Shown here piece after piece: positions 1 through 64,000 of a stretch of 64,000 bases of DNA. Each line of letters begins with the position of its first letter. The stretch's first letter is position 1. The notes beneath the pieces were generated by a model, which worked only from the letters and a program-made list of their open reading frames with translations, was not told the DNA's origin and ran no database searches. Location of the stretch: NCBI RefSeq assembly GCF_964204645.1, contig NC_134025.1, positions 30,410,001 through 30,474,000 of the forward strand. The letters are read 5' to 3'. Origin of the DNA: Tubulanus polymorphus. Lineage: Eukaryota > Nemertea > Palaeonemertea > Tubulaniformes > Tubulanidae. Both the position numbers and the translations under genes were made by a program.

Positions 1-1189
1 AGGTACTGATCCCTCCACAAACTGAGCAGGTACTGATCCCTCCACAAACTGAGCAGGTACTGATCCCTCCACAAACTGAGCAGGTACTGATCCCTCCACA
101 AACTGAGCAGGTACTGATCCCTCCACAAACTGAGCAGGTACTGATCACTCCACCGCACTCACAGCAGGTACTGATCCCTCCACAAACTGAGCAGGTACTG
201 ATCCCTCCACAAACTGAGCAGGTACTGATCACTCCACCACACTCAGCAGGTACTGATCACTCCACAAACTGAGCAGGTACTGATCACTCCAGCACACTCA
301 CAGCAGGTACTGATCACTCCAGCACACTCAGCAGGTACTGATCCCTCCACAAACTGAGCAGGTACTGATCCCTCCACAAACTGAGCAGGTACTGATCCCT
401 CCACAAACTGAGCAGGTACTGATCACTCCACAAACTGAGCAGGTACTGATCCCTCCACAAACTGAGCAGGTACTGATCCCTCCACAAACTGAGCAGGTAC
501 TGATCCCTCCACAAACTGAGCAGGTACTGATCACTCCACCACACTCACAGCAGGTACTGATCCCTCCACAAACTGAGCAGGTACTGATCACTCCACCACA
601 CTCAGCAGGTACTGATCCCTCCACAAACTGAGCAGGTACTGATCCCTCCACAAACTGAGCAGGTACTGATCCCTCCACAAACTGAGCAGGTACTGATCAC
701 TCCACAAACTGAGCAGGTACTGATCCCTCCACAAACTGAGCAGGTACTGATCCCTCCACAAACTGAGCAGGTACTGATCCCTCCACAAACTGAGCAGGTA
801 CTGATCACTCCACAAACTGAGCAGGTACTGATCACTCCACCACACTCAGCAGGTACTGATCCCTCCACAAACTGAGCAGGTACTGATCCCTCCACAAACT
901 GAGCAGGTACTGATCACTCCACAAACTGAGCAGGTACTGATCCCTCCACAAACTGAGCAGGTACTGATCACTCCACCACACTCACAGCAGGTACTGATCA
1001 CTCCACAAACTGAGCAGGTACTGATCCCTCCACAAACTGAGCAGGTACTGATCACTCCACCACACTCAGCAGGTACTGATCACTCCACAAACTGAGCAGG
1101 TACTGATCACTCCAGCACTCACAGCAGGTACTGATCCCTCCACAAACTGAGCAGGTACTGATCACTCCAGCACACTCACAGCAGGTACC
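1..1189. repeat. 27-bp minisatellite, about 44 copies
   Basis: The unit begins aggtactgatccctccacaa and is 27 bp. Some copies are a 30-bp variant ending in a cacactcacagc block, and a c/a change after gatc is frequent. The array runs off the left edge of the window, so its full length is unknown. Because 27 is a multiple of three and the unit lacks stops in several frames, open frames of 60-116 codons appear on the minus strand. They are repeat artefacts with no start context or splice structure. Confidence 0.95.
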
Positions 1190-1617
1190 ACTGAAATGTT
1201 CTATTTCTCTATGAAACAAATTTTCATCACAGTGTTTGATTAATATGGTGGAAATCATTTAAATTCTAACCCAGCGAAGCACATTCTACTGTCTATTATA
1301 TTAGTCTATTATATCTTTGATTCATTTAGTGCTAAAAACTATTTACATTCTGAACAAAAATCCTTTAATAAAATGACTAATACGATGTACAAATTAGTTC
1401 TACTATTTGTTGTTGTATAAATAATTCTTCATAAGTTAGATTATGAATTGTGATATAATCCCACATGTATTCAAGTGATATAAATTTTTGCATCTTGAAT
1501 ATTTTGGTGTTAAAGCAAATTTTTTTGAAAAACAATAAACATAGCACATATTTTTAGCTAAAAGCCTGCGCTTATCAAAATAACCACATAATTCAGTAAA
1601 TTACATTTGTTTCTAAT

Positions 1618-1784
1618 AGGGGATCATTCATTTATTACGTACGCATGAAATTTGAAATTTTCAACCCCCCTCCCCCTCTGTATGCAAAATCGGCCATTTT
1701 TTCATATACATTAAGCATTACAGTACGCAACTGCACAGACCCCTCCCCCCTCCCCTTATGCGTACGTTATAAATGAATGACCTC
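1618..1784. mobile_element. Palindromic MITE-like element
   Basis: The terminal inverted repeats are about 30 bp. The left end reads atcattcatttattacgtac, and the right end is its near-perfect reverse complement, ending gtacgttataaatgaatgac. The interior contains C-rich ccccctcccc tracts just inside each end. At about 165 bp with no coding capacity, this is typical of a non-autonomous DNA transposon. No unambiguous target duplication was seen. Confidence 0.75.
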
Positions 1785-2527
1785 TAGGCAAATGTTGAAT
1801 GAACTTCTGATTCAAATATTACCCCTATTTTAGGAGGATGCAAACAAACTGCACGATGCATTACTACTCTAGACTGGTATCAGGATAAAAAATACAGCAT
1901 TTTTTGATAAATGAAACTAACATAATTATTGCTTATATATTGATATGTACATCAGTAGTTTTATGCTTGTTTTCACAGTCCGACTGACCACGTCCTAAAT
2001 TCAAAGACTTTTTACGAGTATTTCAAAAGATTTTGAAAATGAACATCAACAGATTAAGGATGTGGTGAATTTTGAATTTTTTGTGAAAAAAACTGTATCA
2101 TTTCAATATTCAAAAGACTTTCACCAACGGTTCAGTGTCAATGTTCTTAGACAGGAATATGATAGAAATTTGAACAATGATCTATCGAAACGAACAAGGA
2201 GAACATGTTTAGACTGTTATTTGAGCAGTTTAGAATACATTATACTCACAAAAATCTCCAGATTTGGTAACAATAAAACACAGCAATATTACACAACATA
2301 TACCCCCCCCCCCAAAAAAAAAAATACACCCCATTAATTCTTATATAATCTGGTTAAAATGTCCGGCGCGATCTGCTTGCAGTACATAGTAGCTTACAAA
2401 CCAAATATACCTGGACGGAAACACATATAAAACTGTTAAAATACATCAAACATTCCAAACACCAGTCATCATAATATTGTATAGAAAATATCTATTCATC
2501 ACTTAGCACTTTATACAGAGGTTTAAA

Positions 2528-2760
2528 CCTATAAGCAAACCCTGAGGGGAGCTCCCCGTAAGCAACCCCTGAGGAGAGCTCCCCATAACCAACCCCTGAG
2601 GAGCTCCCCTGAACAAACCAAGGGGAACCCCCTCAAACAACCCAGAGGAGCTCCCCATAACCAACCCCACAGAGCTCCGCTTAAACAGCCAAGAGGAGCG
2701 CCATAAACAAATCCAGTGGAGCTCTTTACATCAATAACAAACCCCAGAGCCTCGGAATTC
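2528..2760. repeat. Degenerate ~30-bp tandem repeat rich in ggagctcc
   Basis: About seven diverged copies carry the palindromic core gggagctcccc spaced roughly 30 bp apart, joined by ataaccaacccc-like linkers. The minus-strand open frame across it is low-complexity Gly/Leu/Trp repeat and is not called as a gene. Confidence 0.75.
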
Positions 2761-3161
2761 ACTTGCACCAGATAATATTCATCGGACTTGTGATATCCGA
2801 GGAGTCTAATGTATTTAGTTTACCTCTATAACAGTAAATACAACTGTGTAAAATCTGGGCCCCTCCCTTTTCCCGAAAAAAGATAAACTCAAAATTTACT
2901 GCTAAAAGTCTCAGCTCTTTGACAAAACTGGACCGTTGGGTAAATCAGACATGTTATTATTGTAGGTTTAATTGTAGCATTTTATTCCAAACCAATAGAT
3001 TATTGATTATGAACTGGAATGCATTGCGTAATTATTATCACATATAAACCTTATACAGTAAAACTCACTCAAGTCGCCAAAGTTGTGATGATCATTATTG
3101 TGTTGATGGCTTATAAAAGTGATGACTTACGCTTAGAAAATTGATTTAGAAATATCAACAG

Positions 3162-3271
3162 GGGACAGTTTCATAGTCACGACTTGAGTCCAAAAGTGGT
3201 CTTAAATCTTAAGACTGGTCTTAAGTTGTTAGATTGGCCTTAAGTCTTAGCCGTGTCTATGGAACCGGCCC
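3162..3271. mobile_element. Short palindromic element, cagttc/tggaaccggcc family
   Basis: This ~110-bp segment starts ggggacagtttcatagtc and ends tatggaaccggcccctgg, so its ends are imperfect inverted repeats. The interior is built from nested taagactggtcttaag palindromes. Relatives are at about 5895-6005, 20871-20990 and 31670-31850. Confidence 0.55.
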
Positions 3272-3527
3272 CTGGGGGCTCAAGATGATATATAGCTCAA
3301 GATAGGTCGGACTCCAGATTCTCCGCGACAGCCAGTGACAATCGTGTCTATTTTCTGCGACACGAATGTCGCGACAAACATCTGGTAGAGAATAGTTGCT
3401 CACCTCGCCGTTAAACTAAGCACCTATCTGCGTCACCGGTCGACCTACACCTGCCTTATTGTAACGACTAAAGCGAGTTTGACTGCACCGATAACAGCAC
3501 GTATATGACTTGAGACAGACGTATGAA

Positions 3528-6500
3528 TCATAAATCGAATGAACCCTCGGGAAGATTCACGTACGTTTGAGATTTACGCGTTTTTCTCATCGTGATATAT
3601 TCAGCGATCGCTTTACGTTTCATGAATAAAACTACCACGGAAACGACCGTTATTAAAATACCGACGATTAAAACCACGATCCACGAGTTGATTTTCGGCG
3701 TCGGGGGAAACGGATTGCGATGATGTTGCTGCATCCAGAATTTATCGACGGTCGTGTGATTTTTGGCAATTCGTTCCTCGAAGAATAGATGAGTTTTATT
3801 GTGAATCATCAGTCTACCGTACGTAATCTCTGAGATCCGCTTCACAACATCCGACCACTCCGGTTTAACTACCGCTGAAAAATTATATTCATTGATACTC
3901 ATTATTTTTACATTCGGAATCATTTATTCAACAAGGCGTGAAAAACTTTGATTAATTAACCCTTTGCTGACTAATTAATATCCAAAATGCTGAATTCTTT
4001 TTAAAATTCCACCTCTGAGTGAATAACCGCTTTAGCGCTAGCGCAGCGCGGTATACTGTTATTTGTGAATTATCTATAATCCACGAATCTACTATTTCAA
4101 TACTCACCAGCTCTAACCGTTTTGCTATCAGGTTTATTACAGCTGAATGCCGATGTCGTCACGTAGACCGTAGCTTTAGGATTCTTATAATGGTCACCGA
4201 TTTTCTTTTTGTTGGAAACGGGGAACGTTCGTTCGTAGAAATTATCTTGAGCGGTGATCACTAAATCAACGCTGTATTCATGGAACAGATCAGTTATACT
4301 ACAAAGAGGATGAGAAAAACTTCATTAATGAACATACAATTTCACAAATAAATAGATTTGATTTCTTCCAGGGGCCAGTTTTACAGACCAATATTAACTT
4401 TAAATCAACTTAATTGAAATTTGAATGAGTTTACGAACCAGACCTAGAGTTTTTACAGATCAGAGAATCCAAAATTCTCTAATTTTCCCTGAAACTTTGC
4501 CAATAACTCCACGATTAGATTGTATCTTAAGATATCCTTAGTTGGGGCTTTTCCTTATCGAGAGATTCCTTGTGCCAATCGACACCTAAACTTCAAGTTT
4601 CCTAACTTTTCAAGAAAACAGCAAGGATTCCCTGATTTCCCTGCAGGGTAAAAATAACCCGATAAGTCCCTGATCTGTAAGAACTCTATCAAAATTCAAT
4701 TGTTATTGTGATAATACACTGTGACTGACATACATGTGCAACGTTTCTGATTCTTTGATACAGGTTCGATCTCCCGAACAATATATAGGTCGATGACTGA
4801 ATACAATAACCCACGGTCGTTGTCCGTCATATTCGTACGCTTTATTCACTTTCTTTAAATCTTTTTCCAACCAATCGTACTGTGATTTCGCAAGTTGTTC
4901 CGCTAAAATCATATCTTTACCGTCCATGAAGTACATTTCAGTCGTTAAACTGAAACAAAATTCAAAATTTCAATCATTAAAATATTAGAGATCCAACATT
5001 TATTCCGTAACATCGTCGTGATGCTATCAGGTTTGAATCCCCTCCAGCTAGGATGGGGTCGAGGCTGCAACGAGGTCACTATGCGATGCCTTTAGTAGCT
5101 AGAACATACCGGGAACATATCGGTTATCGAGGAGCAGTTGATTTTGGGGAAATTTCTGGGCGATTTCTTCAATTCAAAATACAAACAGACATCTATTTAC
5201 TCCACGATGTCATCAGATTGGAGATTGGTCTATCGGGAGAGGGGTTTGTGCTGTGAGGCCACAGGGTTGAATTGAAGTCTGGATCACCACCACATACCTG
5301 ATGAAATGAGCGTAATCTGTATCGAAACTGTACCAGTATTGATCCGATCCGTATGGAACGCCGTGCTGCGAAAATATCTGTTTATAATGATTGAATTTAT
5401 TCCGCATATCTAAAATAGAACTAGATAGTGACACAAAGAGAAGCTTAGAGATCGATTTAAAGGCCTTTCGCTTAAAAAATAAATATCGTACCTTTTTCTC
5501 CGGGACATGTCAAAAATGGAATCTGCGATGCAAAATCTTGAAGATAGTTCAGGTAGTCTTTGGGATTCTGTAACAGAAAAATAATCGGCAGAATGAGGAG
5601 CTCATGCCAGCAGATATCCAGCTGTTTTTTATAAGGGTTTTAGTTCACTATTCAAAATCGAACTTACCAAACTACACGACCAATCACCTAAATTCAACAT
5701 CCCGTAATATCTATTCAACTCCGTTTCATGTTTTAACCGATGTTCGTGATTCCAATCTATTTGAATCGCGTCGATTGATGTTTTATTGATATGTCCTCCG
5801 TACAACAGAAATTCTTCGGGCCAAATTGAATTCTATAGAAATAGATTATTAACTAAACCTCAATCATCCCAAACAATATTAAATACAGTGAGCAGTTTAA
5901 AGACTAGTCTAAACTATCTTAAGTCTATATTCAATCATACAACTTAAGACCAGTCTTGAGATCTAAGACCACTTCATGAGTTTAGACTGTGCCCTGGAAC
6001 CATCTCTTAATTTCATAGCCAATCTAGCAACTTAAAGACTAGTCGAAAGATTTTTAAGATCACTTTCGGACGAAAGTCACGACAGTGCAACTGGGGTCAT
6101 CCGCTGCAGTTGTGCTCAAAACTAAACAGTGGATAGTTAACATACTTTTAAAACCCATCCCAGCCCCATCCTCCCTCTGCAGGGACTCGAACCTGATGAC
6201 ATCGCTACACTCAGCCACGGCACAAACCCCTGCATCAGTAGACCGGGTGCGCAGGTACATGCGCAGCTTTCCGAACGAAAACTGGCGGCACCAATCAGAT
6301 TGCTCGTTGTATAATCGTTTCAAGGAAGAACTATAAATGGGAAAACCCGGGCTAAAATACGACGGGATTTCTGATTGGCTAAAAATCACATCATCTGAAC
6401 TGCACATGTATCTGCGCACACGGTCGATTATGGCAGGGTTTCGTGCCGTGGCAATCTCGATGCCATCAGGTTCGAATCCCTGCCGGGGGAGGATGTCCCA

Positions 6501-8353
6501 GCCCCTGGTTTTTGACATGAATGCTACTTACATGATGATCCCATGTGTGAAATGAAAATTGCTTGCCACCGATTTCGTACGTATATTTCTGATCTTCCTT
6601 CAACGACTATAGAACAATATGTAGAATTCATTCAATCACGATCCTTCCACAATTGTGATTTCAATTTATAAAACTAATTCATTTTCAATGAGTTAGCTCA
6701 ACAAACGTCAAATGTTTAACTCAGAACTGTGCAAATGGATCCATGAGATTCTATCAACTACAGTCAAACTCACTTAAAATTCGGACGCAAAACAAAAGTT
6801 TAAGGGAAACAATAATTTCAGGAACTGAGAATCAGGGATAACAGATCATTTTCAGGAACTGAGAATCAGGGATGACAAATCATTTTCAGGAACTGAGAAT
6901 CAGGGATGATTGGTAAAACAGCTCTGAACCCGGTCCGGTGATGAATCGATGAATGAATGAATGTTATACCTGAATTTCATATCTCATAATCCAGTGTTTG
7001 GCGTATGTATTATTCATTAGTTGACCGTCAACTGTATCAGTACGCGTGAACTCATTTGGATTCGCAGATTTTATCGTGATTGTATCTTGTTTTTTATCGT
7101 AAGTCCACATTATTACTCGATCGAGGAACGGATCGGGACCCAACGATAAGTGGACGCCCTCTCTCGCCGATTCAACAGGTTGCGGCGCCGGGTTTACCGA
7201 TGGTATCGGTACACCTGGTTGCGGCTTGTTCGCCGGTGACTGCGTTGTCTTAGACTGGTTACCCGATGATTGTTGCGAAGTTTTGGACTGGTTGCCAGAT
7301 GTTTGAGTTTGATTCCCGGACGGTTTATTTTTTGCATCTGAAATGTTTACGAAAATGAGTCATTAATTAAAAAAAAAACTAATTAATTCAGACAAATATC
7401 GAGAATCTAATTAGAAATTCATGCGAAACAAACTTCCATTATTTACTGTCGCATATCTATATTTTCTATTCATATTTTACTAGACTGAAATACGAAGTAC
7501 TTGACACGGTATATTTCAATATTGGTTTTAATATGTCTGTCTAGTAGAAATGGCTCTTCATAGCGCTCAGTTATACCGTATATACAGCAGCTGGTGGCAA
7601 CTGTTAGTACATACAGCCAGCTATATTCATGCGTAGAAAGTCTGATCAATGCTATCAGTTTCACAATGAAAATAACGTTTGTTCCCATTTTTTTGGTATA
7701 AATGATTTTATACGCAGTCGAAATGAAGTATACAGCGGAACACCTCGTGAAGAGGTAGAAATCCACGACGTGTCGCAAATAAACACTCACATTGAAAACA
7801 AATAAATCATGTTTAGGTATTTTCATTTCAGAATGATAATGATCATAGATTTAATTTTGATAATTCAGAAAATAATTACCCTTTAAAATATTTAACCCAT
7901 TGAGCCTCAATAACTAATTTTTCAATTCACACTGGTACATAGTTGTAATCCTTGTTTTTAGTTGAAACCCAAAAATTCTGAATATTTAATAATTTTTTTG
8001 ATGTTTTAAATCTTTGGGTTTTTCATTGTATATAAAACTATCGGTTAGGCCACAGCAAACAGATTTCCTGGTGCATTGAAGTTCGTTATAACAAGGTTCT
8101 ACTATAGAACTATACAAACAATGTTCTCCCTGAAGTTCAAGGTTCCACTGATCAGTTATAATGAACAGATTTTCAAGTTGCCCAAAGTTTGTTGTCACAA
8201 GGTTCTACTGTATATAGAAGTGCACCTGAACGAATGATTGTTGCATCTGTTACCGTTACCTGTGATATTATTCTTCGCAGCTGCATCTGTTAAAATCCAG
8301 AAGTTCAACGCGACGAAGCAACAAACAACAAAAACTGCTTTCAACATTTCCAT
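3528..8353 (-). CDS. ACP7-like (purple acid phosphatase family) type I membrane protein, probable pseudoenzyme
   Basis: Nine exons on the minus strand: 8353-8260, 7337-6970, 6606-6532, 5832-5668, 5567-5492, 5409-5298, 4949-4734, 4298-4108 and 3874-3528. They total 1644 nt (547 aa plus stop) with consistent phases. Order: signal peptide (about residues 1-26), Ser/Asn/Gln linker with SGNQSKT repeats, the N-terminal PAP domain (GVHLSLGPDPF...), a PAP catalytic-like domain (about 180-430), a membrane span ending near 516 and a basic tail. The family normally hydrolyses phosphomonoesters with a two-metal site built by five motifs. Only motif IV survives intact (SHRPIYC, H349). Motif I (GDxG) is LYGG, motif II keeps Asp229 but lacks its Tyr (GDWSC), the GNHE motif is GEKD (257-260), and the final AHEH is AQDN (385-388). 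The fold is therefore probably kept without catalysis. Family call is firm; loss of activity is inference. Confidence 0.9.
4445..4690. mobile_element. Dispersed element, cttacagatcaggga family (copy 1)
   Basis: It lies in the last-but-two intron of the ACP7-like gene. Both ends read as inverted ttacagatcag(a/g)ga. In reverse orientation it shares tggcacaaggaatctct and nearby blocks with copies at 14480-14620 and 58918-59092. It is non-coding and about 245 bp. Confidence 0.55.
5890..6005. mobile_element. Short palindromic element with nested taagaccagtctta
   Basis: Intronic in the ACP7-like gene. It contains the nested palindromes gactagtctaaactatctta and taagaccagtcttgag and ends tgtgccctggaacc, matching the element at 3162-3271. 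The left boundary is uncertain. Confidence 0.45.
6157..6508. mobile_element. Head-to-head pair of tRNA-like (SINE-type) sequences forming a large inverted repeat
   Basis: The left arm (6157-6300) and right arm (about 6370-6508) are imperfect reverse complements of roughly 130-140 bp. Each arm carries a Pol III B-box-like core (gattcgaacctgatg on one strand, ggttcgaatccctgc on the other) plus an A-box-like ccgtggctgagtgtag or related block. The ~70-bp centre is unique. A third B-box-bearing fragment of similar sequence is at about 5020-5060. All lie in introns of the ACP7-like gene. Confidence 0.6.
6829..6910. repeat. Short tandem repeat, ~36-bp unit, 2.5 copies
   Basis: The block ttttcaggaactgagaatca recurs at about 36-bp spacing, within the ACP7-like intron just past the donor of the 6970-7337 exon on the minus strand. 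Confidence 0.8.
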
Positions 8354-10167
8354 TTTAGTTAAAATCCGAGTCTTGAGACTTCATCAACCGAACAGAGGTT
8401 TAATAATAATCCGTAGTGTTTTCAGTCACATGAATTTCAGTCCTAAACGAAATAATGCATTGATTATAATCGAGGCCTAGTCTATTGTAGAGCACAGCAC
8501 GCAACAGGAAGGTAGTGAATAGAGTTTATTTACTGTAACAGGTTGTCATCATTTTGTCGCGTTTGTGTAACATGTGTTTTATAAAAAGCTCTAAAATACC
8601 ATACTACTCATACGCCATCTATCCACACTAATCCACACTAATCCTCATTTAATATCATCAAGAGTTATCAGTTATTTTCAGATATTTTCACAAACCACAG
8701 CAATATAAGCCCATATATTAGTGGAAATAACATCTCAAAGATAAGGTAACTAAGTAGGCCTTTAGCCTATCTTAATTGAGGCGTCAGACAGGACAGAAGC
8801 CCAGTAAACGCAATTGTGACCATAGTCAGTAACCTGTCATGCAGGCTCTATCATGATTGGATATTTTCACAAACCACCATAGCCTATGCAGATCATCTGA
8901 CGCCAGGCCCGAGCCCGAGGAGTCCAGGTAGAGGGGTGTAAAGCCTAATTTGAAATTTATAAGTCGTTGAAGTTAATTTTGATTTGATTTGCTAATCAAA
9001 CAACTTTTTAAAGTCAAAAGTAAATAGATGAACTGTCCCAAAAAATTCTATTTTTAGATAATGATTGATTGACCTTCTTTTCCACGGCACGAATCGCAAC
9101 CGACCCCAAGAAAAGTAGCAGACTCGCAAAACTGTCCAGTCCAGCATCCCACAACACAGAGAGTACTCTCTACTAAACCGCCCAGACACACAGTTGATTA
9201 ATTCAAATACGTACCCGCAAAAGAAACCACTTTTAAGTCAGAAAAAAATACTCCAACAACCGAAGTGAACTGTCAAAAACTAAAACAGAAAGTGAGGATA
9301 TTGCGCGAAGAGCTACACGCCGCGTTAAACACATAATGCTGACTCATTCAAGAAACGACGATTGAATATAATCAATTTATGAAAAGAAAATACCTTAATC
9401 GTGAATGCTGAATAAAAACTGCATATAAAGTTATATCGAATATTCGTCGGTATTTCTAATGATTGATTAGGCTACAGAAGATTTCCACTTTACGTGTCAG
9501 AAGAAGTGATTCATGATCCGACGCGCGCTGTATGCGGGTACTCAATAATACCAGACTAGCGAAAAAATCTTTCTTTATCCTAGAAAATGACAGATAAAAG
9601 ATCCATGTAGGCCTATACAGGTATTACACATCCATGTATATTTTGTACTTGGTCGAAACATTGAGGGAAGTTATTCCAAAAACCAGTTGAGTTCAATAGA
9701 TTACAGAAACTACTGTTTTAATGGAAGGCTTTCTTTACCTGATTACCACCACACGCACACAGACACAGGCAAGGTGTCTATTTTTGTGGAGGGTCTTGTG
9801 ATTCTTTCTTTGATTACGAAATATCAGTTTTAGACGATAGGCCTAATAAATTGATCTGATAGATACTTACTGGATTTACCTGATTTTGTGTTGGGACTTG
9901 GGGACAGATTGGAATGGGTAGATCAGATGGAACCTGTTCAGTCAATGATGCGATACTTCAACATTTAGACTAAATGATCCAATAGATGCTCGAATGCTGA
10001 GTAGTAGAGTTAGTCGGTTCGTGCCAGACCGGAATCAATTTGAAGATTTTCTTTTAGGCAGGCCTTATATGGTAACGTCGTGACCTGTCACACAGACAGA
10101 ATGCGATACTTCAATAGATGAAATGAAGAGTGACCCTTGATTGGTGAACAACAACAGCAACAACAAT
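8354..10167. promoter_or_regulatory. Shared upstream region of divergent ACP7-like and ANKIB1 genes
   Basis: The start codons of the two genes face away from each other across 1.8 kb, so both promoters must lie here or in undetected 5' exons. I see no clear TATA box or CpG-rich core. A direct repeat of gatattttcacaaaccac occurs near 8683 and 8863. No gene was recognised; the minus-strand frame at 8992-9189 has no support. Confidence 0.4.
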
Positions 10168-11172
10168 ATGGGCAGTTCTTCATCGAAATTCCGTAAACAT
10201 CTACAGAACGGTGATGAATACGCGGCCCTACAACTCTACAGTAACAACTCCGATCTAAGAAAAGGACTCGATCCTAATCTTTCGTACGGTGAATCGCACA
10301 GTCATGAAACAGCTCTTCATTATGCCGCTAAACATGCCATGAAATCATTGTTAAGGTAACAGTTACTGCGTCATTAAACATAGATCGAAATACTAGATAC
10401 TTGGATTGTATTTCTGTCTAGGGTCGAGCATTGGTTCCTGTCCTGTGGCGTGGTGGATAAGGTGTTTGACTCACAACTGACAGGTTGAGGGTTCGAATCC
10501 TATTGAAACCATGCTATTCAGGCAGGACATATATCAGTGCTTGTCGACTCACTGATTTAACAACAAAAGTCCGTACCTGGCAAAAATCTTCAGCATGTTG
10601 AAGTTGGCCAGTAATAGGTAGAACTAGAACTAGAACTAGAAGCATTCTTAGCGTCCTGCTGTTTGTTGATGGATAATTGAACTGCATTTTCTAATTGAAC
10701 TAAATTTATCTGAGAGTTTCATGTGGAGGCAAAATAAAGGATTTATCCCAAGGAAGTTAGATTTTTTCGCGTCCAATCGAAACTTGAGTGTTTGTCTATA
10801 TTTTTCAGGATATTTCTGTATGAATTGGGTGGAAATCCGAATAAGAAGAACGCGCGTAATGAATCGGCGTTACATTGCGTTTGTATGGTGTCTAATCACC
10901 GTCCGTACACAGCGCTTTCATTCACTATTCTACAGAGAAGATTAGAATGTTTAACGTTGATCCTACAGTGGAGAGGAGCCGTGCTTAAAGATGGAGAATT
11001 AGAGAAAGTTGATATCGCGGCTCAAGACGAGGTATGAACCATTCATTAAACGGGGAATTCATTTTGTATTGATAAAATTATGATGAATTTGTTATTGTTT
11101 TTCAGAAATTGAACACAGCTCTACATTACGCAGCTGCATCTGGTTTGAGACGATGCGTCGAGGTACGTGGTA

Positions 11173-11263
<91 letters not shown>

Positions 11264-14200
11264 ATTCAGCTCAATATTTAACTGAATCATTCACTGATAC
11301 CTTTTATTTATGATGTTTTGATAAATTTACAGCTTTTAGTCGCCCACAGTTGTCCATTATTTATGGAAAATGCTCAAAGACAAACTCCGTGTGATTGCGC
11401 TGAAAAATGCTCACATAACGCGATCGCTGTTTATCTCGAGTCTAAGATGGTTTTCTCGGTAAGTTTTACTTTGTAATGAAATTTAGCGATGAACCAAGTT
11501 TTTATGATGTTTTACGAATTGTCTTTTATTTGAAGAACGAAGGAAACACAGAAACAGAAGAGGATTTACAAACTGTTATGCAGGCAATTCAAGATTCAGA
11601 GGTAACTGACACTAAACTGAACGCTGATTAAATCTATTAAACCACATATAAATAGTGTAGGGGATGAAATGAAATCAAATAAGATTGAAATTAAGATGAA
11701 ATTTGACTCAAGTTTTATTTTTTAAACACCCTCAACCCGCTAAGCGCCTCGTAGGGCATTATAAGCGGGTACGATGTTTCTTTTTCCCAAAAGGGGAGAG
11801 ACCAGAGAAGAACCCTCGACCAAGAAACTGTCGCCACCAGGGTTTGAACCCATAAACCCTGGATTGACAAGACCAGTGACCGGTGGCTTAAACCACTTGG
11901 CCACTGCGCCTCTCTTTTGCCTATTTGACTCAAGTGATTAAAGATATTGGATTCAGAGTCAAACTTAACCAATGACTGTGATATATCTATGGAATCATTT
12001 CTCACAGGCTTACAGCGGATTAAGAGCTCAAGATCTACAGGAATCTAAAGATCAGTTACTAGTCGAAACGTCCGATATGTTACGAGTTCCTTTATTCACA
12101 GCGGAGGCTTTACTGAGAAACCATGGTACGTGTGAGCGTGGCGTTATATTGAGAATATTTAATACCGCGGATGATTCCATGTTTACGTCTTTTATATATT
12201 TATTAGAATGGTCTCGTGAAATGTTACTGGAAGCGTGGATGGAAGATCCGATAGAATGTTGTAATAAATGTGGAGTGACACCTCCTGCAAGTGTTCATCA
12301 GGAACTGAAACCTACTGATAGTCATACAATAAGAACGGCTACAACATCAGCAGCAGCATCTCGACTCGAGAATTCATCATCCCGATGGCAAACTCAAATT
12401 GATGTTATAGTAAGTACAATGAACCATTGATTAAATGTTATTTTTGTTTTACTTATTATAGTGAAATGTGCAATATTAATATGATATGGTCGATTATCCG
12501 AAGGTTGGCTTACAAGTCACTGTTATTACAGAAATTAGTTGGATTGCTAATCACAGTTCTTTTCTGAGTCATTGAATGTAAATTTACTGTAGTTGATATA
12601 AGTAGAATTAATCATTTGTATTCAAAATCTGCAGTTGTCAAACTGATGATTATATAGTACAGCATAACTACACTGTTAATCATTGAACTTCACAGAATCA
12701 TCTGATTGATAATGAATGGAATGTTTGTGTATTTACAGTGCGATATTTGCGCGTGTTTAATTCCCGGTAATGAAGATGAAGTACCGATGACTTGCGACCA
12801 TCAATTCTGTAGAGATTGTTGGCAACGGTTAGAACCAAACAATAACTGAAAATCAATATCAATTGATTTCTGTATTGATTGATTGAATGTTGCGTAATAT
12901 TTTTAGGTATTTACACGTAAAGATTCAAGAAGGTGAAGCTCACAATATAACGTGCCCGGCTTATCAGTGCAGTAAACTAGTACCGGTAGAAATCATTGAG
13001 AATTTAGTATCTAGAGATATGGCTCGTAGATATCTACAATTTGATATTAAGGTTTGTCATTCTCAGCTGAATTTGAACGCGTTGACGCTTTGCATATTTT
13101 AAGTTTTCAAGGGTAATTTTGAAGATGCTTTAATCAATTGTCTTGATGTTACATGTGTGATATCCCTCTAGGTCCCATGATCATAGTAAAATATGATTTA
13201 TCAGCAACAAGGATGGGTGTCTTGTGGCCTTTTTGTCAAAAGGTCCAAATTCTGTCACCTGTAGCTTCTTGGTTTGAATTCAATTTTTGTACATCTGTAT
13301 TCATATAAACCGATGATTTCAGGCATTTGTTGAAAGTAATCCAAATATAAAATGGTGTCCGTATCCTGGTTGCGGACGAGCGGTGCGTTTACCCGAATCA
13401 GAAGTTGTATCTCCTACTGTAGCTACAGCTCGACAGCGGATCAATCTACACGATACGTCTCACGCTGTAGATTGTGGAAACGGTCATTATTTCTGTTGGT
13501 GAGTGGAAATAAAACGCTCATATTTCGGACCACGATACGATAGAGCTGATCAATGATAGGTGTATGTTTATATTTAATAGGGAATGTTTAGGTGAAGCTC
13601 ACGAACCTGCGAGTTGCGAAAACTGGAAACTTTGGTTTGAAAAAGCAGCAGAAATAAAACCTGAAGAACGTAAGAGATTCATCTTTTATGTTTAAACATG
13701 ATTTATTTTGATGCTATTTGTAAAAAGACGATGATCCTTGTTTATTACAGTAAATAATACTGAAGTAGAAACAGAACTGGCTGCTAATTTCCTGTGGCTC
13801 GTCACTAACTCGAAGGGTTGTCCTAACTGTAAATCACCGATACAGAAGAATGAGGGATGTAATCATATGAAATGCTCAAAGGTTTGTTGTCCTTACTTCA
13901 TTTCTTTCATCATTCTTTCATTTCAAAATGAATTCCTAAAACTGTTATTACAGTAGAATGCACTTTCCTCATATTTCGTCAGTACATGTATAACAATTTG
14001 CCGTCATCACATTTTGACACTTTCAGCACGTGTTTATTCGAAGCGATCAGCTCCGTGGTAGTTATTTCTTTCATTTCTATTTTCTCACAGTGTAAACATG
14101 ATTTCTGTTGGGTTTGTTTGGAGGCGTGGAAGAAGCACAGTTCCGCGACGGGTGGATATTTCCGCTGTAATCGTTACGAGGTCGTGAAGAAAGTGGAAGA

Positions 14201-17200
14201 ATCCACCGACGGTTTGAAAGCTGAAGCCGAAGAACGCAACAAAAAAATGCAAGAACTCAATCGCTTCATGCATTATTATACACGGTTTAAAAATCATGAA
14301 CACAGTTTTAAGGTAAAGCTTGAATGAATAGATGAGATTTATCCATACATTCAGTCGTACATGTAATTATTAATGTTTTGGTTTTATAGTTAGAGGAACC
14401 ACTGTTGAGTACAGCGAAGGAGAAAATGATGATTTTAGCCCGAGCTGTAACAGATCAAGGTAAAGAGACATTCACAAAATCAGGGAATTCTGTCTCTTTT
14501 CTTATAAAATCAGGGAATTTGAATTTTTGATATCGTGTTGTTTTTGCTGGTTATGACTGGCACAATGAACCTCTTGAAAAGAAACAGCCCCCATTCCCTG
14601 ATCCATAAAAACCCTGTTAAATCTAGCTGATATATGTAAATTGATTTTTGAATACTCAGAAACAGCGAATGATGAAACTAAGTTTGTAGAAGATGCAGTT
14701 CATCAACTCTTACGAGGACGACGTGTTCTGAAATGTAGCTACGTTTACGGTTATTATCTGGATGATTCCGGTTATAAACGAACTATATTTGAATTCATGC
14801 AGGTAATTACCGCTCCCTTCCTAAATCAGTAGCGTCTGATGTGTGTAACTCACCGAGTTAAGAATCGGGAGAATAGAAGGTTTATCCAAATAAGTTTGAA
14901 TGAGATACATCCAGTTGACTAGTACCGAGAAGGAATCTACCGTATTTTCATGAATCTTTTTCAAAATTTGAGAAATGTTCGAATGTATTTTAAAGAGATG
15001 ATGATGATGATGATGATGTTTACTATTTTCAGACGGAACTCGAAGAATGTCTAGAGAACCTCTCGCAGATGGTCGCCCGTCCATATCTACGAACACCTCG
15101 CGGTCGTATCATTCAACAATCGCATCTCGTACAACGTAAACGCCACGAATTCGTCACGGCGATCAATAAAGGATTGATTCCTCCCGATTCGTCGCCGAAC
15201 TTTCGTAAAAAGCGGCGTAAAACTTTAGACGTAAGTAGATAATTACGCGTCACATACTGTCTCCTCACTCCGGTGTCTGCGGGTTTTTTTCATTGTAATG
15301 TTGTTTATTCAGGAGGATATTCTGCGCAGTTTAAATCTTGATCCATCCCTTTTACATCAGGTAATAAAATCTGGACCGTCGAGAATTGAGGAGAATATTC
15401 CTGCTGAAGTGATAGTTCTAGTCGTACAGTTAATCTCGTGTAGAAGTCGTCATCGTTGGCATCCAATTCATGATTTCATGTCTTATTTTTCTGATTCTAT
15501 ACAAATTTTTGCCAGTTTGTCCGATATTTACTGTAAATTCAATCGGAAATAAGAAATTTGGACTCAAAAGTAGAGACAACTTCAGAATATTGTGATGATT
15601 TATCCGATGATGACTTAATGCGATTTGACTATACGATCAGATCCCAACCGCTTAATCCGCATTTCGATCTTATCCAGATATTATTCACGGTATACATCTG
15701 GACCCGGTCCCACAATTGTGAGAGTTAAACTCTGTGACTTTTAGTCCTTTAGTTCATTCGCAATGGGTTCAGTATGGTTGATTCAGATTTCTCATATAAA
15801 CTGACTCAGGTCCTGAATGATCCGGATTAAGCGGTTTTCACTGTTTTATCACCTTTCCATCAAATTCAAATTGTGTTCGAAAAAAAACGATGAAAATCAG
15901 ATGGTTGTTTTGTGTTGTATTTTCAGGATGATTTACGTAAAGCGTTGATGGCTTCGATGTCGGATATCGATCCTAATAATCCGTGGGTTAAAGATAAAGC
16001 GGGTCGACACACGAACGTAGCCGCGTTGCTCGACTGGCCCGACGACGACACCGACGAATCGGACGCGGAATCATCACCGAAGAATACGTGTAAAGAATCG
16101 GGAATTTGTTGTCGTCATAATTGTAAACGAACGCGAGCGGTGAATCCACGAACAGGAACCATTCACAATCACTGCAGTCTACGCTGTATGAGATTAGATA
16201 AACTAGAGAATAGAAATGAGAGCGATGGTAAGTTTTCAGGGTTAGAGGTATCAGGTAGTGTAGGTTGAGGGTATCAGAGGAGCATAGGTTGAGGGGTATC
16301 AGAGGAGCATGGCAAGGTATCTATAGCTATACATTTGGAACTGCAACTACAGTTATAATTCGGTGAAGTAATCACTGATTATCAGATCGTTTTAGATTCA
16401 GATTCCGGGGAAGTGATCACTGATTATCAGGTCGTTTTAGATTAAGATTCCGGTGAAGTGATCACTCAGATTCCGGTGAAGTGATCACTGATTATCAGAT
16501 CGTTTTAGATTCAGATTCCGGGGAAGTGATCACTGATTATCAGATCGTTTTAGATTCAGATTCCGGTGAAGTGATCACTGATTATCAGATCGTTTTAGAT
16601 TCAGATTCCGGTGAAGTGATCACTGATTATCAGATCGTTTTAGATTCAGATTCCGGGGAAGTGATCACTGATTATCAGATCGTTTTAGATTCAGATTCCG
16701 GGGAAGTGATCACTGATTATCAGATCGTTTTAGATTCAGATTCCGGGGAAGTGATCACTGATTATCAGATGGATTTATTACGTGCTCTGGAGATGTCTAG
16801 ACTACAGTATTTACGAGAGATGGGAGGAGTTACCGGACAACCATCGAATAAACCGTATGTCAATCATTCTTCTTACATCCTTTCAAACATCAAGAAACAG
16901 TTATTAAAAACTGTTTTATTTATTCGGAGATTTCTGTATGTTTTAGTTCTTGCTCATCGAACAATATTCAAGAATCTCACGAAGAATGCGCGAATAAGGA
17001 AACAATTGATGATGATGAAACAGCTGAAAATGAAGAGAACAGTTTACATTTAGAAGAGATTGATCTAGATCTACAAAGAGCAATCGAACTATCAAGAATT
17101 AGTGCTCAAGGTTAGTACGAGTACCGGGACTCTGATGTAGATTTCACTTTGAGTTGATGCTGATTAATTATTATTGATTGATTTATTAATAATTGATATA

Positions 17201-18579
17201 TGTAATTAATTCATTTCTATATTTTTATTTCTTTCTACTATACTTTATTTTCATCATAGTTTCTTCCTCATTGGAGACCTGTTTATCATAGTGTCTCCTA
17301 TATTTAAATGCTGATGCGTATTTTGTTTCTTTCAGAGGAAGAAAAACAGTTGAAACTCGCTATTCAGCTTTCATTACAAAACGACTCAACAGAAGAAGGA
17401 TGTTCTGGGAAAAGTGAACTACAATCATCTGGTAACGGTAGCAGCGGCAGCAGCAGCAACACTGATCAGCAGCAGCAGCAGCAGCAGCAGCTGCGTAAAA
17501 CATCGGAACCGTCTCGTAATATTCCCGATTGTTATTATTCGTCGTGTTACTCCACGATCGTTACTAAAGTGCCAAATAAAAGCGTCGAAGACTTGAACGA
17601 TGAGGACTACGAGAGACGTAGTCCGGATACCGGAGGAGATAAACTACTCGGAGCTGTAGGGGGCGCACCTGTCTGTAATTTCGATCCGTCGCCGTCTCAT
17701 CGACCGTCGGTATGCGAACCTCCGCCGGGATTGTTGGAGACGACGTTCACGCCGTCGAGACTCGGTAGTTCACAGTTCGGACCGATTAAAGACCTCGCTG
17801 TTACAAATATCGCGTCATCCGACCGCGACAAAACCGAGGAATTCAAAACGAAAAAATTTAAAGAACTTTTCACGAAAAAAGGCGGAGAGCACCACCATCG
17901 AACGGCGGATAGTAAAACTACGAAAGAATCAACGACCGATATAAAATTCGACGCGACCAAATTAGATCGGTTAGTTATCGAAACGGAGTATCATCTGAGA
18001 CCGAATCAGAAATCACCGACGACCTCGACGGGTCAGAGGTCGCCGATATCGCCGTGTCAGAGGTCGCCGCGAGCGTCGTCGTGCGCCGCCGAACAGTCGC
18101 AGTCGAATCAACTATTTGTCCGTCGTCATAAAACGTCGTCGAGCGATTCGAGCGCTAAAATCCGGCGTCGTCACTCGTCGGGTCCGAGCGATGAGAAGAG
18201 ATCGTCGCGACAGAAAACGTCGCGCGCTGTCCGCTATTCCGATCAGATCGATTCGTCGTCGGGGGCAACGCGTAAACATTCACGACCTCGCGAGAAGAAG
18301 TGTTACTCGTACACTGGAACGGAAACCAGCAGCGACGTGTGGATCCCGCGCATCGACGTCGATATAACTCCTCCCACAACGACAACGAGCTGTCAATCAA
18401 ACCTGGAAACGATGTTGAAGAAGTTGATCATACCGAGCGAAGACGAAGACACAAACGACGACGTTTTTTCAGATTCGAACGAACGACCCGTAAATTCAAA
18501 ACGAGACAAGAAAAAAAACGGCGATGATTCGTCGGAGGATGATGAAAATAAAACGACGTCCAGCGCCGTCTACGTGTGA
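10168..18579 (+). CDS. ANKIB1: ANKIB1, ankyrin-repeat and IBR-domain RBR-type E3 ubiquitin ligase
   Basis: Twenty-one exons: 10168-10355, 10809-11031, 11106-11162, 11333-11458, 11536-11601, 12008-12125, 12207-12409, 12739-12827, 12907-13051, 13323-13498, 13581-13669, 13751-13881, 14091-14312, 14390-14459, 14660-14802, 15033-15230, 15313-15360, 15927-16227, 16734-16854, 16947-17110 and 17336-18579. They sum to 4122 nt, 1373 aa. The protein starts [10 protein letters not shown], an N-myristoylation-like start as in the vertebrate protein, followed by ankyrin repeats (to about 198). RING1 begins CDICACL (328), then IBR and RING2 ([19 protein letters not shown]). The expected catalytic cysteine is C530. 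An Ariadne-type helical region and three UIM-like segments follow (about 877-890, 945-958 and 960-976), the last two in exons 20-21. The C-terminal exon has a Gln run and a long Ser/Arg-rich tail, making it longer than my recollection of human ANKIB1 (about 1090 aa). The acceptor of exon 19 lies inside a minisatellite, so its exact start is uncertain in 45-nt steps. Confidence 0.95.
10441..10646 (+). mobile_element. tRNA-derived SINE
   Basis: In ANKIB1 intron 1. The tRNA-like head has an A-box region (tggcgtggtggataaggtg) and a B box (gggttcgaatcc). A ~100-bp unrelated body ends in a short-repeat tail of the unit gaacta, four copies. This architecture (tRNA head, body, simple-repeat tail) is diagnostic of SINEs. 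Target duplications were not clear. Confidence 0.75.
11173..11263 (+). repeat. (GCT)n / CTG trinucleotide repeat, ~30 uninterrupted units
   Basis: A pure run of about 91 bp starts ten bases after the exon 3 donor of ANKIB1 (exon ends 11162). The transcribed strand reads CUG, so the pre-mRNA carries a (CUG)30 hairpin beside a 5' splice site. No interruptions were seen. Confidence 0.97.
11714..11922 (-). mobile_element. tRNA-derived SINE with target-site duplication
   Basis: On the minus strand the head reads ggcgcagtggccaagtggtt, a type II (Ser/Leu-like) tRNA start, with a B-box region gggttcaaaccctgg. A ~100-bp body ends in an A-rich 3' tail at 11714-11726. The element is flanked by perfect 13-bp direct repeats atttgactcaagt (11701-11713 and 11923-11935), direct evidence of retroposition. 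It lies in ANKIB1 intron 5, antisense to the gene. Confidence 0.88.
14480..14620. mobile_element. Dispersed element, atcagggaat family (copy 2)
   Basis: In ANKIB1 intron 14. It shares aaaatcagggaatttgaatt, tggcacaatgaacctctt and attccctgatc...aaccctgtta with 58918-59092 and, in reverse, 4445-4690. It is non-coding and its ends are approximate. Confidence 0.55.
16241..16311 (+). repeat. Short tandem repeat next to the exon 18 donor
   Basis: Two to three copies of a ~28-bp unit containing ggtatcagaggagcat begin about 13 bp after the ANKIB1 exon 18 donor (exon ends 16227). Confidence 0.7.
16374..16768 (+). repeat. 45-bp minisatellite carrying repeated in-frame 3' splice sites of ANKIB1 exon 19
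   Basis: Each complete unit contains tcagatcgttttag followed by attcagattccgg and gaagtgatcactgattatc. An acceptor after gttttag supplies the two bases needed by the phase-1 donor at 16227 and reads into the UIM exon. The same acceptor recurs at exon starts 16509, 16554, 16599, 16644, 16689 and 16734. All are spaced 45 nt, so every choice keeps frame and adds 15-residue units ([15 protein letters not shown]). The first two units are not productive: one carries an in-frame taa and the next is truncated. Confidence 0.9.
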
Positions 18580-19794
18580 CCTTCACATATCAATTAATAA
18601 TAGTACGGTTAACCTCACCTTAACTCGGACATACCAGCAGCCTCCGATATTCGGCAAATCATGTCTCTCGGGGAACTCTGATTTATCTTTAGGGTTCTTA
18701 AATCTAGTGCAATTTTTATCCATTATTTGTAAAATTTGAGAAAGTATGAATTGATTTCAATTGAATGTCAAAAGAAATCCGGCATTTTTGTCCTCATAAA
18801 CGCTAGCGACACCTGGTGCTTCCTCGCTTGCCACAGTCAAACGTAGAGTCACCACTTGTCCTCATTTACTAAGGGTAAGTCATCGACGTAATGATTGTCC
18901 GAACTATGATGACTTAAGACTGAGTTTGACTGTATTTTGTTATTGTGGAAGTAGTTGGCCATGTCCCTGAGTAAAGATTGCTAGTTGGCCATGTCCCTGA
19001 GTTAGTTGGCCATGTCCCTGAGTTCAGGCGATGTTTACTGTAAATAGCATTAATCGAGAGTTATAATGTTCTTCTTGAACTAAAAAAAGAAATAGCTTAG
19101 ATATTATATTGCCATTATTGTACGGAGGAATTGTTGTTTGATTTCTAAAGGATTTATTAAAAGGCAGGACATTTTTTTGTGGCCCAATTTTGTGGTTGGT
19201 GTACTGGTGTATTGATCATCTGTTGTGGCTTCAACTAATGTTATACATTTCTATTTATACATTGTAAACCTATGCTATGAATGTGTATATAATTTGAATT
19301 TGAAGGTGCCATCATTTAATTCAACTGATTTAGATCATGTACAATCAATTAATCAATCATTGTCAGGGTGCAGTTCTATAAAAAAAAATTTAAGCTCGAA
19401 GGGTTCATAGATTCTGTGAAAGTCATGAAATGGGTCAATTCAAGGCCTTGAAAGTCATAGAATGGCCTCTAAAATCCTTGAATTATGGCCATTGTCCTTG
19501 AATGGTGTCTGCCTTACTGCAACAATACATTTTGAAGCTTTTGATCACATAAAATCTATTGTATAGGCCTACATTATACCAGATCTGACTATTGTATTAT
19601 TTGGTCTAGTCAGGGAGGCGGAACCTCCCTGGTCTAGTACACTAGTCTGGTAAGAATGACAGTCAGTGGAGAACAGGGTTGAGAACATGTCCTGACACTT
19701 GATTGACAGACAGTATTTATTAACAGTTAAAACAGATCGAATGGGCTCATGGAATAAGGTCAAAAAGGTCCTTGAGAGTCATGGAATGGGACTG

Positions 19795-19922
19795 GTCATG
19801 TAGGCTATAAACCCTTAAAACTATTAGGTTTGAATAGTAAGCCTCATTGAAAACATGAAGTAACCAATAGCAGCTAATCCAAAGATTTTAGATAAACTTT
19901 TTCATAAAACTGGGCCCTGGTT
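19795..19922. mobile_element. Short palindromic element, cagtttcac family
   Basis: The right end reads ttcataaaactgggccctgg. The interior tcattgaaaacatgaagtaac matches the element at 29711-29842 closely, so the two belong to one subfamily. The left end is degraded. Confidence 0.6.
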
Positions 19923-19989
19923 TCATCCATCATTGAATGCATTAGTGTATCTGGAAAAATCAAAAATCCTTCTTTTGCAGTGTGTTGAT

Positions 19990-19995
19990 AATAAA
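19990..19995 (+). terminator. Candidate polyadenylation signal for ANKIB1
   Basis: The first AATAAA downstream of the ANKIB1 stop, about 1.4 kb away. Further copies are at 20350-20355 and 20391-20396. Which one is used cannot be told. Confidence 0.35.
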
Positions 19996-20156
19996 TCTAG
20001 CGGTAGATCCAGTTTCATGGTTTCGCGGCTACAGTTTACTCAACATTGAAAATGAACACGAGTCATATTTAATGTAGGGATTCAATATGTGGGACTGGAT
20101 CCTGCATTACGGTATCTGATACATGTATCATATATTTTGTATACATTTTAAAATTG

Positions 20157-20248
20157 CTCGGAACCCGGTTCCACAGTTCTGAGTTCAATTTCAACTCTCA
20201 GATATTCTAGAGTCAAACTTCAACTTAAACTATGGAACCGGCTACTGA
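20157..20248. mobile_element. Short palindromic element, cagttccac family
   Basis: Ends ggaacccggttccacagttc and taaactatggaaccggctac are inverted repeats around a ~50-bp core. The termini match 30229-30342. Confidence 0.65.
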
Positions 20249-20870
20249 TTTATATTCTATGATCCACGCTGCCCGTTTATACATTCGTTTCATACCACGC
20301 TTTCATTTTGCTTCAAATTATCTTATTTCACCGCTGCAAATTCGGCACGAATAAATCTGTGCAGTTCTCGAGAAGAAATTTCACTTCATAAATAAAACAC
20401 TATTTTAAAGATTTCCTCTATATATTTATCTATTTGTAATAAATGATGCTTAACTTCTCAATACTTAAAAAACATCCGATAAAAGCCTTTTCTCTACTTG
20501 AAATCTGCTCTTTTCTGATCTGAATCAAGAGATTATATTCTTATAAAATGCCGTGCATCACTTTGTCTATTATAAATTGTTTGGTGTTTTTTGAAACTGC
20601 TGCTGCTGCTGTTTTGCCTTGCTATTGTTTTGTATTTTTCTATAGCTCGTCGTCGTAAAATTTGCACACAGTTATTTGAATACTTTATCACTATAACTAA
20701 TATATAAATATATATATATATATATAGGTATTAGTACTATGTAACGGTATTGTCTGCATGTGTTAACAAGACGTTAAACCTTTGCTACTACTGGGTGGTT
20801 TATCTGGTAAAATATCTTAACTTTCTGCTCATATACAGCTGGATTGGAGAACAATGCAAAAATTTACATC

Positions 20871-20990
20871 AGGGGCCAGTGCAGTCAGGTCTTAGATTAA
20901 AAACCAGCCTAAGAACATCTTGGTCGGTTCTATAGCCAACATAACAACTTCAGAACAGTAAGTCATGACTGTGTAATTGGACCCTGTAAT
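20871..20990. mobile_element. Short palindromic element, ggccagt family
   Basis: It starts caggggccagtgcagtc and ends gactgtgtaattggaccctg, an imperfect inverted pair. The interior is rich in taagaac/gttcta blocks like the copies at 3162-3271 and 31670-31850. Confidence 0.55.
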
Positions 20991-21042
20991 ATTAATTGAA
21001 ATTAGAAAAGTAACGCAATACTGAGTTTGACACTGTCACAGT

Positions 21043-21135
21043 TTAAGATTCTAAACCCAGTTCCTTGGTTCTGGGTTTAAGTCAACAAATGCGGGTTAGA
21101 ATAAGTTAATTTTCAAACTGTGGAACTGGGTGCTC
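21043..21135. mobile_element. Short palindromic element, cagttcc family
   Basis: Ends aaacccagttccttggttct and caaactgtggaactgggtgc form the inverted termini. It is about 90 bp. Confidence 0.6.
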
Positions 21136-23473
21136 TGGTGATTGAATGAGAGACAGTCATTTGTGGACTGGGTTCACTATATATACAATGAATTCACGAA
21201 GAAAAATAAAATCGGTAAATTCTGTGATCTAGAAAAAAAATATAGATAAACCAGGTACAGACAGATGGCTGATGTACTGAATATACTTGTTGTGTGACAA
21301 TAGATATTTCATTACTGTTTACTGTGTATTAGAGACATGCGTACATGTTTTATGAATTGTTGAATTATGATGTTGTTATAGTTACAGTAACTATGGTAAT
21401 ATAGTATTTGTCAGTATTACGTGCCCCCTCGTATAGTATATAGACACCAAATCAAACAAAGAATTAATTTATGGATGAAATTATTATTTATTACGAAATA
21501 AATGGATGAAATTCATTTTGGAGAATCTATTTTTAAATGTAATTTATCGAACTATGGTTTAATTGGAATAGATAAATATTTCCATTATGAGAATTATGTA
21601 GTAGTATTAAATGAGAATCATTTCGTGCATATGTGATGTCATAATGTGAATAAAAAGCCATCAAAAAATTTCTGAAAACATTTTTTCGTTTTTCTTTTCG
21701 ATGAAAGTGTCTCGAGAACCAGTACTGTGGATCAGTTACCGCTTGCAGTAATTCCCCTGTATTCTAAACTAGGACACAGTGTCCATTCTCTACAGCATCA
21801 GGATCGCAAATTTCCATGATAATGAAACGGATCATAAAAACAAGTAACACCTCATTTAATAACATAAATAACTTTATTTTGAAATTTTTGGATTGCCAAT
21901 GGATGTATATAGGTCCCATTATAACAAAATAATGGTGGTGAGAAAAAAGGCGAAACTATCCTTTACACAGTTTTGCCTTTAAGAGAAACACAACACATGC
22001 TCAAGGTAAAAACTTTTAATAGATTATTTACAAAATTAACAGAAATATCTTGGAAAGGACATGAAATACAGAAAAGTGTTTCATGTTTTTTGTTTTTAGT
22101 TACAGAGTTTAATGTGAAAAGTTCTATTATCATTGAAACTATATATAATAAGACGAAGCCAGCATCACACGATAAGAGAAAATACCAGTTTAAACTACCC
22201 TAAGTTCAGGCAGGTTATTTCACAATATAACAGTCCTAAATGGTTATATTAACCCTTTGGTTTCCAACCTCTATTGTTTTATAACCCTGTACTCTGCGAA
22301 ACCCACAAGAATTCTAACTTTCAAACACACAAATACCGGCGCTAGTTCTCTAGTATAAAAACAAATGTTTGAAATATCTGGATTCTCAATTTGTACGGTA
22401 GACAACTCGGTGTTTAACACATTATTTATAAAGATTGTAAATTCAGCCTAAAGTATGATAGAAGCAGAAGGATAGGGAAAGTTGAAACGTAGTAGAGAGC
22501 ACTCGGAGATGTAATTAGCAATCCAGAAATGTATACAAGGCATATTGCTACAAGAACAATCCTTTTTTTATTCAAAAATCAGTTGAAGGAAATTTTCATC
22601 AAAGCGCCACATTTTACGTAATGATATTAATATAAAACGACAGTCTGCGAGGAAATAACGATATTATTGTAATTATCGAATGATTAGTGAAAACGTGGCA
22701 AAATCTGATTCACAGTCTACAGAATAAAACAATGATCGATAAAATCATGTTGACTTACAACAATTCAAATGCAGTTCAGACAGACTATTATAGTATAAAG
22801 GGCAGTAGAAGTATTAGAAACGGAGTCTATTCGGAAAAAACGTGTTCTAACGCGAAGGAAAAGAAGAAACAATTTTCGAATATAAATTTCTGCAGTTCAA
22901 ACACATCGATCGCGTAATTATAATAAGCGTTTTTTTAAAGAGATATAATTATAGCTTTTTTTCTGTAGTAGTATACACACACACAAAGCATGGCACCATA
23001 TTAAAAACATTCGATGATGATCAATCTTTAGGATAGTAGATCACAAGAAATATTATTAATTCATTTATTTATTTATGTATGTATGTATACTGTGACTGAC
23101 TTAAAAACCTCTTATACATATATTCATTGATATTTATATATATATATATATAATGTATATAAAGGGCACTTTGTAGCCATATATTTAACATATATAGATG
23201 TTGCCATGTATATACAATATACATGATATTCATATATCCATATACATTTAAGAGATGGTTTTGTTTGATTATACAGAATATGTTTTCACTCATCGTAGAA
23301 AGTTCTGCGTTTTTTGACGAGCCGTTGTTAATACATGTACATGTGTAAAAACATGTGCATGTCAAAACTTGTCGTTTTCGTGTCGAGAACATTCAACAAT
23401 GGAATTTCGAGATGATATCTTATAAAGTAGAGAACATATTTATGATGACTATTAAAAAGCCAAAGATTGGCAT

Positions 23474-23504
<31 letters not shown>

Positions 23505-23744
23505 ACAATAATAATAATAATAAACATTATCACTATTACCATTATCATGCTGGATTATCACATTATAAGCTGCAAAAAGATGATCAAGTAAAACCACGAA
23601 GATGCAGCAATCAGCAAATATTTATCTACTATATTTAATGAAATAAATATCAATATATTACACTTTTTACTATTTACAAACAGGCATTTTTTCTCTGTGC
23701 AAAACGAGCACTAATTATAAGCATATTGTCTCAATCTAATGACC

Positions 23745-24020
23745 ACGAAACATTCAACTGACCGCAATACGTTCAACTGACCCCAATGCACGTTCAACTG
23801 ACCGCGATATGTTCAACTGACCCCAATGCACGTTCAACTGACCGCGATATGTTCAACTGACCCCAATGCACGTTCAACTGACCGCAATACGTTAAACTGA
23901 CCCCAATGCACGTTCAACTGACCGCAATACGTTTAACTGACCCCAATGCACGTTCAAATGACCGCAATACGTTCAACTGACCCCAATGCACGTTCAACTG
24001 ACCACACTATGTTCAAATGA
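23745..24020. repeat. 40-bp minisatellite, about 7 copies
   Basis: A compound unit alternates cgttcaactgaccccaatgca (21 bp as a phrase) with a 19-bp cgttcaactgaccgcaata variant, so the higher-order period is 40 bp. The internal half-units show the array grew from a ~20-bp repeat. Confidence 0.92.
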
Positions 24021-27000
24021 ATGCAATGTTTTTTGTGTTTTAATAAGTAATTATTTGTTAGAATGATGACCACAGTCAGGATGTAATTCGGGCCAGCAAA
24101 CATAATTCATTAACGACCTATTTCTCAGCTAATATCTTTCGCCGATCCTGCCAATTACAATATCAATATCAGTAATGATAATCATAATAATTAATGAAGA
24201 TTGATTAACATCAATAGATTTACAAATATAACTGTATTAAATATTACATATCAGCAGATTGGATAGAGAGAAAAACACATTGAAATAAATCACCAAACTC
24301 CAGTTGAATGTTTCTTTAAATCACAATAATCAACTAGTGTCGAAATGAATACCGCACGTACACTATATATCAATCAGCCACCTTTTCAATAAAAAGGGAA
24401 ATTAAAATCTTACCATAATGACGAAATTTGTGGGATTTTAATACTAAAAGAACATCGTTTTCGGTTCAATTAACTCGATGTTGTTCATGATGTTTGTGAA
24501 AAGTTAATGCGACTTCTCGACGATATTCGTGCAGCTTTTCGCAAAATACACGACGAAATACATCATCGAATGGAAAGAAATAAATTTCCGAATAATAATG
24601 AAAACGCGTTGAATCAATTTGAGACGATATCTAAAGAAAATTCCTACTACCATCGAGACAAAGTATTCTAATAGTGTACCATACATAGAAAGAACAAGCA
24701 CGCGCAGAAATGTACGTATTATCATTACAAATATATTCCAGAATGAAAGATCAAACGTCGTCTGCCTGAACTGCAGTCAACACATTCATACAACCATACG
24801 CGGGAAGGGGGGATAGTTTATTACACTCACACACTCAATTATAGAACAAACCATAAAATTCAAATATATACATATTCAATATGTATACATATATAGATAT
24901 TAATATATATATACATATAGATATACGTAATGAAATGTGGAGGAGGGGCATGAAACAGGGGGAGGGGTTTAACTTATGAAAGATGCCAATCAACTATGTA
25001 TAATTGCCACTTTGTAATAAAAATTGAAAAAATTAAGCTAACAAATATTATGAGAAGCTCTCCAGCGATCCATCGAGCTCTATTATATCCTGTACATAGT
25101 TTACAGATTATCAATATTTCAGTGCATGTGCTACATGTAACATGTACATGTAACATGTCTGTACGACGTGTTTTTCCGGTAGTAATTAATGTATTTGAGC
25201 AGCGCGAGAAAGAGAACATTTTTCAAGAGAGGTTAAAAATATCTGTATTTTTTTTTGTTTTCAAGAATGAATAAAGATGGAATTCGTCCAGCTATGTTTG
25301 GTGTAACTAGTACAGAGTTGTGTACAGAATATACGGTAGTAATTTGTACAATGGCGTTTGAGAATTGGACAACACCGATTAACTTGAATATAGGACATCG
25401 TTTTACATATTGATTTATATGTACATTTACATGCATTTGATGATGAAAAACATTGCAAAAACCAATGTATTTGAATTACAGTTTTATACGTATGAATTTA
25501 GTCGCGTATGAGAAGAGTCCGCGACACACATGCAGAAAATACACTATAGCACTTAAAATATGATGAACTTTCAATTTGCGGTGAATCGATTATTATTGTC
25601 ACATAGAGAACCAAAAACTATTCGAATTGTTTCAAGCTTCATGCATTCGATTAAAAGAGTAAAATTTGTATTTATTATTGTATTAATACGAAGTATCGAA
25701 GCGAGGGTTTTAATATTAATATTCACGGTTTCGAGAAAAGAATCCGTCATCATCATTATCATCATCATCATCATTATTATTATCATGATATAAACAAAAA
25801 ACAAAAAATATGACAATCATTTTATTTTAAACAAGAATTACCATATAAATTATGAACATGGATAAATCTCTATAAACGTCACATGTTGAGAGATATTTTG
25901 CTCACCACTCGACAGAAGACCCGCTTAACTTGAATAATATTGTGCTTAAACTGTACAATACACGACAGCACAAAATAACAGATTATACGCTCGATTACTC
26001 ATCAGATACTCATAGTCCGCAGTATGGCATTTCTAGGGCCCGAATTATGGAGGAAAACCTCGCAAAAAATTGATGAGTTAAAAATCCAAATCAGCTTATA
26101 TATCCAGATTCACGTTCAGTTATTAATACAAGAGTGAATGAATCAATGAAATATCTAAAATTAAACTCTATCTCTGACTTCAACCTATGAGTTCTGATCA
26201 GTAGAATTTACGCAATCCATGTACTTGTTACAGTGTTTATGGTGGGATCAGTCAAATTACCAAAATATAGCATTTTCATTAAACAATTTCTATAAGCATC
26301 GTCACTCAATTTGGCAATAAGTATCAGGAAAAGTATTGGAAAAAATCTAATAATGCTCTCTCTCTTTCTCTCCCTCTCCCTCACTGAGGTTTTTATGGAG
26401 AAATGAATGGTCTGACTAGAAACACAATGAAAGCTTCAGTTGATTGTGTTTGATTTTATTTTGTTCAAATTGTATCTCAATAATTGCCGAGGACAGTGAA
26501 CTGCTCCAGCCTCGAATCTCGCTGCACCAATAATTCTGAGGTACACAAATTCCGGCACAGTCTGAACAGGGATGGGTCGTTATCACGATGAATTGGAGTA
26601 AGAAAATTTGTAATATAATGTCTGGAGGCAATTGACTCCGGGATTAACGGAGTCTACGCGTAGCTGAAAGTAATCGTGTTTTCTATATACATGAATTACC
26701 AATGATTGCATAAAATGGTAATTCAACTGAAGACTGATTATTTCAGAGTTGTAAATATCGAAATGTTGAAGCAGCATATCATGCAACAGATAAAATAACA
26801 AGGGCTAGAGAAATACTACTAGAGATTTAGATGTTAATGACTAGATATTGTTGAACTTATAATAACTAACTGAAAATGACTAGAATTCATATGAGATTCC
26901 ATTTAAACAAGAGCAAAAATAAATGCAACATTTGAATATAAATCGACTGGATTTGAAACGTTGACCTAGCCATGTTTATTTCACTGTCATCCTATTGGCA

Positions 27001-27179
27001 AAGTGAGATCTGTATTGAAAGTAACAGGTTGTAAACCAAGCAAGCATCGATGATATAAAAGCTAATAACTTGAGAAAGAGCAACCATTTTCTTCTATAAA
27101 CCTTCAATCTATCTATTATTCTAACTCCCTAAATAAATAAATAAATACCTAATCTTCGATTGTCAGAACTTTGATATTC

Positions 27180-27430
27180 GATTTTACTACGTCAGATCTT
27201 CTCAGGTGCCCAGTTAACACAGGTACTAGCAGACCTGATCAGGTGCTCACAGGTACCCGGACTTCATCAGGTGCCCAGTTAACACAGGTACCAGCAGACC
27301 ACTTCCGGGGCCCTGATAGCACAGGTACCTGCAAACCTGATCTCGTGCCCACAGGTACCCGCAGACTTCGTCAGGTGCCCACAAGTACCCGCAGACTTCA
27401 TCAGGTGCCCTGTTTACAGGTAACAGCAGC
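27180..27430. repeat. Degenerate tandem repeat rich in caggtgccc and caggtaccc
   Basis: About nine imperfect blocks built of caggtgccc, acaggtacc and gcagactt spaced about 28 bp apart. The open frame across it is repeat-driven and not called a gene. Confidence 0.75.
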
Positions 27431-27870
27431 CCTCATACCAACGTTTTATCACGTGAGACCTAAGGTTTTCACATTGTTGACTGAAATTCTTTATTTATAT
27501 GCTTAAGAGAGAGGAGAGAGAGTAGAGGGAAGCGCATGTAGAGACAATAAGAGATATTATCATTATTATTATTATTATGATTATTCGGTTGGCTGTGGCT
27601 GCGCACATGTGTAAATACCAGTGATCAATGATTACACAATGCATAGATCTGACGAATTCATAAAAATGTAGAAAAAATATAACTAAACATTAACAATCCC
27701 AGATACCAATTGAATAGTGCAGGGTTTCATAAAGATTGAATCATTGTCACATGATACACCACACTGGACCAAACCGGACCACACGCTCACCTTGATCGTC
27801 ACATTTTAGAAAGCTCGACACTAATTGAGCAAATCCATGTAATTTTCATTTCTAAAACACGACTGTTGTG

Positions 27871-28162
27871 ACGACAACACGTCGTGTCCGCGCTCGGGCT
27901 GCATCACTGGGACAGCAACACGACGTGTCCGCGCTCGGGCTGCATCACTGGGACAGCAACACGTCGTGTCCGCGCTCGGGCTGCATCACTGGGACAGCAA
28001 CACGTCGTGTCCGCGCTCGGGCTGCATCACTGGGACAGCAACACGTCGTGTCCGCGCTCGGGCTGCATCACTGGGACAGCAACACGTCGTGTCCGCGCTC
28101 GGGCTGCATCACTGGGACAGCAACACGTCGTGTCCGCGCTCGGGCTGCATCACTGGGACAAC
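27871..28162. repeat. 41-bp CpG-rich minisatellite, 7 copies
   Basis: Almost identical copies contain acgtcgtgtccgcgctcggg followed by ctgcatcactgggacagcaa. Since 41 is not a multiple of three, each strand reads through all three frames of the unit, and the unit is free of stops, giving overlapping artefact frames of 68-137 codons. It lies about 200 bp beyond the CACNB stop. Confidence 0.95.
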
Positions 28163-28250
28163 ACCCACTTAACACTACACAAGAAGAGGCCATCGCCGAA
28201 CCCATGACCAGTTTAGAACTCCAGTTCAATAGCGAGGTTGTCACGTGGGT

Positions 28251-28256
28251 TTTATT
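28251..28256 (-). terminator. Candidate polyadenylation signal for CACNB
   Basis: Plus-strand tttatt (AATAAA on the minus strand), 120 nt past the CACNB stop at 28376. If used, the 3' UTR is short and the 41-bp array lies just outside the transcript. Confidence 0.4.
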
Positions 28257-28375
28257 CCTAATCAATAAAATTGTAATTTGAGCCAACAGAATTCGAGAAC
28301 AAAAAAAACCAGTATACGATAAGTCAATCAATCAATCACCGTTTAAAAAATTACTGCATTTTTTTCATTGATACA

Positions 28376-31300
28376 CTAGATGGCGATACTCCCTTGTCTT
28401 GGTGGGTAATGTCGCTGACTACGCGGAGAGCCATATTGTTGTCTATTGTTATCACGGTTATCATCGTCGCGGCGATCGTCACCGTGGCGACGTGATGAAT
28501 CGTACGAATCGTAGCGATCGTAGTCTCCTCGCGATCGAGAGTCCGTTTTATAATCCCGCGGCATGGCGCGGTGATCGTAATGATCGCGTGTCCTGTGATC
28601 GCTATGATCGTCGCGATCGTAACCGCCTGATCGGCCGGCGGCCGACGTCGAGTCTCGTTCGTAGTCCCGAGAGACCCGTGTCGTATTTCGGCGTGAAGGT
28701 CGTTCGTTATAAAGGTCGTCATCGTCGTCGTAATCCGCATTCGTCGTCTGCTCATTGTCATAGTTACCATGACGATTACTGTTATACGGAGCACGTTGCG
28801 GGTCACGTTGTCGATTGCGGTTATGTTCAGGTGAATTGTGCTGCTCCGATGGATGACGCTCTAAACTAACCGATCGTTGCTGGGATACCGGCGCTGTGTT
28901 GTGTCTGGATAGCGGTGAATTGACAGCACGAGGTGGTACAGCATCCTGATGATGGTGCGGTGACTGAGCGCTCGTTGGTGGGTGGGTAGCGCGCCAATAC
29001 GCTTCTAAGAATTCGGCTAAATGTTCGCAGGCATCTTCTAATTGGTTTTCATCTAAGATCACATCAAACAATTCCTACGAAACAACAACGAAATGTTATT
29101 AGAAAAATACAAATCTAGAATGATATCTAAACCTGACAGACCTGGCGCGGATCTAGAGGGCTTCACGGGGGTCCACAGCCCTGTCTTACTGATTACTTAC
29201 AGGACTACACTGTGCCAGTTTATCGGCTGCTACTAACTGTACATTCATATTTCTACTTTGGGATTTCCCCCTCGATTTTACTAATCGTTGAAGTACCTGA
29301 AATTGACGCAGCGGAAAAAGTAGATAAATAAAATCATGCGGAAAAATCAAATTAGAATCTAACTTCGAATGGCGTGTTGAAACTTACTTTTGGGGAAGAG
29401 ATTTTCAAGTATACAACTACAGGGGCCAGCGACGTTTTGGCCAACTGTGAAGGGTGGTTAATAGTATCACAGTCTAACACCACCAATTGTAGTGTGCGGG
29501 CAAGCTCAAATATTCTTTCAATCTCAGCTTGAACTTCGGCTATGAAATGAAAATACATTTGTATAGTAGAGATCGTATTAGACCTTACAGTTACTCCTCC
29601 AAGATAACACTAATCAGTGTTATGGGGATGTACTTTATAGGTATGAATGTTTTCAGATATTTGATATTAACCTATAAACCTAGATCTACTGTTTGAGACG
29701 AATGTATTTAGGGCCCAGTTTCACGAAAAAGTTTAAGCCTAAAACGGTTAAGTTTGAATTATTGTCCTTATTGAAAACATGAAGTAACTAATAGCAATTA
29801 CACCAAAAATTTGAGTTAAACTTTTTTGTGAAACCGAGCCCAGATTTTAATACTGATCATACGAAGGAGCATGTTTATTTCTATATGGCACTATTCTCTT
29901 TACAGACTGTTTTAATGCTTTACACAATAAACACAGAGTAAATGAAAATGTTTTTAATGTTTAACTATATACGGAACCATTACAACATTTCAATGAAAAG
30001 TGTCATTTGAAGAATTGAATTTTTGATGATTGTTTAAGGAGAATGTTTTTAGGGGAATGTTTTTGACTTACCTATACAACTAGATCTACTATTTGAGCGT
30101 TCCATTATAACGCGTTTACTCGGATTGTTCAATAACGACCTTTTGGCCAGAGATATATCAGCGGTCACTCGGGTTATAGTTATTCTATGAAAAAGAAAAA
30201 AATATGCATTTCATTACCATATACTTCCCTGGATCCAGTTCCACAGTTCTGAGTTAAATTTGACTCCGAGTTAAAACATCGAAATGTACTAACTTTAACT
30301 CAGAGTTAACTCTAACTCCCAACTGTGAAACTGGGCCCTGAAGTAGAGCGTCTAGGAAATCTATATATGAAATACTTACTTTCCTTCAAATCGATGTTTA
30401 ATATAGTCAAAAAGGGCTTTTTGCATCATATCCGTGACTTCATAACCTTTGAGGGAAGGCCCTATTAATACTACTGGTCGCATGGAAGGCACTACTTCAT
30501 AGGGAGAGATATTCTCCGACTGAAAATAGTTACAAAATTCAAAAAGTAATTTCATATTATAATGTATGTATCTGGTATGTATGAATATATATAACAATAA
30601 TATGAAATCAGATGAATAAAATTCAATGATAGCAAAGGGCCCCGTAGACCATTAAATGCAATTAGTGCGATACATAAAATATAATTAAGACGCAACAGCT
30701 TGCTTAAAGAGCATGACTTGCTTATGATCTATCAAATTATATACTTTTTTCAATCAGTAAATATAAGGACATAAGACCCATAGTTTCTGAAAGGGTTTAC
30801 GCAGAGTTCAAGACAGAACTGACAGCAGGAACTGCGCTAGGAGCGGCAGTAGCCGTCACAGGATGAACCTGAGAAGCCTCATCGAAGCAGTCATAGGAGC
30901 CCTCGGTGCTAAAAAAACTTGTTAAATGCAGAATTGTTTAATCGCACTTTTAAAACATGCAAAATACGGACAGTAGAAAGAATGAATGATTAAATACCTA
31001 AATAAAGTAGTAATAATCAAGCAAAAAAGCAAATACATGTAAAGAATGAAAATAATTTTTTGGTAAATGATAAAAGTGATGGAATTTTTGATGAAAAGAG
31101 CTGACAGTAGACGATATATCTGACATCGAAGCTTATAGATTTAACTAATAACAATTATATAAATATATGAATGAGATGTAGAGTAAAATTCAGGCAAATA
31201 TCATGTGGCAAAAAGCTTTGATGAAATAATTTTATTCTCATTTGATTCTACCTTTCCTTGTGCAGGAAGTGGAGGAGGAGTTGGTGGTTGTGGTTGACCC

Positions 31301-34300
31301 TTGAAAACATTGAATCAACACATAGAAATATTCTTCAAAAATCAAAACTGAATGCAAAATAATAATAAACAGTAACATAAAATTATAAACAGTTTCACTG
31401 AAGCTCATGTTAGATGCTAATGTTTTGATGCTCTCATTTGTGGTGCACCTCATCCAAGAATTTGATGCGATTATTATCCTATGAACTTTAATAATTCCTA
31501 AAGCGAACAGGTATAAAAGCCCACACTATAAACCGATCTACTGCATGTAGTTACTGAAGGTAAGGTCTGAAACCTGGACCAAGTTGAAATTGAAAATGAA
31601 CTAATTCTTACATCAAAATTAAGGGGGCCACAACTAAGGGTCCAGTGACCAGGTTGCAAAGCCAAGGCCTAGGTTTAAAACTAGTTTAAGTTTTTTGGTT
31701 CTATAACCGATCTAATAATTTAGGACCAGTCTGAGCTCATTTTGTTCCTATAATCGATCTGATGACAGGACCTGTCTAAGCTCAATTTGGTTCTATATCC
31801 AATCTAACAACATGAACGAACTGAAGCCATGACTGTACAGCAGGGCCTTAATATTGTTCAGACTCCAATCAATTCATTATTTGGAGCACCAGCAAAAGTT
31901 CTTCAATAACTTATGACATCATGTTTGTTATATCCAACACATGCAACTACATAAATAATATACCAACAAAAACACGACTTCAGTTGTTTATTGATGTCTC
32001 TCACCTTTTTGAAAAATGGTTTTCTCTTTTCTTTGGCTGGTGGTGTAATACTAGTTTTACTAGTTTTTGCATTTCCTAAACTGTCACTGTCCTCACCGAC
32101 ATTACTATCCAAACCATTCTGATCCACATCTAAACCTTCAAAAGCAAATATTCATTTAATTTAACATCAAAATCACATTTCATCGATATTAAGCAAATGA
32201 AAATCTTATTCTTATTTTAAGGTTATATTTTGTTATGGATAGTAAGATGTTTCGAATATTTTGATTAGGTACAATCTGAAATATTGCTGCGTTCATGAAT
32301 TAAGCAGGGCTTCTCTGATTACGATATTGTTCTCAATAATTAAATTATTGACAGCAAATTTATACATAAATAATATATTAACAGGTAGAGATAGAGGTTA
32401 TAGACAGCAGCAGCAGCAGTAGTTGCAGCTGTCTGTTACTACAAATTAGATATAATATATAACCTGTATGCATGAAATAAATACGTATTCACACTTTGTA
32501 GTTACAGTAATCTGATACATATATTTAGATATATATATTTAATCCTTATCAAAATATTATTTCATTTCATCAATTATTTATCATATTTCAGTAAGAGTAA
32601 AATAGAGCAGTTTCCATTTTGATAAATCGAGCAGATTTTCTCATGAAACCTCGATGATAAAATACTTCTCAATGTTCACGAGTCTCCGAGTTTATTTGCT
32701 TAAAACGACGAAAACGTTTCAATTTATTCCTCTGTTCAGATAAATGAAAAACTGCTCGAAAAATCGGGGATCGTAAACATGCGAGGAGAGGATTGCTACG
32801 ACGGGACATCTCACCTGGAGTTGGAGGGGTTGAACCCCGGGAATTCGAAGACTTCGAATTGGACAGTAAATTGTCTATGTTGGTTTGTGAGGTGTTAGTT
32901 TTACTGCAATAAAATGGAAAAATATACAAAGATCGGTTAGTAATAGGTAAAACTATAGAGCAAGGATCGAGCAAGGGGCGAGCGGGGGGCGAGCGAGGGT
33001 TTCATCGCAGCCAAAAACCACTGTTTATATCAGTACAAACTAAAGGCATTAACGAACAATAGTTAGCAACTATCTGTCTCTCTCTCTCTCTCCTCTCTCC
33101 TCCCTCCTCTCCCTCTCTCTCTCTCTCTCTCTCTCCCTCCTCTCTCTGTCTCTCTCTGACTGAGTGAAGAGAGTTGTAACTGGGCTTCAATCAATGGTTT
33201 ACTTTCCCTCCTACTATAATTCAGTAATCTGATTAAAATAATGCCCCATTTCTAACCAAATGGACAACATGGTCTCATCACATGTCAATTCATTCAACTA
33301 CTACTCGAGCGAATGCCCGTATGAGGTGAACGCCCGTATGAAGTGAACGCCCGTATGAGGTGAGTGCCCGTATGAAGTGAACGCCCATATGAGGTGAGCA
33401 CCCGTATGAGGTAAGTACCCGTATGAGATGAACGCCCGTATGAGGTAGGCGCCCATATGCTCTAGTGATAGAGCACATACTGTAGACATGAGGATGCCAA
33501 GAATAATCACGTCGCTATGGTAACCATCAGTCAACACTATGATGCTGGTAGAGAGTGAGAGTAAAATACAGCGAGAGTCTCTCATTCTCCCTCTCACTGT
33601 CTCTCTCTAATTCACTCATTAGTGTTTTCAATATAAGACAATATTGGTTCTCAATATCACCAATATCAGATACTATACGTACGCTTAATCACAATTTATA
33701 TTCAACTAGTTTTTTATATTCAATATTATTTTTTTTACCCTGTAATTTTTGAATTTCCTCAGGTCCATGCTCCAATAATACCCGCATCGTGTCTACATAT
33801 TAGATGTATATAGAAATATGGATTTTATACCCGAGGTCTGAAGAATTATCGCTCAAATCTTAAGTAATTCCCTACCCGAACCTCTCTGTCCCAGTATTCA
33901 AATGATTTTAATAATCGTTCTACTACGTCATACAAGGCACTATACACTTCATGATCCGATCCTATTTCAGTGAGGGGTTTAATAGAAAAGACGTAAGTGT
34001 TTGTTAGGAGGGTAGTAGGACACATGCGCCGGGCCCCGGACAGGAGATCTATAAATACACGGTGGGTGGTTTCAAGCGGAACCCTATAAACCGCACCCTG
34101 CCGGTATTCTCAAACTAATACTCATTGATTATATTTATACCTGCGACAGATATTGGAGTTTGCGGAGATTGTTGTCTGTAAATAATAAACTATCATTAAC
34201 TTCATATCATTTATCACAGGAGTCACGAGAAGAGTGAATGATACAGGGTCTCGCCCGCACCCAGAGAGGGATTGCTTCACTCCTCACGAATCCACCCTTT

Positions 34301-37300
34301 AAAACCATGTGTTTCATTCATTCTCACATCTCGCCTTCGTTCAAATGTAAATGTAAAACATCTCATCGGCTGAAACTCGTCGCATTATTTAAATCAAAGC
34401 CATTTTCTACCATTCTGACCTGCTGCGTCGTTGCCATGGCAACCGAAATTACCCGGAATAGCGAGCATAAGGCATACACGAGACGACCTTGACATTTTTC
34501 GCAAGCCCGTCAGTCTTTTTATCCTATATTTGAGCAGATTTTTTCGGGTCTAATTTGGATCAAACGTAGCCAGAGTTGCACAGTTTCCGAGTCAACAGTT
34601 AACTATGTATAGATCAGGGGTCAGTTGCTCAAAAGTTGGTTAAAGATAACCGGCCGTTAAATACCACAGTAATAATGAACTTTCAATTGTCAACATATCA
34701 ACTATCCACCGGTTAACTCTAACCAACTTTTGAGCAACCGGCCCCTGACATGTGAAGGTGATTGTTCGGGTAAATGTGGGGTAAATGAAACTTACGGTGA
34801 GTATAACTTTCCGGTTTTACCCGTCGTAGTTTGCTGCATTTTCAGGTTATCTAGTTTGGTCGGACTCGGTATATATCCGACATCGCATCCTTCTTTTACT
34901 AATCGCCCGATCCACCAGTCATTATTGAATTTCTATACGACGAAAAAATAATAACGACGACCATGACAACATTAACAATTCATAGCAGACGACTTACAGT
35001 AAAACATCGGCAAAACTGAGAATCGGAAAAATAAGATCAGAGGAAATCAGAATGAGTTATTCATTAGACAGGGGTCCAGTTGATCAAATAGTGATTACAT
35101 TCGACCATCGGATAGATACAAGTCACAATTCAGTTTTAATTGTCAATGGTTTTTTAAAAGTTTTTTTTTTGGATCTTGAAATAGGAATTGTTACTCGGGC
35201 GAGGTTTACTGTATATAAAACATGGGGGGGAGGATGAAATACCTCTTTTATATGTAAGAAATCTTTACTGTATATAAAACATGGGGGGGGGGGAGGATGA
35301 AATACCTCTTTTATATGTAAGAAATCTTTACTGTATATAAAACATGGGGGGGGGAGGATGAAATACCTCTTTTATATGTAAGAAATCTTTACTGTATATA
35401 AAACATGGGGGGGAGGATGAAATACCTCTTTTATATGTAAGAAATCTTTACTGTATATAAAACATGGGGAGGAGGATAAAATACCTCTTTTATATGTAAG
35501 AAATCTTTACTGTATATAAAACATGGGGGGGAGGATGAAATACCTCTTTTATATGTAAGAAATCTTTAACTGCGAATGATACAGCACAGCCATGTACCGG
35601 AGAATCATCATCCAATGAACCATCATAAGCTACATTTGTTCGTACGGCAAACGCTACTGGTTTTGTCTGAAATAAGAAAATAATCATCAGTTGATTAAAT
35701 TACAGTAAAATGAATAATTGACATCCAAAATGTTTCCTAGATTAGAGGAAAATCAATCAAATTCAACAGGGAGGTGGTGGGGGCGATAAGACCTGCTAGC
35801 AACCTTGGAGGTGGTGGAGGTAGGGGGGGGGGGCGATAAGACCTGCTAGCAACCTGTCAGTTCAGTTCTCTGAATCCAAGACAAGCAGATATATTCAGCG
35901 ATGTTATTAACAAATCGAAAATACACAATTCCTTATTTGGGACGCAAAACAACAGTTTAACGGGGACTTTCATTCATTGCAAAGTATCGAATCATTTTCA
36001 GAGACTTTATCGTATGTAGTTAAGCTTCATGGTTCATTGAAATAATGCTCGTTATAAGCAGCGTCAGGGTTTGGTATGATGGCAGATTAATTGGGATTAG
36101 TCACTGGTCTGTTGGGTATGATTCTATATATACAGATCATATACGAGATTCTTATATGATAAAATCACGCATGAAAAACAAGTGCAAAACGTTTCGTTGA
36201 TATTCTGTAGTTTCAATTATATCCTGATTGTCATCTTCAGGAATAACTAACGTTAGATATATAAGTATTGGATTGTAGACGTCTTATACATTTGTTGTAA
36301 AATTGTATGTTGAAGATAACTTATAGTCTAATAGTTGCCGGTGAGATGAATAACAAACACGACTGTCGGACTCAAAAAGACGATGAGATTCTTACTCTAG
36401 CCTTCTCTAATTGCAGTCTAGCCTGACTCTCTGTCTCTCTTCGCAATGCCTCCCTATCTTCATCTAGCGACAAGTCTGAAGATGGTTGACTGTAATTGGA
36501 ATCTGCAGAACCCTGTTAACGAAACAAAAATATTCATTTTAAACATCGGACAAATTTCGGCGACGTTTCTACAAATCGTATCGGTTGAATCCGATAGTTC
36601 CCTCGTTGGATCTGACGGAAAATTCTTCTGTTTCTAAATAAAAACTGTTTATTTTAAACACGTGAATCTAAGATATCTCTTTCTACAGTTCGCGAAAACT
36701 CAACATTTCACACATTTTTCAGTGAAGTTTGTCTAGTATAAAACACACTGTGAGCAGCAGCACTACCTCTACCGATGATCACGAGTGATCACGAGTGATC
36801 ACGAGTGCTGGTCTTTACCTTCCCTAAATCGATGCCATTCTCAACTACTTTACGTGTAATAGTTTTATCAGTTACCATCCTGCAACCGCTCGAATCACCA
36901 GCCTCATTTCAATTAAGAGAAAAATTAGATGATTAGTATCGTTAATGTTTGACTCAATTTTACAATTTTAACAGTTCTTGAAAATTCTCATGCGCAGGCA
37001 GAGCATTAGTATCAAAACAGCAACACTATTTATGATGGGCGTCGGTCGACTTGTGACGCAATCCTGGGAATGATCACTAAATAACAACAGTGTGTGAATA
37101 GTCTCTCTCGATCACGAGATATCATAATTCATTGCAGTGAATTTATTTCGATATTTGCATCGATACGAGAGTTATTTCTAGAGATAAGCCGCGATTGATC
37201 ATTATTTAGAAATTCCCGGATGTTGAAGAGTCACTCGGTATTTATCAAGGAATGAGAATAATTTGTGAAATCCGACCCTCGACGCAGCAGCCATTTCTAA

Positions 37301-40300
37301 TGAATAAATAACTAAAAACAGTAAACTGATATAATATATAATCAACCAGTATTGATCGCACTGTTCTCGGTTCTCGTCCATCTAAATTTCATGCACATTT
37401 TTTTTTGACGTCACGTTTTTATTTTTGAAGAAAAAACCCGGCGATATATTATTAGAAATGCGATATTAAAAGCGGAATAATTCCACGGAATTTGACGTCA
37501 CGCGAGATTGAAATTTCCTAGAATACTATTAAAAACACCTGTCACATCGACTAACAGCTGTTTAGAGGAATCACTCACTCTCCGCTCACCGCTGCTGGCC
37601 CCTGATATTAAAACTATAAAATATTCCATAAATTCAACAATTCAAACAATCTTCCTTGAATGTTGTGTATATTGCGTATACCCGCCCACACATGATGTAA
37701 ATAGACTGAGAATCAGGGGTGGATCCCACTCGTAGTACGGTTGATCCATCGCGCTGACGTCACGATCTATTTTCATCTAATTCATCCATTTATAGAAAAT
37801 CAATCGGAATTTTTTCCAATCAGTGAAATCATTGAGATATTGATCAAACATAGAATCGATGTCTCCGGGCGGATTGAGAAAATTTAAAAGGAAGCCATTA
37901 GAAATAAAGTCTAGCCGATGTCTTCCCTCGGCGCTAGAAAACAAATACAGTCGAAAAAAGTCACTTACGGGCGCAAGGCAGGGCTGTGGAGCCCCAAAAA
38001 TAGATTTTGGGAGTTAAAAATAAAGAGTGAATTTACAGAATTTTTGGTATAAATTGCAGATGTACAAAATTGGAAACGTGAACCGGTAGCAAACGACTGA
38101 TCGGTTTTTTTTTAGGGGGAGAGGGGCGTGCTTTAACGACCATGTGGTCATTCTTTAATGAAATTTGCCACAGATGTTGTCTCTAATTCATTTAAATATT
38201 TCATCGATTGCGGATGGAATTTGAATCCGAAACTGATAACAATCACTAAAAATAAGTAGCAATTTATTCATTTCCGATATCAGAATTTTTTAACTCCTTT
38301 CACTAATTAAAAAATTCCTCCAGTTTTTCAGCATTTTTTTATCAAAAACTGGCCTTGAATCTCAAACACTAGAACTCTTGTTTCAGTGGTCACAATGATG
38401 AATTTTCACATAACAAGGTATAATTACATAAGCAATAACTGATCACAATCTGTGCAGGGGGTGGTACCATGAAACTTTATCACACAACTTGTGTATTAAT
38501 TCTGAGCTATATATGGCAGACCGGGAATCAGAAATATTCTAACAGAAACTCTCCTTCAATTCTTCACTTATTTTCATAGATCTTTCACAATTTTTTCAGA
38601 CGCTTATTTTTTAAAAATTTTTTACACTTGACCGCTGTTCTTTACCATATCATATTTGTTAGTTTTACCTAGTGACAATATCACTAAATCAGGATTACGC
38701 ATATATACATATATATATATATACATTAGGCCATAAATTTGTTAAAATTCCAACCTAATATACATATATATATAATAAAACATGTGACTATATGAAACAT
38801 GAATAAGCATGATTAAATCTAGTATTCGGGATCAATATGGAATTTTTGTGTCACATCTGTATTTCGCCTCTACTTGAAAATATCATATTCATTCGATATA
38901 TAGAAATACGTATAACTGAAATAATAAAAAAACACACAGTCAGCGGCGGTCGTCCAGGGGTAAAAAACAGTTTAATCACGACGTAAATAATACTTCAGTT
39001 CGTAGATATGGAAAATCTATATGAAATTCAGTGTCATTCATATACAAACTGGCAACAATATCAAATACCGCACTAACAATAGAAATTATCAAAAATATTT
39101 CCGAGAGCCGGTAATTGTTTCCATATTTCGACTATACGCTTAGAAGTGTAGATATTCTGAGTTCCTGAAGATGACTTATTAGGATAGAGTCGAAAATGTA
39201 TATTACTATAATTGAATGATAAACCAGAATTGAAAATGGATCAGAATTGAGTCGAAACTTCGAATAATCTCTTAATTTTCTTCATATTGTGGGTTTTTCT
39301 TCAAAATCCGAACTCTGAATAAATGATCGGCTCAAGGAAACATTTCGGTGCCTTTTTATTCTGCGTGCGGGGTTTGAACACAAAACTGAAGAGTGTTTCA
39401 TGTCGATGAATGAAGTCTTACCAACAACGAACTGTCGACTGAGTCTATATCAGTGGTTTCTTTCACGGTCATCATTGAGACTAATTATTCCATTAATCCG
39501 CGCGATTATCACCACTCTGACCGACTATTAATCCCAGATATCAAACACACAAAAAATCCGATTCAAACGGGAAAGAGTTGAGAGAGTAAGAGTGTGGATT
39601 ATATAAACACTACTCTACGATCTAATGAACAATACGTAATAGATATATCTCCCTCTCTCGTGCTACATCATTGATTATAATTCGGATGGCGCTGCTGCTG
39701 CTGCTGCCGGTGCCATTATTACCGAAACGATCAGAATGATTCACATGAATTCCCGACAGACCGCGACAAAGTAACGATAGTTTCAAAACCTCCGAGATCT
39801 AACTATAACTATGTAAAAATATTCCCGATTCGTCTTCAAACGCTGCTGGTGCTGCTGCTGCTGCTGGTGCTGCTGCTGGTGCTGTATCGTGTTAATAGAA
39901 TCATCAATAATGATGGATGGCTCCACGCGCGACCAGCATCCAGTATGTGTCAGTGTGTATAGCTGTATGACGACGACAGACTGTTCACTGTTATATCGAT
40001 GTCATAGCTCGCTCTCTGGCGTACTGACGCTGCTGCTGCTGCTGCTCGCCGCACCGCAGCTGCTGCTGCTGCTACCGCTGTAGTTTCAGCTGCTGCTGCT
40101 GCTATGGCGATCGGTACCACGCTGCACAACAGTGTGTCACATTATAACACATGACAAATACAGTGGATTGAAACAGGGGCGAGTGAAAACTATGAGTGGA
40201 TCCACTGAATGGATCCACCCGTCGTACGCTGAATGCATCCACCCGTACGCTGAATGGGTCCACCCATACACTGAGTGGATCCACCCATACGCTGAATGGG

Positions 40301-43300
40301 TCCACCCATACACTGAGTGGATCCACCCATACGCTGAATGGGTCCACCCATACACTGAGTGGATCCACCCATACGCTGAATGGGTCCACCACTGAGTTAA
40401 CAGATCTGTAGCCAAAGGAATTTCTGGTTGAAGACTTCTGACGACATTGAGTTTTTTAAGGATAGACACTGAACAACAAATCATTACTTCATTAACTTTA
40501 ACTAATTCATCTCTTACTGTAGACAATTCTAGTGCACGCGTGGATCCCGACAGGGTGTCTTGTAAAGACCCTCGAATGTTTGGAGTTGCCCTTTATTGAA
40601 TGAACTCCTCAACTTTAACTGCCACAAAATTTTTAATGAGACGTCATTTTTGCTGATATGATCAAAAATGGCCGCAGTGTCACGAAATAGGTGTTGGATA
40701 GGGTTGTGTGGGGTATAGTAACCCATTGAGTGCAGAGCTCAGAGGTTCTCGCAACCATATTCATATTTTATATCACAAAATTGATATAAACGTAGATTTA
40801 TACAAGTAAAATATGGGAAGTGTGTTTATTGCAAAATAGCAGATGTATAACATATAAAAACATGTCACCAGGTCGTCACAGTTACAATTTAAATCAAAAC
40901 CTACTGAGCCTTATACAGTGTATATAGCTGTAGTCTCTCATCAATCTGGGGTCAACAGGTTCAAACCCCATCAAAACCCCTGAGAAAACATTACACTTGT
41001 CTCTCATCAGGGGTTCATTGGTTCAAACCTCATCAAAACCCCTGAGCAAACATTACATAGTCTCTCATCAATCAGGGGTTCATGGGTTCAAACCTTATCA
41101 AAACCCCTGAGCAAACATTTCACTAGTCTCTCATCAATCAGGGGTTCATGGGTTCAAACCTCATCAAAACCCCTGAGCAAACATTTCACTAGTCTCTCAT
41201 CAATCAGGGGTTCATGGGTTCAAACCTTATCAAAACCCCTGAGCAAACATTTCACTAGTCTCTCATCGATCAGGGGTTCATGGGTTCAAACCTTATCAAA
41301 ACCCCTGAGCAAACATTTCACTAGTCTCTCATCAATCAGGGGTTCATGGGTTCAAACCTCATCAAAACCCCTGAGCAAACATTTCACTAGTCTCTCATCA
41401 ATCCGGGGTTCATGGGTTCGAACCCCATTAAAACCATAGAGTAACAAAACCATGAATCGGTATAAACAGCAAAACCGAAGGTTCAGAGTTTAAACCGAGC
41501 TGGCAACAGAGTTTTCTAAACTGACGATTCACCTCAGTCCTCTCTCCTGCTCTGAGGAAAACAAAACCATAGTCACTTTCTCTAAATGCCCTGAGCTTGA
41601 AGATCATTAGTCGTCGAAGAAATGGCAAAACCTCAAAACATTCCAACAGATTAATAGATGATATTCAAATCGGTGATGAGCAGATGTATTTTGAGAGATG
41701 ATGGATATCGAGAACAGGTTCAATCGATAATATCAATAATATCGATATCAATCGCGATATATCAACATCCGGATGAGATTTAGTCAGAATAGTGAAATCT
41801 GACTAAAATAATGATTCACGCGTCTATATTTGTCATAATTATTGACACGAGCCTCGAGCCACAGTCAGTCGAGTGTCAGATCATGCGTATAATTAACCCC
41901 GGGTAATCTAATAATAATTCATAGAGAAATATTAGAGTTCAAATTAAAAATTGTAATAATTCCTCAAATATAGAAAAAAGAGAGAGAGAGAGCGAGGATT
42001 CCTACGAGGGAATCTCGTGACTCAATCATTAGATAACTTACCGAATTAATAGAAGAACTGCTTTCGACGAGTCGCGCTAATGAATTAGTTTTAGATGATA
42101 CCGGCATCGTAGTAGTCATAACTGTCGTTTACGGGTCATTCGGCGGCCCTCGCGCCCGCGCACACAGCCCAAACCAACGAAACCGAGCTCGTCGTGTATG
42201 TTTTCGCATTCGTTCACCAGTGAGATGAGAGATGAAACAAACCGAGAAGGTGTATGTATGTAGACATAGCACGCTACAGTCATAATGTATTGAGGCAATG
42301 CCGATACCTTATCAAGGGTAAGTAGCTAGTCAGTAAGCGGTGAGTGAGTCGTTCGTTCGGAATAAAACTCGTGACCTCATCGCCGGAGAGATGAATCTCT
42401 CGTGAAAATCCGTACCGGAATGATTCGAAAGGGCGAGGGGTAAAAACGTCGACCCCTCGCGAGAGTAAAACCTCGAATCCGAACGTAAACACCGACTGGA
42501 ATCGACGGAGAATTAGACTCGACTACGACCTATCGATAGATAGCAGAAATTTCATTGGTTTTAATAAAGCAGAGCTTCCAGATTCGAGATCGAGATGAGA
42601 GAGCGAAGAATCTAAAGAGTGCACGGCTAAATATTCATATACTCTACATCGATCTACATCATTATACTCATATACTGCGTATATCATATACACATGATCT
42701 CGATGAAAAAAGATGTAATGAAAAATGTAAACTAGTTTAATATACGTTTAAAGACAAACCACTGACAGAAGCAGATGAAACAATAGAGGGCAGTAGTGTA
42801 TTTATATAAACAGATAGAGGAGAGATGAATGACTTGTAGGAATCACAAAACACTGATTCACTTAAAAGGTTGAATTCATATGAATCATTTCAGACGGAAT
42901 GACCGTACGCGAGAATCGCGCGCTTATGTTTCCATTAGGAGGCAATAAAACTATTTCTAATTAAGATGAATATCCGTAGATTTTCAGTAGAAAAATTAAT
43001 CGATAAAGCAAAAAGCACCGAATGAAGACTCTTTCCTAGAATCATCATGTGAGAACTGGACAATTAATGGCGCTACAAGAGGCCACGTTAGTCTAATAGT
43101 TCATGTAAATGATGTGTTAATGATAAACTGTGAATTTTGTTATAAAGAAAAAACACTAAAAACTACATTGAAAATTTAGATAGAAGTTTAGTAATGATCG
43201 TTTTCAATATCAACCTTGTAAATAAACCAGAAAACCATGCATCGAGAAACCAAGTTACCTGTTTCTTTAATTCGGCTCGTTTCGAAAATGGCTTCTTTTT

Positions 43301-46300
43301 CTGTAAAAATATAGTCACACACCAAAATAACATCACATCGTGAAGATCGAAGAGACTTATAGAACACGAGAGAATGACGGGAGATAAGAGGGGGGGGTCA
43401 TACCTAGGTTAACATTCAGGGCCACACCGAAAAAATTACACATATCATTATTCGCTAATTCACCTCAATTATCAATAACTAATCAGTATAGCGCCGCCGG
43501 TAGTTTATCATCACGCCGACAGATGGCAGCACTAATCAAATATTACATTTAACATCATCGAGAGTAATGTACGCATACTGCGCTGCACCGATACATTCAC
43601 ACACTTATACCAACTAGTCAGCACTAGCCAATATAAAATAATACATTTCATAATATAACCGATATTTATACGAGCAAGCTGAAAATAATCCACATTTCTA
43701 CAAATAATCCTGGAAATAATTCCTCAAATAGCGATACAACAGTCAGCATAGGAGCAAAAATCATCAAACAATTAAAATTCAGGTTCATCCTGTATTGATT
43801 GCTGGTAGTTAGGTCTATATGGCAGCATTCTGCAGGGGATTGATACCCGATTGGGGAGGATTGATACCTGAGTGGGGAGGATTGATACCGGAGTGGGGAG
43901 GATTGATACCGGAGTGGGGAGGATTGATACCCGAGTGGGGAGGATTGATACCCGAGTGGGGAGGATTGATACCCGAGTGGGGAGGATTGATACCTGAGTG
44001 GGGAGGATTGATACCGGAGTGGGGAGGATTGATACCTGAGTGGGGAGGATTGATACCGGAGTGGGGAGGATTGATACCCAAGTGGGGAGGATTGATACCC
44101 GAGTGGGGAGGATTGGTACCCGAGTGGGGAGGATTGGTACCCGAGTGGGGAGGATTGATACCTGAGTGGGGAGGATTGATACCTGAGTGGGGAGGATTGA
44201 TACCTGAGTGGGGAGGATTGATTCCTGAGTGGGGAGGATTGATTCCTGAGTGGGGAGGATTGATACTGGAGTGGGGAGGATTGATTCCTGAGTGGGGAGG
44301 ATTGATTCCCGAGTGGGGAGGATTGATACCCGAATGGGGAGGATTGATACCCGAATGGGGAGGATTGATACCCGATTGGGGAGGATTGATTCCTGAGTGG
44401 GGAGGATTGATACCTGAGTGGGGAGGATTGATACCGGAGTAGGGAGGATTGATACCTGAGTGGGGAGGATTGATACCTGAGTGGGGAGGATTGATACCTG
44501 AGTGGGGAGGATTGATTCCTGAGTTGGGAGGATTGATACCTGAGTGGGGAGGATTGATACCGGAGTGGGGAGGATTGATTCCTGAGTGGGGAGGATTGAT
44601 ACCTGAGTGGGGAGGATTGATTCCCGAGTGGGGAGGATTGATACCCGAATGGGTAGGATTGATACCCGAATGGGGAGGATTGATACCCGATTGGGGAGGA
44701 TTGATTCCTGAGTGGGGAGGATTGATACCGGAGTAGGGAGGATTGATACCTGAGTGGGGAGGATTGATACCTGAGTGGGGAGGATTGATACTGGAGTGGG
44801 GAGGATTGATACTGGAGTGGGAAGGATTGATTCCCAATCGGGGAGGATTGATACCGGAGTGGGGAGGATTGATACCGGAGTGGGGAGGATTGATACCGGA
44901 GTGGGGAGGATTGGTTCCTGAGTGGGGAGGATTGGTACCCGAGTGGGGAGGATTGATACCCGAGTGGGGAGGATTGATACCCGAGTGGGGAGGATTGATA
45001 CCGGAGTGGGGAGGATTGATACCTGAGAGGGGAGGATTGGTACCCGAGTGGGGAGGATTGATACCTGAGAGGGGAGGATTGGTACCCGAGTGGGGAGGAT
45101 TGATACCGGAGTGGGGAGGATTGATTCCTGAATGGGGAGGATTGATACCCGAGTGGGGAGGATTGATACCTGAGTGGGGAGGATTGATACCCGAGTGGGG
45201 AGGATTGATTCCTGAGTGGGAAGGATTGATTCCCGATCAGGGAGGATTGATACCTGATCGGGGAGGATTGTAGGATATTTTATAAGCTATCATATAATCA
45301 TTAAACGGTTCTAAGCTGAACAATCTAAATCATCAGCGATTTGCCGGCGATCCTCTTTCAACTCTGCTGCTGTCGGCTGAGTTTTCAAAATTAGTCGTAA
45401 TGTTTGCCATATTGAACATTCAATCATATACACTATTGGCATGCTAACTAAGCAATGTTACCATAACAACGGGAGACGGGCTTCGGATGAGCACGGGGGA
45501 CGGGAGAGAGAAATACAAGTTCATTTAGTACAATGAAGACACAGACTGTAGCTGCAGCTACCGATCAGACCGCAGCAGCTACAGCTACCGATCAGACCGC
45601 AGCAGCTACAGCTACCGATCAGACCGCAGCAGCTACAGCTACCGATCAGACCACAGCAGCTACAGCTACCGATCAGACCGCAGCAGCTACAGCTACCGAT
45701 CAGACCGCAGCAGCTGCAGCTACCGATCAGACCGCAGCAGCTACAGCTACCGATCAGACCGCAGCAGCTACAGCTACCGATCAGACCGCAGCAGCTACAG
45801 CTACCGATCAGACCGCAGCAGCTACAGCTACCGATCTGACTGCAGCAGCTACAGCTACCGATCAGACCGCAGCAGCTACAGCTACCGATCAATTGACGTT
45901 CATTTGAAAATTCCCTCATCACGACCGATCATTGTAAAAATTAACCCCTTAAAAAATTTACGGTGAGAAAAATTAGCACAAAATCAAGGCTCTGATTCTA
46001 TCCAAAAGTGGAAAAGAAAAATGAGTAAAATAAGTAGATTCTAAAAATAATGGCAGATGGGTCCAGTTACTGAGTTGTTGGTTGGTTTGACTAATTCCAA
46101 CAAGTTGTCAATACCTGACATTCGAGATTAAAACATTCAAAAATCTGTTTTAGCAAAAATTGCTGCATTTGTTTCTGTCGATTAATAGTGTGAAAACAGA
46201 AACCAAACTCTGTTTTAATTCAATCAATTCGAGATCAAGTCTTTAAAAATACAGCGATTAAACAACAATGATTATCAATCAGTTTCAGTTCTCTGTCGAA

Positions 46301-49300
46301 ATGAGAATCAAAACGACTACATCTAAGTCAAATTTCAATGAAAACTGTTAGTATAAAACAGGGTCCAGTTTCACAGATCTTCGACTAACTTATGATCTCA
46401 TTTCAACTGTTAAGACTCGGATCTAAAATAATCGACAGGTTTCTGTGGAACTGGATTCACAGCTGTAAATAAAGAAGAATATACAATAAACATTACCAAA
46501 ATTCTGTAATATTCCAGTACATAACTCATCCCCAACAAGATGACATTGACATCATGTTAACAAGCATACAATACTGATCATCGTTTATATTGCATACATT
46601 ATAATATAGAAATAACGATGCCACACCTAACTGTACACGCTGTAGTTATATATACCTATATAGATAAACCCTCTAATATTGAAGCTTTAAGCACAATTAC
46701 AATACAGGCATTCAGCTTCGGGTTATCGTCTATATTTTTCATTACCGATATAAAATTGAATGCATAAATTCTCATTTGCATAAAAAGCTCGAGGCTACGA
46801 AATAGTTTTTCTTTTTTATTTTTAGGAAAAACCTGTGATCTTTCATCTAACGTTAAACGCCTTCGAATATATCTCCACCCGAAGGCATAACCGAAAAAAA
46901 ACCGGTCGAGATTCGCGGAACCGTAGCCCAGTTATAGAACGTTAGAGAAGAGACAGTAGTGATTAATCCTCAGAAAAAATTTATGGATAATATAAATAAA
47001 TGAATCATTTATCCTTGAAGATTTTTTGGCAGTTAATAGCAGCATCATACCCTGAGATACAAACAGGTGCCACAGAGAGAGAGGCCGAGGGATTATCCAG
47101 CCTACACCAGGTACAATGAACCCGTACAGAAACATTATAGGTAAAGCATAATAAATAGTTTAGACTAAGTATTATTAGCAACACAGATGAAAATGTATGT
47201 TTAGTCGGAGATAAACACATTGGTTCAGGTATATATGTATATATGTGTGTAACTCAGTGTGAGGAAGACTTATTTCTTTTTACGCATATAGCTTCAATAT
47301 GCAGTGTCTTTAGTTTGGTGTCTATAGCTTCATACAAACTATATTATCTTAGCCAGAAGTGGATCCAGAGGTGGGATACAGGGTGTTACTAGACTGGGCC
47401 GGATACAGGGCGTTACTAAATAGGGCTGGATACAGGGTGTTACTAGACTGGGCCGGATACAGGGTGCTACTAAATAGGGCTGGATACAGGATGTTACTAA
47501 ACAGGGCTGGATACAGGGTGTTACTAAATAGGGCTGGATACAGGGTGTTACTAAACAGGGCTGGATACAGGGTGTTACTAAATAGGGCTGGATACAGGGT
47601 GTTACTAGACCGGTCTCGATACAGGGTGTTACTAAACTAGGCTGGATACAGGGTGTTACTAAATAGGGCTGGATACAGGGTGTTACTAAATAGGGCTGGA
47701 TACAGGGTGTTACTAAATAAGGCTGGATACAGGGTGTTACTAAACAGGGCTGGATACAGGGTGTTACTAAATAGGGCTGGATACAGGGTGTTACTAAACA
47801 GGGGTGGATACAGGGTGTTACTAAACTGGGCTGGATACAGGGTGTTACTAAATAGGGCTGGATACAGGGTGTTACTAGACCGGTCTCGATACAGGGTGTT
47901 ACTGAACTGGGCTGGATACAGGGTGTTACTAAACTGGGCTGGATACAGGGTGTTACTAGACTGGGCCGGATACAGGGTGTTACTAAATAGGGCTGGATAC
48001 AGGGTGTTACTAAATAGGGCTGGATACAGGGTGTTACTAGACTGGGCCGGATACAGGGTGTTACTAAACTGGGCTGGATACAGGGTGTTACTAGACCGGT
48101 CTCAATACAGGGTGTTACTAAACTGGGCTGGATACAGGGTGTTACTAGACCGGTCTCGATACAGGGTGTTACTAAACAGGGCTGGATACAGGGTGTTACT
48201 AGACCGGTCTCGATACAGGGTGTTACTAAACAGGGCTGGATACAGGGTGTTACTAGACCAGTCTCGATACAGGGTGTTACTAGATGTTATTTTTTTCAAC
48301 TATTGATCTTTCAGAAGGTATCATTCGTAATCTAACCTCGAAAATTTTCAAAATCAAACTCACATTTGGTGCATTATGAGGAAATAAGTTGAATTTATAA
48401 CTAGATAGGAAATAACTAGAGCTATGGATCCACCTCAGGCACCAATACCTCATCGATTATGAAGTTTGATACAGGAAAAACTGTTACATTATGACTGTGT
48501 TATCTGTATGTATACTGGTAGGGTAAGGCATGTACATGTATATGTATTAACGTACGGTATGTGCGTATATGTGTATATGTATGTGTGTAGCAGGTGAGAG
48601 AACCACCTCACTCCACTCACTCCTCTCTACTTAACACACGACCGAGAGAGACAGACGGACGGACAGACAGACAGACAGACGGACAGACAGACAGACAGAG
48701 AGAGAGAGAGTTAATCATATGTAAAATGAATACTGTTGTTATAGTCATTTTTTAACGATTACATTAAAAAACCCTCAATTCCAAGCGTTGTCCGAGAACT
48801 GTGCTTCGTGCTGCTGTATGTTATTATTGAAGTAAATAGAGACAGCAAGGAGCGCAGCAGCCGCAGCCGCAGCAGCAGCAACAGATCAGCCAGCGTGCGA
48901 ATACCACCACAGTCACAACCCATTGCCGCAGCCTGCTCCTCACATACTCGATATATAATAGTCGTATTACATACTAAATTCTTGAAGCAATTATGAAGAA
49001 CAATCTGTTGAGCGTTGTCGCCATCCTCGTCGCCGTAGTTACTAGTTCCGTTTGTTCGTTGTTGCTTTTGTAACCGATAGCTACGTTTTCGATATACTCC
49101 GCTTTTTGGATGATGATCTAAAAGACGATTTTCAACTGCAGCCGTCCGGGAATCGGTCCGGGAATCGGTCCGGGAATCATTCCGCGAATCACTCCGCGAA
49201 TCGGTTCGCGGATCACAATCAGACGCCGTCATTTGATTTGCCCGAAATAACTGTCAATTATACATCATCATAGATCACTGTGACAAATATATACTGGGGG

Positions 49301-52300
49301 GGGGGGGGGTTAAAAGCCTGGGAAATTTTGGAGTTTGATTCCCACTGGAAGAGGGCTGGTTTGATTATGTGAGGAGCAGTTTGAATCTGGAGGGTTTGAT
49401 GTCTCACGAGAGGTTCACGGTTCAGTCTTGTGAGGGCTTGGGAGTTAGACCCTGTGAGGGCTTGGGAGTTAGACCCTGTGAGGGCTTGGGAGTTAGACCC
49501 TGTGAGGGCTTGGGAGTTAGACCTTGTGAGGAGTTTGATCAGAGCTTCCTAATCCATAATATCCTTGGGGTTGACTTTGATATTTTAATCTTTTATTTTT
49601 TGATGTACCCCGCACTGTGAGAAAGTATGATCCCACGAGAGGAAAGGAGTGTTATTCACGGAGAAATGTTTAGTTTGATCCTACAAGGAGGAGTTTTATT
49701 CTGTCAGCTGAGGTTTGTTGGGGGGAGGGGGGGTTAGGGAGTAGTTTCGAGCAAGCTGATACATTTATTTACCTAAAACAGTGTATTCAGTGTGACAGGT
49801 GACACACACACAATGTGTCATCGCGCGTCTGCCGTTATAACATGAAATATCAGTTTCATCACGATTGATTTTGATTTAAAAAAATATGATCTGAATAAGA
49901 GAGAATCTCTGAAATACGCGGTAAATGATAAAATGTTCACGATTTAAAGAGTTTAGTCTGTTTGTTGGTGTATATTCAGCAGCAGTAGTTAGTGCCAGTA
50001 TCATGTGTGTTGTGATGGCATGTGCCGCCAAACATTTTCATTATAATGAGTATATATAATGTGATATGTATGTAATGTGCTGAGGGGAAAATTAGCCTCG
50101 CAATTTCATTTTCATTATCGTACGCAGTATCTGTATACATATGTATGAGACAGTATTCACAGTATCAGACTATTGAAATGATGTATATACATACCCCTAT
50201 TCCTCACCCCGGGACCTCGCAACCATCACCCCCTATTCCTCGCCCCGGGACCATCACCCCCTATCCCTCACCCCGGGACCCCGCGATCATCATCCCCCTA
50301 TCCCTCACCCCGGGACCTCGCAACCATCACCCCCTATTCCTCGCCCCGGGACCATCACCCCCTATTCCTCACCCCGGGACCTTGCAACCATCACCCCCTA
50401 TTCCTCGCCCCGGGACCATCACCCCCTATCCCTCACCCCGGGACCTTGCAACCATCACCCCCTATTCCTCGCCCCGGGACCATCACCTCCTATCCCTCAC
50501 CCTGGGACCCCACGATCATCATCCCCCTATCCCTCGCCCCAGGACCCCGTAATCATTATCCCCTATCCCTCACCCCGGGACCACGTAGCCATCACCCCTA
50601 TCCTTCACCCCGCGATCATCATCCCCCTATCCCTTGCCCCAGGACCCCGTAATTATCACCTCCTACCCTCATCCCAGGGCCCGCAATCATTTTTACATCC
50701 AACAGTCTAAAAATCAGGCTTGAGCTAAAAATCTGCTGGTCTTCAACACAACTGATTTATAATAATTACCGTGTAAAGTATCGACTGTGACAGCTGCAGA
50801 CTGCACTAAAATCGAATTTGTGGAGAGAATCCAAACCCTGTATAAAAAGGTGCGAGTTTGGTGATTGCAGAACCTTTAAACCCTTCATACAGAGATCCAT
50901 GGACATATAATCTGAGAGAACACAGCATAGCAGCCCTGTTTATAGATCGGGGATACTACTGTCTAGTCCGGGGGATACTGTCTAGTCCGGGGGATACAGT
51001 CTAGTCCGGGGGATACAGTCTAGTCCGGGGGATACTGTCTAGTCCGGGGGATACAGTCTAGTCCGGGGGATACCGTCTAGTCCGGGGCCTATATTGCCTA
51101 GTCCGGGGATACTGTCTAGTCCGGGGGATACTGTCTAGTCGGGGGATACTGTCTAGTCCGGGGGATACTGTCTAGTCCGGGGGATACTGTCTAGTTTGGG
51201 GGCCTATATTGCCTAGTCCGGGGATACTGTCTAGTCCAGGGATACTATTTAGTTTGGGGCCTATACTGTCTAGTCTGGAGACACTGTCTAGTCCGACTGA
51301 TAAACAGTAGACAATACATAATATACTGGTTACTTATCATCATTACTTCAGACTTCAACGCCTCTCCCGGGAACCATTTTTAAGAATTCCAAAGACCGAA
51401 TTCCACGATAATTTTTGATTACCGCCCTAATACATATATATGATTGCGTGGCCGAGTATCTTGAGGCTTAATTGGTGTAGATTACTGGTGATCTTTAGGG
51501 AATTCATACACAGTTTCCATTCTATACACTATTATACTGCATTTATACTGACTCATACACACACACATACTCAACTAACTAATGTTTCAAACACACATTA
51601 TTTCCATACAGATTCCACTATCTAAAACCAGGAAGGGAGCCTCACATGCCTCGTGTAAGACACTCAAAACATTTAAAACTTAGTTTGGAGGCGTCAAATC
51701 AATTCTTAATTCAGGACCCAGTTGCGCAATTGTGAACTCATAGAGCTCTGTCGAACTGAATTTAGGTGCTTGATAATGTAATGAGCTTAGAATTATTGAT
51801 AACTTATTTCTGTTTGTTACGGAGTCATTCCAGTGAATCATCGAGCAAATTATAACACATTTTAAATGAAAGGCGAGAGAGGTATACTAACTACTAGCAT
51901 CACTATACATTCATCAACATTGATATATATATATATAATAGAGGTCTGGTATGTGAGATGTTCGAGTTCGATAGAAAACCAGCGCCAGAGATTTTACATA
52001 CATAATGACATAAGATAATCAGGGAATTTACAAACTTTGAGAGTCTGTAGTGCAAATCGTTTATTGCATTTATGACCATCAATATGGCGTAGTCACACGA
52101 GTCCGAGACTTCTAAACCAGTGTCTGTCTATTCTCACTGATTCTTACCTGTCTTATGAAACTATTTGAGCTGTCACTTTCAATGCCATCTGAATGTCGAT
52201 ATTTGCCTTTACGCCGAGCCCCTTTACCAGACTACATAGAACAGATAAATATAAATCTCATTAAATGATATGTTTCAACATACAAGCCTTTATTCAGGTA

Positions 52301-53538
52301 AAAAGTTAACTATCCGTTCTAAATTGGTATTATCTTGAGGTCGCTTTTAAAGTATGAATATTAATGCAAGTCCTTAGCCACAAGGGAGGGACTTATTGTA
52401 TCTGGGATGGTAAGGGTTTGGACAGCTGTGGTTTGAGTAATTTCCAATATATATCTCTTTCATGTTCTAGTTTTGATGCATTTTGCTACAGGTCTTTAGT
52501 AAGATATAATTCTTGAGTGAGTCAAAACTGAGGGAAATAAGGATACAAAGTATTCCTGTCCCTCAAAAAGTAAATTCTTCGTTAAAGTTTCAATTGTATG
52601 TGACTGAACACAGATCACTTGGAATTCTTATCTCAATTCTGGTGAAATGAAAATAAGTGACAAGGTCGAATATTGAGTTGATCCTTTTATTCTGATTGCA
52701 TAACAAAAGCCTTCTGACATTTTAGGAAATGTTGCCTGTGACCGTGCTGACTATTACAAAACCGGGAACCTAGGATTGGGTTAGAAGTTATTGCCGAAAT
52801 AGCCAGTCATTCGAATGCTTTGTTGTTGATATTAAATGGGTGTTCAAATGATTGAAAAGTTAGGCAAGCGGAAATCAGTGGCTCTTCTAAATAATACTCA
52901 GCCATCCATGAACCTTTGGAATTTCTCTAAGCATAGATCATTTGAAATTAAGATGTCTGACCTTCAATTTGAAATCAATGAATCTGGAACGAATCCTTAG
53001 CAATAAGGCACAGCTAAATGTCTGTACACTTTTTCGAGGGACATTCTGTAGGCCTATAATAATGCATGTATAGCCTACACTAGTGTGGTGTATATATATC
53101 ATATATATATAGCAGTGTTATACATTTATTGATCATCATTTGGTTACATTGTAGAATATTGTTACTGCATAGATTATAAAAAAGATACATTTAGATAGAT
53201 TTTCAGGGATTGAGATTGTGAGGGTTAGGATTGAGATTGAGAGAAGGGTTTTTATGGAAGGGAGAATGATACGAACTGTCAAAATACTGCCGCAATATAA
53301 TGACGGCCATTTTGATTCAGAATAATAATAGAACTCAATCTATCGATGTTGATACATCAAACTCACAGTCGTATTAACACCGAATTTTTATCAGAATCTA
53401 AGATAGAAATATGATAAGGATAGTGCATATCGATAATTAGGGGGGTTGGCTTACCTGCGACTGGTTAGGGACAGGGGCAGGGGAAAGATCGTGGTCTATG
53501 TCCCGAAGTGATGCGGTAGGCCGCGCCATAGCGTCCAT
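28376..53538 (-). CDS. CACNB: Voltage-gated calcium channel beta subunit (MAGUK family)
   Basis: Core exons on the minus strand: 53538-53455, 52231-52148, 36512-36396, 35666-35544, 34932-34796, 32903-32815, 32135-32005, 31299-31252, 30519-30380, 30184-30072, 29539-29388, 29296-29201 and 29074-28376. They total 2013 nt (670 aa). The subunit binds the alpha1 I-II loop and controls trafficking and gating of high-voltage-activated calcium channels. The SH3 half covers about 96-182 ([34 protein letters not shown]). A variable HOOK follows, then the guanylate-kinase-like domain (about 272-450) with the alpha-binding groove ([32 protein letters not shown]) and the family signature [19 protein letters not shown]. 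The C-terminus is a long Arg/Asp/Tyr-rich tail. Introns span 25 kb and hold most minisatellites of the window. Alternative exons are listed separately. The gene is head-to-head with SF3A3. Confidence 0.95.
29650..29705 (-). pseudogene. Possible decayed copy of the end of the 30072-30184 CACNB exon
   Basis: Plus-strand cctataaacctagatctactgtttgag-like sequence here matches the exon end and donor at 30071-30098 at about 24 of 27 positions. The donor gtaag has become gttaa. It sits in the next intron, so a local duplication that lost function is one explanation; chance similarity is the other. Confidence 0.35.
29711..29842. mobile_element. Palindromic MITE-like element, gggcccagtttcac family
   Basis: Inverted ends gggcccagtttcacgaaaaa and tttttgtgaaaccgagccc bound a 132-bp element in a CACNB intron. 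The interior tattgaaaacatgaagtaac is shared with 19795-19922. Confidence 0.8.
30229..30342. mobile_element. Palindromic MITE-like element, ccagttccacag family
   Basis: Inverted ends ggatccagttccacagttct and caactgtgaaactgggccctg-like bound 114 bp. The sub-terminal gagttaa blocks are also inverted. The same end sequence is the unit of the tandem array at 55740-56160. Confidence 0.8.
30797..30901 (-). CDS. CACNB: Candidate alternative terminal (or cassette) exon of CACNB
   Basis: On the minus strand, an acceptor following a T-run and CACCGAG opens a phase-0 frame [18 protein letters not shown]... of 34 codons ending in TAA. It sits between the 31252-31299 exon (ends phase 0) and the first GK exon (starts phase 0). 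Read to its stop, it would give a beta subunit lacking the GK domain. A weak internal donor after GAGGCTTCTCAG would instead make a 33-nt in-frame cassette. Composition looks protein-like, but no homolog is recognised. Confidence 0.4.
   Translation of the reverse strand, partial: GSYDCFDEASQVHPVTATAAPSAVPAVSSVLNSA
31670..31850. mobile_element. Composite of short palindromic elements
   Basis: Repeated ggttctataaccgatctaa- and aggaccagtctgagctca-like blocks occur two to three times, ending catgactgtacagcagggcc. It resembles 20871-20990 and looks like a partial tandem duplication of that subfamily. CACNB intron. Confidence 0.45.
32815..32903 (-). CDS. CACNB: CACNB HOOK exon, 89-nt variant
   Basis: Reads (P)[17 protein letters not shown]... 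to STPPTPG. It enters at phase 2 and leaves at phase 1, exactly as the 35-nt exon at 34141-34175 does. Either one can therefore join the upstream SH3 exon (34796-34932) to the 32005-32135 exon, but not both, because using both shifts frame into a stop. Vertebrate CACNB genes have an equivalent long/short pair at exon 7. Confidence 0.8.
33075..33160. repeat. CT-rich microsatellite
   Basis: Imperfect ctctctctcc/ccctcctctc tract in a CACNB intron. It gives a low-complexity Arg/Glu frame on the minus strand, not a gene. Confidence 0.9.
33300..33472. repeat. 17-bp minisatellite, about 10 copies
   Basis: Unit gaacgcccgtatgaggt with a/g variants at several sites. In a CACNB intron. Confidence 0.9.
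34141..34175 (-). CDS. CACNB: CACNB HOOK exon, 35-nt variant
   Basis: The minus strand reads (P)[11 protein letters not shown] between a TTATTTACAG acceptor and a GTATAA donor. Phases equal those of the 89-nt exon at 32815-32903, so the two look mutually exclusive. Confidence 0.7.
34617..34748. mobile_element. Palindromic MITE-like element, cagttgctcaaaagttgg family
   Basis: Near-perfect inverted ends of about 39 bp: caggggtcagttgctcaaaa at the left, ttttgagcaaccggcccctg at the right, with gttggttaaagataaccgg inside. The 132-bp element ends 48 bp from the donor of the 34796-34932 CACNB exon. Confidence 0.88.
35206..35570 (-). repeat. ~60-bp minisatellite copying the 3' end of a CACNB SH3 exon and its 5' splice site
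   Basis: Six copies. On the minus strand each copy reads taaagatttcttacatataa, then aagag, then the donor gtatttcatcc, a C-run of 5 to 11 bases and atgttttatatacag. The copy at 35544 is the real exon end (codons KDFLHIKE and donor). The other five lie in the intron with the donor at plus positions near 35483, 35424, 35365, 35304 and 35242. The tatatacag before each copied segment also resembles a 3' splice site, so each unit contains a possible 25-nt pseudo-exon. Confidence 0.92.
35764..35855. repeat. Tandem duplication, ~58-bp unit
   Basis: gggcgataagacctgctagc plus aacctt/aacctg occurs twice, separated by a G-rich ggaggtggtggaggtag tract. In a CACNB intron. Confidence 0.75.
36780..36815. 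repeat. 12-bp tandem repeat gatcacgagtga beside the exon 1c donor
   Basis: Three copies of gatcacgagt at 12-bp spacing, ending within about 10 bp of the donor of the alternative first exon 36819-36878. Confidence 0.85.
36819..36878 (-). CDS. CACNB: CACNB alternative first exon (short N-terminus)
   Basis: Minus-strand ATG opens [20 protein letters not shown] and ends at a phase-0 GTAAAG donor. It lies 306 bp upstream of the 36396-36512 exon ([19 protein letters not shown]). The phase matches, so a promoter upstream of 36878 could make a short-N-terminus isoform, as beta genes do in other animals. Confidence 0.65.
39689..40112. repeat. Clusters of interrupted CTG/GCT runs
   Basis: Runs of ctg occur at about 39689-39712, 39841-39885, 40028-40076 and 40088-40106 with gtg and ccg interruptions. 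All are in the CACNB intron between alternative first exons 1b and 1c. No exon recognised. Confidence 0.85.
40195..40395. repeat. 21/42-bp minisatellite
   Basis: 21-bp half-units tccacccatacgctgaatgg(g) and tccacccatacactgagtgg(a) alternate, giving a 42-bp higher-order period of about four copies plus diverged left copies. Frames stay open on both strands because 21 is a multiple of three. Confidence 0.93.
40931..41436. repeat. 66-bp hairpin-forming minisatellite, 8 copies
   Basis: Each unit holds tcaggggttcatgggttcaa and aaaacccctgagcaaacatt. The tcaggggtt and aacccctga segments are complementary, so every unit can fold into a stem-loop. Its loop contains the B-box/T-arm-like gggttcaaacct. 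Copies start near 40931, 40997, 41059, 41125, 41190, 41256, 41322 and 41388. Confidence 0.9.
42042..42119 (-). CDS. CACNB: CACNB alternative first exon
   Basis: ATG opens [20 protein letters not shown] then SSSINS and a GTAAGT donor at phase 0 (78 nt, 26 codons). The phase fits the 36396-36512 exon. The Ser-rich N-terminus is like other variable beta N-termini; it resembles no specific isoform I can name. Confidence 0.65.
43259..43300 (-). CDS. CACNB: CACNB candidate 42-nt cassette exon
   Basis: Between a TTTTTACAG acceptor and a GTAACTTG donor the minus strand reads [14 protein letters not shown], phase 0 at both ends. Including it after exon 52148-52231 adds 14 basic residues before GSADS without changing frame. 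Confidence 0.6.
43834..45270. repeat. 21-bp G-rich minisatellite, about 68 copies
   Basis: The unit is ggattgatacctgagtgggg plus a, with variation mainly at tacc(c/t/g)gag. Every copy carries a GGGG run on the plus strand. The unit is a multiple of three with no stops in the main frames, giving Gly-Leu-Ile-Pro-Glu-Trp-Gly on plus and Ile-Asn-Pro-Pro-His-Ser-Gly (340 codons) on minus. It is intronic in CACNB and not a gene. Confidence 0.96.
45545..45893. repeat. 27-bp minisatellite, 13 copies
   Basis: The unit contains gcagcagctacagctaccga and tcagacc and is highly uniform. It reads AAATATDQT on plus and a Cys/Gly/Ser repeat on minus. CACNB intron. Confidence 0.95.
46358..46456. mobile_element. 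Short palindromic element, gtccagtttcacag family
   Basis: Starts agggtccagtttcacagatc and ends tttctgtggaactggattc, an inverted pair around a ~60-bp core. CACNB intron. Confidence 0.65.
47372..48292. repeat. 27-bp minisatellite, about 34 copies
   Basis: The unit contains ggatacagggtgttactaaa and tagggct. A second sub-type has agaccggtctc in place of aaatagggct and becomes interspersed toward the right end. It reads [14 protein letters not shown] intron. Confidence 0.95.
48640..48712. repeat. Microsatellite cluster (gaga, gaca)
   Basis: cagacagacaga and gagagaga runs; a tg/ta-rich stretch precedes it at about 48515-48590. CACNB intron. Confidence 0.9.
48975..49232 (-). CDS. CACNB: Possible further CACNB alternative first exon
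   Basis: A minus-strand frame opens [13 protein letters not shown] with four to five imperfect (T/S/N)DSR repeats. It continues [20 protein letters not shown] to HNCFKNL at a GTATGT donor in phase 0 (86 codons). Phase and position suit a 5' exon, and the basic mid-section is like other beta N-termini. No homolog recognised; the 12-bp repeat in its 5' part could make the frame fortuitous. Confidence 0.35.
49420..49535. repeat. 24-bp tandem repeat, about 5 copies
   Basis: The unit contains gagggcttgggagttagacc, and the last copy is diverged. CACNB intron. Confidence 0.9.
50195..50700. repeat. C-rich minisatellite, 28-36-bp units, ~16 copies
   Basis: Units are built from catcaccccctattcctc plus accccgggac, some with an extra cttgcaac or cccgcgatcat insert, so unit length varies. 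The minus strand has many GGGG runs. CACNB intron. Confidence 0.9.
50950..51297. repeat. 19-bp minisatellite, ~18 copies
   Basis: Unit gggggatactgtctagtcc, with a longer ggggcctatattgcctag variant inserted three times. CACNB intron. Confidence 0.93.
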
Positions 53539-54567
53539 ATCCTATACATTCCAGCTCCAGCCACTATTTATGAGCGTAGATTGAATCCACGAGACACCCA
53601 TGTGAACATTGGAAAGATTATATTTGATAACAGGCGTTAATCCGTTCGGTGTATTTCGGAGATAATCTGGTTGGTATTTGTGGTTATGAATCGCTGCTGA
53701 TGCTGCTGTGATGCAGTGACTGAGCTCAGAACGGGTGCGGTTCGAAATCCGGTCACTTCCGGGTTATCAATATTACAATTTACAAATCAATCAAATAATC
53801 CTCCGGAATTTCGCAAATATCGAATAAAAATCGTTTTATTTGCCGTAAATTGAATACAAAATCGTCAAAGACTGTCGGTTTTTGGAAGCGAGAGTGATGC
53901 CGACCGAATTCCGACTACCCGTACGGCGCTACCAATGACGAACTTTCGCTGTCTATTTGTTAAGCGAATTTTCATTGGATAAACGCAAAAACCCTGTACA
54001 GGCTTTTTTACCCCCAAAAATCCGTTCACTAGAGGGCTCTAATGGTCAACCGTTTTTTTCTACTACCAGAACACCCTGGCCCCTGGGGTTGATATAAACA
54101 TCTCAATATGTGAGTCAATCCACCCGGTCTCCTGTTCAATGCTCGAATCAAATTGTGTGGTTTGAAGAGAAAATTAATAGAACATTGACTGGACAATAGA
54201 AATTAGTATTTCTATAGCAATTTTCATTTAGAAAATTCCTGATATGGAATTTTAATTGCGTCATTGGAGAATCATTCAAAACTGTGTAAGTTCTTCGTTC
54301 AATATTAAGTGGGAAAATGCATCAAATCCAATCAAGTATAGGAACTTAAGGAGAAGGGTTAGCAATGAGAAAAAAAAAACAATATTCATCCCTAGTTGGC
54401 GTCGAACCTGGGTCGCAAGGTTCGAGGGTCCGCAGATCCGTACTACTACCCCACCTAGCGGCCGATCTCAGAACTAACCGGAAGTGTAATTAATCGTTCC
54501 AAGATCGTTTTTCTTTTTCGATTTTTTTCCAATTTACCCGGATATCCAAGTGATCCTAGTGGACAGA
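53539..54567. promoter_or_regulatory. Shared upstream region of divergent CACNB and SF3A3
   Basis: The two ATGs face away across 1.03 kb. The SF3A3-proximal part contains a tRNA-like segment (54391-54470). No TATA box was convincing. A housekeeping splicing gene and a neuronal-type gene sharing this interval would need separate promoters or a shared CpG-rich start, which I cannot resolve. Confidence 0.4.
54391..54470 (-). mobile_element. tRNA-like / SINE-head sequence
   Basis: On the minus strand it reads ggccgctaggtggggtagta (A-box-like) then, about 40 bp on, ggttcgacgcc (B box). The stems do not pair into a clean cloverleaf by eye, so a SINE head or tRNA pseudogene is more likely than a functional tRNA. 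It is about 100 bp upstream of the SF3A3 start. Confidence 0.45.
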
Positions 54568-57500
54568 ATGGAGACCCTGTTAGAACAACAGCGTCGCTAT
54601 CACGAGGAGAGGGAAAGATTAATGGACGCTATGACTAAACAGATGCTGCATCCTTCTAAAACCGTACGTTTTCGTTTACCAATACAATTCAATTAAGATT
54701 TATTGCTACATTTCCTAATATTTTTTACGCGTTAACATTCGATTTATGTTCGTTTTTTAGCACCGAGAACACATAAATTCGGATCACATGTTAAAACAGT
54801 TACTTGATGTAAGTGAAATGACATGATTTGCTGTGGTCAGATTTGATTTATATTTGTTTTTATCTGCTCTGCTGCCATTCTGGCACTGCTTTTTTGCAGT
54901 TTTGTCATTGTCATTAATTAATAAGGGGTAAATAATTTATTTTCATTAGAGATATATGGAATCCACCACAGAACTTAAAGATCTTTACGATGATAAAGAT
55001 GGGTAAGATCGATTACCGCGGATTGTCAGATCAAGTCTAACAGATTGTAAAATTGACATTTTCACGAATGATTTTCTATTTCTTGCAGATTAAGAAAAGA
55101 AGAAGTCCAGTCATTAAGTGGACCGAATGAATTCGCTGAATTCTATTCAAGATTAAAAGCGATAAAAGAATTTCACAGAAAACATCCGAATGAGGTAAAA
55201 TATTGGATAAAACAGGGTGGCGCCACTTACCTGGAAATAAGGAAAAGTCACGGAATTTCCTTTTCTTTAAAAAAGTACGGGAATTTTGTAAAAAAAACGC
55301 TAAAGATGAGGGACTCGGGGAAATTTAAGATTGCTAGATAACTTGCGGCCACTATGTATAAACTTCAATGTGAATTTCATAATTTCTTCTCTTAATTTTA
55401 CGATGATATCGATTGTTGTTCATAGATCAGTGTACCGATGTCTGTTGAATTTGAAGAGTTGAACAATATCAGAGAAAAACCATCGGAAGAATTTCAGAGT
55501 AAGTTACAGCTAGTCTATTTGAGGAACAGTTTATTCTAGAACGGACTATATTCAAAAGATTTGATTTTTAGATATGGTTGATTTCACCGATGAAGAAGGT
55601 TACGGCAAATACCTCGATATGCATGAGTGTTACGAACGCTTTATCAATCTGAAAGGAATGGAGGTAATTTATAACTAACCAATTGGTTTTATAGGTCTCT
55701 ATCGATCAACAGTCAGTTGCTCAAAAGGTCAACCACTTGAGGAACTCTCCTGAGTTCAGAGTTAACTCTAACTCACAACTGTGGAACTGGATCCTGAGTT
55801 ATCTGTAACTCACAACAGTGGAACTGGATCCCGAGTTCTGTGTCTCGAACTCACAACTGTGGAACTGGATCCTGAGTTCTGAGTTATCTGTAACTCACAA
55901 CAGTGGAACTGGATCCCGAGTTCTGAGTTATCTGTAACTCACAACAGTGGAACTGGATCCCGAGTTCTGAGTCTCGAACTCACAACAGTGGAACTGGATC
56001 CTGAGTTCTGAGTTATCTGTAACTCACAACAGTGGAACTGGATCCAGAGTTCTGAGTCTCGAACTCACAACAGTGGAACTGGATCTCGAGTTCTGAGTCT
56101 CGAACTCACAACAGTGGAACTGGATCCTGAGTTCTGAGTTATCTGTAACTCACAACTATAAGATCCAGTTCTTCCATTGTGTTAAGATTTGACACTTGAA
56201 TCAAAACGTTCGAGATTAACTACTTTCAATAGTGGCAAATCTCAATTCACAACTGTCAGGAATCAGATCCAGGTTTTTTATCGCTCTTATTGTATCTTTC
56301 TGTTTTTTTTTTTTCTTACAGAAAATTGATTATCTGAAATATTTGTCGACGTTTGATCAATTATTTGATATCGCGAAGGATCGTAAGAATGCGGCGTATC
56401 GTAGTTATTTACACATGTTACTCGAGTATCTACAGAATTACTGTCACCGCGTGAAACCATTGTTAGACGTCGGCGAGGAGATCGAGAAAATACGTGACGA
56501 ATTCGAAGATCAATGGACGGATGGTAGTTTTCCGGGATGGCCGGTAAGTTTAGACGATTCCTGCAAACCCTCACACAATCAACTTATGATCAGTTAAATC
56601 TGGATGATCAGATTTTCCATGCATGCTCAGAAAATGTCTATATCTTTGACTCGAGGTTCAGGCAAAAGCTAATTTATTTTCAAATAAAAGTGCCTGGGGT
56701 CCAGGGCCCAGTTTCACAAAAAGGTTTATCTCTTAAATCGATTTAATTTCTTCACTAGTTCAGTTTATCTTAAATCGATTTAGGCCTTAATCCTTTTTGT
56801 GAAACTGGGTCCTGGCGTTGGTAGTTTTAGTAGTTTTAAATTTTTTCATTTTTCAATCTTATGTGAAGTGCATAGATTACTATCTAGAAAATGCGCTATA
56901 TCCACGAAAATAAATCCTCATTATTAGATAGTCTGATGGGTACAGACACCCGAATTTGACTCTAATTTGGCTTCAAGAGGTTTGTTTAATATAAGTGTTT
57001 GTTTGATTATAGAAAGAAGCGAGTGGTGCTCTTCAACACGTCGGAGCTCATCTCGATCTGTCGGCGTTTTCTTCATGGGAAGAATTAGCGTCATTAGGTT
57101 TGGATAGATTGAAATCGGCTCTGATGGCTCTCAATGTAAAATGTGGCGGGTAAGAATTCAAATTTTTTCAACCAATTGAAATGACAAAAGTATCATATGA
57201 ATTTAAGACATTTTAGTTGTATTCGTTTAATAACTTCAGAACATTGGAAGAACGTTCACAAAGACTGTTCGGAACTAAAGGAAAAAGATTAGAAGATTTG
57301 GATGTGTCGATGTTCGCTAAATCTAAACCTGGAAAAGCCGGAAAAACCAGGTCAGTTTCTCTACTTTTGAGAAAAAAGTTTCTAAAAAAAACTTAAATAT
57401 TCTAATGACGCTGATGAGTTTATGGTGTTTGAATGATGTTTGACAGGGATTCTGAACGACACAAAGAAATAGCGTTTCTGGAATGTCAAGTTTACCGATT

Positions 57501-58505
57501 GTCAGAAATCCTATCGGAACAGCGGGCTTCAACGCGAGACAATGTGCAACGTAAACAAGCGCGAACCGGAGAGGAAAGAGACGAATCAGACGAGGAACAT
57601 TTCAGCGATGATGATTCGGATGACGACGAAAATGATATTCCTTATAATCCGAAAAATTTACCCCTCGGTTGGGACGGCAAGGTAGGACGACCTCACATCT
57701 TTATATATAAAACATCCCTAGTTGTGGAAGTTGAATTTATGAATATTATGATTTTCGATTTCAGCCAATTCCGTACTGGTTATACAAACTTCATGGGTTG
57801 AATATAAACTATAGTTGCGAGATATGCGGTAATTATACGTACAGGGGACCTAAAGCATTCCAGAGACATTTCGCTGTAAGTTCACAGTTCATCAACCATC
57901 GGTTTATTTAACAAGAGAAAACTAGCTGCAGTTGTCGTAGCTAGGATGAACATCTTAATATCTAAATGACGACTTAACTGAGTTGGATGAAGTCAGATCT
58001 GACTTGAGTGGAATTAGCTAGTCTGTTAACTGAATAATAATATTGATATTAATTTTGAAGGAATGGCGCCACGCTCACGGTATGAGATGTTTAGGAATTC
58101 CCAATACGGCTCATTTCGCTAATGTCACATTGATCGAAGATGCTGTGGCATGTGAGTATAATACGCGTACCGACATTTTTGATCAGATTCGAGAATGAAT
58201 CGATTTTGACTTAATAAAAAATGTTTTACGTTTCAGTGTGGCAGAAAATTAAGTCGGCTAAAGAAGATGAAAGATGGAGACCAGATACTGAGGTAAGGGA
58301 TCCACTTCCTCTCAAATCATCAGTCAGATCACTGGTATTCGGACTTAACAAAATGCCACTACTCGTTATGCACTAAGATTTTCTAAAAACAGCTCTTAAA
58401 TAATGTTTCTAATTGATGTTTTTCTAGGAGGAATTCGAAGACTCAGCTGGAAATGTTGTCACAAAGAAAACATACGATGATTTGAAGAGACAAGGACTTC
58501 TTTGA
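54568..58505 (+). CDS. SF3A3: SF3A3, splicing factor 3A subunit 3 (SF3a60)
   Basis: Fourteen exons: 54568-54663, 54761-54808, 54950-55002, 55089-55194, 55426-55498, 55572-55663, 56322-56543, 57013-57149, 57240-57350, 57447-57681, 57765-57875, 58061-58151, 58237-58292 and 58428-58505. Total 1509 nt, 502 aa, one residue longer than the 501 aa I recall for human SF3A3. It is a subunit of the SF3a complex of the 17S U2 snRNP, needed for branch-site recognition and A-complex assembly. It opens [20 protein letters not shown] and has the conserved [20 protein letters not shown] block. A matrin-type C2H2 finger follows (C409, C412, H426, H432) in [20 protein letters not shown]. It ends DDLKRQGLL. Nothing in the sequence is unusual, apart from a tandem array in intron 6 and a MITE in intron 7. 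Confidence 0.98.
55740..56160. repeat. ~44-bp tandem array derived from palindromic-element ends, ~9 copies
   Basis: The unit contains aactggatcctgagttctga and gttatctgtaactcacaac. It alternates with a variant in which gttatctgta is replaced by gtctcga. The phrase ggatccagttccacagttct of the element at 30229 is recognisable in reverse within the unit, so the array looks like tandem amplification of such an end. It fills SF3A3 intron 6 (55664-56321). Confidence 0.88.
56702..56817. mobile_element. Palindromic MITE-like element, ccagggcccagtttcac family
   Basis: Ends ccagggcccagtttcacaaa and tttgtgaaactgggtcctgg are near-perfect inverted repeats. Sub-terminal taaatcgattta is itself palindromic and occurs in both arms. 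116 bp in SF3A3 intron 7. Confidence 0.9.
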
Positions 58506-58520
58506 GTTAGAATGTTAACG

Positions 58521-58526
58521 AATAAA
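58521..58526 (+). terminator. Polyadenylation signal of SF3A3
   Basis: AATAAA 16 nt after the stop codon; a second at 58573-58578. Either gives a very short 3' UTR. Confidence 0.6.
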
Positions 58527-58917
58527 TGTTCACTAATCACAGTGAATTATAGCATTTAAATTAATTATTGTAAATAAACTTTTTACACAACAACTCGTTC
58601 TTCGTCGTTTTAGAATAACACGGTTTCAAATTTCCGAAATTCTCTCCAAGTTCCAGCATCATTGAGCAAAAAGGAATCAACATTGCTTCATAAAATATAT
58701 TTGAATATATAAATCTACCAGCTACAATCGGATTGTGAAAACATGAAATACAACCAAAATCAAATAGACTAGAATTATTCATTGTTTATAAATAAAAAAT
58801 GTTACAAGGTGAACAAATAAAATGCGTGCACTACACATCGACGCAGTGTTTGAATACAGGGACAGTCTAGTTGAGTCAGTTTAAGGAATGTAAATACATT
58901 GAGCTGAACGTTGAAGA

Positions 58918-59092
58918 ACACGGTTCTAGCAGATCGGAAAAATCAGGGAATTTGAATTTTTGCCGACGAGTGGCACAAGGAACCTCTGATCAGAAACAAC
59001 CTCCAGTGAGGATACTATAATTCAATCGGGGAATTTTTTATCTAAGTTCAGGGACATGGATTCCCTGATCTGTAAGAACCCTGTTAGTAGCA
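58918..59092. mobile_element. Dispersed element, atcagggaat family (copy 3)
   Basis: Begins ggttctagcagatcggaaaa and ends ccctgatctgtaagaaccct, an imperfect inverted pair. The interior tggcacaaggaacctctgat is shared with 14480-14620 and, reversed, 4445-4690. Confidence 0.6.
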
Positions 59093-59234
59093 CATACAGT
59101 AGCACTTGATTATATAAGAAAAAGTGAATTATTCAATAAATATAAATATTGCTTATGAAAGAGGTGAGTTAAGTATATATTTCAAATGTAAATAGGTGTA
59201 AATTCTCGAGTGAAGAATTCCCTGTCATTTCTAT

Positions 59235-62200
59235 TTATAGCTCATCTCTGATCCGAGCTGCTGCTTCTGCTGCTGCCTTCATTTCATGAGGATCTTCAGT
59301 TTTATCAATGATTTTCTCGGCATCGTCGAGATCTTTCTGTGAAGCACTCAGTATAGCACCGTATTGCATCAGCTGCGATTTGAAATCCTCTCCAACCTAT
59401 AAATAGTAAATATTACACGTCAAAATTGATCTATTGATTAGAGACACGAAGAACCCTGATTAAACAACATGATAAATAATGAACACACATCAGTATATTA
59501 AACCAAGAAGATACAAGAATTAAAAATTCTAGGTGAATTATGTTGATGATTTATCTGAATGATTGATGACTTATATTTATAAATTGAATTGCAAATACAA
59601 ATTAGGACTGAAAAATAGTGATGGGTTTTGACTGTACAGTAAAAGTCCATGAAACCATCCTTTCTTTCTACCAGTGCTCGCTTTAATAGCAAATCTATCT
59701 CAAATTCAATGAAAATACACCAAATTTGTTAAATGGTCTCTCTTGGTCCCAATGGTGGCGTTATAACAGACTTTATTTTTAAAGAACTAGCCTCGTTACC
59801 TGTGTGTTATCCAGGTTATAGGCTTCATTCAACGTTATGTAACCATCTCCATCTGTATCCGCGATTTGGAAGGCTAGATTTATATGTCTCTTGTAACCGA
59901 TTCCAATAACTGATGACAAAAACAATTCATCCTAAAACATCAGAAATATACCAGCATCACAACACGTGATTATCACAATTTGAAGCTAGAAATTGCAGAA
60001 CCCAATTCCACAGTTTAGAGAAACTCATCGAAAATGAACTGATTTCTACACAAACTATGGAACTAGACCCAGGACCTAGTTCTCTGGTTCTCATGACTAA
60101 GAATTTGAATCTGAACTGAAATTTTTCTAATTTTCAAGAATCGAATCTAATTGACAACTGATATATGTTTATATGTTCATTACCTCAACAAGGATGTTCA
60201 TGAATTTCTCGTAGGTTAATTTTCTACTCGGTAATTGTCGTATTCGGTCCTTCATCGCAGATCTGAAATAAACATCACATACAAGTCACATCCACAGAGA
60301 TAATAGGATCATTATCAAAATGTAAGAATTTTACTCACATAACTTCGAAAGGCATATCATCTTGATGCGAGAAACCAGGAAATTCAACTTGATCCATAGT
60401 AGTCATTTTATCAGGAATTTTATCACAGTGTTCAATATCAGTGATTGTTTGTATTATTTCATGAGTCCACCAGACATTCACAGCAATATTACTACCAAAC
60501 GAATTCACTTGATGAATCCTGCAAAATTTCACTAGATTTATATAAAAAACAAGTGATAAATAGAATAGAAAAGATGTTTGGAGGTGAAACCTACCATTTA
60601 TAAGGTATAAACATACAGTCCCCAGCCGATAAATGAACATGATAAAATTCAACTTCATTCATCTTTTTGTATTTAGTGAAATCAACCCTGAAATATAGAA
60701 TAATATACACAGCTGGAACTATAGCTCTCAATATATTCACCATTTAGAAGTGATGTCTAATTAAAGGTTTGGTGTGAGGGTTAGGGTTGAAGTGTGGACA
60801 AACAGTTTTTAAAAGTGAGTTGATAAAATGTCTAATGTCCAGTGTTTGTAGTTCATTTTCAATTAAAAATTTCTCAGGTGAAATTCTGAACACAAGTGAA
60901 GGGTGGACGATCAGTTTTTTAAAGTGAGCTGATAGAAAGTCTAATGTCTGGTGCGAGTCAGTTCAGTCTGAGGTAAAGGACTGACTAATGACATACTTAT
61001 CAACATCAATAGATGAATAAGCTCCCTCAGGATGATCCATTGGAACATGTTCCGCATATTTATTCGGATCAACGATCACAAATTTCTTCTCGCCACGATA
61101 CAAACATAAAATATTATCAGCGTTATCAGTGTGTACTACAGATTTAGTACCGCCGCTGCTGAACCACATTATCTATAAATACAATACAATCATCGTTCAT
61201 TACATGTAATTCAGTAAGAAATGTAAATAAAAAGATCCGGTTAGGCATTTGAATTTTAAAAAAATCTTATTTAAAAGAGGAAGCATATAAGTATCACCCG
61301 TATATAAAACTGCAAGCAGAAGTCTTTTGTTAAATGAAATCAGGAAAAAACTGAAAGCACTTGAATTAACTGAGATTTACAACAATGAATGAAATGCTAG
61401 TTGTTTATATATTGAGAAATAAAAAATAACCAATACATGAGATGCTTATTGTTAATAAAATTAGATGATGAAATAGAATTGCTGACAGGATAGGGGTTCA
61501 ATGAGGAAGAGCATCCACTGGTATCAATAGGGATTGATCGGGTTCTAATAGGAAGAGGTGATCAATAGCGATTGATCGGGTTCTAATAGGAAGAGGTGAT
61601 CAATAGCAATGGATCGGGTTCTAATACTTACAGCTGTTACGATGTGTTTGAGTAGTTTTTCACATTGAAGCGGAGGAGGCACAAATACATCTTTACTAAA
61701 ACAGATAAAATTCAAATGTCACTTTACGATCTTAACAAAACAGATTCTGCTTGCAATGAATAACACTGATCTGGATCCAGTTTCACAAAAAAGGAAGAAT
61801 ATTAGAAATTTTTAGCTGTTATTGGTTACTTCATATTATTTCTTATTCCACTGAGGAAAACAATTCAAACTTCACCGTTTTAGGCATAAAGTTCTTCAGT
61901 GAAACTGCACCCCATGGGTGAACTCAACTATGACACCGGTCTCTGTGAAACATACCCCAAATAATCAGGAATATCATGAACCATGTATTTATCTGTGTTA
62001 TTATAATTTCGCACCCATTCTTGAAAATGCATTTCCGCAGTCGGTTGTAATCGATCTTCCTTCTTACGCTGTTCGATATTCACTTTAGCCTCTTTTGGGA
62101 TATTCATCGATAGGAAATATTCATCTGTCCATAAATCATAAGCGGGCGAAACTTTAGCAGCATTTCTCATCACTAACGGTATATTCTTTTTAGCGTAATT

Positions 62201-62386
62201 ATCTACGAGAACTGAACTCTTCGGCCAACCGTCAATTTCATCCATTTTCATCTTCTTTCCGCAACAACCAAATGGTTTCATATGTCCAGAATCATCGTCA
62301 CTACTACTGCTGCTATCATCAGCTAAAGTCAAACTTAACTTCAAACACACAGCAATCAACAATGATATCAAGTAGGTCTCATTCAT
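59235..62386 (-). CDS. JmjC-domain 2-oxoglutarate oxygenase with signal peptide, EF-hand and C-terminal RDEL (predicted ER lumen)
   Basis: Eight exons on the minus strand: 62386-61956, 61695-61632, 61172-60997, 60687-60595, 60518-60339, 60262-60184, 59931-59800 and 59396-59235. Total 1317 nt, 438 aa, phases consistent. The start MNETYLISLLIAVCLKLSLT is a signal peptide; an in-frame ATG 27 nt upstream (62413) would add MSNYSVHIN. An acidic Ser/Asp stretch and a CC motif follow, then a JmjC fold. Fe(II) ligands are H179 and D181 (VVHTDNADN) and H257 (WIHQVNSFG), with the typical GDCMFIPYKW strand. An EF-hand loop lies at 366-377 (DTDGDGYITLNE, all ligand positions acceptable). The C-terminus is an Ala-rich helix ending RDEL, an ER-retrieval signal. 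Family knowledge: such oxygenases hydroxylate or demethylate protein side chains; the substrate here is unknown. It is not a match I can assign to JMJD7, JMJD8 or another named subgroup. Confidence 0.85.
61771..61914. mobile_element. Palindromic MITE-like element, ccagtttcac family
   Basis: Ends ggatccagtttcacaaaaaa and ttcagtgaaactgcacccc are inverted. It lies in intron 1 of the JmjC gene and its right end is about 40 bp from the exon 1 donor. Confidence 0.7.
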
Positions 62387-62891
62387 GTTGATGTGGACGC
62401 TGTAATTAGACAAGAGAAAACATAAAAGCCACTTTCACTTACCACATTATTAGAACATTTCTTCATCTCAAGCAAACTTTATTGTACATGGATATTATGG
62501 TGATGCTGCATTTGTAAATTACATCGCCCCCACTAATAAGGATAATCGGCTAATAAAATATATTCCAACGGATAATAGGATAATGATATTATTAGGGATA
62601 AACTGCCTACGCAAACATGTTGCCGAACACAGTCAAATGCCGAAATGATGATCTACTGAACAAACAACTTTTTTACCGAAAAACTTCCTTATTTGAATAT
62701 ATCAACCTACCTTGCTCAGTTTGAAAGTACAATCTCTCTCTATGACATCGAACTGACAGTGTGTGAATGTATTGTGTACTGTCATCAGCTATACGCTACA
62801 AACCAGGACGTAATTAAATATATTTGAACAGTCCGTCCCGGCCCGATCATTTCGTAGAATAAAAACAGAATTGAATTGAATGTCTCAGGTG

Positions 62892-62972
62892 ACGTGAGAG
62901 AACCTGCGCCGTAGCGAGACATCCGAGCAGACTATCCGTGAGAGAACCTGCGCCGTGGTGAGACACCTGAGT
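62892..62972. repeat. Tandem duplication, ~50-bp unit
   Basis: gtgagagaacctgcgccgt followed by a(g/t)gagacatcc/acct occurs twice at 50-bp spacing, upstream of the JmjC gene. Confidence 0.85.
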
Positions 62973-62994
62973 AAGATGAAAACTTCTATATTAT

Positions 62995-63155
62995 AAATGA
63001 AGAAATCCCACACTTCGAATTTGAAATTATACTATCAAATTTATTATTACGAAACCACAACGTTTCGGCTGTTGACTAACAGCCATCAACAGGTGGAGAA
63101 GTGTGGGATTTCTTCATTTATCTACAGTTTACACGGATTATAGTGTTTATTTGAC
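62995..63155. mobile_element. Foldback insertion with 14-bp target duplication
   Basis: Perfect 22-bp inverted arms (62995-63016 and 63098-63119, aaatgaagaaatcccacact plus tc) flank a core holding the hairpin ggctgttgactaacagcc (63067-63084). The whole 161-bp segment is bordered by direct repeats aacttctatattat (62981-62994 and 63156-63169), marking a recent insertion. Confidence 0.8.
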
Positions 63156-64000
63156 AACTTCTATATTATGTTTAGAAAAAGTTAAAGAGTAAATAAGTAG
63201 CACTTATCGGCCGTGAAAAACAAGCACAATTCAGGGCATTAATAAAGTTTTTTTCAATCTACAATACATGTAGTTGTGGAAGTACGCAAGAGCACAGTCT
63301 GGCATGGCATTTGCGCACAGGCATTCAAAGCCAATGGCAAGGCTACAACTGACCGGCTGAAATTGGTTGTCAATTGCTTTGGAAGCTTCAAATCCGCTGG
63401 AATATTGACTAGACAAGTGGAAAAACCAGAAATATTGATGATAAAATGATACGTTTTATTTTTACGACTAATGAAGAGATAACACTCCTAGCATTGATAC
63501 ATACACAACTTACATTCAGCTTTTATAACAATTATCTAAATTAGCTTACTACTCAAAGCCTGATAGTAGACTTGATTTTTAATTAAATGCAGCTGAACTA
63601 AAATCAAAGGCAAATATATCAAAAAGTTAACAATTCTGGCTACAGGACTCGACAAGTATAGGGTACTCAATTGCAAGTATGTAGCCTATCCTTTGTGGTG
63701 GATAAATTAGTTATGTTGGTTGTTACTGCTACAAATAAAGCTGAAGTGTACACGAGGGGCCTCCTTTTCTCAAGGTATTCACGGTAAGGCAGGCACCCAA
63801 AATTGAGTACACATTAGAACTACACTTGAAAACGAGTATACTTATTGATAAATACACACACGCAGTTGTGACACTAACTAGAATTAGGTACATTTCAATA
63901 AATTTACCGGAAGGGTGTAGCAAATTGTACCAACTGTACAAGATTAGTATAAACATCATGCAATCAGAGGAATCGATGAACCATCACTAATATTTACATT

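Follow-up and report, generated by a model that had tools for sequence, protein, structure and literature searches.

The window, the whole stretch of 64,000 nucleotides that was analysed, contains on its plus strand an ANKIB1-type gene (about 10.17 to 18.58 kb) whose predicted product shows ankyrin, RBR and Ariadne domains and C-terminal UIMs. Its exons were located by tblastn searches in which a human ANKIB1 sequence served solely as a guide, and Pfam matched the product to IBR_1 (E=9.9e-15), Ariadne (E=4.9e-8) and UIM (E=1e-6), as well as to IBR. From its predicted product the gene is identified as ANKIB1, an ankyrin plus RBR E3 ligase. An uninterrupted run of some 30 GCT triplets is found at 11173-11263, beginning 10 nt past the donor of an early ANKIB1 exon. 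Further downstream, a minisatellite spans the boundary between an intron and the following exon, and a second boundary-spanning array lies in a calcium-channel beta-subunit gene (CACNB) on the opposite strand. The features are the following (a slash marks a splice junction):

15927-16227, plus strand: exon upstream of the array, with a tttcag acceptor, a gtaagt donor and an open frame
16228-16360, plus strand: intron before the array, within which no acceptor gives an open frame
16361-16771, plus strand: boundary-spanning minisatellite, from repeat finding and unit alignment, at one genomic place
16361-16508, plus strand: degenerate donor-proximal copies and a 23-bp partial duplication, whose acceptors 16396 and 16441 lead to premature stops
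16509-16733, plus strand: five near-identical full units, each with CTGAT, gttttag and attcag, encoding in-frame 15-residue repeats
16734-16854, plus strand: 3'-most copy together with the unique remainder of the exon, 121 nt long (115 nt with the attcag at 16740 as acceptor)
16947-17110, plus strand: next exon, with a gttttag acceptor, a gttagt donor and a Pfam UIM match (E=0.0025)
17336-18579, plus strand: last coding exon, with an open frame and a Pfam UIM match (E=3.7e-4)
35205-35568, minus strand: CACNB donor array, the second mirage (see below), with six copies of a 59-bp unit containing AAAGAG/GTATTT and the real exon end at 35544

The exon upstream of the array ends in phase 1 at GAGAGCGATG/gtaagt, with the donor junction at 16227/16228 (G/AT), and the array exon ends at aaacc/gtatgt, with its donor at 16855. 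The array consists of about 8.6 tandem copies of a 45-bp unit, which runs from the last bases of the ANKIB1 intron through gttttag and 35 nt of the next exon, plus a 23-bp partial copy. Its main part (16466-16777) was reported by Tandem Repeats Finder with a period of 45, 6.9 copies, a match of 98% and a score of 589, which is far above chance. An earlier note on this DNA had described six identical gttttag acceptors 45 nt apart, and this spacing is exact: exon starts behind gttttag/att are found at 16509, 16554, 16599, 16644, 16689 and 16734. While these six copies are real, the tally was too low, as gttttag is kept in 8/8 copies of an array that starts at about 16361, and the two further copies, which are donor-proximal (16396 and 16441), truncate the protein. 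A 23-bp partial duplication at 16445-16489 shifts the repeat register, and the last six units differ solely at GGG/GGT, a synonymous change. The genome search placed the array at a single location in the assembly, and no second genomic copy, second haplotype or retrocopy of the array sequence was found there. The repeat units were not more stable in RNA folding than their shuffles, so a structural RNA role is unsupported.

Tandem repeats that span exon-intron boundaries were named mirages in amphioxus, where they were described in Adh3, globins, troponin C and PGBD5; regular splicing was reported to be undisturbed although many of the extra copies retain splice signals (PMC3087553, PMC3902484). 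With a boundary-spanning unit, 8 copies and retained AG signals, the ANKIB1 array is a mirage by its structure.

All AGs between 16250 and the exon end were read in the phase of the donor. Those that keep the frame of the gene open are confined to the final part of the array and to positions further into the exon. The phase of all six acceptors from 16509 to 16734 matches the donor at 16227/16228, and from each of the six the frame stays open until the regular stop codon, in agreement with what the earlier note had proposed. By contrast with these, acceptor 16396 leads to an in-frame TAA after 16 codons and acceptor 16441 to a TAA after one codon. Between 16250 and the array, none of the AGs is open. 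Skipping of the array exon was ruled out by a frameshift with a stop about 34 codons on, the length of this exon being 1 mod 3, as needed to join 16227 with 16947 in frame. On these reading-frame grounds, at least one of the duplicated acceptors is very probably functional. The frame tests also support that the last six copies would be interchangeable in frame and that a change in copy number would be tolerable in frame. The acceptor contexts are identical, so the copy in use cannot be read from the DNA.

Besides gttttag, each unit holds two further in-phase AGs. Counted from a CTGAT that resembles a branch point, the CAG lies 7 nt downstream, ttttag 17 nt and attcag 23 nt. According to a scoring matrix built from 17 other acceptors of the same gene, a small set, attcag/attcc (+6) reaches 6.35 bits versus 2.44 bits for ttttag, with a median of 9.1 at real sites, and most genuine ANKIB1 acceptors outscore every array copy. 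AGs that lie within 12-15 nt of the branch point can be passed over, and those separated by less than 12 nt compete via the preceding base (PMC1431707). Under this rule, the CAG 7 nt past CTGAT would be skipped while ttttag and attcag would compete, so the exon could start at either of them, with a difference of two residues.

Two statements on the encoded protein had to be corrected. The array exon had been described as bearing a UIM; Pfam gives no UIM match to the UIM-like motif there. The additional residues had been placed before the first UIM; a weak UIM match (Pfam E=0.021) is already found at the start of the preceding exon (15927-16227). Each unit does encode 15 residues as had been stated, but four of them are acidic, rather than all 15, and the peptide is acidic and aliphatic. 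SUMO-interacting motifs have a four-residue hydrophobic core with acidic or phosphorylatable flanks (PMC12751080). The junction of each unit reads QIVL-DSDS, with three of the four core residues hydrophobic; strict patterns fail and a loose one matches, as it does in 5% of shuffled units, and the resemblance of the predicted peptide to a SUMO-interacting motif is weak. A comparison with solved structures gave no convincing match to the repeat. It is extremely unlikely that the array would be an evolvable valency switch, in which acceptor choice and allele length would set the number of SUMO-motif lookalikes before the C-terminal UIMs, giving a variable reader of SUMO plus ubiquitin similar to RAP80.

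Boundary-spanning arrays recur in this genome. In CACNB, whose exons were located with a human guide sequence in tblastn, use of the extra donors would be out of frame or run into stops. These copies cannot code, which indicates that boundary arrays form here regardless of coding sense. In each CACNB unit, the duplicated end of the exon is also preceded by TATATACAG, which resembles an acceptor, and micro-exons would be possible in principle. The survey covered 72 exon-centred loci elsewhere in the genome, from the myosin, chaperonin and phosphagen-kinase families, and in one of them the donor of a myosin exon, AAATCCCG/GTAAGA (YLLEKSR/gtaaga), occurs three times, in divergent copies of roughly 65-70 bp (L026:1612-1772). 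Altogether, boundary arrays were found in three cases among about 110 exons examined, which is not a calibrated rate. A further candidate (L038) was discarded, as it lies just inside the intron and does not span the boundary.

In the window, 13.7% of the sequence lies in arrays with a period of at least 12; the corresponding share in the first 61 surveyed loci is about 5%. The period was divisible by 3 in 31 of the 68 sampled arrays and about half of their frames were open, so selection need not be invoked to explain a 45-bp unit that is in frame and open. Long minisatellites are found in the window at 1-1169, 43837-45270 and 47374-48282, with units of 27, 21 and 27 bp, respectively, and 34-68 copies. 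In addition, a 34-bp repeat at 6816-6909 contains TTTCAG in each of its 2.8 copies and lies near a phosphatase-like gene, on the opposite strand. Among the surveyed families, one muscle-type myosin gene (G000 C4:4125126-4126944) shows four consecutive matches to myosin-head positions 112/119-152, which look like a cluster of mutually exclusive exons, and about 10 phosphagen-kinase copies are clustered at G000 C8:12.69-12.85 Mb.

The best explanation, to which we assign a probability of about 0.7, is that the ANKIB1 array is a neutral mirage, a minisatellite straddling an acceptor of which mostly one copy is used. The array would have been created by tandem duplication of a stretch at the intron-exon boundary, probably through the instability common to minisatellites, which are abundant in this genome; its units would have become homogenised recently, and it would be tolerated as splicing still yields an in-frame exon. 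The acceptor of productive mRNA would lie within the last six copies or in the partial copy at 16470, at either ttttag or attcag. Most mRNA would come from a single favoured copy, with the 3'-most (16734/16740) as the likelier candidate and the others behaving as intron; occasional use of an upstream open copy would add 15 residues per copy, and use of 16396 or 16441 would give transcripts destined for decay. As the unit is frame-neutral, changes in copy number and acceptor slippage would be tolerable, not necessarily useful. The preference for the last copy is weakened by the identical upstream contexts, which offer no local reason for it. Furthermore, duplicated splice sites tend to favour the copy nearer the donor, a tendency that points towards the truncating copies and against a preference for the 3'-most one. 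Stops and the break of the frame occur only in the two donor-proximal copies, a distribution that selection for an intact reading frame could produce as well.

A reading closer to that of the earlier note is that the array forms a regulated or allele-dependent linker: several of the six open acceptors would be used appreciably, adding 0 to 5 extra 15-residue units, and individuals would differ in array length, with consequences for the protein. The phase and openness of all six acceptors agree with it, as do the alternative transcripts that arise from human boundary repeats, where minisatellites within segmental duplications alter splicing and both transcripts are supported in most curated intron cases (PMC2812944), and one amphioxus globin mirage that exists in haplotypes with 6 and 3 units (PMC3087553). 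However, two equivalent copies nearer the donor truncate the protein, the non-coding CACNB array shows that a coding role is unnecessary for such arrays, the amphioxus mirages were reported to leave regular splicing undisturbed, even where haplotypes differ in copy number, and an in-frame open unit is unremarkable given the survey frequencies. We regard such a linker as possible, though on the unlikely side.

The array could also be simply exonic, a constitutive coding VNTR that starts at an acceptor at or near 16470/16509 and in which ttttag is read as part of the codons GTT TTA G. The frame is indeed open without a break from 16457 to the donor at 16855, and the sole change among the last six units is synonymous, although one synonymous site carries no statistical weight. 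The first open acceptor shares its context with all the others, nothing marks a unique start, and the copies further upstream are equally acceptor-like; a purely exonic array is unlikely. An incorrect copy number, by collapse or expansion in the assembler, has to be considered as well, as near-identical 45-bp units are difficult for short-read assembly. We judge such an artefact very improbable, because the distinguishing variants occur in a definite order of units, a 32-Mb contig encloses the locus and the genome contains many arrays of a similar kind.

The locus offers a natural experiment in which six near-identical in-frame 3' splice sites and two truncating ones are found in a single intron, a setting in which junction reads would make the choice of the spliceosome among equal acceptors, by position alone, directly measurable. 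If several acceptors were used, linker length in a ligase would be under simple genetic control through the number of copies.

The closest matches of the muscle myosin exons were squid and scallop myosin, in database entries that we take to belong to these animals, and those of the phosphagen kinases were two-domain invertebrate enzymes. No match was found in the genome for COX1, GFP, molluscan haemocyanin or annelid erythrocruorin-linker, the last three being searches without a positive control. The host is tentatively considered a lophotrochozoan, whereas amphioxus is a cephalochordate. A literature search of incomplete coverage found no report of mirages beyond cephalochordates, and if the host is a lophotrochozoan, the present arrays would extend mirages beyond that group.

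The ANKIB1 array is a further example of an already known type of repeat. As in the amphioxus mirages (Adh3, BflGb6/BflGb9, troponin C and PGBD5), the unit holds a splice site with intron and exon on either side of it. Donor and acceptor versions are common to amphioxus and this genome, with AG/GT signals in many units, and in the amphioxus mirages as well as in the array described here the inner repeats are homogenised while those at the edge of the cluster diverge. They differ in the unit, which is 150-160 bp in the amphioxus globin mirages and 45 bp, divisible by 3 and with six copies in frame, in ANKIB1. The human boundary repeats (PMC2812944) are likewise minisatellites at exon-intron boundaries, with units of about 30 bp; they can alter splicing, the repeat being either retained in the exon or lost from it. 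The human cases were established by comparing recent paralogs and with transcript support, while the ANKIB1 array is present at one genomic place. Finally, ANKIB1 shares with NAGNAG-type tandem acceptors (3' junction wobble) close in-phase AGs, its ttttag and attcag being 6 nt apart; unlike them, it duplicates a whole 3' splice site together with a branch-point-like motif, in steps of 45 nt.
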